From Eubacteriaceae bacterium (lineage in GTDB: Bacteria; Bacillota; Clostridia; Eubacteriales; Eubacteriaceae), in assembly GCA_030156895.1 (NCBI GenBank), contig JASGLP010000009.1:1-64000 (forward strand): 64,000 bases of DNA, given 5' to 3'. Shown here one piece after another: positions 1-64,000 of the stretch. Under the pieces are notes generated by a model, which worked only from the letters and a program-made list of their open reading frames with translations, was not told where the DNA came from and searched no databases. Position numbers and translations under genes: made by a program. The stretch's first letter is position 1, and every line of letters begins with the position of its first letter.

Positions 1-20
1 ATGTTAGGTGCATTTTTCTG

Positions 21-248
21 TCAACTTTCATTTTTCAGAAGCTGCGGTGTTTGTTTTAATGCGGTCTTAGCTACATTTTTCAGCTGGGAAAGTTGAGTAT
101 ATGATTTTATTTTCTGTTTAATTTTTATATTTTGTACAGTTGACTCCTAAATAAACCATCAGCCAGCTATCAAATTAATTTGATTCCCAAGTGTCTTACA
201 TACGGTTGGGTGCGCCCAGGTCACGCCATTGCGATTATTCAGCAACCG
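21..248 (-). pseudogene. possible decayed coding trace
   Basis: Read on the minus strand in a single frame, this stretch looks protein-like (segments such as NGVTWAHPTV and YTQLSQLKNVAKTALKQ) but is broken by two in-frame stop codons and ends at a TGA at 21-23. There is no start codon with a ribosome binding site. It may be the tail of a degraded gene, possibly from a mobile element, but I do not recognise a family. The composition alone could also arise by chance. Confidence 0.2.
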
Positions 249-286
249 TTATCATGTCAATTTCTTTAATAATCTTAATCTTTATT

Positions 287-418
287 TTGTTGTTCTTAAG
301 CTTTTGAGTCTATTATTATTTTATGAAATGAACCCCCTTAAAATCATTTCTAAGCAAGCTGTCCGAAAGCAGCGATAAAACAAATCCTTTGGTTCCCCAC
401 CAGAGGGTTTGTTTTTTT
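287..418 (+). ncRNA. candidate small RNA: promoter plus terminator, no ORF
   Basis: A promoter-like pair TTGTTG (287-292) and TATTAT (311-316), spaced 18 bp, is followed about 60 bp later by a strong intrinsic terminator (377-418), with no open reading frame between. The predicted transcript would run from about 323 to 418 (roughly 95 nt) and also contains a small GCTG/CAGC hairpin near 360-375. No known RNA family is recognised. The terminator is clear; the promoter is only a moderate match, so the existence of a dedicated RNA is an inference. Confidence 0.3.
377..418 (+). terminator. intrinsic terminator
   Basis: Inverted arms beginning AACAAATCC and ending GGGTTTGTT form a roughly 14-bp stem with two G-U type pairs around a short CCCCA loop, followed by a run of seven T. 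No coding gene lies directly upstream in the window. Confidence 0.7.
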
Positions 419-588
419 GCTGTTAAAATCTATCTCTTCCTAAAATTTTCCAATCTGAATTTATTAATCCCAATTGTTAAAAGTAAAATAAAAAGAAGCT
501 AACTGTTTAGATAATTATTTAATGGCTATAAACACTAATGCAGAATCAATTTACTACTTGAAATTTTTAATTTTAAAGGAGTGCTATA

Positions 589-990
589 ATGGTTTTACAA
601 CCCTATCTTTCTTTCAACAGAAACTGTCAAGAAGCCGTCAATTTTTATAAGAATATTTTTGGAACAGACCTTCCCGAACTCGAATTATTTGGAGAAATGC
701 ATTTACGAAATTCTAATCCCATTCAAACACAAAACAAACTCCCCATCAGCAATGAACAAACAAAATTCACTTATACACAACTTCCTCCAAAAGAAGTAAA
801 ACCAGAAACTGACAAGCTAACGCTCGTTATCATGAGTGATAATTTAAATGAAATCAATTGTCTGTATGCAAAACTCCAAGATCAAGGCTATATTGAAACC
901 TCTTTTACAGAAACAGACTGGTGCAAGGCTTATGCAGTAGTCATTGATCGTTATGGTGTCGAGTGGCAATTAAATTATCAGGAAGCATAA
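589..990 (+). CDS. VOC-family (PhnB/glyoxalase-like) protein
   Basis: 133 aa protein of the PhnB-like branch of the vicinal oxygen chelate fold. The start PYLSFNRNCQEAVNFYKNIF matches the typical opening of these proteins, and the C-terminal IDRYGVEWQLNY matches their closing strand. Members are small cytosolic dimers; many have no assigned reaction, and this one cannot be given a substrate from sequence. The central part contains a polar insertion (about residues 40-70) typical of variable loops in the family. The start is supported by an AAGGAG motif 7 bp upstream. It stands alone, followed by a terminator. Confidence 0.8.
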   Translation: MVLQPYLSFNRNCQEAVNFYKNIFGTDLPELELFGEMHLRNSNPIQTQNKLPISNEQTKFTYTQLPPKEVKPETDKLTLVIMSDNLNEINCLYAKLQDQGYIETSFTETDWCKAYAVVIDRYGVEWQLNYQEA

Positions 991-1018
991 AACCCTTTTC
1001 TGTTTACATGATGAGAAT

Positions 1019-1067
1019 TAAAAAATAAGGCCTTCGAATAAAATCGATAAGCCTTATTTTTGTTTTT
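1019..1067. terminator. bidirectional intrinsic terminator
   Basis: The stem AAAAATAAGGC / GCCTTATTTTT has A and T tracts on both sides. It lies between the plus-strand VOC gene and the minus-strand DUF4349 gene, so it can end transcription from both directions. Confidence 0.75.
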
Positions 1068-1128
1068 AAAACGTTTTTGCGCCAATTTCCAGAGCTGTAT
1101 CGGGTCTCATTTTAAAGCTGAAATCGAC

Positions 1129-2091
1129 TTATGATTTTTTCTTTTGCCCTCTTTTACGCTTAATTTTTCGAATTGCAAAAACAATCAAAGCTATTAGCGC
1201 GGCAAAGGGCAGGAGCCAGACAAGCAAAATAATTAATCCTGAAATCAGTCTTAATAATAGATTTATTGATCCAAGGAAAGCTGATTGGATCTTAATCAGC
1301 AAACCGGAAAAGGGTGATTCAAGCATTGTTGTTGACAAAGCTCTTTCCTCGATATTAATGTTTATTCGCGAATAAGCAATTTCAGTGTTCCAGTTGTTTA
1401 TCAATGATTGCAAAGAATCCATTTCTGTCCTAATACGGTTTAGTTCTGTTTCAATTGCCAAAAGATCAGAAAGGTTTGCAGCCGAGCCAGAATATTCAAG
1501 CAAACGCGATTCGAAAACTTTTAAATTATCAATTTGAGTTTTCACATCCTGGTATTCTCTTGTTATATTGACACTGGATGTATTGGAAGATGCCAGCACC
1601 CCAAAATCCTCAAGCTCAATCATCGCCTGTTCAAATTGATCCGCCGGAATTCGAATAGTTAGTGACCCCGAGTTGTTTTCAATCCCCTGCTCCTGATCGA
1701 TATAAGAAGCTTGTGAAGATTCTAAAAACCCACCACTTGTATTTGCATACTCGATAATTTGATCTGATGTTTTTTGATAGTCATCCGTATACAAACGAAT
1801 ACAGCCAGCATAAATTACACTGCTTGTATAATCCTCAAATGATATGCTTTGGCTTTGCGATTCTGATGATACAGCAGCACTACTACTATCATAGGATTCA
1901 TCATAAGCATAATCATTTTCGTATACCATATCGACAGACCCATTTCCAGTCAATAAAAATATGATTAGCAGAAAAGAGAAAATCACAAAAATCAGCGCAC
2001 AAATAGAAGCCAGAATAATTAAAGTAATTTTCCAGTGTTTCCATGCTTTTATTTGACTAATAGTATTGTTGAAACGGCCTTCATTTTCCAT
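1129..2091 (-). CDS. DUF4349 membrane protein
   Basis: 320 aa protein with a hydrophobic segment near residues 21-48, a low-complexity Ser/Asp/Tyr-rich linker (about 55-90), an extracytoplasmic core with the RIPADQF motif and a predicted helical part (about 100-260), and a second hydrophobic segment (about 270-308) followed by a Lys/Arg-rich tail. This is the arrangement of DUF4349 proteins, small envelope proteins of unknown function. The N-terminal segment is longer than usual for a signal peptide and probably stays in the membrane. A GTGAGG sequence upstream serves as a weak ribosome binding site. It is transcribed alone, with terminators or intergenic DNA on both sides. Confidence 0.75.
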   Translation of the reverse strand: MENEGRFNNTISQIKAWKHWKITLIILASICALIFVIFSFLLIIFLLTGNGSVDMVYENDYAYDESYDSSSAAVSSESQSQSISFEDYTSSVIYAGCIRLYTDDYQKTSDQIIEYANTSGGFLESSQASYIDQEQGIENNSGSLTIRIPADQFEQAMIELEDFGVLASSNTSSVNITREYQDVKTQIDNLKVFESRLLEYSGSAANLSDLLAIETELNRIRTEMDSLQSLINNWNTEIAYSRININIEERALSTTMLESPFSGLLIKIQSAFLGSINLLLRLISGLIILLVWLLPFAALIALIVFAIRKIKRKRGQKKKS

Positions 2092-2570
2092 AATCGAGCA
2101 AGCCTCACTTTTTTCCTTTTCACTAAGTAATGTTCACACTATTATTACCCAAATATTCGTGATCTAAAATACTTAGCAAAAGTTTTTCTTTTGCAGCATT
2201 TACAAATTATGATTTCCTAATTTAAATTCAAATATATAGACCATTAAAACAGGCAGAATCATGGGCTTTTTTGGCGATTTGTATAGGATTAGTTATATAA
2301 AGGCAAAATGTAATTTTGATTTTTTAGTTTATAATCTGCATTTTTTTGTCATAAACTTTCTTGTAATTTGAACAATTTAGTCTTTATGTTTAAGCTAATT
2401 TTATTCTTATCGAATTAATATATGTTTATATTGCTCTATAGGTAATATAATATTTATTAGATTCAATATGTTGACCAAAAATTACAACTTTTCTTAATAC
2501 AATCGATGTAATAGCCATTATTTCCCCTCTTACAGCTACATATTACCCCTTTATGCACTAGACAATTTTA

Positions 2571-2640
2571 TATAATTGTGCTAATTTCAAATTAGATCAT
2601 GGCACTCTCATATGAAAGCCGGTTCATTTAGGTGCCGTGC
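2571..2640 (+). promoter_or_regulatory. -10 box and structured 5' leader of surface-protein gene
   Basis: A TATAAT at 2571-2576 is followed by two nested hairpins. The outer stem is CATGGCAC (2598-2605) with GTGCCGTG (2632-2639), 8 bp with one wobble. The inner stem is ATGAA (2612-2616) with TTCAT (2623-2627). The ribosome binding site AAAGGAG follows 17 nt later. The fold does not match a riboswitch class I can name. No convincing -35 was found. The remaining part of the 580-bp gap (2092-2570) is very AT-rich and shows nothing else I can name. Confidence 0.4.
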
Positions 2641-2671
2641 AATCAAACTAATATGAAAGGAGATATTTAAA

Positions 2672-3964
2672 GTGAGGAAGATGTCCAAATTTGCAGCTAT
2701 CTTGCTGATTGTGCTCATGGTATTTTCAATGGTGCCAATCTCTGCGATGGCTATGGAAACTGAAATTGTTGGCAATGGTGAGGTTCAGATCGATGAAAAT
2801 CTGGCGGGGGAACAAGTCACTCCCCAACTTGAACAACCAGTTGCAGAAGATCCCTATGCACTGGAACCTGTGGTAGAAGAACCGGCTCAACAGGATCCAA
2901 TAGAGGAACCGGCAGCTGAAGAAGAACCGGTGAGTGAGGAACCGGTTGTTGAAGAAGAAGCTGCAGTTATTGAAACTGCCGATGTAGAGGAAGTCGTTGA
3001 AGTAGCTGAAGATCCGATCGTCGAAGTGGCAGGAACAGCATATCTGGCCCTTTTTAAAGGCGGCATCGAGATTAATGTATTAGCCGAAAACATTGGTGAA
3101 GGCTATGCTTATGATGTTGATAACAATGAGCTGACTCTGACCGATTTCACGGGCGAACAACTTCTGGCAATGGTCTTTGGTACGCCTCTATCAATTATTC
3201 TACAAGGTAGTAATACCTTAGCAACTGATGATGGATTTGCAATTGATGTCGACGGCGACTTGAAACTTGGTGGTAGCGGCGAACTCAATACCTTTGGCGA
3301 TGGTGGTATTGCAGCAACTGGCGATATTACAATCACCGGTGGCGAATACAATATTTTCGCTTATGAAGATGATGGTTCATCTACATCCGGTATAGTAGCT
3401 GGTACAACCGATGTTGATGGTAACGTTCTGACCGAAGGTGAAATTGTCATCAATGGTGGAAAATTTGATATTACTGCCATAGCCGCTGACGATGGGGATG
3501 CCACCGGTATTTATTCAACTGACGATACCATTGTAAATGGTGGATCATTTGACATTTATACTTATTCAGAAAATGGTTACAGTACTGGCATGTACGCAAT
3601 GGAAGACCTGATCTTCAATGGTGGATATGTTGATGTTCTGTCTGAAACAGAAACAGGAACAGCAACCTGCCTATGGGGTTCTGATTGGTTGGCATTGCGA
3701 CATGGCTGTTTTGATTTAGTAGCAGTCGGCGGTGACAATCCATTGGCACTTTACAGTGACGTTGGTATTTACACTAATCCTTGTTATGGCGATGTTGATA
3801 CTACAGCATCAGAACTACATTTATGCTGTACATGCAAAACAATGTCTGATAATCCAAAAACTGGCGTCCAGAGTTCTGCCATGCAGGCGCTGATCGCTTC
3901 AGTAGGATTACTGCTATTAATCGGCTCAGCCGTTATCATTAAAAAATCTGCTTATCAGAAATAG
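2672..3964 (+). CDS. secreted, sortase-anchored beta-solenoid surface protein
   Basis: 430 aa. Residues 1-28 are a signal peptide (basic start, hydrophobic core, cleavage near AMA). Residues about 35-125 form an acidic Glu/Val/Pro-rich spacer. Residues about 125-390 hold a solenoid-like domain with recurring NGGxFDI and TGIYS units, as in carbohydrate-binding-domain-like or DUF4353-type repeat proteins. The C-terminus has NPKTG (394-398), a hydrophobic helix and a Lys-containing tail, which is a cell-wall sorting signal of the NPxTG type. The start is a GTG preceded by AAAGGAG at good spacing. No sortase gene is in the window. The ligand or role is unknown; a surface adhesin or sugar-binding role is an inference. 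Confidence 0.75.
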   Translation: MRKMSKFAAILLIVLMVFSMVPISAMAMETEIVGNGEVQIDENLAGEQVTPQLEQPVAEDPYALEPVVEEPAQQDPIEEPAAEEEPVSEEPVVEEEAAVIETADVEEVVEVAEDPIVEVAGTAYLALFKGGIEINVLAENIGEGYAYDVDNNELTLTDFTGEQLLAMVFGTPLSIILQGSNTLATDDGFAIDVDGDLKLGGSGELNTFGDGGIAATGDITITGGEYNIFAYEDDGSSTSGIVAGTTDVDGNVLTEGEIVINGGKFDITAIAADDGDATGIYSTDDTIVNGGSFDIYTYSENGYSTGMYAMEDLIFNGGYVDVLSETETGTATCLWGSDWLALRHGCFDLVAVGGDNPLALYSDVGIYTNPCYGDVDTTASELHLCCTCKTMSDNPKTGVQSSAMQALIASVGLLLLIGSAVIIKKSAYQK

Positions 3965-3990
3965 CTGAAATACAAAAATTTAGATTTTTT

Positions 3991-4017
3991 GAACCCGTTT
4001 TAACGGGTTCTTTTTTT
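3991..4017 (+). terminator. intrinsic terminator
   Basis: GAACCCG / CGGGTTC stem with a six-base loop, followed by seven T. It ends the surface-protein transcript. Confidence 0.85.
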
Positions 4018-4178
4018 AGTAAACTGTTTTCCACCTTGCATCTTAGCCATGAAGCATCCCTACTAAAGGATAATTTAGAAAGCACACTTTATTTACTTCT
4101 TTAACATGGGATAACCTTGTAATTGTATTCATCATGGTTTATACTAAAGAAGCAAAGAAACATTTAGCGAGGAGTATT

Positions 4179-4937
4179 ATGAGTGAGAATAACAGCAATG
4201 ACATAAAAATTGCAGTCCTAATTGATGCAGATAACGTATCAGATAAATATATAAAGTGCGTTCTTGATGAAATTTCAAACATCGGAATGCCAACATTTAA
4301 GCGAATCTATGGGGACTGGACCAAACCACAGCTATCCTCCTGGAAAACTGTCCTTTTAAATTATTCCATCACGCCAATCCAGCAATATAGCTATACGACA
4401 GGAAAAAACGCGACGGATGCAGCTTTAATTATTGATGCCATGGATATTCTTTATTCCGGTAATATAGATGGATTTTGTATTGTATCCAGCGACAGTGATT
4501 TCACCAGACTGGCCACCAGACTTCGGGAAGCCGGGATGATGGTCATCGGCATGGGCGAAAAAAAAACACCAAAGCCATTTATTTCGGCTTGCGAAAAATT
4601 CAAATATCTGGAAGTCTTAGCCAATCAATCAGAACATCCCGAAAGCTCAGACTCATCTGAAAAAACGGGCAGTCACAAGGATGGCATGGCGGGTAAAAGA
4701 GAACTTATCCAATCCATCAAAACCATTATCAATGAAATTTCCGATGAAGATGGCTGGGCAAACTTAGGGGAAATCGGTTCCCGATTAAATAACCGCTATC
4801 CCGACTTTGATACCAGAAATTATGGACATCAAAAATTAAGACCCTTACTACTCTCGCTCAACCATTTTATAGTTGAAGCCAGAAGAACCAGCAAAGGTCA
4901 AAACACGCATTACGTCGCAAAAATAAAAGAGCGATAA
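4179..4937 (+). CDS. NYN-domain (LabA/DUF88-like) protein with C-terminal OST-HTH/LOTUS domain
   Basis: 252 aa. The N-terminal NYN domain (about 8-150) shows acidic motifs IDADNV, TDAALIIDAMD and SSDSDF, which form the metal-binding site of PIN-like nucleases in this family. The C-terminal part (about 175-250) fits an OST-HTH/LOTUS domain, a putative RNA-binding winged helix. It is therefore a likely RNA nuclease or RNA-associated protein; the target is unknown. The start at 4179 is chosen because GAGGAG lies 6 bp upstream. An ATG 45 bp further upstream has no ribosome binding site. It is a single gene closed by a terminator. Confidence 0.8.
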   Translation: MSENNSNDIKIAVLIDADNVSDKYIKCVLDEISNIGMPTFKRIYGDWTKPQLSSWKTVLLNYSITPIQQYSYTTGKNATDAALIIDAMDILYSGNIDGFCIVSSDSDFTRLATRLREAGMMVIGMGEKKTPKPFISACEKFKYLEVLANQSEHPESSDSSEKTGSHKDGMAGKRELIQSIKTIINEISDEDGWANLGEIGSRLNNRYPDFDTRNYGHQKLRPLLLSLNHFIVEARRTSKGQNTHYVAKIKER

Positions 4938-4940
4938 TTT

Positions 4941-4970
4941 AAAGGATAGGATGATACCTATCCTTTTTTT
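4941..4970. terminator. intrinsic terminator between convergent genes
   Basis: GGATAGG / CCTATCC stem, six-base loop, then seven T on the plus strand. The T run overlaps the end of the cheX remnant on the other strand. Confidence 0.75.
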
Positions 4971-5427
4971 AATCCATAGCCAGGTCGATTGATAGCTTGA
5001 CCCCATCTATATCAAAAGTGACTTCCAATATTTCTTCTTTATTCAGACTTAACTCAATTTTTTCACCATGCATGAGGGTCGGTACAGAAATATCAACAGT
5101 TATACCCTTGTTCGAAAAATTAATGGTCGCATTGGCCGTGAGCATGTTGGATAATTCTGATAGAGCACTTTGCGCCATATCGTCAAATTCTTCAACCGGC
5201 ATTCCCATCATCATGATTGACGCGATATTTTTCGCCCCTTACAGATCAATTGAATAAACGACATTGCCCTTTTTATCCCCAACAATTCCTAAAGTCAGAA
5301 CAACACCAATAAATGAAAGCTTTCCTGTTTTTTGAGTAACTGCTTTAGTTTCAATACTTTGAAAACCCAATTGTGGCAGAACTGAATTAACTGCTTCAAT
5401 AAAAGGATTTAATAGTTTTACATCCAT
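4969..5427 (-). pseudogene. cheX: CheX-like chemotaxis phosphatase, cut by an in-frame TAA
   Basis: The two halves of a CheX-type protein are in the same frame, separated by a single TAA at 5239-5241. The first half (62 aa) ends VVYSID-L; after the stop the frame continues GAKNIASIMMMGMPV and then carries the ExxN catalytic motif (SELSNML). The combined length of about 152 codons equals a normal CheX. The second half has no ribosome binding site, so it is unlikely to be made alone. CheX dephosphorylates CheY-P; loss of the second half would remove the active site. It overlaps the upstream regulator gene by 10 bp. A sequencing error is the main alternative to a real nonsense mutation. Confidence 0.8.
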
Positions 5428-6278
5428 ATTCCAGCCCCCTTTTGAAAGCCGATATTCATAAATATCTTTCCTAGAGAGGTATCAACTAAGAATGAACGGC
5501 TCATCATATCTCCAATTGAAATCGTAACATCTTCTCCCCGAATAACTGTTGGTGGAGAAACCCGCAAACCCAATGAGCGATTCATGCCATTCATCAGCGA
5601 ACAGGCATTTCCAGCAATGATATTTGCCAGTTCACTTAAAAATTGAATGGCTTCGTCAATAAGTGCTTCATCCATAAGAATTTGTTTAGTCATGGCAAGC
5701 GCCGTTTCTTCGCTCATATCGATGATGAAACGCCCATCATGACAGCCAATAATACCAACAGAAACAGACACTCCTAAAGATTTTTGTACTTTACCATTAT
5801 CCTCATCATCATTAACCGAAATTTCGCCACCAATCTGATTTTTCAAAAAACTAAAGATAGACTCGCGAAAAGCTTCTGGATAGTTTTCTTCAATCAGGGT
5901 AAATAATTCGTCACCGGCAAAGATTCGTTTAATCTCTGCATCAAGGGATTCCTGATCAGCTGGTTTCTGAAGATAACCAAGTATTCCAACCGCTTTTGAC
6001 TGTTCAATAATTTCATCATCCATCATGGCACTAATCGCGATAATTTTTATTCCCGGGTCATTTTTTAATATTTCCTTTGAGCATTCAATACCATTCCCAT
6101 CGGGAAGCGTCATATCCATCGTGATTAATTCCGGTTTCACTTGTTTCGCTTTCTCAATTGCATCTTTCTGATTAAGCGCCGTTTCTACAACCTCATAGCC
6201 ACTTTTTTCAATCATCCGTTTCAACACAGACACTGAAAAAGTTGAATCATCCACAATCATCACTCTAACACTTTTCAT
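5418..6278 (-). CDS. response regulator: CheY receiver fused to a CheC/CheX-like domain
   Basis: 286 aa. The receiver domain (about 4-120) has the acidic pair D10/D11, the phospho-acceptor D55 (TMDMTLPDG), S81 and K103. The C-terminal domain (about 135-280) resembles CheX/CheC, with an ExxN motif (SELANIIAGN). Such fusions are thought to pair a phosphorylated receiver with a phosphatase-type output, perhaps limiting the lifetime of CheY-P or of its own phosphate. The next gene downstream is a stand-alone cheX, here broken, so this gene may be the only active copy in the locus. A consensus-like promoter lies 70-100 bp upstream. No histidine kinase is nearby. Confidence 0.85.
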   Translation of the reverse strand: MKSVRVMIVDDSTFSVSVLKRMIEKSGYEVVETALNQKDAIEKAKQVKPELITMDMTLPDGNGIECSKEILKNDPGIKIIAISAMMDDEIIEQSKAVGILGYLQKPADQESLDAEIKRIFAGDELFTLIEENYPEAFRESIFSFLKNQIGGEISVNDDEDNGKVQKSLGVSVSVGIIGCHDGRFIIDMSEETALAMTKQILMDEALIDEAIQFLSELANIIAGNACSLMNGMNRSLGLRVSPPTVIRGEDVTISIGDMMSRSFLVDTSLGKIFMNIGFQKGAGIWM

Positions 6279-6346
6279 ATTACACCGCCTTTATAGCTAA
6301 TTTTAGTATGAAAATTAAAATTCAGATAAGCATAATTTATTTACCC

Positions 6347-6375
6347 ATAATAGCGAGTTTTACACTTTTTTTCAA
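6347..6375 (-). promoter_or_regulatory. promoter of the CheY-CheX regulator operon
   Basis: TTGAAA (6370-6375) and TATTAT (6347-6352) on the minus strand, spaced exactly 17 bp. This gives a leader of about 65 nt. Confidence 0.55.
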
Positions 6376-6485
6376 GAAAAAGTTTCAACCTAACTCCCTT
6401 TTTTTGAAAATTGACGTAAATTATCTAACAAATGTTTACTTTAACTGTATTTAAAAACCATAAAGTGGAATTTTTTCATTCTGCA

Positions 6486-6514
6486 TGGTTAAAGAGTCAA
6501 AGATATGGTATACT
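6486..6514 (+). promoter_or_regulatory. possible promoter of DHH gene
   Basis: A good -10 box TATACT (6509-6514) has a poor -35 (TGGTTA) at 17 bp. It is about 58 bp upstream of the start codon. Confidence 0.35.
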
Positions 6515-6572
6515 ACTTATAATTGCAGGAAATTTTCATTCGGAATATTTCTTTATACTAGGAGGATGCTAG

Positions 6573-7481
6573 ATGCGTTTAGTTACACGATCAGACTTTG
6601 ATGGATTAATTTGTGGGATGCTTCTAAAAGAAGTTGATATAATTGACAGTTGGATTTTTGTTCATCCAAAAGATTTACAGGACGGCCTTTTTACACCAAC
6701 CAAAAATGATGTTTTAGCTAATGTTCCCTATGTACCGGGATGCGGTATGTGGTTCGATCACCATACCTCTGAAAAAGAACGCGTTGGCTGGCACCTTGGC
6801 GTTAAAGGGAAAAGTCGACAAGCGCCTTCTGCTGCGCATATTATTTATGAGTATTACGGCGGTGCTCAACAGTTTCCCAATTATAAACAAATGATTGATG
6901 CCGTTGACAAGGTAGATTCAGGTAATCTTACCAAAGAAGAGATCTTAAATCCAAGAGACTGGATTTTACTTGGCTTTATATCTGATCCGCGAACAGGCTT
7001 AGGCCGTTTTAGAAATTTTAGAATCAGTAATTATCAGTTGATGGAAGAACTGATCAATCATTTTAGAAATCTTCCCATCGAAGAAATATTGGCTCTACCT
7101 GATATCAAAGAGCGGGTAGATGTTTATCGCGAGCAATCTCTTCAGTTTTCTGAAATGGTTAAATCACACACTAGCATTTATAACAATGTGATTGTCACTG
7201 ATTTACGAGATGTTGATCCTATCTATACTGGCAATCGTTTTATTGTATATAGCCTTTTCCCGGAACAAAATGTTTCGCTTTGGATTGTCGATGGCAAGCA
7301 AAAGCAAAATGTCTCAATCGCATGTGGTTACAGCATTTTGAATCGCAGTTGCCAGGTAGATATCGGTCAGCTAATGCTTAAATACGGCGGTGGTGGCCAT
7401 AAGATGGTTGGTACCTGTCAGGTTCCATATGATGATGCCGAAACGATTATTCAGGAAATTGTTAATGTTTTAAAAAGTTAA
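6573..7481 (+). CDS. DHH-superfamily phosphoesterase
   Basis: 302 aa cytosolic protein of the DHH phosphoesterase superfamily. The N-terminal motif TRSDFDGLICG is the first metal-binding motif, WFDHH (about residue 66) is the DHH motif, and the C-terminal GGGGHKMVGT is the substrate-binding motif of the DHHA1 domain. Relatives cleave phosphodiesters or phosphoanhydrides: nanoRNA, pApA, cyclic dinucleotides or polyphosphate. This variant has an atypical middle region and no CBS or GGDEF domain, so I cannot choose a substrate. The start has AGGAGG 7 bp upstream. It is transcribed alone between the divergent CheY-CheX gene and a shared terminator. Confidence 0.8.
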   Translation: MRLVTRSDFDGLICGMLLKEVDIIDSWIFVHPKDLQDGLFTPTKNDVLANVPYVPGCGMWFDHHTSEKERVGWHLGVKGKSRQAPSAAHIIYEYYGGAQQFPNYKQMIDAVDKVDSGNLTKEEILNPRDWILLGFISDPRTGLGRFRNFRISNYQLMEELINHFRNLPIEEILALPDIKERVDVYREQSLQFSEMVKSHTSIYNNVIVTDLRDVDPIYTGNRFIVYSLFPEQNVSLWIVDGKQKQNVSIACGYSILNRSCQVDIGQLMLKYGGGGHKMVGTCQVPYDDAETIIQEIVNVLKS

Positions 7482-7499
7482 TGCTATTTATTATAATAT

Positions 7500-7541
7500 G
7501 AAACAGCCGTTCTTACTGATCTTGTAAGAACGGCTGTTTTG
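7500..7541. terminator. strong bidirectional terminator
   Basis: A 15-bp near-perfect stem (AACAGCCGTTCTTA and its complement) flanked by A and T tracts lies between the convergent DHH gene and the Stn-like operon. Confidence 0.85.
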
Positions 7542-7549
7542 ATTAGTTT

Positions 7550-10500
7550 TTAATTCATTTCATTTTCTATTTTCTCTTCAATCATAGACATCAGATAATC
7601 TGTATTTTCAGCCTTATTAAATAAATTTTCATCTTTAAATGGCTTGTAGGAAATGGCCTGTGTGCCACCTTTACTTAAATCGATTTGCTGACCATAGTCT
7701 TTTATCTTAAAGTCATCTTTTATTTTCGCAGACATTTCGTCGATTGAATCCAAATCAAAAGGTTTTCCCATAATTTCAGCCATAGCAGCCCACATTTCAT
7801 AATTTACATAAGCAAGTGGTGAAGCAACAGTCTGGAGGCTCTTTAACAGTCTATTTTCATAGTTAAGATAAGTGCCATTGCTTTCAATAAATGAAGTCGC
7901 CGGCAAAACGACATCCGCTTTCAAAGCTGTTTTTGTCATATGTGTATCCTGTACCATCAGGAATTCTAAATCATCTTGCACCTGAACAGAATCTTCTCCA
8001 AAAACCAAAAGTGCTTTTGCATCATTTAAGACAGCCGATGTCTTATTAACTCCCAATCGATTTAAGCCGTTTCCATTATTATGAATCGGAATACGAATAA
8101 TGCCACTATCTGGCTTCTGAGAGGCCAGCATTGCAAAGAGATTACCAATCATTCGGCCAGCTGCTTGGCTATTAACATATTCGTCACCAATCACAAAAAT
8201 AATGCTTTTTCGATCCATCAGGAATTCTGCAAACAATTCACTTTGAGTATTTGAAACGACACCCTTTAATGATTCTTTTAAGTCATCAATATTGGACCGC
8301 TCCTGATTATTTATAATATATGATGCCATTTCAGCAAAGAAGCGAAGATCATCCTGATCAAGCACAACTTCCTCCGCAATTGAATCCAAGCCAGTATTAC
8401 AGGGGTTAAAGGCAAAGATTTCCGCCCCATTGTCTTTGGCTTTCATCAACCGATATCTAAAGACTGGATTAGCAGAGACTCCAAATACAACAATCGCATC
8501 AGCATTGATTAAGGCATCTTCCGCCAGAGGTGGGTTACTGCCTCCTAAAACAGACTCTTCACCACGAATCACATTGGAAAAACTAAAGCTTTCGGTTTGA
8601 AGGACTTTTGATAATTCAATCAAGCCAGCAATTTCCTCATTACTGTACTTAGGTGAAATGGCCATTTTAACTGCCCCCTGACCATATCGGGCAGTCAACC
8701 CCTGAACTTTTTTGGTCAGGTAGACAAAAGCATCATAGTAAGAAGCGGGCTCAAGAATACCATCCTGATTCCTAATTAAAGGCTCAGTAATGCGATCTCC
8801 CTGTTGTGAAAGCCCCGTCCCAAATCGTCCACGACCACACATAATGCCATCAAAGCCATTTTGATTGGCATTTTGTGGAACAGCCTTAACAATGGTATTG
8901 CCCATTGTTTCAACTGTAATCTGGCAGCCCATACTGCAATAGCCACAGGTTGAATCAGTTTTTATGGTATCAAAAGGGACTGATTTGATTCCCTGCGCCC
9001 CCTCCTGTAATGCGCCAGTTGGGCAAACTGCAATACACTGACCACAGCTGATACATCCAGTTTTAGACAGCGGCTGCTTCAGAGCTGGTTCAACCAATGT
9101 TTCAAAACCGCGATCGACTAAACCAAGTGCAGAAACACCAATCATATCTTCACAAACCCGGACGCATAGACCACATGTCACACATTTATTATTATCCCGG
9201 ATGACAAAAGGATGGTCATCCTGGATCTCTTGCTTGTTATTTTTTCCTTTGAATCGCTGGGGTTCAACATGATAGCGGTTAGCATATTCAAAAAGCTGGC
9301 ATTCAAAGAAATCCTGGCAACCGCATTCTAAACAGCGACTGGCTTCCTCGATAGCCTGTTCCTGGTCAAAACCTTTGACAATCTCCAGGAAATGATCTTT
9401 TCGGTCAGATGCACAAAGATGATCCATGGCTGGTCTTTTATGCACTTTGATTTTTTCCAGATCATCAGGATCCAGTCCTTCTTTTGTTACGTAGTATGGT
9501 TCGTGATAGTCAATCTCATCACCTTTGAGATAAGCCTCGATAAAAGCAACTGCTTTCTTGGCTTCGCCGATGGCCTTGATTGCGATGGAAGCGCCGTCAT
9601 TAATACAGTCTCCGCCGGCAAAAACACCATTGATACTGGTTGTAAAATTCTTCTCGTCAGCCAGAATGGTGTTCCATTTTGTGAGTTCTAAAGCAGAAAA
9701 ACCACTTGGATCAATGCCCTGACCAATGGCAAGCACTACTGTATCCACATCAAGAACCTCTTCCGCCCCCTCAATGGCAACTGGTCTTCGGCGACCACTT
9801 TCATCCGGTTCCCCCAGCTCCATTTTCTGTAATCTTATTTTTGAAACAGCACCATCTTCGTCTTTAACAATCTCCAGTGGATTGGTCAGATTTTTAAAGA
9901 TAACGCCTTCTTCTTCAGCTTCAATAATCTCGATCTCTTCCGCCGGCATCTCTGCTTTTGTTCGTCGATAGATATTATATACAGTTTTTGCGCCCAATCT
10001 AACTGCTGTTCGACAGGCGTCCATGGCCGTATTACCGCCACCGACAACGGCAACTTTTTCGCCAATTGTAAAAGGTTCATTATTGGTTACCTGACGCAGT
10101 AAATCAATTCCGCCGATGACACCCTTAGCATCAACACCCTGACAACGCAAGCCGCTACTGACCCATGCGCCAAGGGCGATGTATAAGGCGTCATGACTTT
10201 TTTGCAGGCTATCAAATGTAATTTCCTTGCCAATTTCCACGTTATTTTTAAAGATAACACCCATGTCTTCAATCAGATCAGTTTCTTCATCCACAACGCC
10301 TTTAGGAAGACGGTATTCAGGTATCCCATAACGCAACATACCACCCATTTTGGGCATTTTGTCATAAATTGTGACCGCGTGGCCGGACTGAATCAGATAG
10401 TAGGCCGCTGTCAGTCCGGCCGGACCACCACCCACAATCCCAATGGATTTTCCTGTTGATTCCTTAATTTCCGGCATAAACATGTCGTCCATCATATCAT

Positions 10501-11026
10501 AATCAGCGGCAAAGCGTTTTAAATCTAGGATTGAAATAGCTTGATCCACTTCGCCTCTTCGACAGGCAGTCTCACAAGGATGCGGACAAACGCGACCAAT
10601 CGAACCTGGCAGTGGTAATTGTTCTTTGATCAACTTAAGTGCTTCTTCAAACTCACCATTGGCAATCAGTCCAACATATCCCTGACAGTCTGTCGTGCCT
10701 GGACAGGCGCGTTTACAAGGTGCTACACAATCTCCGATATGTTTGGACATTAAGAGCTCAAGATTGGTTTTTCGCGACTCTTTAACCCGATCACTATTAG
10801 TTTTAACAACCATGCCTTGGGCAATTTCAGTAGCACAGGATTTAAAGATTTTCGGATTTCCTTCAATTTCTACCACGCAGAGTCCACAGGAACCATAAGT
10901 TTCCAAGCGATCATCATAACATAGGGTTGGAATTTCAATCCCGTTTTCTCTGGCCACCTGTAGAATTGTCTGCTTGGGAAAACCAGTTACAGATTGACCA
11001 TCAATTACTAATTCTATTTTGTTCAT
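7550..11026 (-). CDS. multi-domain Fe-S flavoprotein: 2Fe-2S + GltD/NfnB-like + 4Fe-4S + NuoG-like domains (Stn-like subunit)
   Basis: 1158 aa. Residues 1-80 are a plant-type [2Fe-2S] domain (C36, C47, C50, C64). Residues 90-160 carry further cysteine clusters. Residues 195-510 are a GltD/NfnB-like FAD and NAD(P) module with two GxGxxG loops (about 196-204 and 327-336). Residues 615-668 form two [4Fe-4S] clusters (four Cys each). Residues 694-1150 resemble the Fe4S4 and molybdopterin-fold region of formate dehydrogenase/NuoG, with C694, C697, C701 and C730. The position where formate dehydrogenases have catalytic Cys or Sec (about 813-821) has neither, so a NuoG-like electron-relay role is more likely than formate oxidation. 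With the NuoF and NuoE partners it resembles the Sporomusa-type electron-bifurcating transhydrogenase linking NADH, NADPH and ferredoxin. That assignment is an inference. Confidence 0.75.
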   Translation of the reverse strand: MNKIELVIDGQSVTGFPKQTILQVARENGIEIPTLCYDDRLETYGSCGLCVVEIEGNPKIFKSCATEIAQGMVVKTNSDRVKESRKTNLELLMSKHIGDCVAPCKRACPGTTDCQGYVGLIANGEFEEALKLIKEQLPLPGSIGRVCPHPCETACRRGEVDQAISILDLKRFAADYDMMDDMFMPEIKESTGKSIGIVGGGPAGLTAAYYLIQSGHAVTIYDKMPKMGGMLRYGIPEYRLPKGVVDEETDLIEDMGVIFKNNVEIGKEITFDSLQKSHDALYIALGAWVSSGLRCQGVDAKGVIGGIDLLRQVTNNEPFTIGEKVAVVGGGNTAMDACRTAVRLGAKTVYNIYRRTKAEMPAEEIEIIEAEEEGVIFKNLTNPLEIVKDEDGAVSKIRLQKMELGEPDESGRRRPVAIEGAEEVLDVDTVVLAIGQGIDPSGFSALELTKWNTILADEKNFTTSINGVFAGGDCINDGASIAIKAIGEAKKAVAFIEAYLKGDEIDYHEPYYVTKEGLDPDDLEKIKVHKRPAMDHLCASDRKDHFLEIVKGFDQEQAIEEASRCLECGCQDFFECQLFEYANRYHVEPQRFKGKNNKQEIQDDHPFVIRDNNKCVTCGLCVRVCEDMIGVSALGLVDRGFETLVEPALKQPLSKTGCISCGQCIAVCPTGALQEGAQGIKSVPFDTIKTDSTCGYCSMGCQITVETMGNTIVKAVPQNANQNGFDGIMCGRGRFGTGLSQQGDRITEPLIRNQDGILEPASYYDAFVYLTKKVQGLTARYGQGAVKMAISPKYSNEEIAGLIELSKVLQTESFSFSNVIRGEESVLGGSNPPLAEDALINADAIVVFGVSANPVFRYRLMKAKDNGAEIFAFNPCNTGLDSIAEEVVLDQDDLRFFAEMASYIINNQERSNIDDLKESLKGVVSNTQSELFAEFLMDRKSIIFVIGDEYVNSQAAGRMIGNLFAMLASQKPDSGIIRIPIHNNGNGLNRLGVNKTSAVLNDAKALLVFGEDSVQVQDDLEFLMVQDTHMTKTALKADVVLPATSFIESNGTYLNYENRLLKSLQTVASPLAYVNYEMWAAMAEIMGKPFDLDSIDEMSAKIKDDFKIKDYGQQIDLSKGGTQAISYKPFKDENLFNKAENTDYLMSMIEEKIENEMN

Positions 11027-11035
11027 CTTTTCCTC

Positions 11036-12787
11036 CTACTCCACATTAATTGCATCAAATTTACAGACTGTGTGGCATTTACCGCATTTAATACAAAGAT
11101 CCTGATTAATTTCATGAGGCATCTTTTTCTCTCCGGAAATTGCTTCGACCGGGCAATTTCGGCGACAGGCACCACAGCCTACGCAATTTTCTGTAATAAC
11201 AGAATAGGTCAAGAGCGGTTTGCAACTTTTGGCGGTACATTTTTTCTGATAGATATGATCTTCATATTCATTTCTAAAGTATTTCAGTGTTGTTAAAACA
11301 GGATTTGGCGCTGTCTGACCCAGACCGCACATTGAACCCTCTTTAATTTTATAGCAGAGCTCTTCGAGCAATTCAATATCCCCATCCTGACCTTGACCGT
11401 GGGTGATCCTTTCCAGAATCTCCAGCATTCGAGTTGTTCCGATTCGGCAATAGGTGCATTTACCGCAGGATTCCTTGCAGGTGAATTCCAGAAAAAATCT
11501 GGCCATGTCAACCATGCAGGTTGTTTCATCCATGACAACCATCCCGCCTGAGCCCATAATGGCCCCGGTTTTTGTGATTTCTGCATAGTCAATTTGTGTG
11601 TCCAAGAGGCTTGCCGGAATACATCCACCGGATGGTCCACCCATTTGAACCGCTTTAAAGGCTTTATCCTGTTTAATGCCACCACCGACTTTAAAAATGA
11701 CATCTCTTAAACTTAAACCCATGGGGATTTCAACCAAACCACCACGTTTGATTTTTCCTGTCAGGGCAAAAACCTTCGTCCCTTTACTGCCTTCTGTCCC
11801 AAGCTTGTCATATGCTGCTCCACCATTTCTGAAAATCCATGGCACATTGGCAAAGGTTTCGACATTATTGATATTGGTCGGTTTGGCAAAGAATCCCTTT
11901 TGGGCAGGAAAAGGCGGTTTAAGACGAGGCATTCCCCGTTCCCCTTCCAAAGAAGCAATCAGTGCGGTTTCCTCACCACAGACAAAGGCTCCGGCACCAG
12001 CTTTTATCCGCATGGAAAAATCAAAGCCGCTGCCAAAAATGTTTTGACCCAGCATTCCCTTTTCTTCAGCTTGAGCAATGGCATTGTTGAGTCTTTTAAT
12101 GGCCAATGGATACTCGGCCCGAACATAGATAATACCTTCATTGGCACCAATCGCGTAACCGCCAATCATCATTCCTTCAATTAAAGCATGGGGATCACTT
12201 TCCAGGACACTTCTGTCCATAAAAGCTCCAGGATCCCCTTCATCTGCATTACAGACCAGATATTTGGGCGTATCCTGCGATTTTCTGGCCGCATCCCATT
12301 TAAACCAGGTAGGAAAACCAGCGCCGCCACGTCCTTTTAAGCCGGAAATTTTTATTTCTTCAATGACTTCTTCCGGGCTCATTTTAGTTAAGGCCTTTTG
12401 AGCCCCCTGATATCCTTCTACGTCAATGTAAGCGTCAATGCTTTCCGGGTTGATTCTGCCACAATTTTTAAGGACAATCCTTTTTTGCGAGTCAATCATT
12501 TCCAGGTCTTCATTCTTGATTGCAAGACTGCTGACTTCATTGCCATTGATCATGTAATCATTAAAAATTGCTTCCGCATCTGCTTCTGAGACATTGACAA
12601 ACGTCAGTTTTTTCCCCTGATCATCAATCACATCGACAATCGGTTCCAGATAACAAGTTCCAATACAACCAGTTTTCTCAATCGTCACGGCAACATTTTT
12701 CTCATTAATCAGTGCTTCAAATCGTTCTTCAACTTTATGGGCGCCGGCTGCTATTCCGCAAGATCCTTCTCCAATGATGATTTTCAT
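11036..12787 (-). CDS. NuoF/HydB-like NADH-binding Fe-S flavoprotein subunit
   Basis: 583 aa. An N-terminal thioredoxin-like [2Fe-2S] domain (Cys 10, 41 and 45 visible) is followed by the NuoF core with the FMN/NADH loop GRGGAGFP (about 152-159) and ADEGDPGAF, an SLBB-type segment, the [4Fe-4S] motif SCGKCTYCRIGT, and two C-terminal ferredoxin [4Fe-4S] motifs (CVGCGACRRNC and CIKCGKCHTVC). This is the composition of HydB and StnB-type subunits, where the FMN is the proposed site of electron bifurcation. It overlaps the upstream NuoE-like gene by 4 bp and is 9 bp from the downstream gene, so the three are translationally coupled. Confidence 0.85.
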   Translation of the reverse strand: MKIIIGEGSCGIAAGAHKVEERFEALINEKNVAVTIEKTGCIGTCYLEPIVDVIDDQGKKLTFVNVSEADAEAIFNDYMINGNEVSSLAIKNEDLEMIDSQKRIVLKNCGRINPESIDAYIDVEGYQGAQKALTKMSPEEVIEEIKISGLKGRGGAGFPTWFKWDAARKSQDTPKYLVCNADEGDPGAFMDRSVLESDPHALIEGMMIGGYAIGANEGIIYVRAEYPLAIKRLNNAIAQAEEKGMLGQNIFGSGFDFSMRIKAGAGAFVCGEETALIASLEGERGMPRLKPPFPAQKGFFAKPTNINNVETFANVPWIFRNGGAAYDKLGTEGSKGTKVFALTGKIKRGGLVEIPMGLSLRDVIFKVGGGIKQDKAFKAVQMGGPSGGCIPASLLDTQIDYAEITKTGAIMGSGGMVVMDETTCMVDMARFFLEFTCKESCGKCTYCRIGTTRMLEILERITHGQGQDGDIELLEELCYKIKEGSMCGLGQTAPNPVLTTLKYFRNEYEDHIYQKKCTAKSCKPLLTYSVITENCVGCGACRRNCPVEAISGEKKMPHEINQDLCIKCGKCHTVCKFDAINVE

Positions 12788-13320
12788 GATTTTCCCTCCT
12801 GTGAAAGATTATTTTGCTTGATTTCATTCAGAATATTCTTTACTTTTTCGCTGGTCAGCTGACCATAAGTATCGTCATTAATCATCATCACTGGGGATAA
12901 ACTACAACAACCAAGACAGGCCACGTTGTTTAGGGTAAAAAGGCCATCCTCTGTGGTTTCACCTTCATTTATATTTAGCAGTTCAGAAATCGTTTCTTCA
13001 ATCATTTTTGAACCATTTACATGACATGCCGTTCCCTGACACAGCATGATCAGGTATTTTCCAACCGGTTCAAAACGAAATTGCGTATAGAAAGTTGCAA
13101 CACCATAGACTTTTGCAATTCTGGTCTGGGTTTTGTTGGCAATATGACGCATCAAATCAACGGACAAATAACCATATAATTCCTGAGCTTTTTGCAAGAT
13201 CGAAATCAGGCTTCCCGGGATCTCCTGATACTTTTTAAATACAGCCTCCAATTCTTCAAACTGGATTTTTTCGTTCCCCTGACAAGAGGAACAATGTGCC
13301 TCATTCTTTTCGTTACTCAT
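12784..13320 (-). CDS. NuoE/HydC-like [2Fe-2S] subunit
   Basis: 178 aa thioredoxin-fold protein of the NuoE/HydC family. The four [2Fe-2S] ligands are in CQGTACH and CLGCCSLSP. The N-terminal CSSCQG motif is an addition that may bind metal. First gene of the three-gene operon, with AAAGGAG upstream. In multi-subunit hydrogenases and Stn-type complexes this subunit assists the NuoF-like flavoprotein. No [FeFe]-hydrogenase H-cluster subunit is encoded in the locus. Confidence 0.85.
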   Translation of the reverse strand: MSNEKNEAHCSSCQGNEKIQFEELEAVFKKYQEIPGSLISILQKAQELYGYLSVDLMRHIANKTQTRIAKVYGVATFYTQFRFEPVGKYLIMLCQGTACHVNGSKMIEETISELLNINEGETTEDGLFTLNNVACLGCCSLSPVMMINDDTYGQLTSEKVKNILNEIKQNNLSQEGKS

Positions 13321-13363
13321 TATTAAAAACTCCTTTCAAAAGACCTAAAGTTTTCTGCCTTTC

Positions 13364-13369
13364 ATTATA
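13364..13369 (-). promoter_or_regulatory. possible -10 box of the Stn-like operon
   Basis: TATAAT on the minus strand about 45 bp upstream of the NuoE-like gene. No good -35 lies at 16-18 bp, so the promoter is uncertain. Between here and 13585 I see no gene or clear structure. Confidence 0.3.
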
Positions 13370-13584
13370 CACTAAATTATCAATAATTTATTGTAAAAAA
13401 CTGATTGTTTTTATAACAAAACTAAAAAATAGCGATTAATATAAACCGCTTGATATGCTCATGCCCCAACTTTATGAATTTATTAGTCGGCAAAGCTTTT
13501 GCCAAAATTAATTGTCAGCGATCAGACATTGGATACTTAATTGCTTCAAGCAATCATTCTTTGACAACCACCTCAAAAACCTTC

Positions 13585-13615
13585 AAAAAAAGATGAACTG
13601 ATTTCTCAGCTCATC
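13585..13615 (-). terminator. terminator of the ilvB-ilvH operon
   Basis: On the minus strand GATGAGCTGA, a GAAA loop, and TCAGTTCATC (10 bp with one wobble) are followed by seven T, 8 nt after the ilvH stop codon. Confidence 0.8.
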
Positions 13616-13622
13616 ATAAAAA

Positions 13623-14120
13623 CTAATAAGATAGAACGTTGGCTCCCCGCTGCAGGCCTGTATCACCTGAACGGATAAATTCAAGAATGCCATATGGTTC
13701 AATCATATTAAAAAAGGCATCAATTTTATCTCTGGTTCCTGTAATCTCAAGTACTAAGCTTTCTCTGGCCACATCAACCACATTTGCTCTAAACATATTA
13801 CAAATCTGAACAATCTGGGTCCGATTGGTATCATCCGCTTTTACTTTAATAAAAACCAGTTCTCGGGTAATTGAGTCTTCCGGTTTTAGTTCAATAACCG
13901 TAATCACGTCAATTAATTTGTTTAACTGTTTTTTAATTTGTGTGAGAATTTGTTCATCACCTGTAACGGTAATGGTAATTCTAGATACTTCAGCGTTTTC
14001 AGTCGTTCCAACAGTCAGACTGTCAATATTATAGCCTCTTCTGGCAAATAAACCGGAGATTCGGCTTAATACACCAAAATTATTTTCCACTAATAACGAC
14101 AAGCAGGTTTTTTTCTCCAT
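13623..14120 (-). CDS. ilvH: acetolactate synthase regulatory (small) subunit
   Basis: 165 aa. The N-terminal ACT domain (VENNFGVLSRISGLFARRGYN region, residues about 10-80) binds the feedback inhibitor valine in this family, and the C-terminal domain (about 85-160) completes it. It activates the large subunit and confers end-product inhibition in branched-chain amino acid synthesis. It is 9 bp downstream of ilvB in the same operon, with an AGGGGG ribosome binding site, and is followed by an intrinsic terminator. Confidence 0.93.
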   Translation of the reverse strand: MEKKTCLSLLVENNFGVLSRISGLFARRGYNIDSLTVGTTENAEVSRITITVTGDEQILTQIKKQLNKLIDVITVIELKPEDSITRELVFIKVKADDTNRTQIVQICNMFRANVVDVARESLVLEITGTRDKIDAFFNMIEPYGILEFIRSGDTGLQRGANVLSY

Positions 14121-14129
14121 TTCTTCCCC

Positions 14130-15776
14130 CTAAATTCTTATAAAGTCCGGGTGTACCTGACAAATAATCAGCGTTGGGCCCTTATGTGCAAGTGCTTTCG
14201 GAGCGATCTCATTAAATTCTTCGTTTGTCTTTGCTTCAAATGCTTCAAGACTATAGGCTTTGGCCAGGGTCATAAAATCAATGTCATAATTAATATCCGT
14301 TCCGCTATAGTGACCTTTACCATAAGTATCACACTGTAACTGCCTGACCATACCAAGCTTATGATTGACGATTAAAATAATATTTACGTCAAGCTGATGT
14401 TCAGCGATTACACCCAGCTCACCCATACTCATCTGGAAAGATCCATCGCCGCAGACGATAAAAACCTGCCGATCCTGATTAATTGTGGCAAAACGGGCGC
14501 CGGCTCCGGCTGGAATAGAATATCCCATTGTACCCAATCCACCAGATGTAAAATACTTGCGATTTTTATTAACATGATAGTATAAAGCTGACCATATCTG
14601 GTTAAGACCGACATCTGCTACCAGAGTCGTATTGTCTGATGTCATTTCTGACAGAGACCGGAACAAGACTTTTGGATTGATGAGATCACTGCATGGCGGC
14701 GCCGCATCATATACCAAGGGATTATCCATTTTAATTTGGGCTATTTGGTCAAGCCATTTTTGATGATCATTCGCTGTATCCTGCTCCAATAAATCGGATA
14801 AAATGTTTTTGGCATCACCAACGATTGGCACATTTGTTTCTATTGTTTTACCGATTTCAGCGGGATCAATGTCGATATGAATAAAATCGATTTCTTCACC
14901 AAAATCTTTTAGTTTGAAGGTCGCACGATTTGACATGCGGGCCCCAATATTGATAATTAAATCAGCCTGATTCATGACAACATTGGAATACTCGTATCCA
15001 TGGCTGCCGACAATCCCAGAATAAAGCGGGTTATCCTCTGGAAAGGCCCCAATACCCATCAGGGATGTGATGACAGGAATGCTGTTTTTTTCTGCGAATT
15101 TAATCAGTTCTTCTCTGGCATTACTTAAAAGAACCCCACCACCGGCATAAATGACAGGACGATCAGCATTCTTTATTTTCTTGATTGCCCGCTTGATCTG
15201 ACCAGTGTGCCCTTTTGTCGTCGGATTGTAACCTAAAATATGAATATCTTCATAATCTGATCCATTTTTGACATTTTCAAGCTGCACATCCCGCGGGATA
15301 TCGATCAGAACCGGACCCGGACGGCCAGTTGATGCAATATGGAAGGCCTCTTTAATAATTTTTGGTAGATCTTTTGCTTCCTTAACAAGATAACTGTGCT
15401 TGGTAAAGGGAGCCGTTGCGCCGGTGATATCCGCTTCCTGGAAAGCATCCGTGCCAATAAGATCACGATTGACCTGACCGGTAATGGCAACAATTGGAAT
15501 AGAATCCAAATACGCTGTTGCAATTCCTGTAACCAGATTTGTTGCCCCTGGTCCCGACGTTGCCAGACAGACACCAACTTTTCCCGATTCCCGTGCATAT
15601 CCACTGGCATAGTGAGGCGCCGTCTGCTCATTTCTGACCAGGATATGTTTCAGATTTGAGGATCTGAAAGCCTCATAAATTGGTAGCAAAGCACCACCTG
15701 GGTAACCGAATACATACTCAACATTTTCTTTTTCAAGACATTTTAAAATCAACTTTGATGCTAACAGTGGAATCAC
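14130..15776 (-). CDS. ilvB: acetolactate synthase catalytic (large) subunit
   Basis: 548 aa thiamine-diphosphate enzyme that condenses two pyruvate to acetolactate, or pyruvate with 2-ketobutyrate, the first step of Val/Leu/Ile synthesis. The catalytic Glu lies in RNEQTAPHYASGYAR, the ThDP/Mg motif is GDGSFQMSMGELG, and the opening VFGYPGGALLPIYEA is typical. The start is the GTG at 15776, where the AAAAAGGGAG ribosome binding site abuts the codon with almost no spacing. A CTG three codons downstream would be better spaced, so the exact start is uncertain by a few residues. It has a consensus promoter only about 25 bp upstream and no T-box leader. Confidence 0.93.
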   Translation of the reverse strand: MIPLLASKLILKCLEKENVEYVFGYPGGALLPIYEAFRSSNLKHILVRNEQTAPHYASGYARESGKVGVCLATSGPGATNLVTGIATAYLDSIPIVAITGQVNRDLIGTDAFQEADITGATAPFTKHSYLVKEAKDLPKIIKEAFHIASTGRPGPVLIDIPRDVQLENVKNGSDYEDIHILGYNPTTKGHTGQIKRAIKKIKNADRPVIYAGGGVLLSNAREELIKFAEKNSIPVITSLMGIGAFPEDNPLYSGIVGSHGYEYSNVVMNQADLIINIGARMSNRATFKLKDFGEEIDFIHIDIDPAEIGKTIETNVPIVGDAKNILSDLLEQDTANDHQKWLDQIAQIKMDNPLVYDAAPPCSDLINPKVLFRSLSEMTSDNTTLVADVGLNQIWSALYYHVNKNRKYFTSGGLGTMGYSIPAGAGARFATINQDRQVFIVCGDGSFQMSMGELGVIAEHQLDVNIILIVNHKLGMVRQLQCDTYGKGHYSGTDINYDIDFMTLAKAYSLEAFEAKTNEEFNEIAPKALAHKGPTLIICQVHPDFIRI

Positions 15777-15799
15777 TCCCTTTTTAAATATTTCCCTAT

Positions 15800-15828
15800 A
15801 TCATATAAAAATCATAAAGATCTGTCAA
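15800..15828 (-). promoter_or_regulatory. sigma-A promoter of ilvB-ilvH
   Basis: Perfect TTGACA (15823-15828) and TATGAT (15800-15805) with a 17-bp spacer. The transcript would start about 15 nt before the coding region, leaving no room for a T-box or attenuator. The surrounding gap to 15972 shows no gene. Confidence 0.75.
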
Positions 15829-15972
15829 CATTTTTCTTTATAAATTGATGAAATTAGTGTATTTCCAACAATATATAGTGTTATTTTCAATTTTTTAACC
15901 AAAATGAACACAGCCTGATAAAAATACTACGTTGAATTTGACAACAATTTAACGATTTTCTTTAAACAAAAG

Positions 15973-17136
15973 TTAAATCAATAATTTCCCCAGCAATGGC
16001 GTTTTAACGGATATTGCCCCCTCGGGACACATTTCTTGGCAGCAGTAGCAACGAATACAATGATGATATAAATACAAGGGATAAGTTCTCCGTGTCCGCG
16101 TGACCATTTTGATTGCTTTCTTTTCCAGGGGACAGGCCTCCTGACAGATACCGCAACCAATACACTTATCCTTATCGACGACCGGCTTTTGAAGCAAGAG
16201 GCCTTTTAATTTTCCAAAGTTTGCCAGTTTTGAACGTTCATCAGAATCGACTGGTTTGCGAACCACATCGAATTCTGGGTCAAAAAACAATGAAGCATCA
16301 TCCCCCAGCAAAATAATATCTTCGAGATCTTTATTTCCTAACCCCATTTCATGACCATACTTAATCGTGGGCACATAATCAGGGTCTAAGTCAATCATTC
16401 GCGCAAATGTGGCATCCAGTGCCACCGGATCATCGGAAAGCATCAGAACTTCCATGACTTTTGCCTTTCCAGAAGCCGGCCCGTTCCCTTCCATCATTAA
16501 CACGCCATCCATGATCGTCAAGCGCATTTTATTGCTTAGATAACGATTCAGATCTATCAGCATTTTTGAAAAAGAGCCTGCATCCTGATAGCGGCCATGT
16601 GACATTCCTTTATTTAAACCATATACGCAACCAAAATTGTTTTTTACCGCTCCGGTTATCCTTGTCAAGCCATGGGTTTTCATTTTTGGCAAACTGATAA
16701 TTGCATCTGCCTCCAGAACACCATTAGCAATCTGAAATTTTTTCGTCACCTGGCCCGCATAATAATCAACTGATTGACCATCTTTGAAATCAGCTAAGGG
16801 AATATCGAAATTTTTGGCGACTTCCTGCAAACGACTGGCTTTTGCCGCGCCAGCTGGTGTCCCTACTCCTGGCGAGTCCCCGTAAGTAATCTCTTCAACA
16901 CCCGAATCCTGTAAAATTTTTATAACTGCTTCAAAAACTGATGGATGTGTCGTAACGGCAGCATCCGGATCTTTTCCTCTTAACAGATTGGGTTTTAACA
17001 GAACTTTTTCATCCTTATCAATGAATTGGTCGATTCCTCCCAAAAGGTCAATGCCCTTTTTTAACCGCTTGTAGACAAGATCACGGTCGTAAGATTCACA
17101 ACCAATAATTACCACTTTTGATTTTTTATTTTCCAT
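15973..17136 (-). CDS. DUF362 protein with two [4Fe-4S] ferredoxin motifs
   Basis: 387 aa. The DUF362 domain (about 5-300) contains LKPNLL, THPSV and LPKMKTHGLT motifs typical of the family. The C-terminal ferredoxin part holds CIGCGICQEAC and CIRCYCCQEMC, each followed by a distant Cys-Pro. These proteins are common in anaerobes; a redox or maturation role is suspected, but no reaction is established. The start at the ATG at 17136 is preferred because AAAGGAA lies at the right distance. A TTG three codons upstream overlaps the same site. It overlaps the upstream cvfB-like gene by 11 bp, so the two are co-transcribed. Confidence 0.8.
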   Translation of the reverse strand: MENKKSKVVIIGCESYDRDLVYKRLKKGIDLLGGIDQFIDKDEKVLLKPNLLRGKDPDAAVTTHPSVFEAVIKILQDSGVEEITYGDSPGVGTPAGAAKASRLQEVAKNFDIPLADFKDGQSVDYYAGQVTKKFQIANGVLEADAIISLPKMKTHGLTRITGAVKNNFGCVYGLNKGMSHGRYQDAGSFSKMLIDLNRYLSNKMRLTIMDGVLMMEGNGPASGKAKVMEVLMLSDDPVALDATFARMIDLDPDYVPTIKYGHEMGLGNKDLEDIILLGDDASLFFDPEFDVVRKPVDSDERSKLANFGKLKGLLLQKPVVDKDKCIGCGICQEACPLEKKAIKMVTRTRRTYPLYLYHHCIRCYCCQEMCPEGAISVKTPLLGKLLI

Positions 17137-17965
17137 ATCGCTCAATTCCTTTTTCCGTTATCCGGATTTTCTTTGCCTTTAACAGATGTCCAACTGCTCG
17201 TTTAAAAGAAGCTTTGCTCATATTAAATTCCTTCTTCAAAAGATGTGGATCACTTTTATCATTAAAAGGAAGAAAACCATTATTTTTATCCAATTTGCTT
17301 AAAATTGTTTTGGCATCACCCGGTATTTCTTTATAAGCTTTGCGGTTGGGACTTAAAACCAATTTTCCATCTGCCCTGATTTCTGCTACCCGCGCATTGA
17401 CTTTATCGCCGCAATGCGTGTCATCATTCATGATTTGGGTGGGAATCAGGCCGTGATACTGGTTTTCGATTGCCACAAAAGCACCTAACTCAGGATTGAT
17501 CTGGTAAACGTACCCTTCAACCCAATCGCCGGCCTGATGCTTAGAATTGGTTTTTAAAAGGGGATAAATCTTCATGGTGGCACAAAGTCGATCGCTTTTA
17601 TCAATATAGAGGTTCACCAAATACTCTCGACCTTTATGAACTTTAATAATCTGCTCACTGTAGGGCAAGAGCAGATCTTTTTCCAGACCCCAATCTAAAA
17701 ACGCGCCAACTTTAGTTATATCAACTACCTTGAGCGGCGCAAAACTTCCCAGTTGAATTTTGGGAACCTGCTTTGTCGCAATTAATCGGTCCTTTGAATC
17801 CCGATAGACAAAAACAGATACTTTTTCATTTTTCTGGTCACTTTCCCCAAGTTCTTTTGAAGGCAGCAAAACGGCATTTTTCTCATCATTTCCGGCCGTC
17901 AAATAAGCGCCATGGGGCGTAATGCGATCAATTGTTAATTCCTGAATTTTACCTAACTCTATCAT
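17126..17965 (-). CDS. cvfB: S1-domain RNA-binding protein, CvfB/YitL family
   Basis: 279 aa with successive S1-like domains (about 5-60, 70-130, 145-210) and a C-terminal winged-helix region (about 220-279), as in CvfB. The family binds RNA and in staphylococci affects virulence-factor expression; the molecular target is not settled. A GGTGAAAAAATG context supplies the ribosome binding site. It lies directly after a terminator that closes the Asp23-coaD operon, so it is expressed either by read-through or from a weak promoter I cannot identify. Confidence 0.85.
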   Translation of the reverse strand: MIELGKIQELTIDRITPHGAYLTAGNDEKNAVLLPSKELGESDQKNEKVSVFVYRDSKDRLIATKQVPKIQLGSFAPLKVVDITKVGAFLDWGLEKDLLLPYSEQIIKVHKGREYLVNLYIDKSDRLCATMKIYPLLKTNSKHQAGDWVEGYVYQINPELGAFVAIENQYHGLIPTQIMNDDTHCGDKVNARVAEIRADGKLVLSPNRKAYKEIPGDAKTILSKLDKNNGFLPFNDKSDPHLLKKEFNMSKASFKRAVGHLLKAKKIRITEKGIERYGK

Positions 17966-17985
17966 TTTTTCACCTGTTTCTTAAT

Positions 17986-18013
17986 AAAAAAGGGCATGCT
18001 CCGACACATACCC
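17986..18013 (-). terminator. terminator of the Asp23-fakA-recG-rsmD-coaD operon
   Basis: On the minus strand GGGTATG / CATGCCC (one G-U pair) with an eight-base loop, followed by six T, 7 nt after the stop of the 18020 gene. Confidence 0.75.
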
Positions 18014-18019
18014 ATTCAG

Positions 18020-18475
18020 TTATTTCATATTTTTGATTTCTCTGCGGTTCTGTTCAATTTCTTCGTTTATTTCTCGCAGCTGCAACTGCACATTATATAG
18101 TAGCTTGTCAGCATAATTTTGCGTACCAACCTTTAAGGCTTTGGCACTGTTATTGGCATTGCGCATAATTTCGTTGGCATAGCCTGTCGCCGATTTTGTC
18201 ATGGCATTGTTATCCAAGAGTTCCCGATACCTTTTTTCTGCTTCTTTTTTGATCCGATCCGCCTCGTTTTGTGCCGCCAGTAAAATTCGTTTCCGCTCAG
18301 AGACAATTTTTTTTGCTTCGGACAATTCTTCCGGCAATCGTTCTCTGATTTCTTCTATTAAATCAATGGCTTCTTCTGGATCAATTAAAGATTTTGATGA
18401 AAAGGGGAGCGTATTCCCACTTTCTATTAATGTTTCCAGATCCGCCAACAATTCCTGTATCATGCTTAAATACAT
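18020..18475 (-). CDS. conserved coiled-coil protein next to coaD
   Basis: 151 aa, highly charged and predicted mostly helical, with a coiled-coil stretch around residues 50-95 (KKIVSERKRILLAAQNEADR) and another near the C-terminus. It resembles the short proteins often annotated as ATPase or ATP-synthase-B-like beside coaD in Clostridia; that label is not functional evidence. It has no membrane segment. It overlaps coaD by 10 bp. The start may instead be the Met five codons in (18463), which would match the shorter openings of relatives. Confidence 0.7.
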   Translation of the reverse strand: MYLSMIQELLADLETLIESGNTLPFSSKSLIDPEEAIDLIEEIRERLPEELSEAKKIVSERKRILLAAQNEADRIKKEAEKRYRELLDNNAMTKSATGYANEIMRNANNSAKALKVGTQNYADKLLYNVQLQLREINEEIEQNRREIKNMK

Positions 18476-18960
18476 CCTTCCTCAAACTTTTTTTGCATCG
18501 CTTCTTCCACATTATGGGGAATAAAATCAGATACCTCCCCTTTTAGCTTGACTAGTTCTTTCACCAGGCTAGAGCTGATATATGAATGTTTATTATTCGT
18601 TACCATAAAAAAAGTTTCAATATCATTATCAAGATGCTTATTGGTTAAAGCCATCTGAAATTCGTATTCAAAATCAAGAAAGGCACGAAGCCCCTTGACA
18701 ATGATATTGGACTCTTGCTGCTGTGCATACTCTACCAGAAGGCCATCAAAGCAGTCGACTTCCACGTTTTTATAGGGCTCAACACATTCACGTATTAAGG
18801 CTGCACGTTCTTCAAGTGAAAATAAATACTTTTTCGCACTATTGTACATGACACAAACAATGACACGATCAAATATTTTTGCTGCTCTCTCAATAATATC
18901 GAGATGACCATGCGTAATGGGATCAAAGCTCCCCGGGTAGATGGCTGTTTTTGACTTCAA
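18466..18960 (-). CDS. coaD: phosphopantetheine adenylyltransferase
   Basis: 164 aa nucleotidyltransferase that transfers AMP from ATP to 4'-phosphopantetheine, the penultimate step of coenzyme A synthesis. The motif GSFDPITHGHLDII at the N-terminus and the C-terminal SYISSSLVKEL are diagnostic. The start codon is TTG, whose last bases overlap the TGA stop of rsmD (TTGA), with AAGGAG 5 bp upstream. It is translationally coupled to rsmD, the usual partner. Confidence 0.95.
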   Translation of the reverse strand: MKSKTAIYPGSFDPITHGHLDIIERAAKIFDRVIVCVMYNSAKKYLFSLEERAALIRECVEPYKNVEVDCFDGLLVEYAQQQESNIIVKGLRAFLDFEYEFQMALTNKHLDNDIETFFMVTNNKHSYISSSLVKELVKLKGEVSDFIPHNVEEAMQKKFEEGCI

Positions 18961-19520
18961 CTTGTCTCCTTACTATAAAAATGAACTAAAGTATTTCCAT
19001 ATGTCTTTTTTTTGTAACAAACTAATGTATTTTTTTCTAATGGCATTATAACAGATTTCTCTGTTTCTATCACTATTTTTCCACTATTCGTTAAAATTTC
19101 TTTACTTTCGATAACTTCAAGTAGATGTTTTATCGAGTCACCCTGAATATATGGCGGATCAATAAAGATAAAATCAACTTTTATTTGACCTTTCTTTAAA
19201 AAGGCCAAGCCATCTTCAGCTGATTTTTTATAGACCTCGCTGCGATCGAGATAAGCAACTTTGGCAAGATTTTTTTTAACTATTTGCAAACTTGATTCAG
19301 CAACATCAAAAAAATATGCCTTTTCGACACCCCTGCTCAATGCTTCAATCCCCATCGCGCCTGTGCCGGCAAAAAGATCAACAAATACTTTTGCATCCCT
19401 TAATTCAAACTGAAGGCTGTTAAAAATAGCCCCTCTGATTTTATCCGCTGTCGGCCTGATTCCGCCACTGCTGACAGGCATCAGTTTGCTTCCTCGTTTT
19501 TCCCCACCTATAATTCTCAT
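18957..19520 (-). CDS. rsmD: 16S rRNA (guanine-966-N2)-methyltransferase
   Basis: 187 aa SAM-dependent methyltransferase. The opening MRIIGGEKRGSKL, the SAM loop VDLFAGTGAMGIEALSRG and the catalytic DPPY motif identify RsmD, which methylates G966 of 16S rRNA on the 30S subunit. It lies between recG (8 bp away) and coaD (4-bp overlap), the standard Firmicutes order. Confidence 0.95.
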   Translation of the reverse strand: MRIIGGEKRGSKLMPVSSGGIRPTADKIRGAIFNSLQFELRDAKVFVDLFAGTGAMGIEALSRGVEKAYFFDVAESSLQIVKKNLAKVAYLDRSEVYKKSAEDGLAFLKKGQIKVDFIFIDPPYIQGDSIKHLLEVIESKEILTNSGKIVIETEKSVIMPLEKNTLVCYKKKTYGNTLVHFYSKETS

Positions 19521-19528
19521 CTAATCTC

Positions 19529-21568
19529 CTAATTCAGTGCTATTTCATTCACGGATTCATAAAAAGAATGCAGTATATCATCCGCACAAATCATCATCTC
19601 CTGTTCGCCAGATGCAAGCAGCAATTGGGCCGTTTTTTTTGTCTCCTCAATGATCGAAAGATCAGTAATGGGATCTAAAAATTGCATTTGGGGCAGTCCA
19701 TGCTGCTTGTAACCAAAATAATCACCAGGCCCTCTTAGTTTTAAATCGGCCTCGGCAATTTCGCTTCCTTCATGATGATTGACGATGATTCGCATCCGCT
19801 CAATGGTGTCCTCATTAGTGGCATTGGTCACCAGAAAACACCAGGACTGGCTTTCTCCCCGGCCAACCCGACCCCGCAACTGATGAAGTTGCGCCAAACC
19901 GAATCGCTCGGCATTAAGAATAACGATCGTGTTGGCATTAGCAACATCAATCCCTACTTCAATAATGCTGGTGGCGACTAAAACCGATATTTTACCATCT
20001 CTAAAAGATGTGATGCTATTTGTTTTATCCTCAGCTGACATTTTACCGTGTAAATAGCCGACTTTAATCTGAGGTTCAAAGTCACTCTTTAAATTTTCAT
20101 AAACTGTGGCAATGTCACTGATATTTTCCATATTTTCAGAAAACTCGACAAAGGGGCAAATGACATAGGCCTGATTGCCCTTTTTTATTTCTTCTTTGAC
20201 AAATTCATAAATTTGGGGCAGTTTTTTTTCATTGTAACAATGCGTCTTTATGGCTTTTCGGCCAGCCGGCTTGTCATTGACAACTGAAAGCGTTAAATCG
20301 CCATAAAGAATCAGCGCTAAGGTTCTGGGAATCGGCGTGGCACTCATTACTAAGGTATGGGGATTTTTTCCTTTCAGGAATAACTGACCTTTTTGCCTGA
20401 CGCCAAAGCGGTGCTGTTCATCAGTAATAATCAGTCCCAGATTATAGTAGTCAACATGTTCCTGGATCAGCGCATGGGTTCCGATGATGATCGAAATCTC
20501 GCCTTCTGCCAATGCTTTTAAGATTGATTTTTTTTCCGATTCTTTAACACTGCCGGTCAGTAAACTGATCGAAATACCCGAATTTTTCAAAAAGTTGCAA
20601 AATGTCTGATAGTGTTGTCTGGCCAAAATTTCCGTTGGTGCCATATAGGCAATCTGATAGCCATTTTGTGCCAGCAAACAGGCAATGGCAACGGCAATAA
20701 CCGTTTTCCCGGAGCCAACATCTCCTTGAATCAGTCGATTAATCACACTTTTACTTTTCATTTCTGCCGTAATTTCCCGAATGATTCTGTCCTGACTAAG
20801 GGTCAGTTCAAAGGGCAGGGAATTTAAAAATATATCAAGACCATTAAAATAGGATAATTCCACGTCTGAGATCTGGTTAAGATTTCTGGATTGAAAAATG
20901 CCCATATTTATTTTTAGCGCTTCATCAAATTTAAAGCGCTGAATGCCAATTTCAGCATCATTAAAATTCTTAGGCAGATGAATTTTTCGATAGGCCTCGG
21001 CTTTTGTACAAAGCTGATTATCGTCACGTATCTTTTTTGGCAAATCAGCTGGCACCCATAAATCGTGGCTGAGAATTTCTCGAATCATTCTGGCCAAGCT
21101 TTTAGAGGGAAGACAGCTAATTAAGGGATAAACTGGTTCAAACTCGAAAAAGCTAGCCGGATCGCGGCTTAAAACAAATTGAGGATTGATCATTTTATAC
21201 TGGCCATTTTCTTTTTTTAAAGTCCCATAAAAATAATAGCTTTCATTGAGTCGTAGTATTTTTCTTAAATAGGGCTGGTTAAATATCCGTATGTTAACCA
21301 GGATATCCTGCCAGTTAGCTTTTAGCGTAAAAAAACTTTGTCGCCCCTTCATAAACTGATTAGATGAAATTTTTTCTATCTTTGCTTTGATCGTCCCCGG
21401 CTCAGTATCATCGAAATTCTCCACAGACAAAAAATTAGAGCGGTCAATGTATTTTTTGGGAAAGATATTTAAGAGGTCTTTTACTGCTAAAATACCGTGT
21501 TCTTTTAAAATCGCTTCACGTTTGGCGCCAATCCCTTTAATGTTTTTAACGGGCTGATTGAAATCCAT
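19529..21568 (-). CDS. recG: ATP-dependent DNA helicase RecG
   Basis: 679 aa. The N-terminal wedge/OB region (about 1-230) is followed by a helicase core with Walker A GDVGSGKT, the DEQH box, SATPIPRT and the C-terminal QLRGRVGRG motif. RecG remodels stalled replication forks and recombination intermediates by branch migration. All helicase motifs are intact here, in contrast to the PriA-like protein elsewhere in this region. It is 11 bp downstream of fakA. Confidence 0.95.
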   Translation of the reverse strand: MDFNQPVKNIKGIGAKREAILKEHGILAVKDLLNIFPKKYIDRSNFLSVENFDDTEPGTIKAKIEKISSNQFMKGRQSFFTLKANWQDILVNIRIFNQPYLRKILRLNESYYFYGTLKKENGQYKMINPQFVLSRDPASFFEFEPVYPLISCLPSKSLARMIREILSHDLWVPADLPKKIRDDNQLCTKAEAYRKIHLPKNFNDAEIGIQRFKFDEALKINMGIFQSRNLNQISDVELSYFNGLDIFLNSLPFELTLSQDRIIREITAEMKSKSVINRLIQGDVGSGKTVIAVAIACLLAQNGYQIAYMAPTEILARQHYQTFCNFLKNSGISISLLTGSVKESEKKSILKALAEGEISIIIGTHALIQEHVDYYNLGLIITDEQHRFGVRQKGQLFLKGKNPHTLVMSATPIPRTLALILYGDLTLSVVNDKPAGRKAIKTHCYNEKKLPQIYEFVKEEIKKGNQAYVICPFVEFSENMENISDIATVYENLKSDFEPQIKVGYLHGKMSAEDKTNSITSFRDGKISVLVATSIIEVGIDVANANTIVILNAERFGLAQLHQLRGRVGRGESQSWCFLVTNATNEDTIERMRIIVNHHEGSEIAEADLKLRGPGDYFGYKQHGLPQMQFLDPITDLSIIEETKKTAQLLLASGEQEMMICADDILHSFYESVNEIALN

Positions 21569-21579
21569 TTGCCACCATT

Positions 21580-23211
21580 TTACTCAACAGAAAGAATATA
21601 ATAATAAAGCGGCTGTCCACCATGCTGAATTTCAATATCACATTCGTCAAAGCGTTCTTCAAGTAGCTCTCCTAATTCTTCTGCCTGATCTTGACTGATA
21701 TCTTTTCCATAGTAAACAGTAATCAGTTCCGACTCTTCATCCACCATCGCACTCAGCAGCTTTTCCGTGACCTGGTTAATATCTTTGCCGGTTTCTTTTA
21801 TTTCGCCATTAAAGATTCCAATCATATTGTCTTTTTTTATTTTTAAACCGTTTATTTTTGTGTCTCTGACCGCAAAAGTCACTTCACCAGTCATGACATG
21901 CTCAAGGGCCTCATTCATTGCTGCATAATTACTTTTAGCATCCTCCTCCGGTGAATAAGCAATCATGGCGGCGACACATTGAGGAATGGTCTTACTGCCA
22001 ATCACCAAAACATCTTTATCAGAAATTTCAGCGGCCTGCTTTGCTGCCATTAAAATATTGCTATTGTTGGGAAATAGGAAAATTGTTTGGGCATTCATTT
22101 TGTCAATTTCGTTTAAGAAGTCCTGGGTACTGGGGTTCATGGTTTGTCCACCCGAAATAACCTGAGAGATACCCAGATCATTGAACAATTCAGTTAAGCC
22201 TTCCCCTGGTGAAACAGCGATAAATCCGTAAGGAAGCAGCTTTTCTTGGGGTTTTGTCCCTTTTGTGGCAAATTGCTCCCGCATGTTGTCAATTTTCATC
22301 CTGGTTAGACTGCCCAGCGATCCCCCTCGTTCAATGGCCAAGCCAGGGTGGTCAGTATGGACATGTACTTTGACAATCTCTTCATCTTTAACAACCACAA
22401 CGCTATCGCCTAATGAATTCAAGTATTCCCTTAATTCTGATTCATCAACCGCCTGTGCGTCTTTAATGATAAATTCGGTGCAATAGCCGAACGTTATATC
22501 TTCTGGTCGCATATGGGAATCATCGACAAATTTATCCAGTGATGATGTGACTGCCTTAATCGGAGCTACCGCAAGGGAATCAAATTCCAATTCCTCATTG
22601 TTATAAGCTTTTAGCGCCCCTTCAAGAATAAAGATCAGTCCCTGCCCCCCTGCATCAACTACTCCAGCCTCTTTTAAAACCGGTAGCATTTCCGGAGTAC
22701 GCTTTAAGGTTTCCTTGCCATGATCAACAACCGCCTGCATAAAGATCCCCAGATCATTAAACTTATCCTGCTTCTCAACCGCAAACTCGGCCATTTCCCG
22801 GGCTACTGTTAAGATTGTTCCCTCTGTCGGTTTCATAACCGCTTTATATGCCACGTCAGAGGCCAATTTAAGGGCATTTGAAACTTTTTCGATATCTAAC
22901 TCATCAATTCCTTTACAAGCTTCTGAAAAGCCTCTGAGCAGCTGAGAAAGAATTACCCCTGAATTGCCGCGGGCTCCGATTAGCGCCCCTGCGGAGGCCG
23001 TTTTAGAAACATTATAAATATTTAACTTATCTATTTTTTCGAATTCTGAAACAGAATGGCTAAACGTAAGTGACATGTTAGTCCCTGTATCACCATCGGG
23101 AACCGGAAAAACGTTTAATTCATCAACCAGTTTTTTATGTATCTCCAGGTTTCTGGCGCCAAACTCAAACATCTTTTTTAACAGGGTTCCTTCAATTTTC
23201 TGATTGTTCAT
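21580..23211 (-). CDS. fakA: fatty-acid kinase catalytic subunit FakA-like (DAK2/YloV family)
   Basis: 543 aa. The N-terminal DhaL/DAK2 ATP-binding domain has the metal-binding motif PVPDGDTGTN (about residues 36-45), followed by a middle domain and the C-terminal DegV-like/YloV domain. With a FakB partner such proteins phosphorylate exogenous fatty acids for membrane lipid synthesis. No fakB is present in the window, so the fatty-acid role is by family. The start at 23211 is chosen for GGAGG 5 bp upstream; nine codons further upstream another in-frame start would overlap the Asp23 gene. Confidence 0.88.
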   Translation of the reverse strand: MNNQKIEGTLLKKMFEFGARNLEIHKKLVDELNVFPVPDGDTGTNMSLTFSHSVSEFEKIDKLNIYNVSKTASAGALIGARGNSGVILSQLLRGFSEACKGIDELDIEKVSNALKLASDVAYKAVMKPTEGTILTVAREMAEFAVEKQDKFNDLGIFMQAVVDHGKETLKRTPEMLPVLKEAGVVDAGGQGLIFILEGALKAYNNEELEFDSLAVAPIKAVTSSLDKFVDDSHMRPEDITFGYCTEFIIKDAQAVDESELREYLNSLGDSVVVVKDEEIVKVHVHTDHPGLAIERGGSLGSLTRMKIDNMREQFATKGTKPQEKLLPYGFIAVSPGEGLTELFNDLGISQVISGGQTMNPSTQDFLNEIDKMNAQTIFLFPNNSNILMAAKQAAEISDKDVLVIGSKTIPQCVAAMIAYSPEEDAKSNYAAMNEALEHVMTGEVTFAVRDTKINGLKIKKDNMIGIFNGEIKETGKDINQVTEKLLSAMVDEESELITVYYGKDISQDQAEELGELLEERFDECDIEIQHGGQPLYYYILSVE

Positions 23212-23224
23212 GCTGTCCTCCAAT

Positions 23225-23569
23225 TTATACACGTACACTTACGACATTAACATTAATGCGTTTAACTTTTATAGAAGTCTGTTTTTCAACGTTATACTTA
23301 ACATTTGAAATGATGTTTTCTGCTACGACTGAAATTTTTATGGCCTGTTCAATGATGACATAAAGATCAATAATCAATTGATCGTCTTCAATAAAAATCC
23401 CCACACCTTTATTAGCCTGATCACCACTCAAAATTTCGATCAAACCATCTTTGCCGCGTTTATGCGCCATACCAACCAAACCATAACATTCCATTGCCGC
23501 ATTTCCGGCAATATCTGCAATTGCTTTTTTGGTTATATCGATATATCCTGCTTCAGTATTTATCTTCAC
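23225..23569 (-). CDS. Asp23/Gls24 family envelope stress protein (YloU-like)
   Basis: 114 aa Asp23 fold. Members are small, membrane-associated cytosolic proteins; the YloU-type gene is nearly always directly upstream of fakA, as here. The GTG start is preceded by AAAGGAG. It is the first gene of the operon running to the coaD region, with a good promoter just upstream that is divergent from the rpmB promoter. Confidence 0.88.
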   Translation of the reverse strand: MKINTEAGYIDITKKAIADIAGNAAMECYGLVGMAHKRGKDGLIEILSGDQANKGVGIFIEDDQLIIDLYVIIEQAIKISVVAENIISNVKYNVEKQTSIKVKRINVNVVSVRV

Positions 23570-23597
23570 TGTTTTGCTCCTTTAAATTATTCATCTT

Positions 23598-23626
23598 ATT
23601 TTACATAATATTTTCCTTGAAGTCAA
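23598..23626 (-). promoter_or_regulatory. promoter of the Asp23-fakA-recG-rsmD-coaD operon
   Basis: TTGACT (23621-23626) and TAAAAT (23598-23603) on the minus strand, 17-bp spacer. Confidence 0.6.
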
Positions 23627-23634
23627 AATTTCTA

Positions 23635-23664
23635 TTGCATTATTTTGTTTTTTTATGATATAAT
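23635..23664 (+). promoter_or_regulatory. promoter of rpmB
   Basis: TTGCAT (23635-23640) and TATAAT (23659-23664), 18-bp spacer, 42 bp upstream of the rpmB start. Its -35 lies back-to-back with the Asp23 operon promoter. Confidence 0.6.
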
Positions 23665-23706
23665 ACACCTTGTTTTATAAAAGGTAAGCGTAAGGGAGGG
23701 AATGTC

Positions 23707-23895
23707 ATGGCTAAAGAATGTTTTGTATGTAAAAAGACCGTTGTATCCGGCAACTCGGTTAGTCATTCAAATAAACACAATAAACGAATTTGGAAACCAA
23801 ATTTACAGCGAGTTAAAGTTGTTATTGAAGGAACACCGCAACATGTGAATGTTTGCACACGTTGTCTGAGATCCGGAAAAGTCGAACGCGCATAG
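23707..23895 (+). CDS. rpmB: 50S ribosomal protein L28
   Basis: 62 aa. The opening AKECFVCKKTVVSGNSVSHS and the second cysteine pair CTRC make this the four-cysteine, zinc-binding (C+) form of L28. In bacteria with both forms the C-minus copy is used in zinc limitation; none is seen here. A strong AAGGGAGGG ribosome binding site precedes it. It is a monocistronic gene with its own promoter and terminator, inserted divergently between two minus-strand operons. Confidence 0.95.
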   Translation: MAKECFVCKKTVVSGNSVSHSNKHNKRIWKPNLQRVKVVIEGTPQHVNVCTRCLRSGKVERA

Positions 23896-23906
23896 TTATC
23901 TGCGAC

Positions 23907-23930
23907 AAAGAGCCTGATGGCTCTTTTTTT
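23907..23930 (+). terminator. terminator of rpmB
   Basis: AGAGCC / GGCTCT stem, TGAT loop, eight T. It abuts the stop codon of thiN on the other strand. Confidence 0.85.
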
Positions 23931-24574
23931 TACACCTCAAAACGATTGACAATTACTAACAGCTTACCTGATCCAACCCTGATGGTCTGCTGAGACTTGC
24001 TTGTCACGTTGCTGATTCCATAGGGTTCAAAAATTGTCATCTTTCCGTTTTCAACGGGATATAAAAAGCCTTCAATATTAATAGATTGTGCTAAACCATC
24101 TACCGGTAACAATGATACAAGCGTTTCTACTGGATATGAAAATGTTATCTCATGATCAATCATAAATATTTCCTGTTTTTCATTGACAATTGAGGCTTTT
24201 ATCCCTTTTTCCAGAAAGCGGGAAAGTAAATATATATTGCCCAGACTATGATCAATTCGGTCTCCTGTTCCGCCAAAAACAATCACTTCATCCGCACCCA
24301 AATCAATGGCCTTTTCAATGGCGATCTCTGTATCGGTCTGGTTTTTCATAACTGGATACTTTTCAATTATCGTTCGACTTTTATAATACTGATAAACGTC
24401 GGGTGAAATAGAATCCATATCCCCTAGCAGATAGTTTGGACAAATATCAAGTTCCCTGATAAAATTTGCCCCCCCATCAGCGACAACAACTGTGGCCTGA
24501 GGATTTTCTTCTAGTTTCCGGCGATAAAATTCCGGATCGTGATATTCGCCATTTGTAAAAATAATCACCTTCAC
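23930..24574 (-). CDS. thiN: thiamine pyrophosphokinase
   Basis: 214 aa. Transfers pyrophosphate from ATP to thiamine to make ThDP, the cofactor needed for example by acetolactate synthase. Motifs VVADGGANF, LLGDMDS, NQTDTEIA and GGTGDRIDHS are characteristic. The GTG start overlaps the rsgA stop codon and has GGAGGGG 4 bp upstream. In many Clostridia rpe lies between rsgA and thiN; here the two genes touch. Confidence 0.93.
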   Translation of the reverse strand: MKVIIFTNGEYHDPEFYRRKLEENPQATVVVADGGANFIRELDICPNYLLGDMDSISPDVYQYYKSRTIIEKYPVMKNQTDTEIAIEKAIDLGADEVIVFGGTGDRIDHSLGNIYLLSRFLEKGIKASIVNEKQEIFMIDHEITFSYPVETLVSLLPVDGLAQSINIEGFLYPVENGKMTIFEPYGISNVTSKSQQTIRVGSGKLLVIVNRFEV

Positions 24575-25446
24575 ACGACCCCTCCTTTTTTTAATTCATT
24601 TAAAAAAAATAGATAATGCTGATAACGACTCTGGCTGATTTGCCCCTTTTCAACCGCTTCTTTAACAGCGCAATTCGGTTCCTGATCATGAACACAGCTG
24701 GCAAAACGGCACTGGCCTTTAATAATATCGGGAAAATATTCCTGCAGTTCAACGGGCTCGATACCACCAGGAACTTTAAGCGAGGAAAAACCCGGCGTAT
24801 CAACCAGATAGGTATTTTCATCTAGACTTAAAAGTTCTACATGACGGGTAGTATGCTTTCCCCGTTTTAGTTTTTCACTCAAGCCACCGGTTTCCATAAC
24901 GCTATTTTCAAAAAAAGCATTGGCCAGAGTCGATTTTCCCACACCGGATGGGCCAGCCATAAAGGCTGTTTTGCCACTAATCAAGTCAAGAATCATAGAC
25001 TGTGTCGATTCATTCTTTTGATCCAAAAACAATATTTTGTATGGGGTGTTTTCATAAATAGCTTTAATCTCGTCGACTTTTTCCGGAGCTACCAGATCCT
25101 TCTTGGTAAAGCAGAGAATTGGCTCAATCCCGCTCAATTCCAACTGCAGAATAAGTTTGTCAACCAATAAAAAATCTGGTTTCGGATTCTTCAGGGCAAA
25201 CATAATCAGACCCACATCAACATTCGCGACCGGTGGTCGAATCAAAAGATTCTTTCTTTCTAAAATAGACTCAACTACCCAGCTGTTTTCTGACTCTGAC
25301 AGTTTAATCGTCACCCAATCTCCAACGGTTGGAGTGATTTTCTGATGCCTTAAAATCCCCTTTGCCCGACATTCTATGCTATCATGTGAATCGGAGGTTT
25401 TTACATAGTAAAAACCTCCGATTCCTTTAATAATACGTCCTTTAAT
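24571..25446 (-). CDS. rsgA: ribosome small-subunit-dependent GTPase A, probable ATT start
   Basis: 291 aa from the ATT at 25444-25446. N-terminal OB domain (IKGRIIKGIGGFYYV), circularly permuted GTPase with TKKD (G4), GPSGVGKST (G1) and DTPGF (G3), and a C-terminal zinc finger with C, C, H and C ligands (CRFASCVHDQEPNC). RsgA assists late 30S maturation. The ideal ribosome binding site AGGAGG is 6 bp upstream of ATT, and family members begin at this point. Upstream in-frame ATG (25524) and TTG (25467) lie inside pknB, upstream of the AGGAGG, and would add 26 or fewer unrelated residues. ATT starts are rare (infC, for example), so this is an inference. Confidence 0.88.
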   Translation of the reverse strand: MKGRIIKGIGGFYYVKTSDSHDSIECRAKGILRHQKITPTVGDWVTIKLSESENSWVVESILERKNLLIRPPVANVDVGLIMFALKNPKPDFLLVDKLILQLELSGIEPILCFTKKDLVAPEKVDEIKAIYENTPYKILFLDQKNESTQSMILDLISGKTAFMAGPSGVGKSTLANAFFENSVMETGGLSEKLKRGKHTTRHVELLSLDENTYLVDTPGFSSLKVPGGIEPVELQEYFPDIIKGQCRFASCVHDQEPNCAVKEAVEKGQISQSRYQHYLFFLNELKKGGVV

Positions 25447-25456
25447 TTTGTGCCTC

Positions 25457-27355
25457 CTAAAAATCAATATATCCGGTACCTGCGCTGACACCGTCAATAA
25501 AGACTTCATAAACCTGTCTTCCATATCCTTCCACTTTTACTGTAAAACTGTCATCAGACATATTTGTGCCTTCATAAACAACAGTTTCAGTTTTATCACT
25601 GAAGTAGAGAATCACCTTAACTTCTACAGATTCTGCCGGAGATAATGATGAATAGTCAGTCAGATCGATAGTTAATTTTTGGGTTGTAATCATCCCACTG
25701 CTGACGACAAGGTCAACAGAGCTATTGCGGTCAACCGACTGATTGGCCGAAACACTTTGCTCCGTAACCAGCCCCTCTTCAAGGGTGTCACTGGGTTCAT
25801 AGGTAACGGTGCCAACGGTTAAGCCGGCTGTGGTGATGCTATTACGGGCATCTGCTTCAGCCTTGCCAACGACATCAGGCACTGTTGCCAGATCCTGACC
25901 TTTGCTGACATAAATGGTGACTTTTGTTCCTTCGTTAGCAGAAGTATTGCCAGCGGGATTCATCTGAAAAACAATATCAGCTGCATAGCTGGCATTGAAT
26001 TCCCTTTTGATTTCACCAACCAGAAAGCCGGCTGCTTCGATTGCTTTAACCGCATCAGCCTCACTGCTTCCCACAACGTTGGGAATTTCAGCCGATTTAA
26101 TGCCCTGACTAACCGTCACACTGACGGTTTTACCCGATTCAATTTCCTGTTTACTTTCCGGTGATTGGGATATTATCTTACCGGCTTCAACTTCTGAATT
26201 ATATACTTCTTTTTCGACCTGAATGTTTAAATCAAGAGCCTGTAAAGCTGTCGTTGCTTCTGACACAGTCATTCCCGTTACATCGGGAACTGTCACGGTT
26301 TTTCCGCGCATAAAGGCAAATGCAATAATTCCGATCGCCACCACAGCTACGATTGCCATAGCGATCATCAAAGGTTTTTTTGATTTTTTGCCATTTTTTT
26401 GTAGTCGCGCTTCTTTTTCCTGGGCTTCCAGTTCATCAACCGAAAAATCCCCCGTGTTTTCAACATGAAATAATCCTTCACGATAAACATGGGTATCCGC
26501 CCGATTATTGCTGTAGTTCTCATTTCCCGCAGAACCGGCCCCCTCAAGAATCTGATCCAGATCATCCATCAGCTCGTCAACATTCTGATACCGATCATCC
26601 GGTTTCTTTTCCGTCAGCTTCATCACCACGCGGTTGACCATTTCCGGAATTTTAGGCTCAATCTTTTTGGGCGGAATCAGTTCTTCCTGAATATGTTTAA
26701 TTGCGATGGTAACAGTATTCTCTTCGTCAAAAGGCAGTTTACCTGTCAGCAGTTCATAATATAAAATCCCCAGCGAATATAAATCAGAGCGCTCATCCAC
26801 AAAGCCCCCGCGAGCTTGTTCCGGGGAAATGTAGTGAACAGATCCCATGGTCTGATTAGTCATTGTAACGGTTGAGCTGGTAATGGCGCGGGCGATTCCG
26901 AAATCAGCTACTTTAGGAACCAGATCTCTGGTCAGTAAAATGTTATGCGGTTTGATATCACGATGAATAATCTTATTTTCATGGGCACATCGAAGCGCAT
27001 TTGAAATATCAACCAAAAAGCGGGTCGCTTCTACATAATCGATTTTTCCTTTTCTCAACAGATATTGCTTCAAGGTAATCCCATCGACATACTCCATAAT
27101 AATGTAATAGATATTATCCTGAACGCCCACGTCATAGACGCCAACGATATTCGGATGAGACAAACAGGCAACAGCTTGAGATTCCCGGTCGAATTTCTTG
27201 ATAAACTGTTCACTTTCCGTATATTCTTCTCGCAGTACTTTAACCGCCACATAACGATTGAGTTTCAGGTCTCTGGCTTTGTAAACGTAAGCCATCCCAC
27301 CTCGCCCAATCAGTTCGACGATTTCATACCGTTTTCCCAAAGTTCTACTGAGCAT
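25457..27355 (-). CDS. pknB: Ser/Thr protein kinase with three PASTA domains
   Basis: 632 aa. Kinase domain 11-270 with the glycine loop GRGGMAYVYKA, K39, catalytic HRDIKPHN (131-138) and DFG (151-153). A basic juxtamembrane region is followed by a transmembrane helix (about 328-349), then three extracellular PASTA repeats (about 354-420, 421-488, 489-557) that bind peptidoglycan or lipid II in the family. An unusual further extracellular domain of about 75 residues (558-632) follows. It controls growth, division and wall metabolism. It overlaps the phosphatase gene upstream by 11 bp. Confidence 0.95.
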   Translation of the reverse strand: MLSRTLGKRYEIVELIGRGGMAYVYKARDLKLNRYVAVKVLREEYTESEQFIKKFDRESQAVACLSHPNIVGVYDVGVQDNIYYIIMEYVDGITLKQYLLRKGKIDYVEATRFLVDISNALRCAHENKIIHRDIKPHNILLTRDLVPKVADFGIARAITSSTVTMTNQTMGSVHYISPEQARGGFVDERSDLYSLGILYYELLTGKLPFDEENTVTIAIKHIQEELIPPKKIEPKIPEMVNRVVMKLTEKKPDDRYQNVDELMDDLDQILEGAGSAGNENYSNNRADTHVYREGLFHVENTGDFSVDELEAQEKEARLQKNGKKSKKPLMIAMAIVAVVAIGIIAFAFMRGKTVTVPDVTGMTVSEATTALQALDLNIQVEKEVYNSEVEAGKIISQSPESKQEIESGKTVSVTVSQGIKSAEIPNVVGSSEADAVKAIEAAGFLVGEIKREFNASYAADIVFQMNPAGNTSANEGTKVTIYVSKGQDLATVPDVVGKAEADARNSITTAGLTVGTVTYEPSDTLEEGLVTEQSVSANQSVDRNSSVDLVVSSGMITTQKLTIDLTDYSSLSPAESVEVKVILYFSDKTETVVYEGTNMSDDSFTVKVEGYGRQVYEVFIDGVSAGTGYIDF

Positions 27356-28091
27356 CTGTCACTCCTTCCAGGGGTCTAAATAACACTACGGTAATATTAT
27401 CTTTCCCGCCATTCTTATTTGCTGTATCGATCAGTAATTTTGCCCCTTCCTCCAGGCTGTTCTGATTGACGATTTTCTTGATTGTCTCATCTGACACCAT
27501 ATTAAAAAGGCCATCTGAGCAAACTAAATATTTTGCATCTGCTTTAATTGGATAGCGATAAATATCCACATTAACGGAAGAATCCGTTCCTAATGCTCTG
27601 GTGATCACATTTTTTTGCGGATGGATTTCTGCCTCCGCCTGGGTAATCTTGCCTTCATCAACAAGAATTTGAACCAGTGAATGATCCTTTGTCAAGCGCA
27701 AGATTTCCTTGTCTGACACCAAATAGGTGCGACTATCACCAACATGGCAAATGCACATTTCGTCACCATCCACGATACACATGGTCAGGGTGGTTGCCAT
27801 TCCCAGGCGAGCCGGTTCATCGTCACTGACTTTTTTTAGTTCCAGATTAATGTCATTGACAAATGCCATCATTTCCTCGGCATCAAAGTAATCTTTAATT
27901 CGAGATAAATTATTTTTTATAAAATCTACCGCCGTCTGACTGGCGATTTCGCCACTGCGATGTCCACCTAAACCATCTGCTACCGCAAATACATAGGATA
28001 TTCGATCAATATTTTTGATCGTTGCCGCTAAATAGGCATCCTGATTGACTTTTCTTTGTGTTCCTACATTGGAACCGTAGGCACATTTCAT
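27345..28091 (-). CDS. prpC: PP2C-type Ser/Thr phosphatase
   Basis: 248 aa PPM-family phosphatase. Metal-binding aspartates are in VADGLGGH, HVGDSRTYL and CSDGLFNMV, and GGKDNITVVL closes the domain. It reverses phosphorylation by the adjacent PknB. The adjacent order rlmN-prpC-pknB-rsgA is the standard Firmicutes arrangement. AAGGTGAT upstream is the ribosome binding site. Confidence 0.95.
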   Translation of the reverse strand: MKCAYGSNVGTQRKVNQDAYLAATIKNIDRISYVFAVADGLGGHRSGEIASQTAVDFIKNNLSRIKDYFDAEEMMAFVNDINLELKKVSDDEPARLGMATTLTMCIVDGDEMCICHVGDSRTYLVSDKEILRLTKDHSLVQILVDEGKITQAEAEIHPQKNVITRALGTDSSVNVDIYRYPIKADAKYLVCSDGLFNMVSDETIKKIVNQNSLEEGAKLLIDTANKNGGKDNITVVLFRPLEGVTDAQ

Positions 28092-28095
28092 ATAA

Positions 28096-29115
28096 TCACC
28101 TTATCCCTATTTTTTTTCGTAACTGCCCGCAAGCTGCATCGATTTCACTCCCTATTTTTCGTCGCATGGTCACATTGATACCATTTGCCTGAAGCCGCTT
28201 CATGAACTGATTAGCAGACAGGCTGTTTTCAAAAGGCAAACCGTCTACCTCATTAAGACCAATCAGGTTAATATGGTGCGGTTTTCCTCTAAACAAACGG
28301 CTGATTTCTTCAATGTCGTCATTTTGATCATTAACCCCTTTGATTAAGGCGTATTCATAGGTAATTCTTCTGCCCGTGATTCTAAAATATTCATCACAGC
28401 TTTCTAGAAGCTCCGGGAGTTTATATCTGCGTGCAATAGGCATTATTTTTTCGCGTTTCTGCTGAAAAACAGCATGCAAAGAAATTGCCAGATTGATTGC
28501 CAGATTTTCACCGGCTAGGGTCTTGATCTGGGGGATCAGACCACAAGTTGAAAGGGTTATCTTTCTTTGTCCAATGGCAAATCCTTCATTTGCAATGCGA
28601 ATGAATCTCATAACATTCTCATAATTATCAAGGGGTTCACCCATGCCCATTATGACAATATTCGAAATTCGTTCCTTTTGAGTTTGCTCAACTAAAAATA
28701 TTTGATCAAGCATTTCTCCAGCTTCAAGATTTCTAACACAACCATCTGTTGTGGAAGCGCAAAATCCGCAGCCCATTCGGCAACCAACCTGTGAAGACAC
28801 ACATAATGAATTGCCATGGTCATAACGCATGAAAACCGATTCGACCATTTCGTGATCGGAAAATTCAAATAAAAATTTTTTACTGAAATCTTCCGAATCC
28901 TCCTGAATCTTTAATACCTTTCCATGACTTATTAAGAACTGATCATTCAGTTGACTTCTGAGGTCTTTTGAAAAGTCGGTCATTTCATCAAAAGTTTGAA
29001 TCCGTTTTTCATATAACCAGTGAAACAATTGTTTTCCTCTGAAACTTTTCTGTCCCAGATGCTTCATCAATGCACCCAGTTGTAATTGATCCATACCAAA
29101 GATATTTTTTTTCAT
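28096..29115 (-). CDS. rlmN: 23S rRNA (A2503-C2) / tRNA (A37) methyltransferase
   Basis: 339 aa radical SAM enzyme. The CxxxCxxC cluster motif is in GCRMGCGFCAS, and the C-terminal region carries the second catalytic cysteine (DAACGQLR). RlmN methylates C2 of A2503 in 23S rRNA and A37 in some tRNAs. It begins the signalling operon rlmN-prpC-pknB-rsgA-thiN and has its own promoter-like sequence upstream. Confidence 0.95.
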   Translation of the reverse strand: MKKNIFGMDQLQLGALMKHLGQKSFRGKQLFHWLYEKRIQTFDEMTDFSKDLRSQLNDQFLISHGKVLKIQEDSEDFSKKFLFEFSDHEMVESVFMRYDHGNSLCVSSQVGCRMGCGFCASTTDGCVRNLEAGEMLDQIFLVEQTQKERISNIVIMGMGEPLDNYENVMRFIRIANEGFAIGQRKITLSTCGLIPQIKTLAGENLAINLAISLHAVFQQKREKIMPIARRYKLPELLESCDEYFRITGRRITYEYALIKGVNDQNDDIEEISRLFRGKPHHINLIGLNEVDGLPFENSLSANQFMKRLQANGINVTMRRKIGSEIDAACGQLRKKIGIR

Positions 29116-29163
29116 TCTCTATTTCCCCTGATTAAGTACAATACTACTCACACAGACTTTAGT

Positions 29164-29192
29164 ATTATACCAAATAATTACATCGAAAACAA
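29164..29192 (-). promoter_or_regulatory. promoter upstream of rlmN
   Basis: TTGTTT (29187-29192) and a perfect TATAAT (29164-29169), 17-bp spacer, minus strand, about 45 nt upstream of rlmN. It would let the phospho-signalling genes be expressed separately from rsmB and the genes upstream. Confidence 0.5.
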
Positions 29193-29227
29193 TTTTGACT
29201 ATGTATTTTTATTGTAACTAAATTAAT

Positions 29228-30556
29228 TTATTGACCAGCACAATTTTTTAATAAGCACATAAAAAAGCCATCACAACCATCCATAAGTGGACTCGTATAA
29301 TGAAAATCGGCTCCTGCTATCGGAATTATTTTCATGTTTTTATATTGCTCTAAAAAGTCTTCGATCTGCTTTTCATTTTCGTCTCTATTAATTGTACAAG
29401 TTGAATACAAAAGATACCCTCCTGCTTTCAAATATTTTTGGGCATTTTGCAAAAGCTTCTTTTGAACTTTAATTAAATCGATAATCTTTTTTTCTGTAAT
29501 CTGATATCGAATTTCTGGCTTACGCCTAATAACCCCTAAACCAGAACAGGGTGCATCCAATAAAATTCGGTCAAATTTTTGCCGATCATTGGCATCATAA
29601 AAACAGCCGTTTTTTTCTTCAAGCTGAATATTTTTGCATCCCAATCGCTCTGCCTCCGTTTCTATCAGTCGTAATCGATTCGGATAAATATCTCTGGCAA
29701 TAATTGTTCCCTTATTCTTCATAATCTGACTTAAATAAGTCGTCTTACCCCCAGGAGCCGCACACATATCTAATATCATTTCATGTTCCTGGGCGCCTAA
29801 TGCCTCAACAGCCAGCATGGCCCCCTGATCTTGAATGGAAAACAGTCCTTCCTTAAAGATCTCCGTATTCTCAATCTGGTGATGAAAGGCTTCCAGCTGT
29901 TCCAGGTTTAAAGCTTGATCTGTAAATCCTCCCACATCTGCCATAACATTTAATTGTTTGAATTCATTTTTCAGAGCTTTCGGACTGATTTTCAAACTAT
30001 TGGTTCGCACAGTAAAAGGAGGCTTTTTATTCATCAATTGAACAATATTTTTGGCATTTTCTGCAAAAACATCAAAATACTTTTGGGCAATCCAGACTGG
30101 TAAAGAATTCTCAGTGGCAACTTTTTCAATCGGGTCTTTGATATCTGTAAATTCCCAACTGCGACCATTTTCTTCAATACTACGAAGCTGATTACGCAAA
30201 ACACCATTAACAAAGCCTTTTGCTTTGGGTTTTATCTTCTGGGTCTGTTTTACTGCCTCATTAACAATTGCATAGTCCGGAATCCGATCGAGGAAATACA
30301 GCTGATAATAAGCAATCCGCAAGATCATCAGAACTTCAGCTTGAATCTTATGCAAGGGTCTGGCAACCTGTTTTTTGATCAAGTGATCAATGCCCATTTG
30401 ATTCTGCAAGGTACCATAAACCAAACTCAAATAAAGACGTCGATCCTCATCTTTAATGGTGGCATCTCTTAAAATGCTCTTCACCTCAAGATTTGAATAG
30501 GCGCCTTCATCATTAATTCGCAATAAAGTTTTATAAGCTTCTTTTCGAATATTCAT
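29228..30556 (-). CDS. rsmB: 16S rRNA (cytosine-967-C5)-methyltransferase
   Basis: 442 aa. The N-terminal NusB-like RNA-binding domain (about 1-140) is followed by a Rossmann methyltransferase with the SAM motif DMCAAPGGKT, the catalytic DAPCSGLG and the second cysteine STCTINRDEN. It methylates C967 of 16S rRNA. Its start codon overlaps the stop of the upstream peptidase gene (TAATG). Stated as RsmB because of the NusB-like domain and typical position between fmt and rlmN. Confidence 0.93.
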   Translation of the reverse strand: MNIRKEAYKTLLRINDEGAYSNLEVKSILRDATIKDEDRRLYLSLVYGTLQNQMGIDHLIKKQVARPLHKIQAEVLMILRIAYYQLYFLDRIPDYAIVNEAVKQTQKIKPKAKGFVNGVLRNQLRSIEENGRSWEFTDIKDPIEKVATENSLPVWIAQKYFDVFAENAKNIVQLMNKKPPFTVRTNSLKISPKALKNEFKQLNVMADVGGFTDQALNLEQLEAFHHQIENTEIFKEGLFSIQDQGAMLAVEALGAQEHEMILDMCAAPGGKTTYLSQIMKNKGTIIARDIYPNRLRLIETEAERLGCKNIQLEEKNGCFYDANDRQKFDRILLDAPCSGLGVIRRKPEIRYQITEKKIIDLIKVQKKLLQNAQKYLKAGGYLLYSTCTINRDENEKQIEDFLEQYKNMKIIPIAGADFHYTSPLMDGCDGFFMCLLKNCAGQ

Positions 30557-31260
30557 TAATCTCTTGAACCTCTTAAAATAATTAATCGCAGGAGTGTTAA
30601 AAGAGCCGTTAATGCTGCTGCAACATAGGTCAAGGCAGCGGCTCGCAGAACTCTCTTGACACCGGCCTCTTCGGTTGGGTCAATCAGATTATTGGCAACT
30701 AAGCCTTTAACAGCTCGTCGACTTGCATCAAATTCGACTGGCAAGGTAATAATGGTAAATAGCAATGCCAACATAAATAACAGAATACCAAAGTCCATTA
30801 GAGCATAACCCCAGCTGGAATTTCCAAAGATAAAGCCGATAAAAAATAGCGGCCAGGCTAAATTTGATGCAAATCCAGAAATAGGAACAATAAAATTCCT
30901 GAATCGCAAAGGAAAGTATCCTTCTTTATCCTGAATGGCATGTCCGGTCTCATGTGCGGCAATCCCAACAGCCGCAACACTGGCAACATTGGCAACCCCC
31001 TGAGACAGTCGCATTGTTTTACTGCGGGGATCATAATGATCCGTCAGGTTTCCGGAAATATTTTCAATTTGAATCGTTCCCAACTGATTCGAGTTGAGTA
31101 GTTGTCTGGCCGCATCACTTCCGGTTAAGCCGTTTTTTGTCCTGACTTTGCTGTATGCTTTGTAAGCACTGCTGACCTGATGCTGGGCATAAATTGTAAA
31201 AATAACACCTGGGATCAGGAGCAGAATGGTCATATCAAATGGTAAGAAATACATCTTCAC
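30556..31260 (-). CDS. YugP-type zinc metallopeptidase, membrane
   Basis: 234 aa. The HExxH-type motif AAHETGHAIQ (about residue 103) is flanked by membrane helices at the N-terminus (about 7-25), about 130-185 and the C-terminus (about 205-228). DUF2268/YugP-like zinc peptidases are found at this position between fmt and rsmB across Clostridia. Their substrates are not known. A good AGGAGGG ribosome binding site is present. Confidence 0.85.
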   Translation of the reverse strand: MKMYFLPFDMTILLLIPGVIFTIYAQHQVSSAYKAYSKVRTKNGLTGSDAARQLLNSNQLGTIQIENISGNLTDHYDPRSKTMRLSQGVANVASVAAVGIAAHETGHAIQDKEGYFPLRFRNFIVPISGFASNLAWPLFFIGFIFGNSSWGYALMDFGILLFMLALLFTIITLPVEFDASRRAVKGLVANNLIDPTEEAGVKRVLRAAALTYVAAALTALLTLLRLIILRGSRD

Positions 31261-31344
31261 CCTCCTGTAAATAAACTTGAAATTGTTCCGAATCGCATTT
31301 AATTGATTAAAACTACTTTATATTATAAATTGATTTTCTAAAAA

Positions 31345-32295
31345 TCAGCTTAGCCTATTCAGAAGCGTCCCCGGCTTTATTGCCTTCCCTCTTAAAAAGT
31401 CTTTTACAGCCATTCTTTTTTTGCCCGGGTATTGGATCTCTTCAATCCACAACAAACCATCAGACACCGAAACAGCAAAACCCGATTGCAGATCTGATTC
31501 TACGACCTGACCCGGCGGCAATGACATTATTTTCTTTTCAAAGACGGGCGAAAAACATTTAACTTTATTGTTTTCCAGATAAAAATAGGCACCCGGTTGG
31601 GGATCAAGCCCATTGATCAAGGAAACCAGCACTTGTCCGGGACGAGACCAGTCTAAAGCCCCCATCGCTTTATCGATCTTTTCGGCATAAGTAGCATCCG
31701 CATCATTCTGTTTTTGACCAACTAAAGACTTGTTTGCGATTTCTTCCAGATGATCGCACAAGAGCTGGCTGCCCAAGTCAGATAAATCTTTGTGCAAACC
31801 TCCATAGCTTGTTCTTTTATTTATTTCAATTTCTCCAGTGATATACATATCCCCGGTGTCCATACCCTCAGCCATTTTCATAATGGTCACACCCGTTTTT
31901 TTATCACCATTGATTATAGCTCGCTGAATTGGCGCTGCACCCCGATATTTTGGCAATATCGAGCCATGAATATTGAGTGCCCCAAACTTGGGAATTTCAA
32001 GAATTTCCGGCGACAATTTTTGTCCATAAGCGGCAACAATCAGAAAATCCGGAGCTGCCAGGCGAATTATTTCAACCATTTCCTGATCATTGATGTTCTC
32101 TGGTTGGTAAATAAGGCAGTCGTGTTCTAAGGCCAGCTTTTTAATCGGTAAATATTCGATTTTTTTTCCCCTTCGGTTTGGTCGATCCGGCTGGCAAAAA
32201 ACAGAAAGAATGGCATGGCCGTCATCAATCAGCCTTTTGAGCGCCGGTTCCCCAAACTCAGTGGTTCCCAAAAAAATAATTTTATACTTCTTCAT
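31345..32295 (-). CDS. fmt: methionyl-tRNA formyltransferase
   Basis: 316 aa from the ATG at 32295. It formylates initiator Met-tRNA using 10-formyl-THF, a C1 carrier central to acetogens. Motifs FLGTTEFGEPAL, NIHGSILPKYRGAAPIQRAI and EGMDTGDM are diagnostic. The upstream 16 codons read into the end of def and are not expected in the protein. It overlaps def by 14 bp, so translation is coupled. Confidence 0.95.
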   Translation of the reverse strand: MKKYKIIFLGTTEFGEPALKRLIDDGHAILSVFCQPDRPNRRGKKIEYLPIKKLALEHDCLIYQPENINDQEMVEIIRLAAPDFLIVAAYGQKLSPEILEIPKFGALNIHGSILPKYRGAAPIQRAIINGDKKTGVTIMKMAEGMDTGDMYITGEIEINKRTSYGGLHKDLSDLGSQLLCDHLEEIANKSLVGQKQNDADATYAEKIDKAMGALDWSRPGQVLVSLINGLDPQPGAYFYLENNKVKCFSPVFEKKIMSLPPGQVVESDLQSGFAVSVSDGLLWIEEIQYPGKKRMAVKDFLRGKAIKPGTLLNRLS

Positions 32296-32749
32296 CAGAT
32301 TCTTCACCCGGTTCTTCAACCCGATCAATAAAGAGCACACCATCTAAATGATCTAACTCATGACAGACCGCGCGAGCCAGCAAATCCTCTGCTTCCATTT
32401 TAAACTGATTTCCTTCAATATCTGTTGCTTCAACAATCAAGTGTTTTGGTCGTCTTACCAGGCCCGACTGTTCAGGCAGGCTCAAGCATGCTTCTTCATC
32501 AAGGGCTTGGCCATCCTGCTCAAGAATCTTTGGATTTATAAGGGTAATGGGCCCTTCGCCAACATCTATAACCGCCATTCGTTTAAGAATTCCAACCTGA
32601 GGCGCAGCTAAGCCGACACCATCTGCTTCATTCATGGTTTCAATCATATCTGCATTTAAATCACGGATACGGTCTGTAATTTCGTCAATCACCCGCGATT
32701 TTTTTCTTAAAATCGGATCATCATCAATTCTAATTTGTCTAATAGCCAT
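32282..32749 (-). CDS. def: peptide deformylase
   Basis: 155 aa metalloenzyme that removes the N-formyl group from new proteins. The three signature motifs are GLAAPQVG, EACLSLP and HELDHLDG (with the metal-binding Cys and two His). The C-terminus ends in an acidic tail (EEPGEESDEEV). It pairs functionally with Fmt. An AGGAGGAAG ribosome binding site precedes it. Confidence 0.96.
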   Translation of the reverse strand: MAIRQIRIDDDPILRKKSRVIDEITDRIRDLNADMIETMNEADGVGLAAPQVGILKRMAVIDVGEGPITLINPKILEQDGQALDEEACLSLPEQSGLVRRPKHLIVEATDIEGNQFKMEAEDLLARAVCHELDHLDGVLFIDRVEEPGEESDEEV

Positions 32750-32758
32750 TACTTCCTC

Positions 32759-35104
32759 CTAAGTTCTGATTTCCAAAGATATTTTTGATTTAATCTTTTC
32801 CAAATCCTTCTTTTTAATAATTTCTTGATATTTTTCCTGAAAAAACGCTATGTCTTTTATTTTTAAAATAATCTGTCCAACATGATTTTTTTCTTCCCTA
32901 TAGCTGTCATGAGCCGGTTTATATAAAAATACCTTGCTGGCTTCCAGATCCCCAAACTTCTCTTTTAGTAAAATATAAAGCCGCATTGCATCATTCCTGA
33001 CAAGTTCCTCGCTGTGATTTCTGATTTTAAAAACAATCAGATTCAGATATGGCGGAAAATTCATGGTTTTTCGAAAAATCAATTCCCCTTGATAAAAAGT
33101 CTCATAATCATCTTCCTGGATCGATAAAAGCAAATCATTTTGCACATCATTTGATTGAATAAAACCACTTCCACCGGCATTTAATGCTTTTTTGAAAAAC
33201 CGTGAGTAGATATTGTAACTCATCTCTGCCGCATCATATGTTCCAAAATTTATGTCGCGATCAATGAAAAAGCTGGCCGCAACACCGACATTTGAGAAAT
33301 CGAAATGATTCGTTAAAACCTGTGTTCCAATCAGGATATCAATCTCTTTATTGTTAATCTTTTTGTTAATATTTTTTATCTCACTGCTGCTAATCCCCCC
33401 TAAAACCAGAACAATTTTAAGCTGAGGATATCTTTTTTGGAGATACTCATAAAGATTTTTAACACCGCTGCCCTGGTACCTCAGTTCTTTTCCGTCACAA
33501 TATTGGCAGTGGTCAAGTTTTTTTTCCTGAAAACCACAATAAGAACATTCCAGTGCATTACTTTTATCATTATAGCTTAAGGCGACTTGACAATGTGGAC
33601 ATTTTTGCATCTTACCACAGCTTTTACAAATCACCGCTTTTGTATACCCAACTCTATTTGCCAAAATAACTGTCAGTTTTCGATCTTTAAACGATTTTAA
33701 AATCGCCTGATCTAAAGAGCGGCTAACCGGTGTTAAATTTCCTGCTTTAAGTTCATCTTGCATATTAATAATGTGGGGCTTATTGCTGATTGGACGTTTT
33801 CCAATTTCTAAATACTGAAGCCCTTGATTTTTTATCTGATAAAATGTTTTGAGATCAGGACTTTCATCGATCAATAAATACTGGCAATTTAAAATCTCAG
33901 CATAGTGTCTGACCAGATCCGGCAAATGAAACTTGGGAATGCCAATGGAATGATACGCTGGATCACTTTCATTCTCAACAATGATGAGATCCAATTGTTT
34001 AAACGGTAAAAACATGGCTCCCTGAACGCCCAGTACCAATCTGATTTTGCCAGACTTTACATCCTCCCAGAATGCTCTTTGCTCTTTTGACGACAGTTTG
34101 TGGTGAAAAAGTCCTACATACTCACCGAAATATTTAAAAAACAACTCAAACTTCTGATAGCTGAGATTGATTTCCGGAAAAAGCAGGAGGACTGATTTGT
34201 CAGCTGCTAACTTTTCATGAATTATTTTAAAAAGCAGACGAAATTTTGAAACTGAATCATTATTTCTTAGAAAACAACCTTTGGTCAGACTTTTATTGTA
34301 TTGTTGAAAAACCGCCTCTTCACTGGCACTTAATAATACACTTCTCATACTTTGGGGATGTTGTCCGTCATCAATCAGCTGAGAAGGATTAATGATCGCT
34401 TCTTTCACTAGTCCCTTTTTGATTAAATTGGCAAGACTTGCCCGGTATCCGGGAAGCACTTGTTTTAACTCCGATTCTTTCATAGACCTGTATTCAAGCA
34501 GCTTAATGATTGCCGCCTGAGTCTTTCCGGCTCTTTCGGATTCAGGAAGCGCTGTTAAAGTGTAGCGTTTGTCATTATTCTTTTTTGCAAGTCCAAACAC
34601 ATTTTTTCGTTTTATATATCCTTGGGCAATCAGTTTTTCAATAATCTTGCGATCACTTTTTAGGATCTTGCTTTCCGCAATCTCCAACAAGCCGGCTGAA
34701 AAATACTTTGAAACTATTTCTGATTGTTCATGACCAAACTGCATCTCCGGAAGATCAAGCTTTAGATAAGATTGTTTTTTTACCGGTCTGGCTGATACAA
34801 AGTAGGCAAGATTTTCATAAAACATTGAACAGTAATAGGCTTTCATGAAAACACATAATTCTATCTGGGCTTTATTTAACACCGGTTCGGTGTCAATCAC
34901 TTCTAGAATGGGCTTTAGGGGATATGATAATGATTCAACTTCCAGCAGTCTCACAACAAAAGCTTCCAGTTGGCGGTTACCGTGACCGAAAGCCACGATG
35001 ACACGAATCCCACTTTTTATATCTGACTTATCATCTAGTGAATAATAGTATGACTGATCCAGGCGTTTATTTTTTTGCTTTAAGTAAACTTCTGCAACCT
35101 TCAA
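32759..35104 (-). CDS. priA: PriA-like primosomal protein with decayed helicase motifs
   Basis: 781 aa, normal PriA length and position. An N-terminal DNA-binding domain (about 1-105), a winged-helix region, the helicase region and a C-terminal domain align by order. All eight zinc cysteines are present (C493, C496, C502, C505, C520, C523, C533, C536). The motifs for ATP hydrolysis are lost: the Walker A position (279-288) reads LRNNDSVSKF instead of GxTGSGKT, the DEEH box (377-380) reads ENES, motif V lacks its lysine (GTQVLTNHFDF), and motif VI lacks the QxxGRxGR signature. Such a protein could still organise the replication-restart primosome but should not unwind DNA. Actinobacterial PriA shows comparable loss. 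The start is TTG with AAAGGG upstream. Confidence 0.9.
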   Translation of the reverse strand: MKVAEVYLKQKNKRLDQSYYYSLDDKSDIKSGIRVIVAFGHGNRQLEAFVVRLLEVESLSYPLKPILEVIDTEPVLNKAQIELCVFMKAYYCSMFYENLAYFVSARPVKKQSYLKLDLPEMQFGHEQSEIVSKYFSAGLLEIAESKILKSDRKIIEKLIAQGYIKRKNVFGLAKKNNDKRYTLTALPESERAGKTQAAIIKLLEYRSMKESELKQVLPGYRASLANLIKKGLVKEAIINPSQLIDDGQHPQSMRSVLLSASEEAVFQQYNKSLTKGCFLRNNDSVSKFRLLFKIIHEKLAADKSVLLLFPEINLSYQKFELFFKYFGEYVGLFHHKLSSKEQRAFWEDVKSGKIRLVLGVQGAMFLPFKQLDLIIVENESDPAYHSIGIPKFHLPDLVRHYAEILNCQYLLIDESPDLKTFYQIKNQGLQYLEIGKRPISNKPHIINMQDELKAGNLTPVSRSLDQAILKSFKDRKLTVILANRVGYTKAVICKSCGKMQKCPHCQVALSYNDKSNALECSYCGFQEKKLDHCQYCDGKELRYQGSGVKNLYEYLQKRYPQLKIVLVLGGISSSEIKNINKKINNKEIDILIGTQVLTNHFDFSNVGVAASFFIDRDINFGTYDAAEMSYNIYSRFFKKALNAGGSGFIQSNDVQNDLLLSIQEDDYETFYQGELIFRKTMNFPPYLNLIVFKIRNHSEELVRNDAMRLYILLKEKFGDLEASKVFLYKPAHDSYREEKNHVGQIILKIKDIAFFQEKYQEIIKKKDLEKIKSKISLEIRT

Positions 35105-35118
35105 TGTTTTTTGGCCCT

Positions 35119-35148
35119 TTAAAAGAAAATGCCGCTAAATAACGGCAT
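35119..35148 (-). terminator. intrinsic terminator or attenuator between rpoZ and priA
   Basis: On the minus strand ATGCCG and CGGCAT form a stem with TTTTCTTTT after it. The hairpin overlaps the last codons and the stop codon of rpoZ, so priA expression may depend on read-through. Confidence 0.55.
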
Positions 35149-35383
35149 CCTGTTCTAGTTCGTCGGTTATAAAATCACTTTGCGGCTCAGCAGGATCAAA
35201 AACACAGTGCACAAAATCGTCTGCAATCTCATTTGTGGCAATCGTAATCGGATTGTCAATTCTAATTTTCACCAGAGGTTCATCGCCATCGATAATTTCT
35301 CTCGCTCTTTTGGCTGTTGCCAAAACCAGTGAGTATTTATTGCCGGCTTTACTAATTAATAGATTTAATCCTGGTTCTCTCAT
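35135..35383 (-). CDS. rpoZ: RNA polymerase omega subunit
   Basis: 82 aa. The sequence AGNKYSLVLATAKRARE is the family signature. Omega aids assembly of RNA polymerase by holding the beta-prime subunit. It starts 2 bp after gmk stops and has GGGAGATAAC upstream. The acidic C-terminal extension (about residues 60-82) is variable between species. Confidence 0.92.
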   Translation of the reverse strand: MREPGLNLLISKAGNKYSLVLATAKRAREIIDGDEPLVKIRIDNPITIATNEIADDFVHCVFDPAEPQSDFITDELEQDAVI

Positions 35384-35385
35384 TG

Positions 35386-36057
35386 TTATCTCCCTAATAT
35401 TTCTTCAATTCTGTTTTTTAGTCTTTCTGTTCTGCATTTTTCAGCTGTGATAATCGACTGAACCTTATTTGCCGCCACATTTAAATCATCGTTGATGACA
35501 ATATAAGAATAATCGTCAGCATTTTTAATTTCTTCGCTGGCACAACTAAGGCGCATTTCCATTTGTTCTTTACTTTCAGTACCACGTTCTTCAATTCGGC
35601 GTTTCAGCTCTTTCATTGAGGGGGGCACAATAAATATGTAGATGCCCTCTTTATAGCCAGTTCGTACCTTGGCAGCCCCCTGGATATCAATTTCCAGTAT
35701 TACATCATAACCTGATTCCAGTAAATTTTCAACATAATCTTTTGGTGTTCCATAATAATTTTCGTACACTGATGCATATTCCAGGTATTGTCCTTTTTTG
35801 ATTCTTTCTTCAAATTCAGTTTTTGTTAAGAAAAAATAATCTCTTCCATGTTTTTCGCCATTACGCGGCTGTCGGGTTGTTTCGGATATAGATAAACGAA
35901 GATCCGGATTGTTTCTGGAAATAATCCGGCAAACACTTCCTTTCCCTGCACAGGATGGACCCGATATTACAATTAATATACCTTTTTCTCTTTTGAAAAA
36001 AGGTTCTTTCATTTCTTCATCATTCAATTCCCGCGTGTTGATAGGACAACTACTCAT
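35386..36057 (-). CDS. gmk: guanylate kinase
   Basis: 223 aa. P-loop GPSCAGKGSV, the GMP-binding RQPRNGEKHGRDYFF region and YYGTPKD identify Gmk, which phosphorylates GMP to GDP. The 25-residue N-terminal extension before the P-loop strand is longer than usual. The Met at codon 16 is an alternative start, but its ribosome binding site is weak. It lies between yicC and rpoZ without the remA-like gene that often sits there. Confidence 0.93.
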   Translation of the reverse strand: MSSCPINTRELNDEEMKEPFFKREKGILIVISGPSCAGKGSVCRIISRNNPDLRLSISETTRQPRNGEKHGRDYFFLTKTEFEERIKKGQYLEYASVYENYYGTPKDYVENLLESGYDVILEIDIQGAAKVRTGYKEGIYIFIVPPSMKELKRRIEERGTESKEQMEMRLSCASEEIKNADDYSYIVINDDLNVAANKVQSIITAEKCRTERLKNRIEEILGR

Positions 36058-36071
36058 AAAAATTTACACCT

Positions 36072-36953
36072 CTACTCAATATTTTGAATTTGTTCGCGAA
36101 TTTTTTCGATTTCGCTTTTTATATCGACAACAAGATTCGTGATCGAAAGATCATTCGCTTTAGAACCAATTGTATTGATTTCCCGATTGATTTCCTGGAT
36201 CAGAAAATCAAGTTTGCGACCAACCGGTTCATCCTCTTCAAGGATCAGATCAAGCCGACTGGTATGACTTTTTAAACGCGTCAGCTCTTCATCGATATTA
36301 AGTTTGTCTGCCATTATTGCCACTTCAGTTAAAATCCGTTTTTCATCAATTTCAAGTGATTCGGTATATGAAGCAATTCGTTCTTTTAAATCATGACGAT
36401 ATTTCTCCAACATATTCGGACTTTTTTCCTGAATCTTTTCGATGCAGCCAAGGATTATTTCGTTTCTAGAAATAATATCCGCCTTCAGATTTTCACCTTC
36501 ATGTGTCCTGCTTTCATCCAACTTTTCCAGTGCTTCTAAAAGAACTGGTTCGATAATTTTATAGATGACATCTTCATCAGCCGGATTTTCTTCAACCATG
36601 ATAATATCAGGAAACTTTGAAATCAGGTTTAAATCAATTTCATCTGAAATCATTGAATCTAATCGCTTAATATCGTTGAGAACAGATAAATACTGTCTGG
36701 CCAAGACCTCATCAAAAACTATTTTGCGGTTTTTACCATCAAGTTCATTAAACTTAACGAAAACTTCAATTCTCCCCCGCGCCACCTTTTTTGAGATCAG
36801 GCTTTTCATTTTTTCTTCAATGGGGTTTAACAGCTTAGGCGTCTTTAGAAAAAAATCGCGATAACGATGATTGATCGTCTTGATTTCTATAGCCAGATCA
36901 AAATGATCGTCCCGAAAATCACTGCGTCCAAATCCAGTCATACTCTTCATCAT
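36072..36953 (-). CDS. YicC-family endoribonuclease
   Basis: 293 aa from the ATG at 36953. The opening MKSMTGFGRSD and the C-terminal EINREINTIGSKAND are signatures of the YicC/YloC family, now known as RNA endonucleases. The upstream 14 codons lack a ribosome binding site, whereas GGAAGG lies 5 bp before 36953; the ATG directly after it (36950) is equally possible. It is the first gene of the long block gmk-rpoZ-priA-def-fmt and has a consensus promoter. Confidence 0.88.
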   Translation of the reverse strand: MMKSMTGFGRSDFRDDHFDLAIEIKTINHRYRDFFLKTPKLLNPIEEKMKSLISKKVARGRIEVFVKFNELDGKNRKIVFDEVLARQYLSVLNDIKRLDSMISDEIDLNLISKFPDIIMVEENPADEDVIYKIIEPVLLEALEKLDESRTHEGENLKADIISRNEIILGCIEKIQEKSPNMLEKYRHDLKERIASYTESLEIDEKRILTEVAIMADKLNIDEELTRLKSHTSRLDLILEEDEPVGRKLDFLIQEINREINTIGSKANDLSITNLVVDIKSEIEKIREQIQNIE

Positions 36954-37053
36954 GCACACCTTCCTGAATCTATATTCCTTCAGTATTGCTTCCAAGCCAG
37001 GAATTGAAAAAAAGATGTCCGCAACTCCAAGACTTAGAAAACTTTATCATTTC

Positions 37054-37082
37054 ACTATAACGAATTCTTATCGAAAAGTCAA
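37054..37082 (-). promoter_or_regulatory. promoter of the yicC-gmk-rpoZ operon
   Basis: TTGACT (37077-37082) and TATAGT (37054-37059) on the minus strand, spacer 17 bp. Confidence 0.65.
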
Positions 37083-37140
37083 TGGATCTTAGGACTTTTT
37101 TAATTTGACTCAAGTATTACTTTCTTTCAATTGGGTTTAA

Positions 37141-37149
37141 TGATAGAAT
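37141..37149 (+). promoter_or_regulatory. possible extended -10 of rqcH
   Basis: TGATAGAAT fits an extended -10 element, 37 bp upstream of the rqcH start. The -35 region is weak. Confidence 0.3.
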
Positions 37150-37185
37150 TAAAAATCTAGAATACACCATAAGAAAGGAAGCAAT

Positions 37186-38958
37186 ATGGCTTTTGATGGC
37201 ATTACTACTTATCATTTAAATAAAGAACTAAATCATTATTTAGTTAACGGCAGAATCCGAAAAATTTATCAGCCGGAAACAGATGAAATTCGGTTACTGA
37301 TTAACCATGGCAAAGAAAAACATCATCTCCTCTTATCTGCTAACAGCGCTAACCCGCGTATATATATAAGCCAGAATATAAAAGAAAACCCTGCTGCTCC
37401 CCCCAGTTTCTGCATGTCTCTGCGAAAATATATTTTAAACGGCACCATTATGGGTTTTGAACAACACAAGACTGACCGTTTAATCCAAATAAAGATTCAG
37501 CAGAAAAATGAATTCAACGAACCGGTGATCCGCACACTGTTAATTGAAATAATGGGACGAAACAGTAATATTATCCTGCTTAATGAAAAGCTGGATATCC
37601 TGGATTCTTTGAAAAAAGTCGGTACTTCATCAAGTCGATTTCGTCAAATCCTGCCGGGCAAAGCCTATTTGTACCCGCCGGAAAACGATCGACTCAGTTA
37701 TTTTGAAGTCATGCCTGAAAGCTTTTCGGCCTTATTGGATGAAAAACAGACTTTGACAATCAAGGACTTCCTGATCCAGTCATTTTTGGGCATCAGCCCT
37801 TCCCTTGCCAAAGATATAGCTTTCCGATCCGGGCTAGACGATTCACAGGTCATCGGCAAGCTGACCGCAAAACAAAAACAGTATCTCAACCAGGAGTTTT
37901 TTGCCTTGATCGATCGAATCAAAGAAAAATGCGAGCCTGTTATTTATTTTACCCATCGCAAACCTGATGATTTTTCAACGACTTCCAATCGCTATATGGA
38001 ACAAAATACTAAGCCAAAGTCCTTTGCTACAGTATCAGACATGCTGGAAGAATTTTATTTTCAGAAGGATAAAATTCTTCGTTTCAAGTCACGCAGCGCC
38101 AGCCTGTCGCAGCAATTGGATACCCTGCTCAAAAAACATCTTAAAAAACTTGCAAACCTGAAAGAGGATCTGACAAAAGCCCAAAAAGGTGAAAAATACC
38201 GCCTCTGGGGCGATCTGATTACTGCAAATATCTACCAGATTACCCTGGGACAGAAATCTGCCACATTAGTAAATTACTATAACCCCGACCAGGAAAATAT
38301 TGAGATCCCCTTAAAAGTTAATTTAAGCCCCTCGCAAAACGCCCAGTCCTATTATAAGCGCTACAATAAAAGCAAGTCTGCTATCGCTTACTTAAATCCT
38401 TACATCGAAATGACCGAGCAGCAGATCTATTATCTGGAATCACTTCTCAACAGCCTGGAACAGTCAACGGAGCTTGACGAACTAGAAGAAATCCGTCACG
38501 AGTATTTAAACTCTGAATTCAACAAAAAATCTGTTTCAAAGGAAGACCGTAAGAAAAAAAAGGTCTCAAAACCCATGCATTTTTTATCATCAGAAGGCTT
38601 TCATATCTATGTTGGCAAAAATAATTATCAGAATGACGAAATCGCTACCCGCATCGGAAAAGATGAAGACTGCTGGCTGCATGTAAAAGATGCCCCTGGT
38701 TCCCATGTTCTGGTCGTTGCCAAGGGCAAGTTTATCACTGAAAAAACTTTGCTGGAAGCCGGCGCTCTGGCTGCCTGGTACAGCCGCTCAAAGGGTTCAA
38801 ACAACATCCCGGTGGATTACGTCGAATACAAGTTCTTAAAGAAGCCACCCAAATCTAAGCCGGGGATGGTTACTTTTACCAATCAAAATACCATGTATGT
38901 GTCACCGGATCAAGAAACAATTGATGGCATTACGCGCCTCCTGGAAGAAGATGCTTAA
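37186..38958 (+). CDS. rqcH: Rqc2 homolog RqcH (NFACT family)
   Basis: 590 aa. NFACT-N domain (about 5-190, MAFDGITTYHL), helix-hairpin-helix, a coiled coil (about 280-435, rich in Lys/Glu) and the C-terminal NFACT-R domain (about 455-560, LHVKDAPGSHVLV). RqcH binds obstructed 50S subunits and adds C-terminal alanine tails to stalled peptides, marking them for proteolysis, for example by ClpXP. Older names are fibronectin-binding protein or FbpA. The stop codon overlaps that of the convergent rluD by 4 bp. Start supported by AAAGGAAGC. Confidence 0.92.
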   Translation: MAFDGITTYHLNKELNHYLVNGRIRKIYQPETDEIRLLINHGKEKHHLLLSANSANPRIYISQNIKENPAAPPSFCMSLRKYILNGTIMGFEQHKTDRLIQIKIQQKNEFNEPVIRTLLIEIMGRNSNIILLNEKLDILDSLKKVGTSSSRFRQILPGKAYLYPPENDRLSYFEVMPESFSALLDEKQTLTIKDFLIQSFLGISPSLAKDIAFRSGLDDSQVIGKLTAKQKQYLNQEFFALIDRIKEKCEPVIYFTHRKPDDFSTTSNRYMEQNTKPKSFATVSDMLEEFYFQKDKILRFKSRSASLSQQLDTLLKKHLKKLANLKEDLTKAQKGEKYRLWGDLITANIYQITLGQKSATLVNYYNPDQENIEIPLKVNLSPSQNAQSYYKRYNKSKSAIAYLNPYIEMTEQQIYYLESLLNSLEQSTELDELEEIRHEYLNSEFNKKSVSKEDRKKKKVSKPMHFLSSEGFHIYVGKNNYQNDEIATRIGKDEDCWLHVKDAPGSHVLVVAKGKFITEKTLLEAGALAAWYSRSKGSNNIPVDYVEYKFLKKPPKSKPGMVTFTNQNTMYVSPDQETIDGITRLLEEDA

Positions 38959-39872
38959 GCACCGTTTAAGCGCTTTATAACCGCCAGAAAATCATCAGGA
39001 ACCTGTGTTTTAAAAAGCATTTTATTTTGCCATTCAGGATGAACAAAGCCCAATGTCTGCGCATGCAGGCATTGGCCTTTTATTTTGAACCCCTTGTTAA
39101 AGACTTCCTTGCCATAAACTGTATCCCCAAGAATCGGAAACCCAATCGCCGCCATATGGACGCGTATCTGGTGGGTTCTCCCGGTTTCCAGCTGAAAGCG
39201 GACCAGACTATGTTTTTCAAAACGTTTAATCACTTTAAAATGCGTAACAGCCTCTTTGGAGTTTTCCGGCACAACCGCCATTTTAAGGCGATTTTTGGGA
39301 TCTCTACCAATGGGCATATCAATTTTCCCTTCATTAACATCGACAATCCCAGCCACTACTGCATAATAAATCCTGATCACCGAGTGCTCTTTTAGCTGCA
39401 GGGCCAAACTCTGATGCGCTTTATTGTTTTTGGCAATCATCAAGAGGCCGGATGTATCTTTATCAATTCGATGAACAATCCCCGGCCGCATAACGCCATT
39501 AATGGTTGATAAAAAACCAGTGTGAGCCATGATGCCATTAACCAGGGTTCCCGAATAATTACCCGGTGCCGGATGAACAACCATTCCTCGGGGCTTATTG
39601 ACAAGCAAAACATGGTCGTCTTCATAAACGATATTCAAATCCATTTTTTCAGCTGCAATTTCACAGGCTTTTGCCTCGGGTATTTCAATGACAACCACAT
39701 CATCGGCTTTTAAACGGTAACTGCCCTTAAGCTTTTTACCATTGACCTTTACGTGGTCATCTTTAATCAACTGTTTAAAAAATTCCCTAGATAAATCATC
39801 AAATTGACTGGCGCAAAACAGATCCAGACGCATGTCAGTTTGATTTTCAACATTTAACGTGTAGCTTTCCAT
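38955..39872 (-). CDS. rluD: RluD-family 23S rRNA pseudouridine synthase
   Basis: 305 aa. An N-terminal S4 domain (about 12-75) and the catalytic motif HRIDKDTSGLL with the essential Asp. GRTHQIRVH is the second conserved segment. RluD-type enzymes modify helix 69 of 23S rRNA; the exact target of this member cannot be fixed from sequence. It is 12 bp downstream of ylmH and has an AGAGGAAAAT ribosome binding site. Confidence 0.9.
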   Translation of the reverse strand: MESYTLNVENQTDMRLDLFCASQFDDLSREFFKQLIKDDHVKVNGKKLKGSYRLKADDVVVIEIPEAKACEIAAEKMDLNIVYEDDHVLLVNKPRGMVVHPAPGNYSGTLVNGIMAHTGFLSTINGVMRPGIVHRIDKDTSGLLMIAKNNKAHQSLALQLKEHSVIRIYYAVVAGIVDVNEGKIDMPIGRDPKNRLKMAVVPENSKEAVTHFKVIKRFEKHSLVRFQLETGRTHQIRVHMAAIGFPILGDTVYGKEVFNKGFKIKGQCLHAQTLGFVHPEWQNKMLFKTQVPDDFLAVIKRLNGA

Positions 39873-39884
39873 ATTTTCCTCTTA

Positions 39885-40622
39885 TTATTTATAAATCTCA
39901 ACGATCATTTTAATGTTACCCTTTTTGGTCTTTTCATCCATACTGATGATTCGCGCTTTTCCCTTGCCTCTTAAGGAGATGATATCCCCTTGCGCTAACC
40001 GGCAGTCTTTTTTTGTCACTTCCTGGTAGTTTAAACGCACTTTTTTCTGTCTAATCATATCCAGACTCAGCTGCCGGGAATGCCCAAATATTTTGCCGAT
40101 GGCCCCATCTAACCGGTCAGAGGCAATCACGATCTCCTTTTGCTCAAACTGACGTTCAAAGATCAGGATTTCCCCAATTTTTTTAACTTTCAAATCAATG
40201 TTTGTATGATTAATTTGCCTTAAATTATTGACAATAAAATCTGCAATCCGCTCGTTAACAATGATCTGACCCCATTTTTCAGAAACATCAATGTCACCAA
40301 TCAAATCACGGGTTATTCCCAGACTCATCAAGGTCCCCAATATATTGCGATGATCCAGTTTCCCCTTTACTTCAAAGACCAAAGAACAAATAGGCCATTC
40401 CAGATCTGATGCTGCCACGTAATCCGGAAAAATACAAAGCATCTGGCGCTGAGCATTTTCATTACCACCAAAAAAAAGATATTGGACATTATAATGCTTA
40501 ATAATGTCCTCAATCTTCATTTGAAGCCGTTCATCGAAAAAATCAAAATAGACTGGATAAGAATTGTTCTCACAAGCCTCTTCAATTCTTGTCAAACGGT
40601 AATTTTCTTTTTTATCAGTCAT
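39885..40622 (-). CDS. ylmH: YlmH-type S4-domain RNA-binding protein
   Basis: 245 aa with a C-terminal S4 RNA-binding domain (about 170-240, SDRLDGAIGKIFGHSRQLS). YlmH belongs to the division-associated ylm cluster and has been linked to rescue of stalled 50S subunits in Bacillus, acting alongside RqcH. Its presence next to rqcH fits that role. AGAAGGAGC upstream provides strong initiation. It follows yggT and sepF as in other Firmicutes. Confidence 0.88.
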   Translation of the reverse strand: MTDKKENYRLTRIEEACENNSYPVYFDFFDERLQMKIEDIIKHYNVQYLFFGGNENAQRQMLCIFPDYVAASDLEWPICSLVFEVKGKLDHRNILGTLMSLGITRDLIGDIDVSEKWGQIIVNERIADFIVNNLRQINHTNIDLKVKKIGEILIFERQFEQKEIVIASDRLDGAIGKIFGHSRQLSLDMIRQKKVRLNYQEVTKKDCRLAQGDIISLRGKGKARIISMDEKTKKGNIKMIVEIYK

Positions 40623-40644
40623 TCTCTGCTCCTTCTCAATCAGT

Positions 40645-40914
40645 TTAAAATATGCTGGTTACAATCCACTGATAAAGAGGGTAAATCAGAAACTGAAGAA
40701 TCAGTAAAGCCGCAAAAGGTGATAAATCCACCGGTCCGACAATAGCAAAACGGCGTAATGGTGCCAACATTGGCTCTGTTAATCCGTAAATAATTTTCAC
40801 AATGGCATTATTCGGATCTGGTCTTACCCAACTTAATAGAACATTAATAAGAATCAGGAATGAAACAAACTCAAATAAATAAAAACCCGCTCTTAATAAA
40901 ATACTCTGTATCAT
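40645..40914 (-). CDS. YggT-family membrane protein
   Basis: 89 aa with two hydrophobic helices (about 5-30 and 65-88) and the family motif SWVRPDPNNAIV between. YggT/YlmG proteins are linked to division and envelope organisation; the mechanism is unknown. It lies between sepF and ylmH. Confidence 0.88.
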   Translation of the reverse strand: MIQSILLRAGFYLFEFVSFLILINVLLSWVRPDPNNAIVKIIYGLTEPMLAPLRRFAIVGPVDLSPFAALLILQFLIYPLYQWIVTSIF

Positions 40915-40916
40915 GC

Positions 40917-41414
40917 CTATTCCAGATCTTCATCCCATTCAAGAATTGGTGTGTTAAAATCAAGTTCTTCATTCTGGGGATTTGTTAAAACAGCAACCTG
41001 CTTAGGTGCTAAAATAAAGACATTGTCGGCAATTTTATTAATCGAACCATCAAGCGCAAATAAAGCACCGCTTAAAAAGTCAAAGATTTTTCTGCCATTT
41101 TCATAATCAGTATTTTTAAGATTTAAAACGACCGTTTTATTGGATCTGATCTTGTTGCAGATACCAGGCGCATCCTTAAATACTTCCGGTTCAAGAACCA
41201 GCACTTCCGGACCATCATCGATGGGAAAATCATTGTGTCTGCTAGGTGTTGTTTTTTTAGCTTTAGGCGGAACAAAAGCACTTCTTGTTTCTTCTACCTC
41301 GTTGGTCTGTTCTTCAAACTCGTCGTCGTCATAGACCTCATCGTAATCATCTTCATTGTCGACTTCCATACCAAAAACTTTTATGATTTTATCCTTGAAT
41401 TTTTCAGCTGCCAT
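40917..41414 (-). CDS. sepF: cell division protein SepF
   Basis: 165 aa from the ATG at 41414. The N-terminal amphipathic helix (MAAEKFKDKIIKVFG) binds the membrane, an acidic linker follows, and the C-terminal core (about 72-160) contains VVLNLKNTDYENGRKIFDFLSG, which binds FtsZ. GAGGAG lies 8 bp upstream. The 21 codons further upstream are inside the yggS gene and not part of the protein. SepF anchors and bundles FtsZ. Confidence 0.9.
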   Translation of the reverse strand: MAAEKFKDKIIKVFGMEVDNEDDYDEVYDDDEFEEQTNEVEETRSAFVPPKAKKTTPSRHNDFPIDDGPEVLVLEPEVFKDAPGICNKIRSNKTVVLNLKNTDYENGRKIFDFLSGALFALDGSINKIADNVFILAPKQVAVLTNPQNEELDFNTPILEWDEDLE

Positions 41415-41415
41415 A

Positions 41416-42072
41416 CTAAATCTCCTCGCTACTAAATATTTTTCGCCCAATCCTGACCAGATTAGAGCCTTCTTCAATTGCTATTTTGTAATCATCAGTC
41501 ATTCCCATGGACAAGACCTCCATACTCAGCTTGTCTCCATGGTAATGCTCTTTTATTTTATCATAAATTTGTTTTAATTCTACAAAAATATTTCGAATTT
41601 CCTGATTATTTTCTGTGTGGGGTCCCATCGCCATCAGTCCTTTTATCCGAACAGCTTGATAGGTCATTGCTTTTTCCAGGACTCGGTTGAAGTTTTCTTT
41701 TTCAAACCCGTATTTTGTTTCTTCCCGGGCAAGATTCAGCTGCAATAAAACATCTGTCACCAGACCAGCCTTCTCACTTTCCCGATTGACGATTTCAAGT
41801 AATTCGAGTGAATCAATAGAGTGAATGAGATAAACTTTTCCGATAATTTGTTTGACTTTATTTTTCTGCAAGTGGCCGATAAAGTGCCAATTTACATGGT
41901 CCATAGCTTCATATTTTTTCAGAAAATCCTGGACTCTGCTTTCCCCCAGATCTTTTATCCCAGCCGCTACGACTGCCTTGGTATCAGCAAGATCATGATA
42001 CTTTGTAACCGCAACCAGGGTCACATTTTCGGGAATTTCCGCTTGTAATCTTTCTATATTTTCAGCAATCAT
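41416..42072 (-). CDS. YggS-family PLP-binding protein
   Basis: 218 aa single-domain PLP-binding protein. The PLP lysine lies in VAVTKYH (about residue 24), and MGMTDDYKIAIEEGSNLVRIGR closes the fold. It keeps intracellular PLP pools balanced. It sits directly before sepF as in most Firmicutes, with AAGGAG upstream. Confidence 0.93.
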   Translation of the reverse strand: MIAENIERLQAEIPENVTLVAVTKYHDLADTKAVVAAGIKDLGESRVQDFLKKYEAMDHVNWHFIGHLQKNKVKQIIGKVYLIHSIDSLELLEIVNRESEKAGLVTDVLLQLNLAREETKYGFEKENFNRVLEKAMTYQAVRIKGLMAMGPHTENNQEIRNIFVELKQIYDKIKEHYHGDKLSMEVLSMGMTDDYKIAIEEGSNLVRIGRKIFSSEEI

Positions 42073-42082
42073 TCATATCTCC

Positions 42083-43320
42083 TTAAGGGTAAATCCTGAT
42101 TCGAGTCCCACTGCTTAATGACGGATTTGCAGAAGTCTTTAGTACCGCATCACCATCAATTGTTTTTTCAATTTCCACCGGTAAAGGATCATTAAAATAG
42201 CCTTTTGAGACAGTCTGAATGTAATTTTCACCTTCTTCTTCATATACGGCTGTTTCTGGTATGACAAAAGCATCATAATCCTGCAGATAAACATCCGCCT
42301 CAGTCATGACCATCTGGGAGAATTCGTTGACATAATCCTTAACCATCAAAATAATGATCTTCTGATCACCATCTTCAATTTCATCGATGAGATAAGAGCT
42401 ATAAACCTGATCATTACAGTTAAATCGCAATTCCGGGTAGTAAAACAGCTGGTCGATTCTTTGCACCAGAAAATCATAGTACTCCTGATTAATCCCTTTA
42501 TCTGTGGTTCCCATCATCTCTTCCTTTAAGGCCAGCATTTCATCCTCACCCATAATGCTTTCGTCCTGATCGACTGCAAAAGCAATGAAAAGATGATCGT
42601 TGTTGACCACTTTAAGTTGGGTAGATGATTCCTGATCAATCTTAGCAATGGAATCAAGCAAGTTAACCGAAATATAGGGCAGCATTTCCTGATTCAGCAC
42701 TTTTTCAACCGGCTTAATGCTGGTAAAAATATAACCGCTTGAATGCATATATAGATCATTTAAAGTAATATTGCGCGATGTGCCACCGGTTAATTCCACA
42801 AAAGTTAAGCGGGCGGCCTGTAATTCCTCAAGGGTATAGCCCATATATTGAACGCTTTCAAGCAGAAAATCCTGTTGTTGGCGTTCTGACTCTTCGATCT
42901 GGCTGGTGATACTGTTCATCCCTTCATAATTTGTGACCAGTTCACCGACAATACGACTCCAATTGTTATAATACTCATCTTCAATCAGTTTATCAATTAC
43001 CTGAATCTGCTCATTCACATATTCGACATTGACAACCTTAGGATTGCTGGTTAAGCTTGTATAGCCATTCGCCTTTTCCCCTTCAGCCATGGTAAGGTCA
43101 GTTGCCTGGAAATTATCAATTTCACGATAATCGATATTTTTGAAAAAATACAAATCTGTTGTAACTGATTCAGTATATCTTTCTTCGTCAAGCAACATAC
43201 TCATATTGCTTAAATAACTAGATACTGCAAGAATTCCTACAATAAAAAAAAAACGATGCCAATTATCAGATTACGCGTAGATTTGACCCGTTTCGGACTT
43301 TTTTTCTTAATTCGCTTCAT
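42083..43320 (-). pseudogene. HlyD-like membrane protein gene, frameshifted at a T10 tract
   Basis: The long open part (373 aa from a Met at 43204) lacks an N-terminus and any ribosome binding site. Upstream, an ATG at 43320 with AAAAGGTGAT opens a frame encoding a basic segment and a hydrophobic stretch (LIIGIVFF), which runs into ten T (43244-43253) and then a stop. Restoring one base, or deleting two, joins it to IVGILAVSSYLSNMSML and gives a normal protein of about 412 aa with a membrane anchor and an extracytoplasmic HlyD/peptidoglycan-associated type domain. The gene type is common before yggS in Clostridia. Sequencing error at the homopolymer is the simplest explanation; slippage or true inactivation is possible. 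Confidence 0.75.
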
Positions 43321-43339
43321 TTTATCACCTTTTAAAAAA

Positions 43340-43416
43340 TGGTCTGAGTGAGAGGACTTGAACCTCCGGCCTCTTGACCCCCAGTCAAGCGCGCTACCAA
43401 GCTGCGCCACACCCAG
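43340..43416 (-). tRNA. tRNA-Pro (GGG)
   Basis: 77 nt on the minus strand with encoded CCA. The acceptor stem is CTGGGTG with CACTCAG (one wobble), the D-arm is GCGC-AGCTTGGTA-GCGC, the anticodon arm is CTTGA-CTGGGGG-TCAAG with anticodon GGG, and the T-arm has the TTCAAGT loop. A perfect promoter is just upstream. The tRNA lies 19 bp before the HlyD-like gene. Confidence 0.95.
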
Positions 43417-43427
43417 ACAATGTTTAT

Positions 43428-43456
43428 ATTATAAAGATTTTTCCAAAAATAATCAA
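43428..43456 (-). promoter_or_regulatory. promoter of tRNA-Pro and the downstream operon
   Basis: TTGATT (43451-43456) and TATAAT (43428-43433), minus strand, spacer 17 bp. No terminator separates the tRNA from the HlyD-like, yggS, sepF, yggT, ylmH and rluD genes, so the promoter may drive all of them. Confidence 0.7.
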
Positions 43457-43566
43457 GACTTTTTTTTATTTCTTGAATTTTTCGAATTTTTGGATGCTTG
43501 AATGATTACTGAACCAGCTCTAATAATTTATCATACTTTCCTTGTAAAATTATTAACAGACCCATC

Positions 43567-43607
43567 GAAAAAAACCAGCAAATGCTATCTAATTTACATT
43601 TGCTGGT
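43567..43607 (-). terminator. terminator of the aspS-rseC-like operon
   Basis: An 11-bp perfect stem ACCAGCAAATG / CATTTGCTGGT on the minus strand, followed by seven T, 8 nt after the stop codon. Confidence 0.85.
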
Positions 43608-43614
43608 CTAATCA

Positions 43615-44085
43615 TCAATTTCCCATTTTTTTCTGATCCGGGCTGCAACTTTCTACAAAGGGTGTCGTAATGCTTGTAATAACAGGCATATAACGGCTTC
43701 TAAAAAGACCTTTCTTATCGAGCACACGGATACCAAGATAAGCAACAATCAATAAGACGATGCCCGAGAAAAAGGGTGTTAAAACTGGATCCAGGCCTAG
43801 ATTCAGTTGTCCGATCAAAGCATAAGACAGCACACTGCCAATCAGGAAAAACAACAGTGGAATGCCATAACAAATCATGGCCGCACGAAAGACACTAACA
43901 AATTCCATTTCTACTTCTACTGTTTCACCAACCGCTGCATGGATCGGGTTTTTGGCGACTGTTTCAACACTGGCTTTATCCTTACCAATATGACAGGCTC
44001 CGCAGTCGCCGCAAGCCGCATGTCGCTTAATGCTAACAACTGCGTCATTACCCTCTTGTTTTTTGATGATTCCTATTTCTTTCAT
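43615..44085 (-). CDS. RseC/MucC-family membrane protein
   Basis: 156 aa. N-terminal cysteine cluster CGDCGACHIG (about residues 25-34), then two membrane helices (about 68-90 and 100-122). Such proteins are associated with Rnf complexes or SoxR reduction, possibly handling electrons or Fe-S maturation. No rnf genes are in the window. The start codon overlaps the aspS stop (TAATG). The cysteine-rich part is predicted to face the cytosol. Confidence 0.83.
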   Translation of the reverse strand: MKEIGIIKKQEGNDAVVSIKRHAACGDCGACHIGKDKASVETVAKNPIHAAVGETVEVEMEFVSVFRAAMICYGIPLLFFLIGSVLSYALIGQLNLGLDPVLTPFFSGIVLLIVAYLGIRVLDKKGLFRSRYMPVITSITTPFVESCSPDQKKMGN

Positions 44086-45854
44086 TATAATTCATCCAAA
44101 CTGATCCCCAGATCAATCAACTGATCTAAACTGGCTTCTGCTGGTGCACTCATCATCAGACAGCTATGATTTTGGGTCTTGGGAAAAGCTATTACATCTC
44201 TGATATTATCATAGTCTGTTAATAACATGATCAGGCGATCCAAACCAAAAGCCAATCCACCGTGTGGCGGGGTTCCATATTTTAATGCTTCAAGCAAGAA
44301 ACCAAACTGTTCCCAAGCTGATTCTGTTGAAAAACCAAGGGCTTTGAAAACCCGTTCCTGAATATCCTGATTGTGAATTCTAAGGCTTCCGCCTCCCAGT
44401 TCTACCCCATTAATAACCATGTCATAGGCATCCGCTCTGACTTTTTCGAGATCTGTTTCCAGATACTCGAGATCTTCTGTCAGCGGCGCTGTAAAGGGAT
44501 GATGTTTAGCTGTGTAACGACCAGCTTCCGGATCGTATTCAAGCAATGGAAAATCTGTAACCCACAGGAAATTGTACATATCTGTCAGATCCAGTTCCAG
44601 TTTGCGGGAAAGTTCAAGTCTTAGCTGACCCAGGGCGGTACAGACAATTTCATTGCTGTCAGCAATGATAAAAATCAAGTCGCCCGCTTCGGCATTAGTT
44701 TTTTCAAAAATCGCTTCTTTTTCGGCTTCAGATATAAACTTAAGAATTGGTGACTTCATTTCGCCATCAGAAACGTCGATCCAGGCCAAACCTTTGGCCT
44801 TATAAATCTGGGCATATTTTTCCAGATTTTTAATAGCTTTTTTACTTAATTTTTCCTGGGCGCCTTTGGCGTTGATTGCTCGCACGCTACCGCCTTTTTT
44901 AACAGCTCCCGAGAAAACTTTAAATTCTGAGTCTCTTAAAATATCCGACAGATCAATCAGTTTCAGATCAAATCGGGTATCCGGTTTGTCAGAGCCATAC
45001 TGATCCATAGCTTCCTGATAGGTCATTCTGGGCATTGGCAGGGTGATATCAATTCCTTTGACTTCTTTCATGACACGGGCAATCATTTCTTCACTGATGG
45101 CAATAATATCATCTTTATCAATAAATGACATTTCCATGTCGATTTGTGTAAATTCAGGCTGACGATCCTGTCTTAAATCCTCATCACGGAAGCACTTGGC
45201 AACCTGATAATATCGGTCGACACCGGAAATCATCAAAATCTGCTTATAGAGTTGCGGTGACTGGGGCAAGCCAAAGAATTTGCCCTTCTGGACTCTTGAA
45301 GGAACAAGGAAATCCCTGGCTCCTTCTGGAGTCGGACGAGCCAGAACTGGTGTTTCTATTTCTAAAAATCCTTTTTCATCCAGAAAATTTCTGACGATAC
45401 TGGCTGTCTGATGACGGGTTCTCAGCATTTTCTGATATTTTGGTTTTCTAAGATCCAGATAACGGTATTTTAAGCGAACCGCTTCATTACTCTGATCATT
45501 ATCTTCTATGTAAATCGGCGGTGTTGCCGCAGTATCCAGAATTTTTATCTCACTGATTTCAATTTCAATTTCACCAGTTTTTAAGGCCTTATTGACATTT
45601 TGCTGGTCACGATGCTTTACTGTTCCTGTTACAGCCAGGACAAATTCATTTCGCACCCGTTCGGCCGTCGCAAACACTTCCTGATTTTCTTCATTGACGA
45701 CTAACTGCACTTTCCCTGAACGGTCTCTGAGGTCGATAAATAAAACCCCACCAAGATTTCGCCGATTGTCGGCCCATCCACAAATTCTGACCGTTTCCGA
45801 TACGTTAGACGCATTTAATTCTCCACAAAGAGAGTTTCTATAAAATGTATTCAT
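44085..45854 (-). CDS. aspS: aspartyl-tRNA synthetase
   Basis: 589 aa from the ATG at 45854, preceded by GGTGGAGGT. Bacterial-type class II synthetase: OB anticodon domain (about 1-110), catalytic core with QSPQLYKQ and FRDEDLRQDRQPEFTQID, the inserted GAD domain (about 290-420), and motif 3 GLAFGLDRL. It charges tRNA-Asp. A sigma-A-type promoter lies immediately upstream, so it is not co-transcribed with hemZ. The usual hisS neighbour is absent. Confidence 0.96.
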   Translation of the reverse strand: MNTFYRNSLCGELNASNVSETVRICGWADNRRNLGGVLFIDLRDRSGKVQLVVNEENQEVFATAERVRNEFVLAVTGTVKHRDQQNVNKALKTGEIEIEISEIKILDTAATPPIYIEDNDQSNEAVRLKYRYLDLRKPKYQKMLRTRHQTASIVRNFLDEKGFLEIETPVLARPTPEGARDFLVPSRVQKGKFFGLPQSPQLYKQILMISGVDRYYQVAKCFRDEDLRQDRQPEFTQIDMEMSFIDKDDIIAISEEMIARVMKEVKGIDITLPMPRMTYQEAMDQYGSDKPDTRFDLKLIDLSDILRDSEFKVFSGAVKKGGSVRAINAKGAQEKLSKKAIKNLEKYAQIYKAKGLAWIDVSDGEMKSPILKFISEAEKEAIFEKTNAEAGDLIFIIADSNEIVCTALGQLRLELSRKLELDLTDMYNFLWVTDFPLLEYDPEAGRYTAKHHPFTAPLTEDLEYLETDLEKVRADAYDMVINGVELGGGSLRIHNQDIQERVFKALGFSTESAWEQFGFLLEALKYGTPPHGGLAFGLDRLIMLLTDYDNIRDVIAFPKTQNHSCLMMSAPAEASLDQLIDLGISLDEL

Positions 45855-45888
45855 TATACCTCCACCTACTATCATTCTTAACCTTTAT

Positions 45889-45918
45889 ATTATAATAATC
45901 ATGACCTGAAAATGTCAA
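45889..45918 (-). promoter_or_regulatory. promoter of aspS
   Basis: Perfect TTGACA (45913-45918) and TATAAT (45889-45894) on the minus strand, spacer 18 bp. The leader is about 30 nt, with no T-box. Confidence 0.75.
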
Positions 45919-45942
45919 GAAAAAACCTGAAGCATAAAATAT

Positions 45943-47379
45943 TTATAGCGCTTCAGAAATCATCATACATTTCTTTTCAAGTATTTCATTAAATCGTTCA
46001 TTATATGTTTTAATATCTTTTACGGTAAATATTTTTTTAATTTCATCGCTTTCCTCAAAGTAGATGTTGCCCGTTGCGCCTGCCCCGATCCCGATAATAG
46101 TCTGTCTTTCCGACATCATCATGATGTTATAAATACCTTCTGCCCCTGACTTTGCATAGCCGATGTTCTCACTGTTACCGGCAGTATATTTGAGCCGATA
46201 GAGATAATAAGGATCATAGCCGTTCTGTGCCAATCTTTGTCTAACCTGTTGATAAAAGGCTTCACCATAACCATCATCGACACTAATTCCAAGATCATTT
46301 TTAATTTTTGATCCTTTTTTAATCGATAAGTTATGAATAGTTATATTTTCTGGCTGATAGGCTAAAATCTGATCCAAGCTGCTGAAAAAATCATTGGCAT
46401 CTTCCTCTGCCAGACCAATAATCAAATCCATATTTAATATTTTAAAGCCAAGTTTTCGAACTGTGCTGACGAAACTTTTTATATCTTCAACCTGGCAAGG
46501 TCGCTTGACCGCATCCAAAGTTGCCTGATTCATCGACTGGGGATTAAGACAAATCCGATCAACGCCATTTGCTTTGGCCAGCTCAAGTTTTTCTTGTGAT
46601 AAGGTATCCGTCCGTCCGGCTTCCAGGGTAAATTCCCGTAAATTTTTGGTATCAAAATTTTCTTTTACCACAGCAAAAAGTTTTTCTAATTGCCAAACAT
46701 CAAGGACAGTCGGCGTTCCGCCGCCAATATAGATCGTATCGACCACAAGATTCTTTTGTCTGAGTAAACTGGCAACTGCCTCAATTTCCAGTAACAAGTT
46801 AGTGAAATAGTGAGACAGATTTTCTCTTTTTCGATCAACAGTAGTTGATATAAATGAACAATAGCTGCATTTTGATGGACAAAGCGGAATCCCTATATAG
46901 ATGCCGATTTTATCCCGACCGGCCGCAATAAAAGGCACTTGTATTTTTGAAAGATTTAGCAGTAGCCTGGTGCGATCATGGCTCAATCGGTAATAGTCTT
47001 CAAGTCGCATTGCGATCGCTTCTTCTGAAAAGCCTGCCGCATCCAGTTTTTGAACTATTTTTACCGGCTTGATGCCAGTCAGACTTCCCCACATCAGCTT
47101 TTTTTGATGATATTCGCTTAAAAAATCGTATAGATAACCTTTATAAATGCCCTTGTCTTCCAAATTTTTCTTATCAGAGACCTGATATTCTCGTTTAAAA
47201 GTCTTCCCATCTTGCCATTCAAGACTATATTCGATCTTTTGCCCAATAGTTCTTTGCGTAAGTTTTGTGTCCCAGTCACCTGCCACTACATTTTTTATGC
47301 CCGGTTCAAAGGCCTGAACCATTTCATGAAAATAATACTCCAGTTCCGGTTTTTCCAAATTAAAAAGGAGAACGCTCAT
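45943..47379 (-). CDS. hemZ: HemZ-type radical SAM coproporphyrinogen dehydrogenase-like protein
   Basis: 478 aa radical SAM protein. The CxxxCxxC cluster motif is in IPLCPSKCSYCSF (about residue 167), preceded by a family-specific N-terminal domain (about 1-150); YIGGGTPTVLD is typical of HemN/HemZ proteins. HemZ is related to oxygen-independent coproporphyrinogen oxidases, but its reaction in heme or cobamide metabolism is not settled. Its place after the MBL hydrolase and dtd is the standard Clostridia order. Confidence 0.88.
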   Translation of the reverse strand: MSVLLFNLEKPELEYYFHEMVQAFEPGIKNVVAGDWDTKLTQRTIGQKIEYSLEWQDGKTFKREYQVSDKKNLEDKGIYKGYLYDFLSEYHQKKLMWGSLTGIKPVKIVQKLDAAGFSEEAIAMRLEDYYRLSHDRTRLLLNLSKIQVPFIAAGRDKIGIYIGIPLCPSKCSYCSFISTTVDRKRENLSHYFTNLLLEIEAVASLLRQKNLVVDTIYIGGGTPTVLDVWQLEKLFAVVKENFDTKNLREFTLEAGRTDTLSQEKLELAKANGVDRICLNPQSMNQATLDAVKRPCQVEDIKSFVSTVRKLGFKILNMDLIIGLAEEDANDFFSSLDQILAYQPENITIHNLSIKKGSKIKNDLGISVDDGYGEAFYQQVRQRLAQNGYDPYYLYRLKYTAGNSENIGYAKSGAEGIYNIMMMSERQTIIGIGAGATGNIYFEESDEIKKIFTVKDIKTYNERFNEILEKKCMMISEAL

Positions 47380-47390
47380 TGAGTCATCTC

Positions 47391-48017
47391 CTAATATCGT
47401 CCCTGCAAAAAGGGATTATGCAGTTTTTCGTAAGCGATTGTCGTATTTTCACCGTGGCCGGGATAAACAATTGTATCCCCAGGTAGAATCAGCAATTTTT
47501 CGCGAATATTAGTCAACAGTTCATTCAAGTCGCCATCCATAAAGTCGGTTCGTCCAATTGATGTGTTAAACAAGGTATCCCCCGAAAACAAATGACTGCC
47601 AATCAACAAACTAACACCACCCTTAGAATGGCCAGGTGTATGGATGACTCTGAAAACCAGATCCCCAACTATCAGTTCTTTCCCTTCTTCGAGGCTACCA
47701 TCAGCTTTTTGACACTCCAGACTCATGCCCCCCAGATAGGAAAGGTTCCGTTGAGCGTTGGTCAGGCAATCGCTGTCCGACTTGTGAATTAGAACCTCTG
47801 CGCCGGTAAGATTTCGCAGGTATTCAACTGCTCCCAGATGATCAAAATGACCATGGGTTAAAAGTATATATTTTATCTTTAATTGTTTCTTGTTTATAAA
47901 TGCTTCGACTCTGGAATCCATAAACCCGGGATCAATAATAACCCCATTTTTCTGATCATCCCAGACAAGGTAGCAATTCGTACCCATGCTGCCGAGGCTA
48001 AGCTTTTCTATCTCCAT
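47391..48017 (-). CDS. MBL-fold hydrolase (glyoxalase II-like)
   Basis: 208 aa metallo-beta-lactamase-fold hydrolase. The metal motif THGHFDHLG (about residues 55-63) and TPGHSKGGV plus YPGHGENT give the usual ligand set. The reaction is hydrolysis of a thioester-like or related substrate; specificity is unknown. Lies between dtd and hemZ, start supported by AGGAGG. Confidence 0.88.
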   Translation of the reverse strand: MEIEKLSLGSMGTNCYLVWDDQKNGVIIDPGFMDSRVEAFINKKQLKIKYILLTHGHFDHLGAVEYLRNLTGAEVLIHKSDSDCLTNAQRNLSYLGGMSLECQKADGSLEEGKELIVGDLVFRVIHTPGHSKGGVSLLIGSHLFSGDTLFNTSIGRTDFMDGDLNELLTNIREKLLILPGDTIVYPGHGENTTIAYEKLHNPFLQGRY

Positions 48018-48025
48018 ATTTCCTC

Positions 48026-48478
48026 CTAAAACATTTTTTCACTATCTAAAAGAATGGTAACTGGTCCATCATTTACCAGGCTCACAGCCATATCGGCCTG
48101 AAAAACACCCGTTTGAACTGATAGACTCGTCGCTTTTTTAAATTTTTCGACGAAGAGATGATATTTTTCCTGGGCCAGATTAACCGGACCACTACGAAAA
48201 TAACTGGGCCGTCGCCCTTTTCGACAATCGCCATAAAGGGTAAACTGAGAAAGCAGAAGAATCTCACCGCCAACATCCTGCACTGATTCATTCATTTTTC
48301 CGTCCTGATCATCAAAAATGCGTAAGTTTAAAATTTTTCCAATCAGGTAGTCCATATCGGCTTCTGTATCGTCTTCCTTAATCCCTAACAAAACATTTAA
48401 TCCAAAACCAATTGAAGCAATCATTTCTTCATCGATGGTAACACTGGATGATTTTACACGTTGTATAACTGCTCTCAT
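48026..48478 (-). CDS. dtd: D-aminoacyl-tRNA deacylase
   Basis: 150 aa. The motifs LLSQFTLYGDCRKGRRPSYF and LVNDGPVTILL (containing the Gly-cisPro element) identify DTD, which removes D-amino acids wrongly loaded on tRNA. It starts 4 bp after relA stops, which suggests coupled translation because its own ribosome binding site is weak. Confidence 0.95.
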   Translation of the reverse strand: MRAVIQRVKSSSVTIDEEMIASIGFGLNVLLGIKEDDTEADMDYLIGKILNLRIFDDQDGKMNESVQDVGGEILLLSQFTLYGDCRKGRRPSYFRSGPVNLAQEKYHLFVEKFKKATSLSVQTGVFQADMAVSLVNDGPVTILLDSEKMF

Positions 48479-48482
48479 TTAT

Positions 48483-50654
48483 TTAAACCCGATAAATCTG
48501 GTTGACCTCCTTAATTTTATATAAGTTTTTAATCAGGAGGTTGAGTTCTCTTCGACTCTTGACCTCACAGGTGGCTGAGAAAAAATCATAGCCATTTTTC
48601 TCGCTTTTGGCATTGAGGGCTGTCACTGGAATATTCATCTCTAAAAACACCTTAGAGATTTTAATAACAGTTCCCTGGGCTTCGTTTGCCTTAATATGAA
48701 TTTCAGCTGTAAATGATCCAGAGCTGTATTTATTCCATTCCACTTCCACAATTCGATTAGGGTCCGATAAGTTTAAGACATTTGAACAATCGGCCCGATG
48801 GACAGAAATTCCTCGGCCTTTGGTAATATAACCGACAATATTATCCCCTGGCACTGGATTGCAGCATTTGGCAAAATGCACATCAATCTCGTTATAACCG
48901 GCAACAATGACAGTGCTGCCAGTCGATTTGCCATCCTTGGAAGGTTTTTTTATGACCAGTTCTTCCACTTCTTCCGGAAATTCCTTGGGAAAAAGCATTT
49001 TCATTTTCTGGAAGACGGTGCCGATTTTAATGCCGTTATAACCAATCGCCGCATAAAAATCGCTGATATTCTTATAGTTGCAATTTTCGGCCAGAATTTC
49101 CAGATTATTCTGATTTAGTAAATTGGTATTTTGAAGACCCTCGCGTTTGATCTCCTTTTCCAGTATCTGTCTACCCTTCTGGATATTTTCGTCTTTTTCT
49201 TCCTTCTTAAAATACTGTTTAATTTTATTACGGGCATGGGCGCTCTTAACAAAAGAAAGCCAGTCACGGCTGGGGCCATTAGAGTTCTTGGAAGTCATTA
49301 CTTCAACGATATCCCCGCTTTTAAGGGTCGAGTTTAAAGGGACAATCTTATTATTGACACGGGCTCCTACACAATTATTGCCGATATCACTATGAATCCG
49401 ATAGGCAAAATCTAGGGGACAAGAACCTGCCGGCAAAGGAATCACGGCTCCTTTAGGAGAAAAAACATAGACTTCCTCGTTGAGTAAATCAACCTTGATG
49501 GTTTCAAGAAGCTCTCCGGCGTCTTCCGATTCACGCTGTAGTTCAAGCATTTGACGCAGCCAGGACATCTGTACTTCCTGACGTTTATCTGTCGAATCAG
49601 TGCGACCCTCTTTATATTTCCAGTGGGCGGCAATTCCATATTCCGCCGTTTCGTGCATTTCTCTGGTCCGAATCTGGATCTCAAAGGGTTCTCCCCTGGG
49701 ACCCATGACCGTGGTGTGAATTGACTGATAGAGATTGGGCTTGGGCATAGCTATATAATCTTTAAAACGCCCCGGTATTGGTGTCCATTGAGAATGCACT
49801 ACCCCTAAAACGCCATAACAGTCTTTTAGGGAATCAACAATCACACGCACTGCAATCAGATCGTAGATCTCATCAAAAGATTTATTCTGAGTTTTCATCT
49901 TGCGATAAATACTGTAAAAATGCTTGGAACGGCCATATATTTCAGCATTGGTTCCCACCGCTGTAATTTCTTTCTTTAAAACAGCAATTACGTCGTTGAT
50001 ATAAGCTTCTCTGGCGTTTTTTTTCATTTTTATCTTTGTGACCAGATCGTAATAGCCAGTGGGATCAATATACTTCAAGGCCAAATCTTCCAGTTCCCAC
50101 TTGATCGTAGAAATCCCTAAACGATTGGCCAGGGGCGCATAAATGTCCAGGGTTTCTTTGGCTTTCTCTATCTGCTTGGACTCACGCATATATTCAAGCG
50201 TCCGCATATTATGGAGACGGTCGACCAGCTTAATTAAAATAACTCTGATATCCTTGGACATGGCTAGAATCATTTTCCTTAAATTTTCAGCCTGACTTTC
50301 TTCCTTGGACTGAAAACCGATTCGGCCAATTTTAGTGACGCCCTCCACAAGATTTGCGATGGATTCACTATAATTTTCCTTGATATACTCATAGGTATAT
50401 TCAGTATCTTCGATAACATCATGTAGGATAGCAGCTACAATCGTTTCGGTATCCATATCCATCTCCGCCAGGATATAAGCAACCGAAACCGGGTGGATCA
50501 CGTAATCTTCTCCGGAAAGTCTTTTCTGATCTTTGTGGGCACTACGAGCAAGTTCATAGGCTCTAACAATCATATCAGTATCCGCATCTTTATTGTGTGA
50601 CTTCACCAGATTTATTACATTGTCAATTTTTCCTTTAACCGCGTCATTTTCCAT
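48483..50654 (-). CDS. relA: bifunctional (p)ppGpp synthetase/hydrolase
   Basis: 723 aa Rel-type enzyme. The HD hydrolase domain (about 25-180) has HPVSVAYILAEM and the HDVIEDT motif. The synthetase domain (about 220-340) includes GRFKDYIAMPKPNLYQSIHTTV. TGS (about 385-445), a helical/zinc-finger region (CCNPVPGD) and a C-terminal ACT domain (about 645-720) follow. It makes and breaks the stringent alarmone. Both catalytic sites look intact, so it is bifunctional. Confidence 0.96.
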   Translation of the reverse strand: MENDAVKGKIDNVINLVKSHNKDADTDMIVRAYELARSAHKDQKRLSGEDYVIHPVSVAYILAEMDMDTETIVAAILHDVIEDTEYTYEYIKENYSESIANLVEGVTKIGRIGFQSKEESQAENLRKMILAMSKDIRVILIKLVDRLHNMRTLEYMRESKQIEKAKETLDIYAPLANRLGISTIKWELEDLALKYIDPTGYYDLVTKIKMKKNAREAYINDVIAVLKKEITAVGTNAEIYGRSKHFYSIYRKMKTQNKSFDEIYDLIAVRVIVDSLKDCYGVLGVVHSQWTPIPGRFKDYIAMPKPNLYQSIHTTVMGPRGEPFEIQIRTREMHETAEYGIAAHWKYKEGRTDSTDKRQEVQMSWLRQMLELQRESEDAGELLETIKVDLLNEEVYVFSPKGAVIPLPAGSCPLDFAYRIHSDIGNNCVGARVNNKIVPLNSTLKSGDIVEVMTSKNSNGPSRDWLSFVKSAHARNKIKQYFKKEEKDENIQKGRQILEKEIKREGLQNTNLLNQNNLEILAENCNYKNISDFYAAIGYNGIKIGTVFQKMKMLFPKEFPEEVEELVIKKPSKDGKSTGSTVIVAGYNEIDVHFAKCCNPVPGDNIVGYITKGRGISVHRADCSNVLNLSDPNRIVEVEWNKYSSGSFTAEIHIKANEAQGTVIKISKVFLEMNIPVTALNAKSEKNGYDFFSATCEVKSRRELNLLIKNLYKIKEVNQIYRV

Positions 50655-50677
50655 ATTGTATCTGCTTTCTTTAAGAT

Positions 50678-51196
50678 TTAATACTGATATGTCACCAGAG
50701 AATGAATAAAATAATCTTTCAGGAGTTCTCGTCCGCCCAGCTCGGTCAATTCGATCAGTGTTATGAGTCCCGCAATCTGTCCGCCAAGTTTTTCAATCAG
50801 CTTAACGGCCGCCATCATGGTTCCGCCAGTCGCTAAAAGATCATCAACCAGCACGATTCGATCACCGGGTTTAATCAGTTTCTTCTGAATTTCAATTGTA
50901 TTTGAACCATATTCCAAATCATATTCTTCTGAAACGACCTCGCCTGGCAGTTTTCCCGGTTTTCTTACCGGAACAAGTCCCGCACCCAGTTGATAAGCGA
51001 TCGGGGCACCGAAAATATAGCCTCTGGACTCTGGAATCGCGATCAGTGAAGCATCAAGTGCCTTAGCCACCTTGGTCATTTCGTCTATAGCCTGTTTAAA
51101 TGCCATGGGATCGGCAATTAAACTATTGATATCTTTAAAACTGATTCCCTGCTTGGGAAAATCCTCATAGATTCCAATAACACTTTTTAATTCCAT
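50678..51196 (-). CDS. apt: adenine phosphoribosyltransferase
   Basis: 172 aa. The PRPP-binding motif VLVDDLLATGGTMMAA and the adenine-binding opening FPKQGISFKDI are present. It salvages adenine to AMP. The recJ-apt-relA order is conserved. AAGGGAG lies 7 bp upstream of the start. Confidence 0.96.
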   Translation of the reverse strand: MELKSVIGIYEDFPKQGISFKDINSLIADPMAFKQAIDEMTKVAKALDASLIAIPESRGYIFGAPIAYQLGAGLVPVRKPGKLPGEVVSEEYDLEYGSNTIEIQKKLIKPGDRIVLVDDLLATGGTMMAAVKLIEKLGGQIAGLITLIELTELGGRELLKDYFIHSLVTYQY

Positions 51197-51207
51197 ATTA
51201 TACTCCC

Positions 51208-53292
51208 TTAACTTGTTATTTTTTTTAATTTTATCATTAGATGAGCGTTTTGAATATCCTTTTTTTTGCTTGTCTGAATAAATGTCATCTTTATCTGATC
51301 AGCCTTTTCTTCAGTCAGCAGCAAATCACTTTCGATCAAAACGGCAATACAAAAGAAGATTTTGAAGAATGAATAGTCACTACTTTTAAAGTCGTCAAAT
51401 GCGACCCAAAGACCATCAAATCGCTTCAGAAATCGATAGATAGTACGAAGTTCTGTGATGGAAACAGCAATTTCACTCAGGCTGATACCATCGATTCTTT
51501 TTTGCAAGTGTCCTGCATCATTAATCTCGTTGTTCTTGATCGCTTCAATAATTGCCCTTGCCGATGCAGAATTCTCCAAAGGGTTTAGCTTTAAATCTTT
51601 AATCTGCAGCTGTAAACTCCGCGTCCCATTGAATTCGTTGATAGCCGGTTTGACAATAAAACTTAACTCGCGATAATCATCTGCAGCTGCCAGCAATTCA
51701 TAAAAATCACCCATGCCAAAACCGACCCCGCGAATGCCTTGAAAATCAACCCAAAGATGATCTTTTTCCCTGCCCATCCGGCCAAACTTTGTAACTTTTT
51801 CGCCATTAATCAAAAAATTAATACCAGGATTTCCAATTCCAGTGGGCTCAATATCCGCCAGCTCGTGAAACCAGTCCCAGGAAAAATCACTGCTTTTCAA
51901 TTTGAGATCATAATAGACCGGTGCGACTAAAAAGCTTTTTAAATTAACCTTCATTGCATAGTCAGTCAGTCTTGTATTGAGCAAGGCGATATTGTTCTGA
52001 TCAATACTCAATCCAGCCGCCTGGGCATGACCGCCAAAACTCAAAAATATGTCGCCGCAGGACGATAAAGCTTCAAAAATATTAAAACCCTCGATGCTGC
52101 GGCAAGAGCCTTTGCCAATCCCATTTTCAATCCCAATGACAATCACTGGCCGATAAAACTTTTCCTGGATGCGGCTGGCAACAATACCAATGACCCCTGA
52201 ATGCCAATGATCACCTGCAACTAAGATGACGTCCTGGTCAGATAAATTTTTCTCTTCGATCTGCAGCATTGCTTTTTCAAGAATCTCTTTTTCAAGATTT
52301 TGTCGTTTTTTATTCTCTTCACTCAGGAATTCAGCTAATCTGCCAGCCTCGATTTCGTCTTTGCTGGTCAAAAGACTCACAATTTTATGTGCTTCGCCCA
52401 GACGCCCGGCGGCATTAATCTTGGGTCCCAGGACAAAGCCAAAATGCCAGGCTTTGATCTCATCCAGTTCACTGACCTCGATCAGTTTTTTAAGGCCAAG
52501 ATTTTGTGGCTCCTTATTTAAGTATTCCAGGCCTTTTTTAACAAATAATCGATTTTCATCCTTTAAGCTTACAATGTCCGCAACCGTCGCCAGTGACAGA
52601 CATTCAATTAATTGATCAAGTTTGCCTTCAAACCCCAATTCGAGAATCAGAGCCTGAACCAGTTTAAAGGCAACCCCGGCTCCGCACAGTTCTTTAAAAG
52701 GGTACTGAGAGTCTGGCCGCTTGGCGTTTACTATGGCCAGAGCTTTCGGCAACTGACCATGGCATTCATGATGATCTGTTACAATAACATCAACACCAGC
52801 ATCATTTAGCGCTTCTATTTCGCGAATTGACGAAATGCCATTATCTACCGTTATTAAAAGCTGCATGCCTGCTTCCAGCAATTCATTTATAGGATCAAGA
52901 TGCAAACCATAACCTGTTTTCAGACGATTAGGAATATAATAATCAACCTTGCAGCCAATCTGCTGCAAAAACATGTATAATATGGATACCCCAATGGTGC
53001 CATCCGCATCATAATCGCCATATAAAATGATTTTTTCCTGATTGTTTCGTGCTTTGAGAATGCGGTCAAGGGCTTTTTTAATATCAGGCAATAATAATGG
53101 ATCGTGACTGTCACTAAGTTCTGGCGCCAGATATTTTTTGCATTCATTCGGTGAACGAAAGCCACGACCAAGTAAAATTTTAGCAACGATTGGGTGAATT
53201 TTTAGGTCGTCCGAAAAAAGCTTAAGTGTTTCCTGACTTTCGACCACTTCAAAAGCTGCACTTGAACGGTTGATCCATTTTGTCTTTATCAT
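51208..53292 (-). CDS. recJ: single-strand-specific exonuclease RecJ
   Basis: 694 aa. DHH domain motifs DYDADG (about 93-98), VTDHHE (about 170) and the DHHA1 region GGHAQAAGL are intact, and an OB domain follows. RecJ degrades single-stranded DNA 5' to 3' in repair and recombination. The C-terminal 120 residues are variable. Two DHH-family proteins therefore occur in this window; only this one is RecJ. It follows the secDF terminator, and its ribosome binding site is weak. Confidence 0.94.
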   Translation of the reverse strand: MIKTKWINRSSAAFEVVESQETLKLFSDDLKIHPIVAKILLGRGFRSPNECKKYLAPELSDSHDPLLLPDIKKALDRILKARNNQEKIILYGDYDADGTIGVSILYMFLQQIGCKVDYYIPNRLKTGYGLHLDPINELLEAGMQLLITVDNGISSIREIEALNDAGVDVIVTDHHECHGQLPKALAIVNAKRPDSQYPFKELCGAGVAFKLVQALILELGFEGKLDQLIECLSLATVADIVSLKDENRLFVKKGLEYLNKEPQNLGLKKLIEVSELDEIKAWHFGFVLGPKINAAGRLGEAHKIVSLLTSKDEIEAGRLAEFLSEENKKRQNLEKEILEKAMLQIEEKNLSDQDVILVAGDHWHSGVIGIVASRIQEKFYRPVIVIGIENGIGKGSCRSIEGFNIFEALSSCGDIFLSFGGHAQAAGLSIDQNNIALLNTRLTDYAMKVNLKSFLVAPVYYDLKLKSSDFSWDWFHELADIEPTGIGNPGINFLINGEKVTKFGRMGREKDHLWVDFQGIRGVGFGMGDFYELLAAADDYRELSFIVKPAINEFNGTRSLQLQIKDLKLNPLENSASARAIIEAIKNNEINDAGHLQKRIDGISLSEIAVSITELRTIYRFLKRFDGLWVAFDDFKSSDYSFFKIFFCIAVLIESDLLLTEEKADQIKMTFIQTSKKKDIQNAHLMIKLKKITS

Positions 53293-53315
53293 AAGTGTTC
53301 CAATCTTTTTTGTAA

Positions 53316-53345
53316 GAAAGCCTCAATTAAATCATTAATTGAGGC
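53316..53345 (-). terminator. terminator of the gltX-secD-secF operon
   Basis: A 12-bp stem GCCTCAATTAAA and its complement around a short loop, on the minus strand. Only TTTCTT follows, so it may be leaky towards recJ. Confidence 0.65.
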
Positions 53346-53361
53346 TGTTGTTATTAGCTGA

Positions 53362-54264
53362 TTAGTTGTTAACAATATTCTTTTTTGTATTGATTTTTTG
53401 AGCCTGCTTTTCTTTAATTTTAACCCATAGCGTACTGGCAATAAAAATTGAAGAGTAGGTCCCACTGATAATCCCCACGATTAAGGGCAAGGCAAAATCG
53501 CGAATGGATTGAACGCCCAAAACGTAGATGGACCCAATCGCCAACAAGGTGGTCAGAGACGTATTGATACTACGCTGTAGGGTCTGAGAAATACTGGTAT
53601 CGACTAAGGGGGCATAATCAAACTTGCCGAAGCGATTTCTGTTTTCGCGAATTCTGTCAAAGACAACAATTGTATCATTAATCGAGTAACCAAGTATGGT
53701 CAGCATCGCCGCAATAAATGGCGAATTAACTTGAATCTGGAAAAGTGAATAAACGCCTAATACAATGATCAGGTCATGAACCAAGGCAATCACCGCTGTC
53801 AGTCCAAAGAAGAACTCAAAACGGAAGGTGATATAGGCAAGCATTAAGGCAACCGCTACAATACAGGCTATAACCGCACTTTGTGCTACCTCAGCACCAA
53901 TCGACGGGCTGACGGTATCAATCGATAGGAGGTCTGTGCTTTCAAGTGTGTATTTTTCCTGGAAAGCAGTAAATAAACTCGTTCGTTCATCAGTTGATAA
54001 ATCTTTCTTTGTTGAGATTATGATTTGAGATCCATCATCTCCGGCATTGGTAATGTCAGCATCAGTATCATACTGATCGACGATTGTTCGGGCATCACTG
54101 GTCTCGAAGGGTGTTTTAAGATCAATGGTGATAATGGTTCCACCAATAAAATCAATCCCAAAATTGAGCCCCTGGATCATCAGAGACCCCAGACTGATGA
54201 CAATTAAAACAGCCGAAAGAATAAACCAAATTTTACTTTTTTCAATAACTTTTATATTCTTCAT
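53362..54264 (-). CDS. secF: protein translocase subunit SecF
   Basis: 300 aa. Six membrane helices, with the first at about 12-32, a periplasmic-side domain (about 35-130), and the family motifs FGIDFIGG, GYSINDTIVVFDRIRE and QRSINTSLTT. With SecD it uses the ion gradient to aid late steps of protein export. The gene follows secD without a gap. Confidence 0.95.
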   Translation of the reverse strand: MKNIKVIEKSKIWFILSAVLIVISLGSLMIQGLNFGIDFIGGTIITIDLKTPFETSDARTIVDQYDTDADITNAGDDGSQIIISTKKDLSTDERTSLFTAFQEKYTLESTDLLSIDTVSPSIGAEVAQSAVIACIVAVALMLAYITFRFEFFFGLTAVIALVHDLIIVLGVYSLFQIQVNSPFIAAMLTILGYSINDTIVVFDRIRENRNRFGKFDYAPLVDTSISQTLQRSINTSLTTLLAIGSIYVLGVQSIRDFALPLIVGIISGTYSSIFIASTLWVKIKEKQAQKINTKKNIVNN

Positions 54265-55548
54265 TTATTCTCCCTCCTTAATGCCATAGAATTTTAAATT
54301 TGAAAACATTTCAGTTCGCACTAATAAAATAATCAGGTGCTTGGTAATGACAACCGCCGTGAACATACTTAAGAGAATCCCGATAATCAAAGTAACCGAG
54401 AAACCTTGGACACTGCCGCTTCCCATAAAAAACAAAACAAATCCAGCGATTAGTGTTGTGATATTTGAATCAAGGATGGTTGTAAAGGCTCTTGAGAAGC
54501 CTGAGTCTATGGCGGTCAGGAGTGACTTGCCCAGCCTTGCCTCTTCTTTGATTCGCTCAAAGATAATAACGTTGGCATCCACCGCCATCCCGATCGAGAG
54601 AATCAAACCGGCAATACCCGGCAAGGTCAGGGTTACGTTTAAGGCAACCATGATTGTTAAAAACAGTAAAATATAAATCATCAGAGCCAGGTCGGCTACA
54701 AAACCCAAACCACGGTAAAAGAAGAGCATGAAGACAAGCACCAGACCAATCCCGATGGCTCCAGCCATAATACTCTTGTCCAGTGAATCCTGACCCAGTG
54801 TTGGTCCAATAGTCCTAATTTCGATTGGATTCAGATTAACCGGCAGTGCCCCACCGCGAATCAGCGCAGCCAGATTTCCAGCTTCGTCAAGGTCAGCCAT
54901 TCCTTCGATGACAGCCTGTCCGTCGGTGATAGCAGCATTAACGGTTGGTGCTGAAATGATCTCATCATCCAGTTTGATGGTAATGGTCTGCCCAATATAG
55001 GTTTGGGTTGCCTCCGCAAAGAGTTCTGCTCCAGCATCGCTAAATTCCAGCGTTACAACCGCTTCTTCGATACCGGCACTGTTATTTTGCATGACAGCCT
55101 TTGAATCCACCACATCTTCACCGGTTAAAATGACGGTTCCGTCCGGTGCTAAAAATTCCAGCTGTGCAGTGGCGCCAATCAGCGACAGGGCTTCTTCCTG
55201 ATCACTGACAGAAGGAATCGATACGCGGATACGGTCGTCACCCTGCTGGGTAATGGTTGGTTCTGAAACCCCGATGGAATCGATTCGTTGACTGATTGTT
55301 AAAATCGCTGATTGCATGTCATCAGAAGTCACTTCTCCACCATCTGTAGCTGTAGCCTCCAGGACGACATTGACCCCACCGGTCAAATCCAGACCATAAT
55401 TCATCTTTGAACCGATATTTCCAATATTATAAATACCGACATTAACACCATTAAATAAAACGTAAGCTCCTAGGCCGATTAAAATGATAATAGCAATTAA
55501 AAGTAATGAGCTTTTTGTTTTACTGGTGCCTTTTTTCGTTTTAGCCAT
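54265..55548 (-). CDS. secD: protein translocase subunit SecD
   Basis: 427 aa with N-terminal helix (about 14-34), a large extracytoplasmic domain (about 40-255, with GLDLTGGVNV), and five further helices carrying GMAVDANVIIFERIKEE and AFTTILDSN. Partner of SecF. It overlaps gltX by 8 bp and has GAGGAGG upstream of the start. Confidence 0.95.
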   Translation of the reverse strand: MAKTKKGTSKTKSSLLLIAIIILIGLGAYVLFNGVNVGIYNIGNIGSKMNYGLDLTGGVNVVLEATATDGGEVTSDDMQSAILTISQRIDSIGVSEPTITQQGDDRIRVSIPSVSDQEEALSLIGATAQLEFLAPDGTVILTGEDVVDSKAVMQNNSAGIEEAVVTLEFSDAGAELFAEATQTYIGQTITIKLDDEIISAPTVNAAITDGQAVIEGMADLDEAGNLAALIRGGALPVNLNPIEIRTIGPTLGQDSLDKSIMAGAIGIGLVLVFMLFFYRGLGFVADLALMIYILLFLTIMVALNVTLTLPGIAGLILSIGMAVDANVIIFERIKEEARLGKSLLTAIDSGFSRAFTTILDSNITTLIAGFVLFFMGSGSVQGFSVTLIIGILLSMFTAVVITKHLIILLVRTEMFSNLKFYGIKEGE

Positions 55549-57049
55549 TTTTTACCTCCTCATCGCTCTCATATTGCGCAACCAGTGTCTTCATGGCCGC
55601 CAGCCGTAAAAGCACTGCATCTTTTCCCAGTACATCCATGATCAAAGTCAGGTCAGGGCCATGCATTTCTCCGGTAATCATGATCCGGGCTGGCATATAG
55701 AGCATTTTTCCTTTTATCTTTTCTTCTTTTTGAATTTCTTTTAAAATTGCTTTAGCCCGCTCGACATCAAGCTTTTCTGAGCTGGCAATCTTTTCAGCCA
55801 GAACTTTATACAAGCGACCGGTTGATTCTTCAGCTAAAAGTTCCAGCGCTTCTGGGTCGGTGATTTCAAACTGGTCATTTAAAATATGAGCCAATTCCTC
55901 GGGAATCTGCGCAAAATACTCAATTCTTTCCTTTAGAAGTTGTGCAACTTTACCAAGCCATTCACTTTTTTCTGATATCTGATCAGGACTTATGGTTTCT
56001 GAATCCAGTAAAAAGGGCAGCATATTTTCAACAAATTTTTCTGTCGTCAGTTCTTTGATATAATGAGCATTCATCCAGTTTAGTTTAGCCCGGTCAAAAA
56101 CCGCGCCAGATTTATTGATTCGGGAAAAATCGAAGGCCTGGATCAGCTCATCAAGCGAAAATATTTCCTGCTCACTGTCCGGACTCCATCCCAAGAGTGC
56201 CAGAAAATTGATTAGGGCTTCCGGTAAATAGCCCTTCTTTAAGAAGTCTTCCACCGACACATCACCCTGGCGTTTACTGAGTTTCTTACGATCATCATTT
56301 AAAATATTGGGCAGGTGAACAAAGAGCGGTTTTTCCCAGCCAAAGCACTCGTATAGATAGATATGTTTTGGTGTGGATGGCAGCCATTCTTCACCGCGAA
56401 TGACATGACTGATCTGCATTAAATGATCATCCACGACCACAGCAAAATGATATGTGGGAAAGCCGTCTGCTTTGATTAAAACCTGATCATCCAGATCATC
56501 GGTGTTCATTTCAATATGGCCTCTTACGACATCATCAAAGGCAATCTGATGATTGGCAGGCAGCTTTAAGCGAATGGTATAAGACTCACTATTTTTAAGT
56601 TTCTGGTCAATTTCCGCCGCAGTCAGGTCGCGGCAGTGGCCATCATAGCGCGGGGTTTGGCCATTTTCCTTTTGCTGTGCTCGCAAGGTATCCAGTCGAT
56701 CCTTTGAACAGAAACAATAATAGGCATGACCCTGATCCAACAGCCTTTTGATATAGTCCTGATAAATAGCCAGGCGTTCAGATTGAATGTAGGGACCCAA
56801 ATCACCGATTTGATCTACTTGTCCATCTTTTAAAATCAGACCTTCATCCGTTTCAATTCCTGTTACCATCAAGGCATTTAACAAGTTTTCGGTTGCCCCC
56901 GCTTCCAGTCGCGTCCGATCTGTATCTTCAAGGCGCAGAAGAAACTTGCCATTCATTTTCTTTGCATATATATAGTTATACAACGCCGTTCTTAGACTGC
57001 CGACATGCACATTGCCAGTCGGACTTGGCGCAAAACGATCTCTAATCAT
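55541..57049 (-). CDS. gltX: glutamyl-tRNA synthetase
   Basis: 502 aa from the ATG at 57049, with GGAGG 5 bp upstream. Class I motifs are the HIGH-like PTGNVHVGSLRTAL (about 9-22) and KLSKRQGDVS (about 255). A C-terminal anticodon domain follows. It charges tRNA-Glu and possibly tRNA-Gln if the cell lacks GlnRS. Its placement before secDF is not the commonest; gltX is often near the cysS cluster. Confidence 0.94.
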   Translation of the reverse strand: MIRDRFAPSPTGNVHVGSLRTALYNYIYAKKMNGKFLLRLEDTDRTRLEAGATENLLNALMVTGIETDEGLILKDGQVDQIGDLGPYIQSERLAIYQDYIKRLLDQGHAYYCFCSKDRLDTLRAQQKENGQTPRYDGHCRDLTAAEIDQKLKNSESYTIRLKLPANHQIAFDDVVRGHIEMNTDDLDDQVLIKADGFPTYHFAVVVDDHLMQISHVIRGEEWLPSTPKHIYLYECFGWEKPLFVHLPNILNDDRKKLSKRQGDVSVEDFLKKGYLPEALINFLALLGWSPDSEQEIFSLDELIQAFDFSRINKSGAVFDRAKLNWMNAHYIKELTTEKFVENMLPFLLDSETISPDQISEKSEWLGKVAQLLKERIEYFAQIPEELAHILNDQFEITDPEALELLAEESTGRLYKVLAEKIASSEKLDVERAKAILKEIQKEEKIKGKMLYMPARIMITGEMHGPDLTLIMDVLGKDAVLLRLAAMKTLVAQYESDEEVKNG

Positions 57050-57083
57050 CGAATCCTCCATTTATTGATTTCTAACTTTTTTA

Positions 57084-58025
57084 TTATATCACTATCGCTC
57101 TATTTTTCATAATAAGTTTTGCATTTCTGACCATATTTTTTTTACCCCGCCAGCCGGCCGACGTTTTTTTGAATCGACTATTAAACTCTCGATTGGACAT
57201 ATTGAGAATGGTTTCAGGCCAGGGGTACTTGTCATCATGCTGAGTCAAAAATGCCGCTTCACCTGTTTTTCTTAAATGTTGATTAAAAGGACACCGTGTC
57301 TGGCACAGATCACAGCCATACAAATAGTCTTTAAAATACTTTTCTTCTGACGCATCGATTTCTTTTTTCTGGGTCAAATAGGACAGACATCTCCGGGGAT
57401 CATAAGAAAAGTTTTGACCTAGCGCGGCCGTGGGACAGGCGTCAATGCAAATGCGACATGCACCGCAAAGGCTCTCTTTGACTGTCTTTGTAGCAAATTC
57501 AATTTCCTGATCAAGGAGGATTTGTCCAATAAAGAAAAATGACCCCAGATCTTCATTGATCAGACAATTGTTTTTTCCAAAAAAACCCAGACCGGCCCGA
57601 TAAGCCGAACCACGATCCACTAGGCCACTGTTATCAACAAAGATTTTATACTCAATTCGATCAGCTTCAGAAAGCTTTTCATTTAGCGCCGTCATCAAGG
57701 CTTGACCTTTTTCCTGCAAAACTTGGTGATAGTCCTGACCCCAGGCCATTGAAGATAATTTTAGTCGGCTATTTATATCTTTTGGCTCTTCAAAGCCCTG
57801 ATAGTAATTAAGTAAAAAAACAATTCCCATCTTAGCTCCTGCAAAGTATTGATGGTAATCAATGCGTTTCTCAGGAACATCTCTTTCAAATCCGGTCACA
57901 TGACCTTTTTGATAGCGTTCGTTAAGTTTTTCATAACACTCCTGCAAGGGTTCAACCGAGAAAAAACCAATTTTGTCGATACCCAGCAAATTTGCGCAAT
58001 TTTTTACAATTTGTTCAGTTACCAT
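57084..58025 (-). CDS. queG: epoxyqueuosine reductase
   Basis: 313 aa cobamide- and Fe-S-dependent enzyme for the last step of queuosine formation in tRNA. Two [4Fe-4S] motifs are CGACRICIDACPTAAL and CDLCQTRCPFN; the N-terminal domain with LVDRGSAYRAGLGFFGKNNCL is the cobamide-binding type. Its ribosome binding site TTGGAG lies directly after a terminator-like hairpin. No other queuosine gene is in the window. Confidence 0.93.
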   Translation of the reverse strand: MVTEQIVKNCANLLGIDKIGFFSVEPLQECYEKLNERYQKGHVTGFERDVPEKRIDYHQYFAGAKMGIVFLLNYYQGFEEPKDINSRLKLSSMAWGQDYHQVLQEKGQALMTALNEKLSEADRIEYKIFVDNSGLVDRGSAYRAGLGFFGKNNCLINEDLGSFFFIGQILLDQEIEFATKTVKESLCGACRICIDACPTAALGQNFSYDPRRCLSYLTQKKEIDASEEKYFKDYLYGCDLCQTRCPFNQHLRKTGEAAFLTQHDDKYPWPETILNMSNREFNSRFKKTSAGWRGKKNMVRNAKLIMKNRAIVI

Positions 58026-58035
58026 TTTTCTCCAA

Positions 58036-58058
58036 ATAAAAAGGGCATCATGCCCTTT
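58036..58058 (-). terminator. terminator-like hairpin just before queG
   Basis: AAAGGGCAT / ATGCCCTTT stem followed by TTTTTATTT on the minus strand. It ends only about 10 nt before the queG start, next to the ribosome binding site, and forms one end of the foldback element. Confidence 0.7.
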
Positions 58059-58260
58059 GCAGACTGAAAACTAAGCTAATTTTACTACCTAAGCACCGAC
58101 AATTGGCTTTTCAGCTGTCTGCCTCGGAGCGAACAGTTGCTCAGAAATGCTTTTTATTAGCACTTCCAAATAGGGCAACTGTACGAATCCGCGCGCAGAC
58201 TGCGAAATCCAATTGTCGGTGCGGGGTTTGTCTACAAACTGAAAGGGCAGAATGCCCTTT
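58040..58260. repeat. foldback element (inverted repeat, MITE-like or structured RNA)
   Basis: About 221 bp between ysxC and queG. Both ends carry similar hairpins (AAAGGGCATCATGCCCTTT at 58040-58058 and AAAGGGCAGAATGCCCTTT at 58242-58260). Inside, two arms of about 48 bp are inverted copies, starting with the perfect 14-mer GCACCGACAATTGG and ending with CAGTTGC, with roughly 80% identity between. The loop holds a further small hairpin (AGTGCT/AGCATT). It encodes no protein. It might be a MITE-like insertion, a structured RNA, or a queG leader. Confidence 0.75.
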
Positions 58261-58840
58261 AAAGCTTTTCTTCGATACATTTCCAGGCTTCTTCTTTGCC
58301 CAGCAGCGTTTCAGCCGAAAATAAAATAACTTCTTGCTCTTGCTTGGCTGATAAAGTATTGCGTATTTTTTTCAATGCTTTTTTTGCATCGTTTTTAGAA
58401 ATTTTATCTGACTTAGTGGCAATTACAACGGGATTCAAACCATAATAACACAGCCAATCATACATTAAGCGATCATCTTCAGATGGTTCATGCCGAGAAT
58501 CAATGAGCAAGAATATCTGGACAATATTTTTTCGCTCTCTCAGGTACTCCTCGATCATCATGCCCCATTTTTCCCGCTCTTTTTTGGATACTTTCGCGTA
58601 GCCATAACCGGGCATATCGACAAAATAGAATTGTTCATTGATGCGATAAAAGTTCATGGTTTGGGTTTTTCCTGGTTGTGAACTGGTACGCGCCAGTGCT
58701 TTTCTTCTGATTAATGTATTAATAAATGAGGATTTACCAACATTAGAACGCCCCAGCAGGACGATTTCCGGTAAATCGTCCTGGGGATACTGGGCTTGTG
58801 ATACAGCGCTGATTATAATTTCAGCCTTCGAAACATTCAT
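58259..58840 (-). CDS. ysxC: ribosome biogenesis GTP-binding protein YsxC/EngB
   Basis: 193 aa small GTPase. G1 LGRSNVGKSSF, G3 DMPGYG and G4 TKSDK motifs are intact. It is needed for assembly of the 50S subunit. It lies 12 bp after lon, as in Bacillus. The stop codon touches the foldback element. Confidence 0.95.
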   Translation of the reverse strand: MNVSKAEIIISAVSQAQYPQDDLPEIVLLGRSNVGKSSFINTLIRRKALARTSSQPGKTQTMNFYRINEQFYFVDMPGYGYAKVSKKEREKWGMMIEEYLRERKNIVQIFLLIDSRHEPSEDDRLMYDWLCYYGLNPVVIATKSDKISKNDAKKALKKIRNTLSAKQEQEVILFSAETLLGKEEAWKCIEEKL

Positions 58841-58852
58841 TTAATTCTCCAC

Positions 58853-61234
58853 TTATTTAAAAACAATGCTGATGACTTCATCCATTTTAGAAACCATATT
58901 AATGTTTAAAGCCTCCAATACAATTTCTGGCACATCTTCCAGATCTTTTTCATTTTCTTTTGGCAGAATGATTTCTTTAATGCCTGAACGATGAGCAGCT
59001 GTTAATTTTTCGCGCAAGCCACCAATGGGCAGAACCCTACCTCGTAAGGTAATTTCGCCGGTCATTGCCAAATTCTGCGGCACACCCTGATTGGTCAGTG
59101 CCGAGATTAAAGCTGTTGCAATGGTAATGCCAGCAGATGGACCGTCTTTAGGCACGGCACCTTCCGGTACATGGATATGGATATCTTTTTTGGTATAAAA
59201 GTCTTTATCGATATTTAGTGCCTCAACCTGTGATCGGATATATGAGATTCCGGCCTTGACGGATTCCTTCATGACGTCTCCCAGCTGACCGGTAATTTCA
59301 ATTTTACCGCTGCCATCAACCACGATAACTTCAATTTGCAGCGTATCGCCACCAACTGGTGTCCAGGCCAAACCATTGACCAGGCCAACTTCTTTGGTGT
59401 CTTCAGCCATATCAAAAGAAAAACGATGCTTGCCTAAAAATTTTGTCAGGTTTTTTTGGGTGATACTGATGGACTTTTTATCATTTTCCACAATTTCTTT
59501 AGCGGCAACGCGACAGATCTGAGCTATTTTTCGATCCAGTTCACGCACGCCGGATTCCCGGGTATAATACTCGATGATATTTTTTAAGACACCCTCACTG
59601 ATGCGACAGGTTGATTTTTTCAAACCATGGATTTCAAATTGTTTTGGTATCAGATAGCGCTTGGCAATTTCCAATTTTTCGCTTTCGACATAGCCATTGA
59701 CATCAATAATTTCCATTCGATCCAAAAGCGGTCGCGGAATAGTATTGAGAGAATTGGCAGTGGTCAGAAAGAGCACCTGGGATAAATCAAAGGGCAATTC
59801 AAGATAATGATCGGTAAATGAATTGTTCTGTTCCGGATCAAGCACTTCCAAAAGGGCTGAAGCTGGATCACCATTGAAATCCTGACCTAGCTTATCAACC
59901 TCATCCAGCAAGAATAAAGGATTACGACTACCAACTTTTTTGAGGCTGTAGATAATACGACCTGGTATAGCCCCAATATAGGTTCGCCGATGACCTCTGA
60001 TTTCAGCTTCATCGCGAACCCCACCTAAAGACATGCGAATGTATTTACGGTTGAGGGCTCGGGCAATTGACTTGGCAATCGACGTTTTTCCAACTCCCGG
60101 CGGTCCAACTAAACAAATAATTGGTGATTTAAGCCCGCTGGAAAGCTGCAAGACTGATATATACTCAAGGATTCGCTCCTTGACATTTTTTAGCGAATAG
60201 TGGTCTTCGTCCAGGATTTTACGGGCGACAGACACATCCAAGGTCTCTTCTGTCATGGTGTTCCATGGCAGATCAAGAATCCATTCAACATATGTCTGGA
60301 TCAAGCCAGCTTCTGATGAGCCCTGCGGTACTTTATTAAGACGATTTATTTCGCCCAGCACCTTGTCTCTGACTTCATCTTCAACATCCAACTCTTCCAG
60401 ACGTTTTTTATATTTATCAACATCCGTTTGAACATCACCTTCACCCAATTCATTCTGGATGATTTTGATCTGTTCCCGCAGATAGTATTCGCGCTGGTGT
60501 TTATACATCTCATTGCGAACTTTTTCATCGATGTTGTTTTCAATTTTAATCAGTTCTACTTCTTCGACTAAAATCTCATAAGCCAAGCGCAAACGCTTAT
60601 TAATATCCGTTTCCTGAATCAGCCGCTGGCTTTCCTGGGCTTCAAGAAATAGATTAGCACCAACCGTATCAATCAGCTGATCGGGGTTTTCGATTGATTC
60701 AACCGAAATCACCAGATCGGTTGCCACCTTTCTGGTAATATTCATATAGTTGGCAAAGGTTTCCCGAATCATTCGAATAAGGGTTCTATTTTCTTTGGTG
60801 TCGCGGTAAATTGATTTGACAATTTCTGTCTTGACCATAAAAAATGGATCAATGCTTTCAAAATCAACGATCTCCCGGCGTTCTCTGACTTCAACCAGGA
60901 CTCTGACTAAACCATCCGGCATCTTTAAAAGTTGCTTGATCTTTACCTTGCAACCGATGCGATAGAAATCATCGGTGGTGATCTCTTCTTTTTTCATTTC
61001 CTTCTGCGTGACAAGTAAAGCCATCTGATTTCTTTCCATAGCCACTTCCAGCGCTTTTACCGATTTAGGTCGACCAACATCAAAATGAATGACCATGCCT
61101 GGAAATACACTCATACCGCGCAGCGGTATCAGTGGCAGAACTTCTTTTTCCATCAATATCAGTTCTGAATCTGCTAGCTTTGCCTGTCCTGAAATATCTT
61201 CTGAAATAGTATTATTATCAAAACTTTTTTTCAT
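58853..61234 (-). CDS. lon: ATP-dependent protease Lon
   Basis: 793 aa from the ATG at 61234. N-terminal substrate domain (about 35-225), AAA+ domain with Walker [10 protein letters not shown] and sensor RSGVRELDR, and the protease domain with the catalytic Ser in PKDGPSAG and a Lys about 43 residues later. LonA-type. The start is chosen because GGGG lies 7 bp before it; nine further upstream codons have a poorer context. It degrades damaged and regulatory proteins. Confidence 0.95.
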
Positions 61235-61333
61235 TGTCATTCCCCTTTCACATTTATCCATTTGACAGGAAAAGGCTGTACGAAGCCTATTGAAAAGTTT
61301 TCCTTAGACCTGCGAACAGCCAAAATTTATTAT

Positions 61334-62605
61334 TTAAGAAACTTCATCGCTTTTTTCAAGTTCCAGATTATTACTAAGAATGAGAATTGGTTCAACCTTA
61401 TTCTCGACAACGTCTTTGGTAATAATAACGCGCTCAATGTTCTCGTTGGAAGGCACTTCAAACATAATATCCAGCATGATGGTCTCGATAATCCCTCGCA
61501 GACCACGGGCGCCGGTTTTATTATCCAGTGCTTTTTTGGCGATCGAAATCAGAGCATCCTGTTGAAACTCAAGGTCGACCCCTTCAATTTTAAACATTTT
61601 GATATATTGCTTGACTAAAGCATTTTTAGGTTCCGTTAAAATTTCGATTAAGGCTTCCTCATCTAAATGCTCCAGTGATGCAATAACCGGGATCCGGCCG
61701 ATAAACTCGGGGATCAAACCATATTTCAAAAGATCCTGAGGCTGAACATCCTTATAGTCATCATCCTCAAGCTTTTGAGCACTGTTTCTGATGTCGGCGC
61801 CAAAACCTATCGAACTTTTGTCAATGCGGTTTTCGATGACTTTATCCATGCCGTCAAAGGCACCACCACAAATAAATAAAATATTATTGGTATTAATCTG
61901 GATAAAATCTTGATGGGGATGCTTTCTTCCCCCCTGTGGTGGAACATTAGCAACGGTTCCCTCCAGAATTTTTAAAAGCGCCTGCTGAACACCTTCGCCG
62001 CTGACATCACGAGTAATGGAAGGATTATCACCTTTTCGGGCGATTTTATCAATTTCGTCGATATAAATAATCCCGGTTTCGGCTCGTTCCACATCGAAGT
62101 TGGCAGCCTGAAGGAGTTTAAGAAGAATATTCTCAACGTCTTCGCCGACATAACCGGCTTCTGTTAATGACGTTGCATCCGCAATGGCAAAGGGAACATT
62201 TAAGACTCTGGCCAGTGTTTGCGCCAAAAGTGTTTTACCTGAACCAGTGGGACCAATTAAGAGGATATTGCTCTTTTGCAATTCAACGTCCGGATCATTT
62301 TCAACAATTGAGGAAATTCTTTTGTAGTGATTATAAACGGCTACTGATAAAGCACGTTTGGCTTTGTTTTGTGAAATGACATATTCGCTTAATTTTTCTT
62401 TTATCTCTTTGGGCTTGGGTACGGAGTCCATGGAAATATCAGCAGCGATATTTTCGACGTCAATAATCTCCTGACATAATTCGATGCATTCATTGCAAAT
62501 ATATACACCTGGTCCCGCTACCATCCGTTTTACCTGAGACTGGCTTTTTCCGCAGAATGAACATCTTGCTGAATCAAATCCATCATCTTTTTTCGTCATC
62601 TTCAA
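61334..62605 (-). CDS. clpX: ATP-dependent Clp protease ATPase subunit ClpX
   Basis: 423 aa. The N-terminal zinc-binding domain has C19, C22 and a second Cys pair (CNECIELC), followed by the AAA+ domain with [15 protein letters not shown] and the IGF-like loop that docks on ClpP. Lies 5 bp after clpP, with AGGAGG upstream. A weak possible terminator hairpin is found in the 72-bp gap to lon. Confidence 0.96.
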
Positions 62606-62610
62606 GCCTC

Positions 62611-63228
62611 CTATCTTTTAACAATAATCTCGTCAATTAAGCCATAGGCTTTCGCCTGCTCAGCTGTCATGAAATTATCACGGTCTGTATCTTTCGCAAT
62701 AGTTTCCAGTGGCTGGCCTGTTCTTTCACTTAAAATACTGTTAAGTTTTTCTCTTGTTTGAATTAATCGACGGGCATGTATTTCCACGTCGGTACTTTGA
62801 CCCTGGGCACCGCCAAGGGGCTGGTGAATCATTATTTCACTGTTGGGCAAAGAAAAGCGCTTACCCTTTTGGCCAGCAGCTAGAAGGAAGGCTCCCATCG
62901 AGGCTGCCATGCCCACACAGATTGTTGATACATCACATTTGATATAATTCATGGTGTCAAAAATTGCCATTCCTGAGGTAATCGAGCCGCCCGGACTATT
63001 AATATAAACCTGAATGTCTTTTTCAGCGTTTTCTGATTCCAGAAAAATCAGCTGGCCAACAATCAGTGACGACATGGCATCATTGACTTCTCCATTTAAA
63101 AATATGATCCGTTCTTTTAAAAGACGAGAAAACAGATCAAAGGATCGTTCTCCCCGCCCAGTCTGTTCAATCACCATTGGGACGAGATTTCCCCTTATCT
63201 CCCTGTGATCTGTTATACTCCTTAACAT
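62611..63228 (-). CDS. clpP: ATP-dependent Clp protease proteolytic subunit
   Basis: 205 aa. The catalytic Ser is in GMAASMGAF, the His in MIHQPLGG and the Asp in the following helix. The sequence matching the usual N-terminus ([17 protein letters not shown]) begins at residue 15, so there is a 14-17 residue extension with no matching relative that I know. The ribosome binding site of the first ATG is weak. Either the extension is real or translation begins near Met18 (63177). Confidence 0.93.
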
Positions 63229-63255
63229 AAGCAGTTATCTCAACTTTCTAATTAA

Positions 63256-64000
63256 TTATGCTTTTACCACTGCTGCATCCACTAACAGGTCAACAGTTTT
63301 TCTTCTTTTAACATTGGCTTCAATGTATTCTTTCATACGATCCTGAATCGAATTTTTATATTCTTCAAAATCTTTTCCGTAAGCTTCGGCAAAAACTTTG
63401 ATTTCTTCGTCAATTTCTTCTTCAGAGACTGCTATGTTTTCTACTTCACCAATTGTTGCCAATACCAGTTCAATCCGGATATTCTTTTCAGCATCACCTT
63501 TTAAGTTGTTGCGGAAATCTTCGCGATTTGTATTGGTATATTTGAAATAGTCATCGAGGGTTAGACCCTGCTGACTCATCTGGTTTTCAAAATTTTGCAT
63601 GGTCTGATCGACTTCTTCTTCGATCATCAGATAAGGCACGTCAAATTCAGCAGCGTTTAAGGCAAATTCAACAGCATCAGACTGTGCTTTTCCTTTCAGC
63701 TCTTCTTTTTCAGAATCGAATAATTTTTTTGACAGGTCTGCCTTGTATTCTTCAAGTGTGTCAAATTCGCTGATGTCTTTTGCAAATTCGTCATCCAGTT
63801 CTGGCAACTCTTTTTCTTTAATACCCTTAATTGCCACTTTGAAAACAACATCTTGGCCTTTTAAATTTTCAGCATGATAATCTTCCGGGAAAGTAACATT
63901 TACATCCAGGCTCTCTCCAATTTTTGCGCCAATTAATTGTTCTTCAAAACCGGGGATAAAAGTCTGGCTGCCGATTTTTAAATCATAGTCAGAATCTTTT
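63256..64000 (-). CDS. tig: trigger factor, 5' end beyond the window
   Basis: Partial, 248 codons to the stop. The reading frame stays open to the edge of the window. The piece covers the end of the peptidyl-prolyl isomerase domain (PGFEEQLIGAKIGE and FKVAIKGI) and the C-terminal chaperone arms. Trigger factor binds new chains at the ribosome exit. It precedes clpP, the standard tig-clpP-clpX-lon arrangement. Confidence 0.93.
   Translation of the reverse strand, partial: KDSDYDLKIGSQTFIPGFEEQLIGAKIGESLDVNVTFPEDYHAENLKGQDVVFKVAIKGIKEKELPELDDEFAKDISEFDTLEEYKADLSKKLFDSEKEELKGKAQSDAVEFALNAAEFDVPYLMIEEEVDQTMQNFENQMSQQGLTLDDYFKYTNTNREDFRNNLKGDAEKNIRIELVLATIGEVENIAVSEEEIDEEIKVFAEAYGKDFEEYKNSIQDRMKEYIEANVKRRKTVDLLVDAAVVKA

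Follow-up and report, generated by a model that had tools for sequence, protein, structure and literature searches.

A PriA without helicase ATPase motifs, retained across one family of Clostridia

The window, a 64,000-nucleotide stretch of contig JASGLP010000009.1 from a Eubacteriaceae metagenome-assembled genome (MAG), carries a priA gene on its minus strand. The original prediction described its product as a full-length PriA of 781 aa in the usual position, and the open reading frame, the profile models and the gene order all agree with this description. The features of the gene, together with a second helicase gene of the same window that served as a control, are as follows.

32759..35104, minus strand: priA, 781 aa, TTG start; a PriA pseudohelicase by open reading frame, translation, TIGR00595, NF004066 and Pfam matches, and fold
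34805..35074, minus strand: 3'-end DNA-binding domain (3'BD), residues 11-100, retained; Pfam PF17764, E 9e-17
34241..34264, minus strand: motif I (Walker A) site, residues 281-288, NNDSVSKF for GVTGSGKT, lost; aligned to E. coli residues 224-231 and to relatives
33965..33976, minus strand: motif II site, residues 377-380, ENES for DEEH, lost
33857..33868, minus strand: motif III site, residues 413-416, DESP for SATP, lost
33497..33628, minus strand: cysteine-rich zinc region, residues 493-536, eight of eight cysteines kept
33296..33328, minus strand: motif V site, residues 593-603, GTQVLTNHFDF for GTQMLAKGHHF, partly lost
33179..33202, minus strand: motif VI site, residues 635-642, RFFKKALN for QVAGRAGR, lost, with a deletion after it; both arginine-finger positions gone
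32774..33052, minus strand: C-terminal domain, residues 685-777, kept in divergent form; PF18074 match weak and below its cut-off
19529..21568, minus strand: recG, the control, with intact motifs GDVGSGKT, DEQH and QLRGRVGR

The assignment to PriA draws on several lines of evidence. The TIGR00595 model matches the protein with 315.8 bits, above its curated cut-off of 230.35, while NF004066 covers residues 4-779 yet scores below its own cut-off of 813. Pfam recognizes the 3'BD, Zn_ribbon_PriA and Helicase_C domains, with DEAD and PriA_C falling below their gathering scores, and alignment to a solved PriA gives the same identity. The AlphaFold model (pLDDT 84.8) has the whole PriA fold, continuous up to residue 781, and superimposes on E. 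coli PriA (6dcr_B, without the winged helix) with a Z score of 35.5 and on other PriA structures with 28.8-30.5, versus at most 19.4 for Mfd. The domains follow the PriA order of 3'BD, winged helix, helicase lobes with a zinc insertion, and C-terminal domain, and the zinc cysteines are found at residues 493, 496, 502, 505, 520, 523, 533 and 536. Further, the gene lies at the orthologous position, in the order gmk-rpoZ-priA-def-fmt-(zinc protease)-rsmB-rlmN-PP2C-kinase that is common to the window and its relatives (gene names from reading the proteins). Within the 3'BD, the residue aligned with E. coli D17 of the 3'-end pocket is Y or F in the window (35042-35050, residues 19-21, YYY) and in its nearest relative, G012, so that 3'-end recognition may also be altered there; the aspartate is kept in 33 of 40 members of the family described below.

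Residues 279-288 of the window protein read LRNNDSVSKF. As originally claimed, this Walker A segment, the ENES at 377-380 and motif VI have lost their catalytic residues while all eight zinc cysteines are kept; the residues are as they were named. The accompanying claim for motif V stands in part only, as K and G are gone but GTQ is retained. Motifs Ia (PE) and IV (N) are also retained. The protein thus lacks motifs I, II, III and VI of an SF2 ATPase, and pattern scans for a P-loop, DExH/DExD, SAT and GRxGR gave zero matches across its length. The possibility that the motifs lie at shifted positions, which the original prediction had named as grounds for abandoning it, found no support in the protein, nor did any of the six frames of the priA region contain an intact PriA motif. 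As the motifs of RecG, encoded 13 kb from priA, are intact, the loss is not an effect of sequencing or composition. It is a PriA by descent and fold but not a PriA helicase.

The window's genome contains a single PriA, but is only 85% complete, which leaves room for the proposal that this is an assembly or annotation artefact and that the real PriA lies in the unassembled 15%. The likelihood of this is negligible. Among 40 genomes from nine genera of the window's GTDB family, which includes Acetobacterium, each has one PriA, and the 39 further genomes, single-contig ones among them, show the same loss, which refutes the artefact for the family. A second PriA was found neither in the window's genome nor in its relatives, single-contig genomes included, and the other circumstance that would have undone the original prediction is therefore absent as well.

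The extent of the loss becomes clear by comparison with four sister families of the same order (f2-f5), in which 23 genomes have a PriA and four have none. TIGR00595 scores range from 115 to 399 bits across the 40 family proteins versus 514-682 in the 23 from sister families. In the alignment, motif I is lost in all 38 family members with sequence at that point versus 0/23 sister-family PriAs, and motifs III and VI are lost in 40/40, whereas every motif is kept in each of the 23 sister proteins; a contrast of this size is not due to chance. The eight zinc cysteines are present in all 40 and all 23. Motif II has a more varied history: it reads DDEH in most Acetobacterium and DEER or DEEM in three genera (g3, g4 and g6), and is unrecognizable in the window's clade and in g2, g8 and g9. 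From this distribution motif II appears to have eroded later than motifs I, III and VI, and separately in several branches. The Walker lysine position holds a basic residue in 30/40 members (K in 19, R in 11) and D320 of motif II is present in 31/40, hence the less eroded members may have residual nucleotide binding, the window's PriA less so.

The original prediction had also suggested a long-standing loss, possibly general in the lineage, under selection for the rest of the protein. Both the occurrence in all 40 genomes and the substitution pattern bear this out. The dN/dS of priA is 0.09-0.17 across 13 family pairs, helicase lobes included, which indicates purifying selection, and in this analysis conservation extends to the degenerate Walker A stretch; values for the pairs G019/G020 and G000/G012 are saturated or nearly so and unreliable. 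Mean identity of the 3'BD is 51% within the family versus 34% in the sister families, while the helicase lobes show the reverse, 35-41% versus 52-56%. SSB-pocket positions were left out of this comparison, as K. pneumoniae numbering had been applied to the E. coli sequence. The shift of conservation from the lobes to the 3'BD is, we infer, what a protein relieved of catalysis but still needed for binding should show. The lobes may nevertheless be conserved enough to serve some new role.

Outside the family, PriA was found in 389 of the 393 genomes of a sample of the class, and motif loss was seen in no other family of that sample. Seven low-scoring genomes (G185, G215, G221, G253, G271, G314 and G396) have priA genes that are split at contig ends or by frame breaks, or truncated by masked sequence; their readable motifs are all intact, with some motifs not covered. 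Four genomes of the sample that gave no PriA match at 1e-20 (G125, G348, G388 and G412) are rated 91-100% complete, and either true absence or masked sequence is possible. A scan of named genomes returned five family members, including A. fimetarium and A. paludosum, all without the motifs, and none of its other matches lacked motifs I and VI together. It should be noted that NCBI's Eubacteriaceae is wider than the family with the pseudohelicase: a MAG labelled Eubacteriaceae (L097, JAAYHF010000092.1) has an intact PriA identical to that of G051 from sister family f3.

In a PriA tree built without actinobacterial and Deinococcus sequences, the family proteins form one clade with a support of 100. 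The tree draws this clade opposite all other PriAs rather than beside its order, a failure of placement caused by long branches, so that gene order, and not this tree, is the basis on which the descent of the family PriA is argued. As all family PriAs have lost the motifs, the sister families are intact and no other family of the class sample is affected, a single loss at the base of the family, preserved ever since, is the most likely course of events. PriA of Actinobacteria, covered by the NCBIfam PRK14873 series, is annotated as probably without helicase activity, its motifs being undetectable. The window protein differs from it, matching the PRK05580 models with 389 bits versus at most 82 for PRK14873, and horizontal gain from Actinobacteria was rejected on this far better match and on the gene order.

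The best-documented precedent is the PriA of Deinococcus radiodurans, a pseudohelicase demonstrated biochemically to be without ATPase and helicase activity and to bind forks and DnaB (PMC4504706). As in the family described here, PriA of Deinococcus-Thermus is full-length and has lost Walker A and B residues, and the loss is common to a whole clade (PMC4504706). The differences are equally instructive. In Deinococcus the Walker lysine is replaced by R, whereas in the family K or R usually stays and the loss affects the glycines and T of Walker A, motif III, and motif VI, the last with a deletion. For Deinococcus PriA, the binding of DNA and forks and the contact with the replicative helicase are known from assays; in the family, the domains and partner genes are retained in sequence. 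Unlike Deinococcus, the family is nested in an order with intact PriA and has kept the DnaD-DnaI loader. As PriA pseudohelicases are already known from Deinococcus, the case presented here is a new independent lineage and not a new type: an apparently undescribed lineage of PriA pseudohelicase with a different loss pattern in a DnaD-DnaI background. No description of PriA loss in Acetobacterium, Eubacterium limosum or Clostridia was found in the open-access literature.

A laboratory precedent for a restart initiator without ATPase is the ATPase-dead E. coli K230R PriA, with which cells survive and primosomes still assemble (PMC4504706). There the defect was made by mutation; in the family it would have been fixed by evolution. 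Compared with the canonical PriA of Bacillota, represented by the sister families and by the PriA-DnaD-DnaB-DnaI system of B. subtilis, the family protein has the same gene order, domain order, zinc cysteines and fold, but has lost the ATPase motifs that are all intact in the former.

The Gram-positive loading route runs from PriA via DnaD, DnaB and DnaI to the replicative helicase (reviewed in PMC12448304). DnaD was found in 38 of the 40 family genomes, and in both the window's genome and G012 dnaD forms an operon with dnaI, whose product has an intact P-loop, implying that the route downstream of PriA is at least partly present. In mycobacteria, helicase-loader homologues have not been identified (PMC5720831).

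Collectively, these observations make it highly probable that the family PriA acts as a platform that binds forks and brings in the retained DnaD-DnaI loader, with no ATPase activity involved. Early in the ancestry of the Acetobacterium-containing family, PriA would have lost ATP binding and hydrolysis with motifs I, III and VI. It would still recognize branched DNA through the 3'BD, the helicase lobes and the zinc region, and still recruit the replicative-helicase loader, here the DnaD-DnaI pair; these two functions are proposed as the reason why priA was kept. The dead lobes would remain as a structural scaffold and as a surface for binding DNA or partners. Judged by the residues lost, ATPase activity is very likely absent, and the role in restart likely continues. 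As the motor parts are lost and PriA is nonetheless under selection, restart probably proceeds via a DNA-binding platform and not a motor.

A different reading is that PriA has been repurposed, having left restart altogether and been kept for some other task of binding DNA structures. PriA does evolve much faster than its neighbour genes, being the least conserved among them relative to the nearest relative (52% versus 67-96%), and the D17 residue of the 3'-end pocket is also lost in the window's clade. However, DnaD and DnaI are retained, no other restart initiator was seen and in most of the family few parts of PriA are better conserved than the 3'BD, all of which render repurposing very improbable.

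If PriA is a platform without a motor, the question arises of what opens the fork. Where the lagging-strand template is free, unwinding would not be needed; where it is covered, RadA/Sms, RecG or a UvrD-type helicase would have to expose it. The mere presence of a UvrD/Rep-type helicase, RadA or RecG is no evidence of replacement. One candidate is a second UvrD/Rep-type SF1 helicase of about 705 aa, present in addition to PcrA and AddA, which might have taken over fork opening before the PriA motor decayed.

L176:1746-3857 (G000:C14:17248-19356): second UvrD/Rep-type SF1 helicase, about 705 aa

This protein belongs to the SF1A helicases and is intact, with both the N and the C domain of UvrD, and its orthologue (E < 1e-160) occurs in 35 of the 40 family genomes, and in pieces in one more, versus one of the 27 sister-family genomes. 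Against such a takeover, a homologue is present in about a fifth of the sampled Clostridia outside the family, where intact PriA is the rule, and the orthologue is missing from genus g2 (genomes 83-92% complete), whose PriA is among the most decayed. The association also amounts to one data point only, as the helicase and the decay of PriA share one ancestry. The absence from g2 and the presence in many other Clostridia weaken the case for this helicase as a necessary replacement, and a takeover of this kind is improbable.

RadA/Sms could instead expose the loading site and so make the PriA motor dispensable. In B. subtilis it acts on stalled forks, where it unwinds nascent lagging strands (PMC10003422). 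Full-length or partial RadA is found in 38 of the 40 family genomes, the two without it being MAGs of 84-86% completeness, and it is present in two genomes of g2, the genus without the second UvrD-type helicase. However, RadA is common and occurs together with intact PriA in sister families f2 and f4 and in some of f3, so it is permissive at best, and its having made the motor dispensable is rather unlikely. As to the original suggestion that another helicase may open the fork, such indirect indications as there are favour RadA, or else no helicase. As a tentative and somewhat doubtful proposal for this whole family of acetogenic Clostridia, helicase reloading would be independent of ATP at the PriA step, with the fork opened by RadA or by the second UvrD/Rep-type helicase; if true, this would constitute a restart pathway with a PriA platform and a separate motor, undescribed in bacteria with DnaD and DnaI. 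As a separate observation, RadA/Sms had no match at 1e-60 in the f3 genera g15-g21 and in f5, where several genomes are more than 90% complete, while the family with the pseudohelicase keeps it.

The PriA ATPase is near-universal yet dispensable in laboratory E. coli, which raises the question of why it is conserved. The family offers a natural experiment in this respect: its members, culturable Acetobacterium among them, dropped the motor and kept PriA, while relatives with the same loader genes keep both. It gives access to three questions: which portions of PriA restart depends on, what takes the place of the motor, and by what route SF2 lobes turn into scaffolds.

Finally, the start codons of the family genes deserve mention. 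With start sites picked by alignment, the start codon of the 38 full-length priA genes of the family is GTG in 31 and TTG in seven (as in the window at 35102-35104), and ATG is absent from the next 15 codons in all 38. A conserved weak start may serve to hold PriA levels low. Among sister-family priA genes, 17 of 23 start with ATG.
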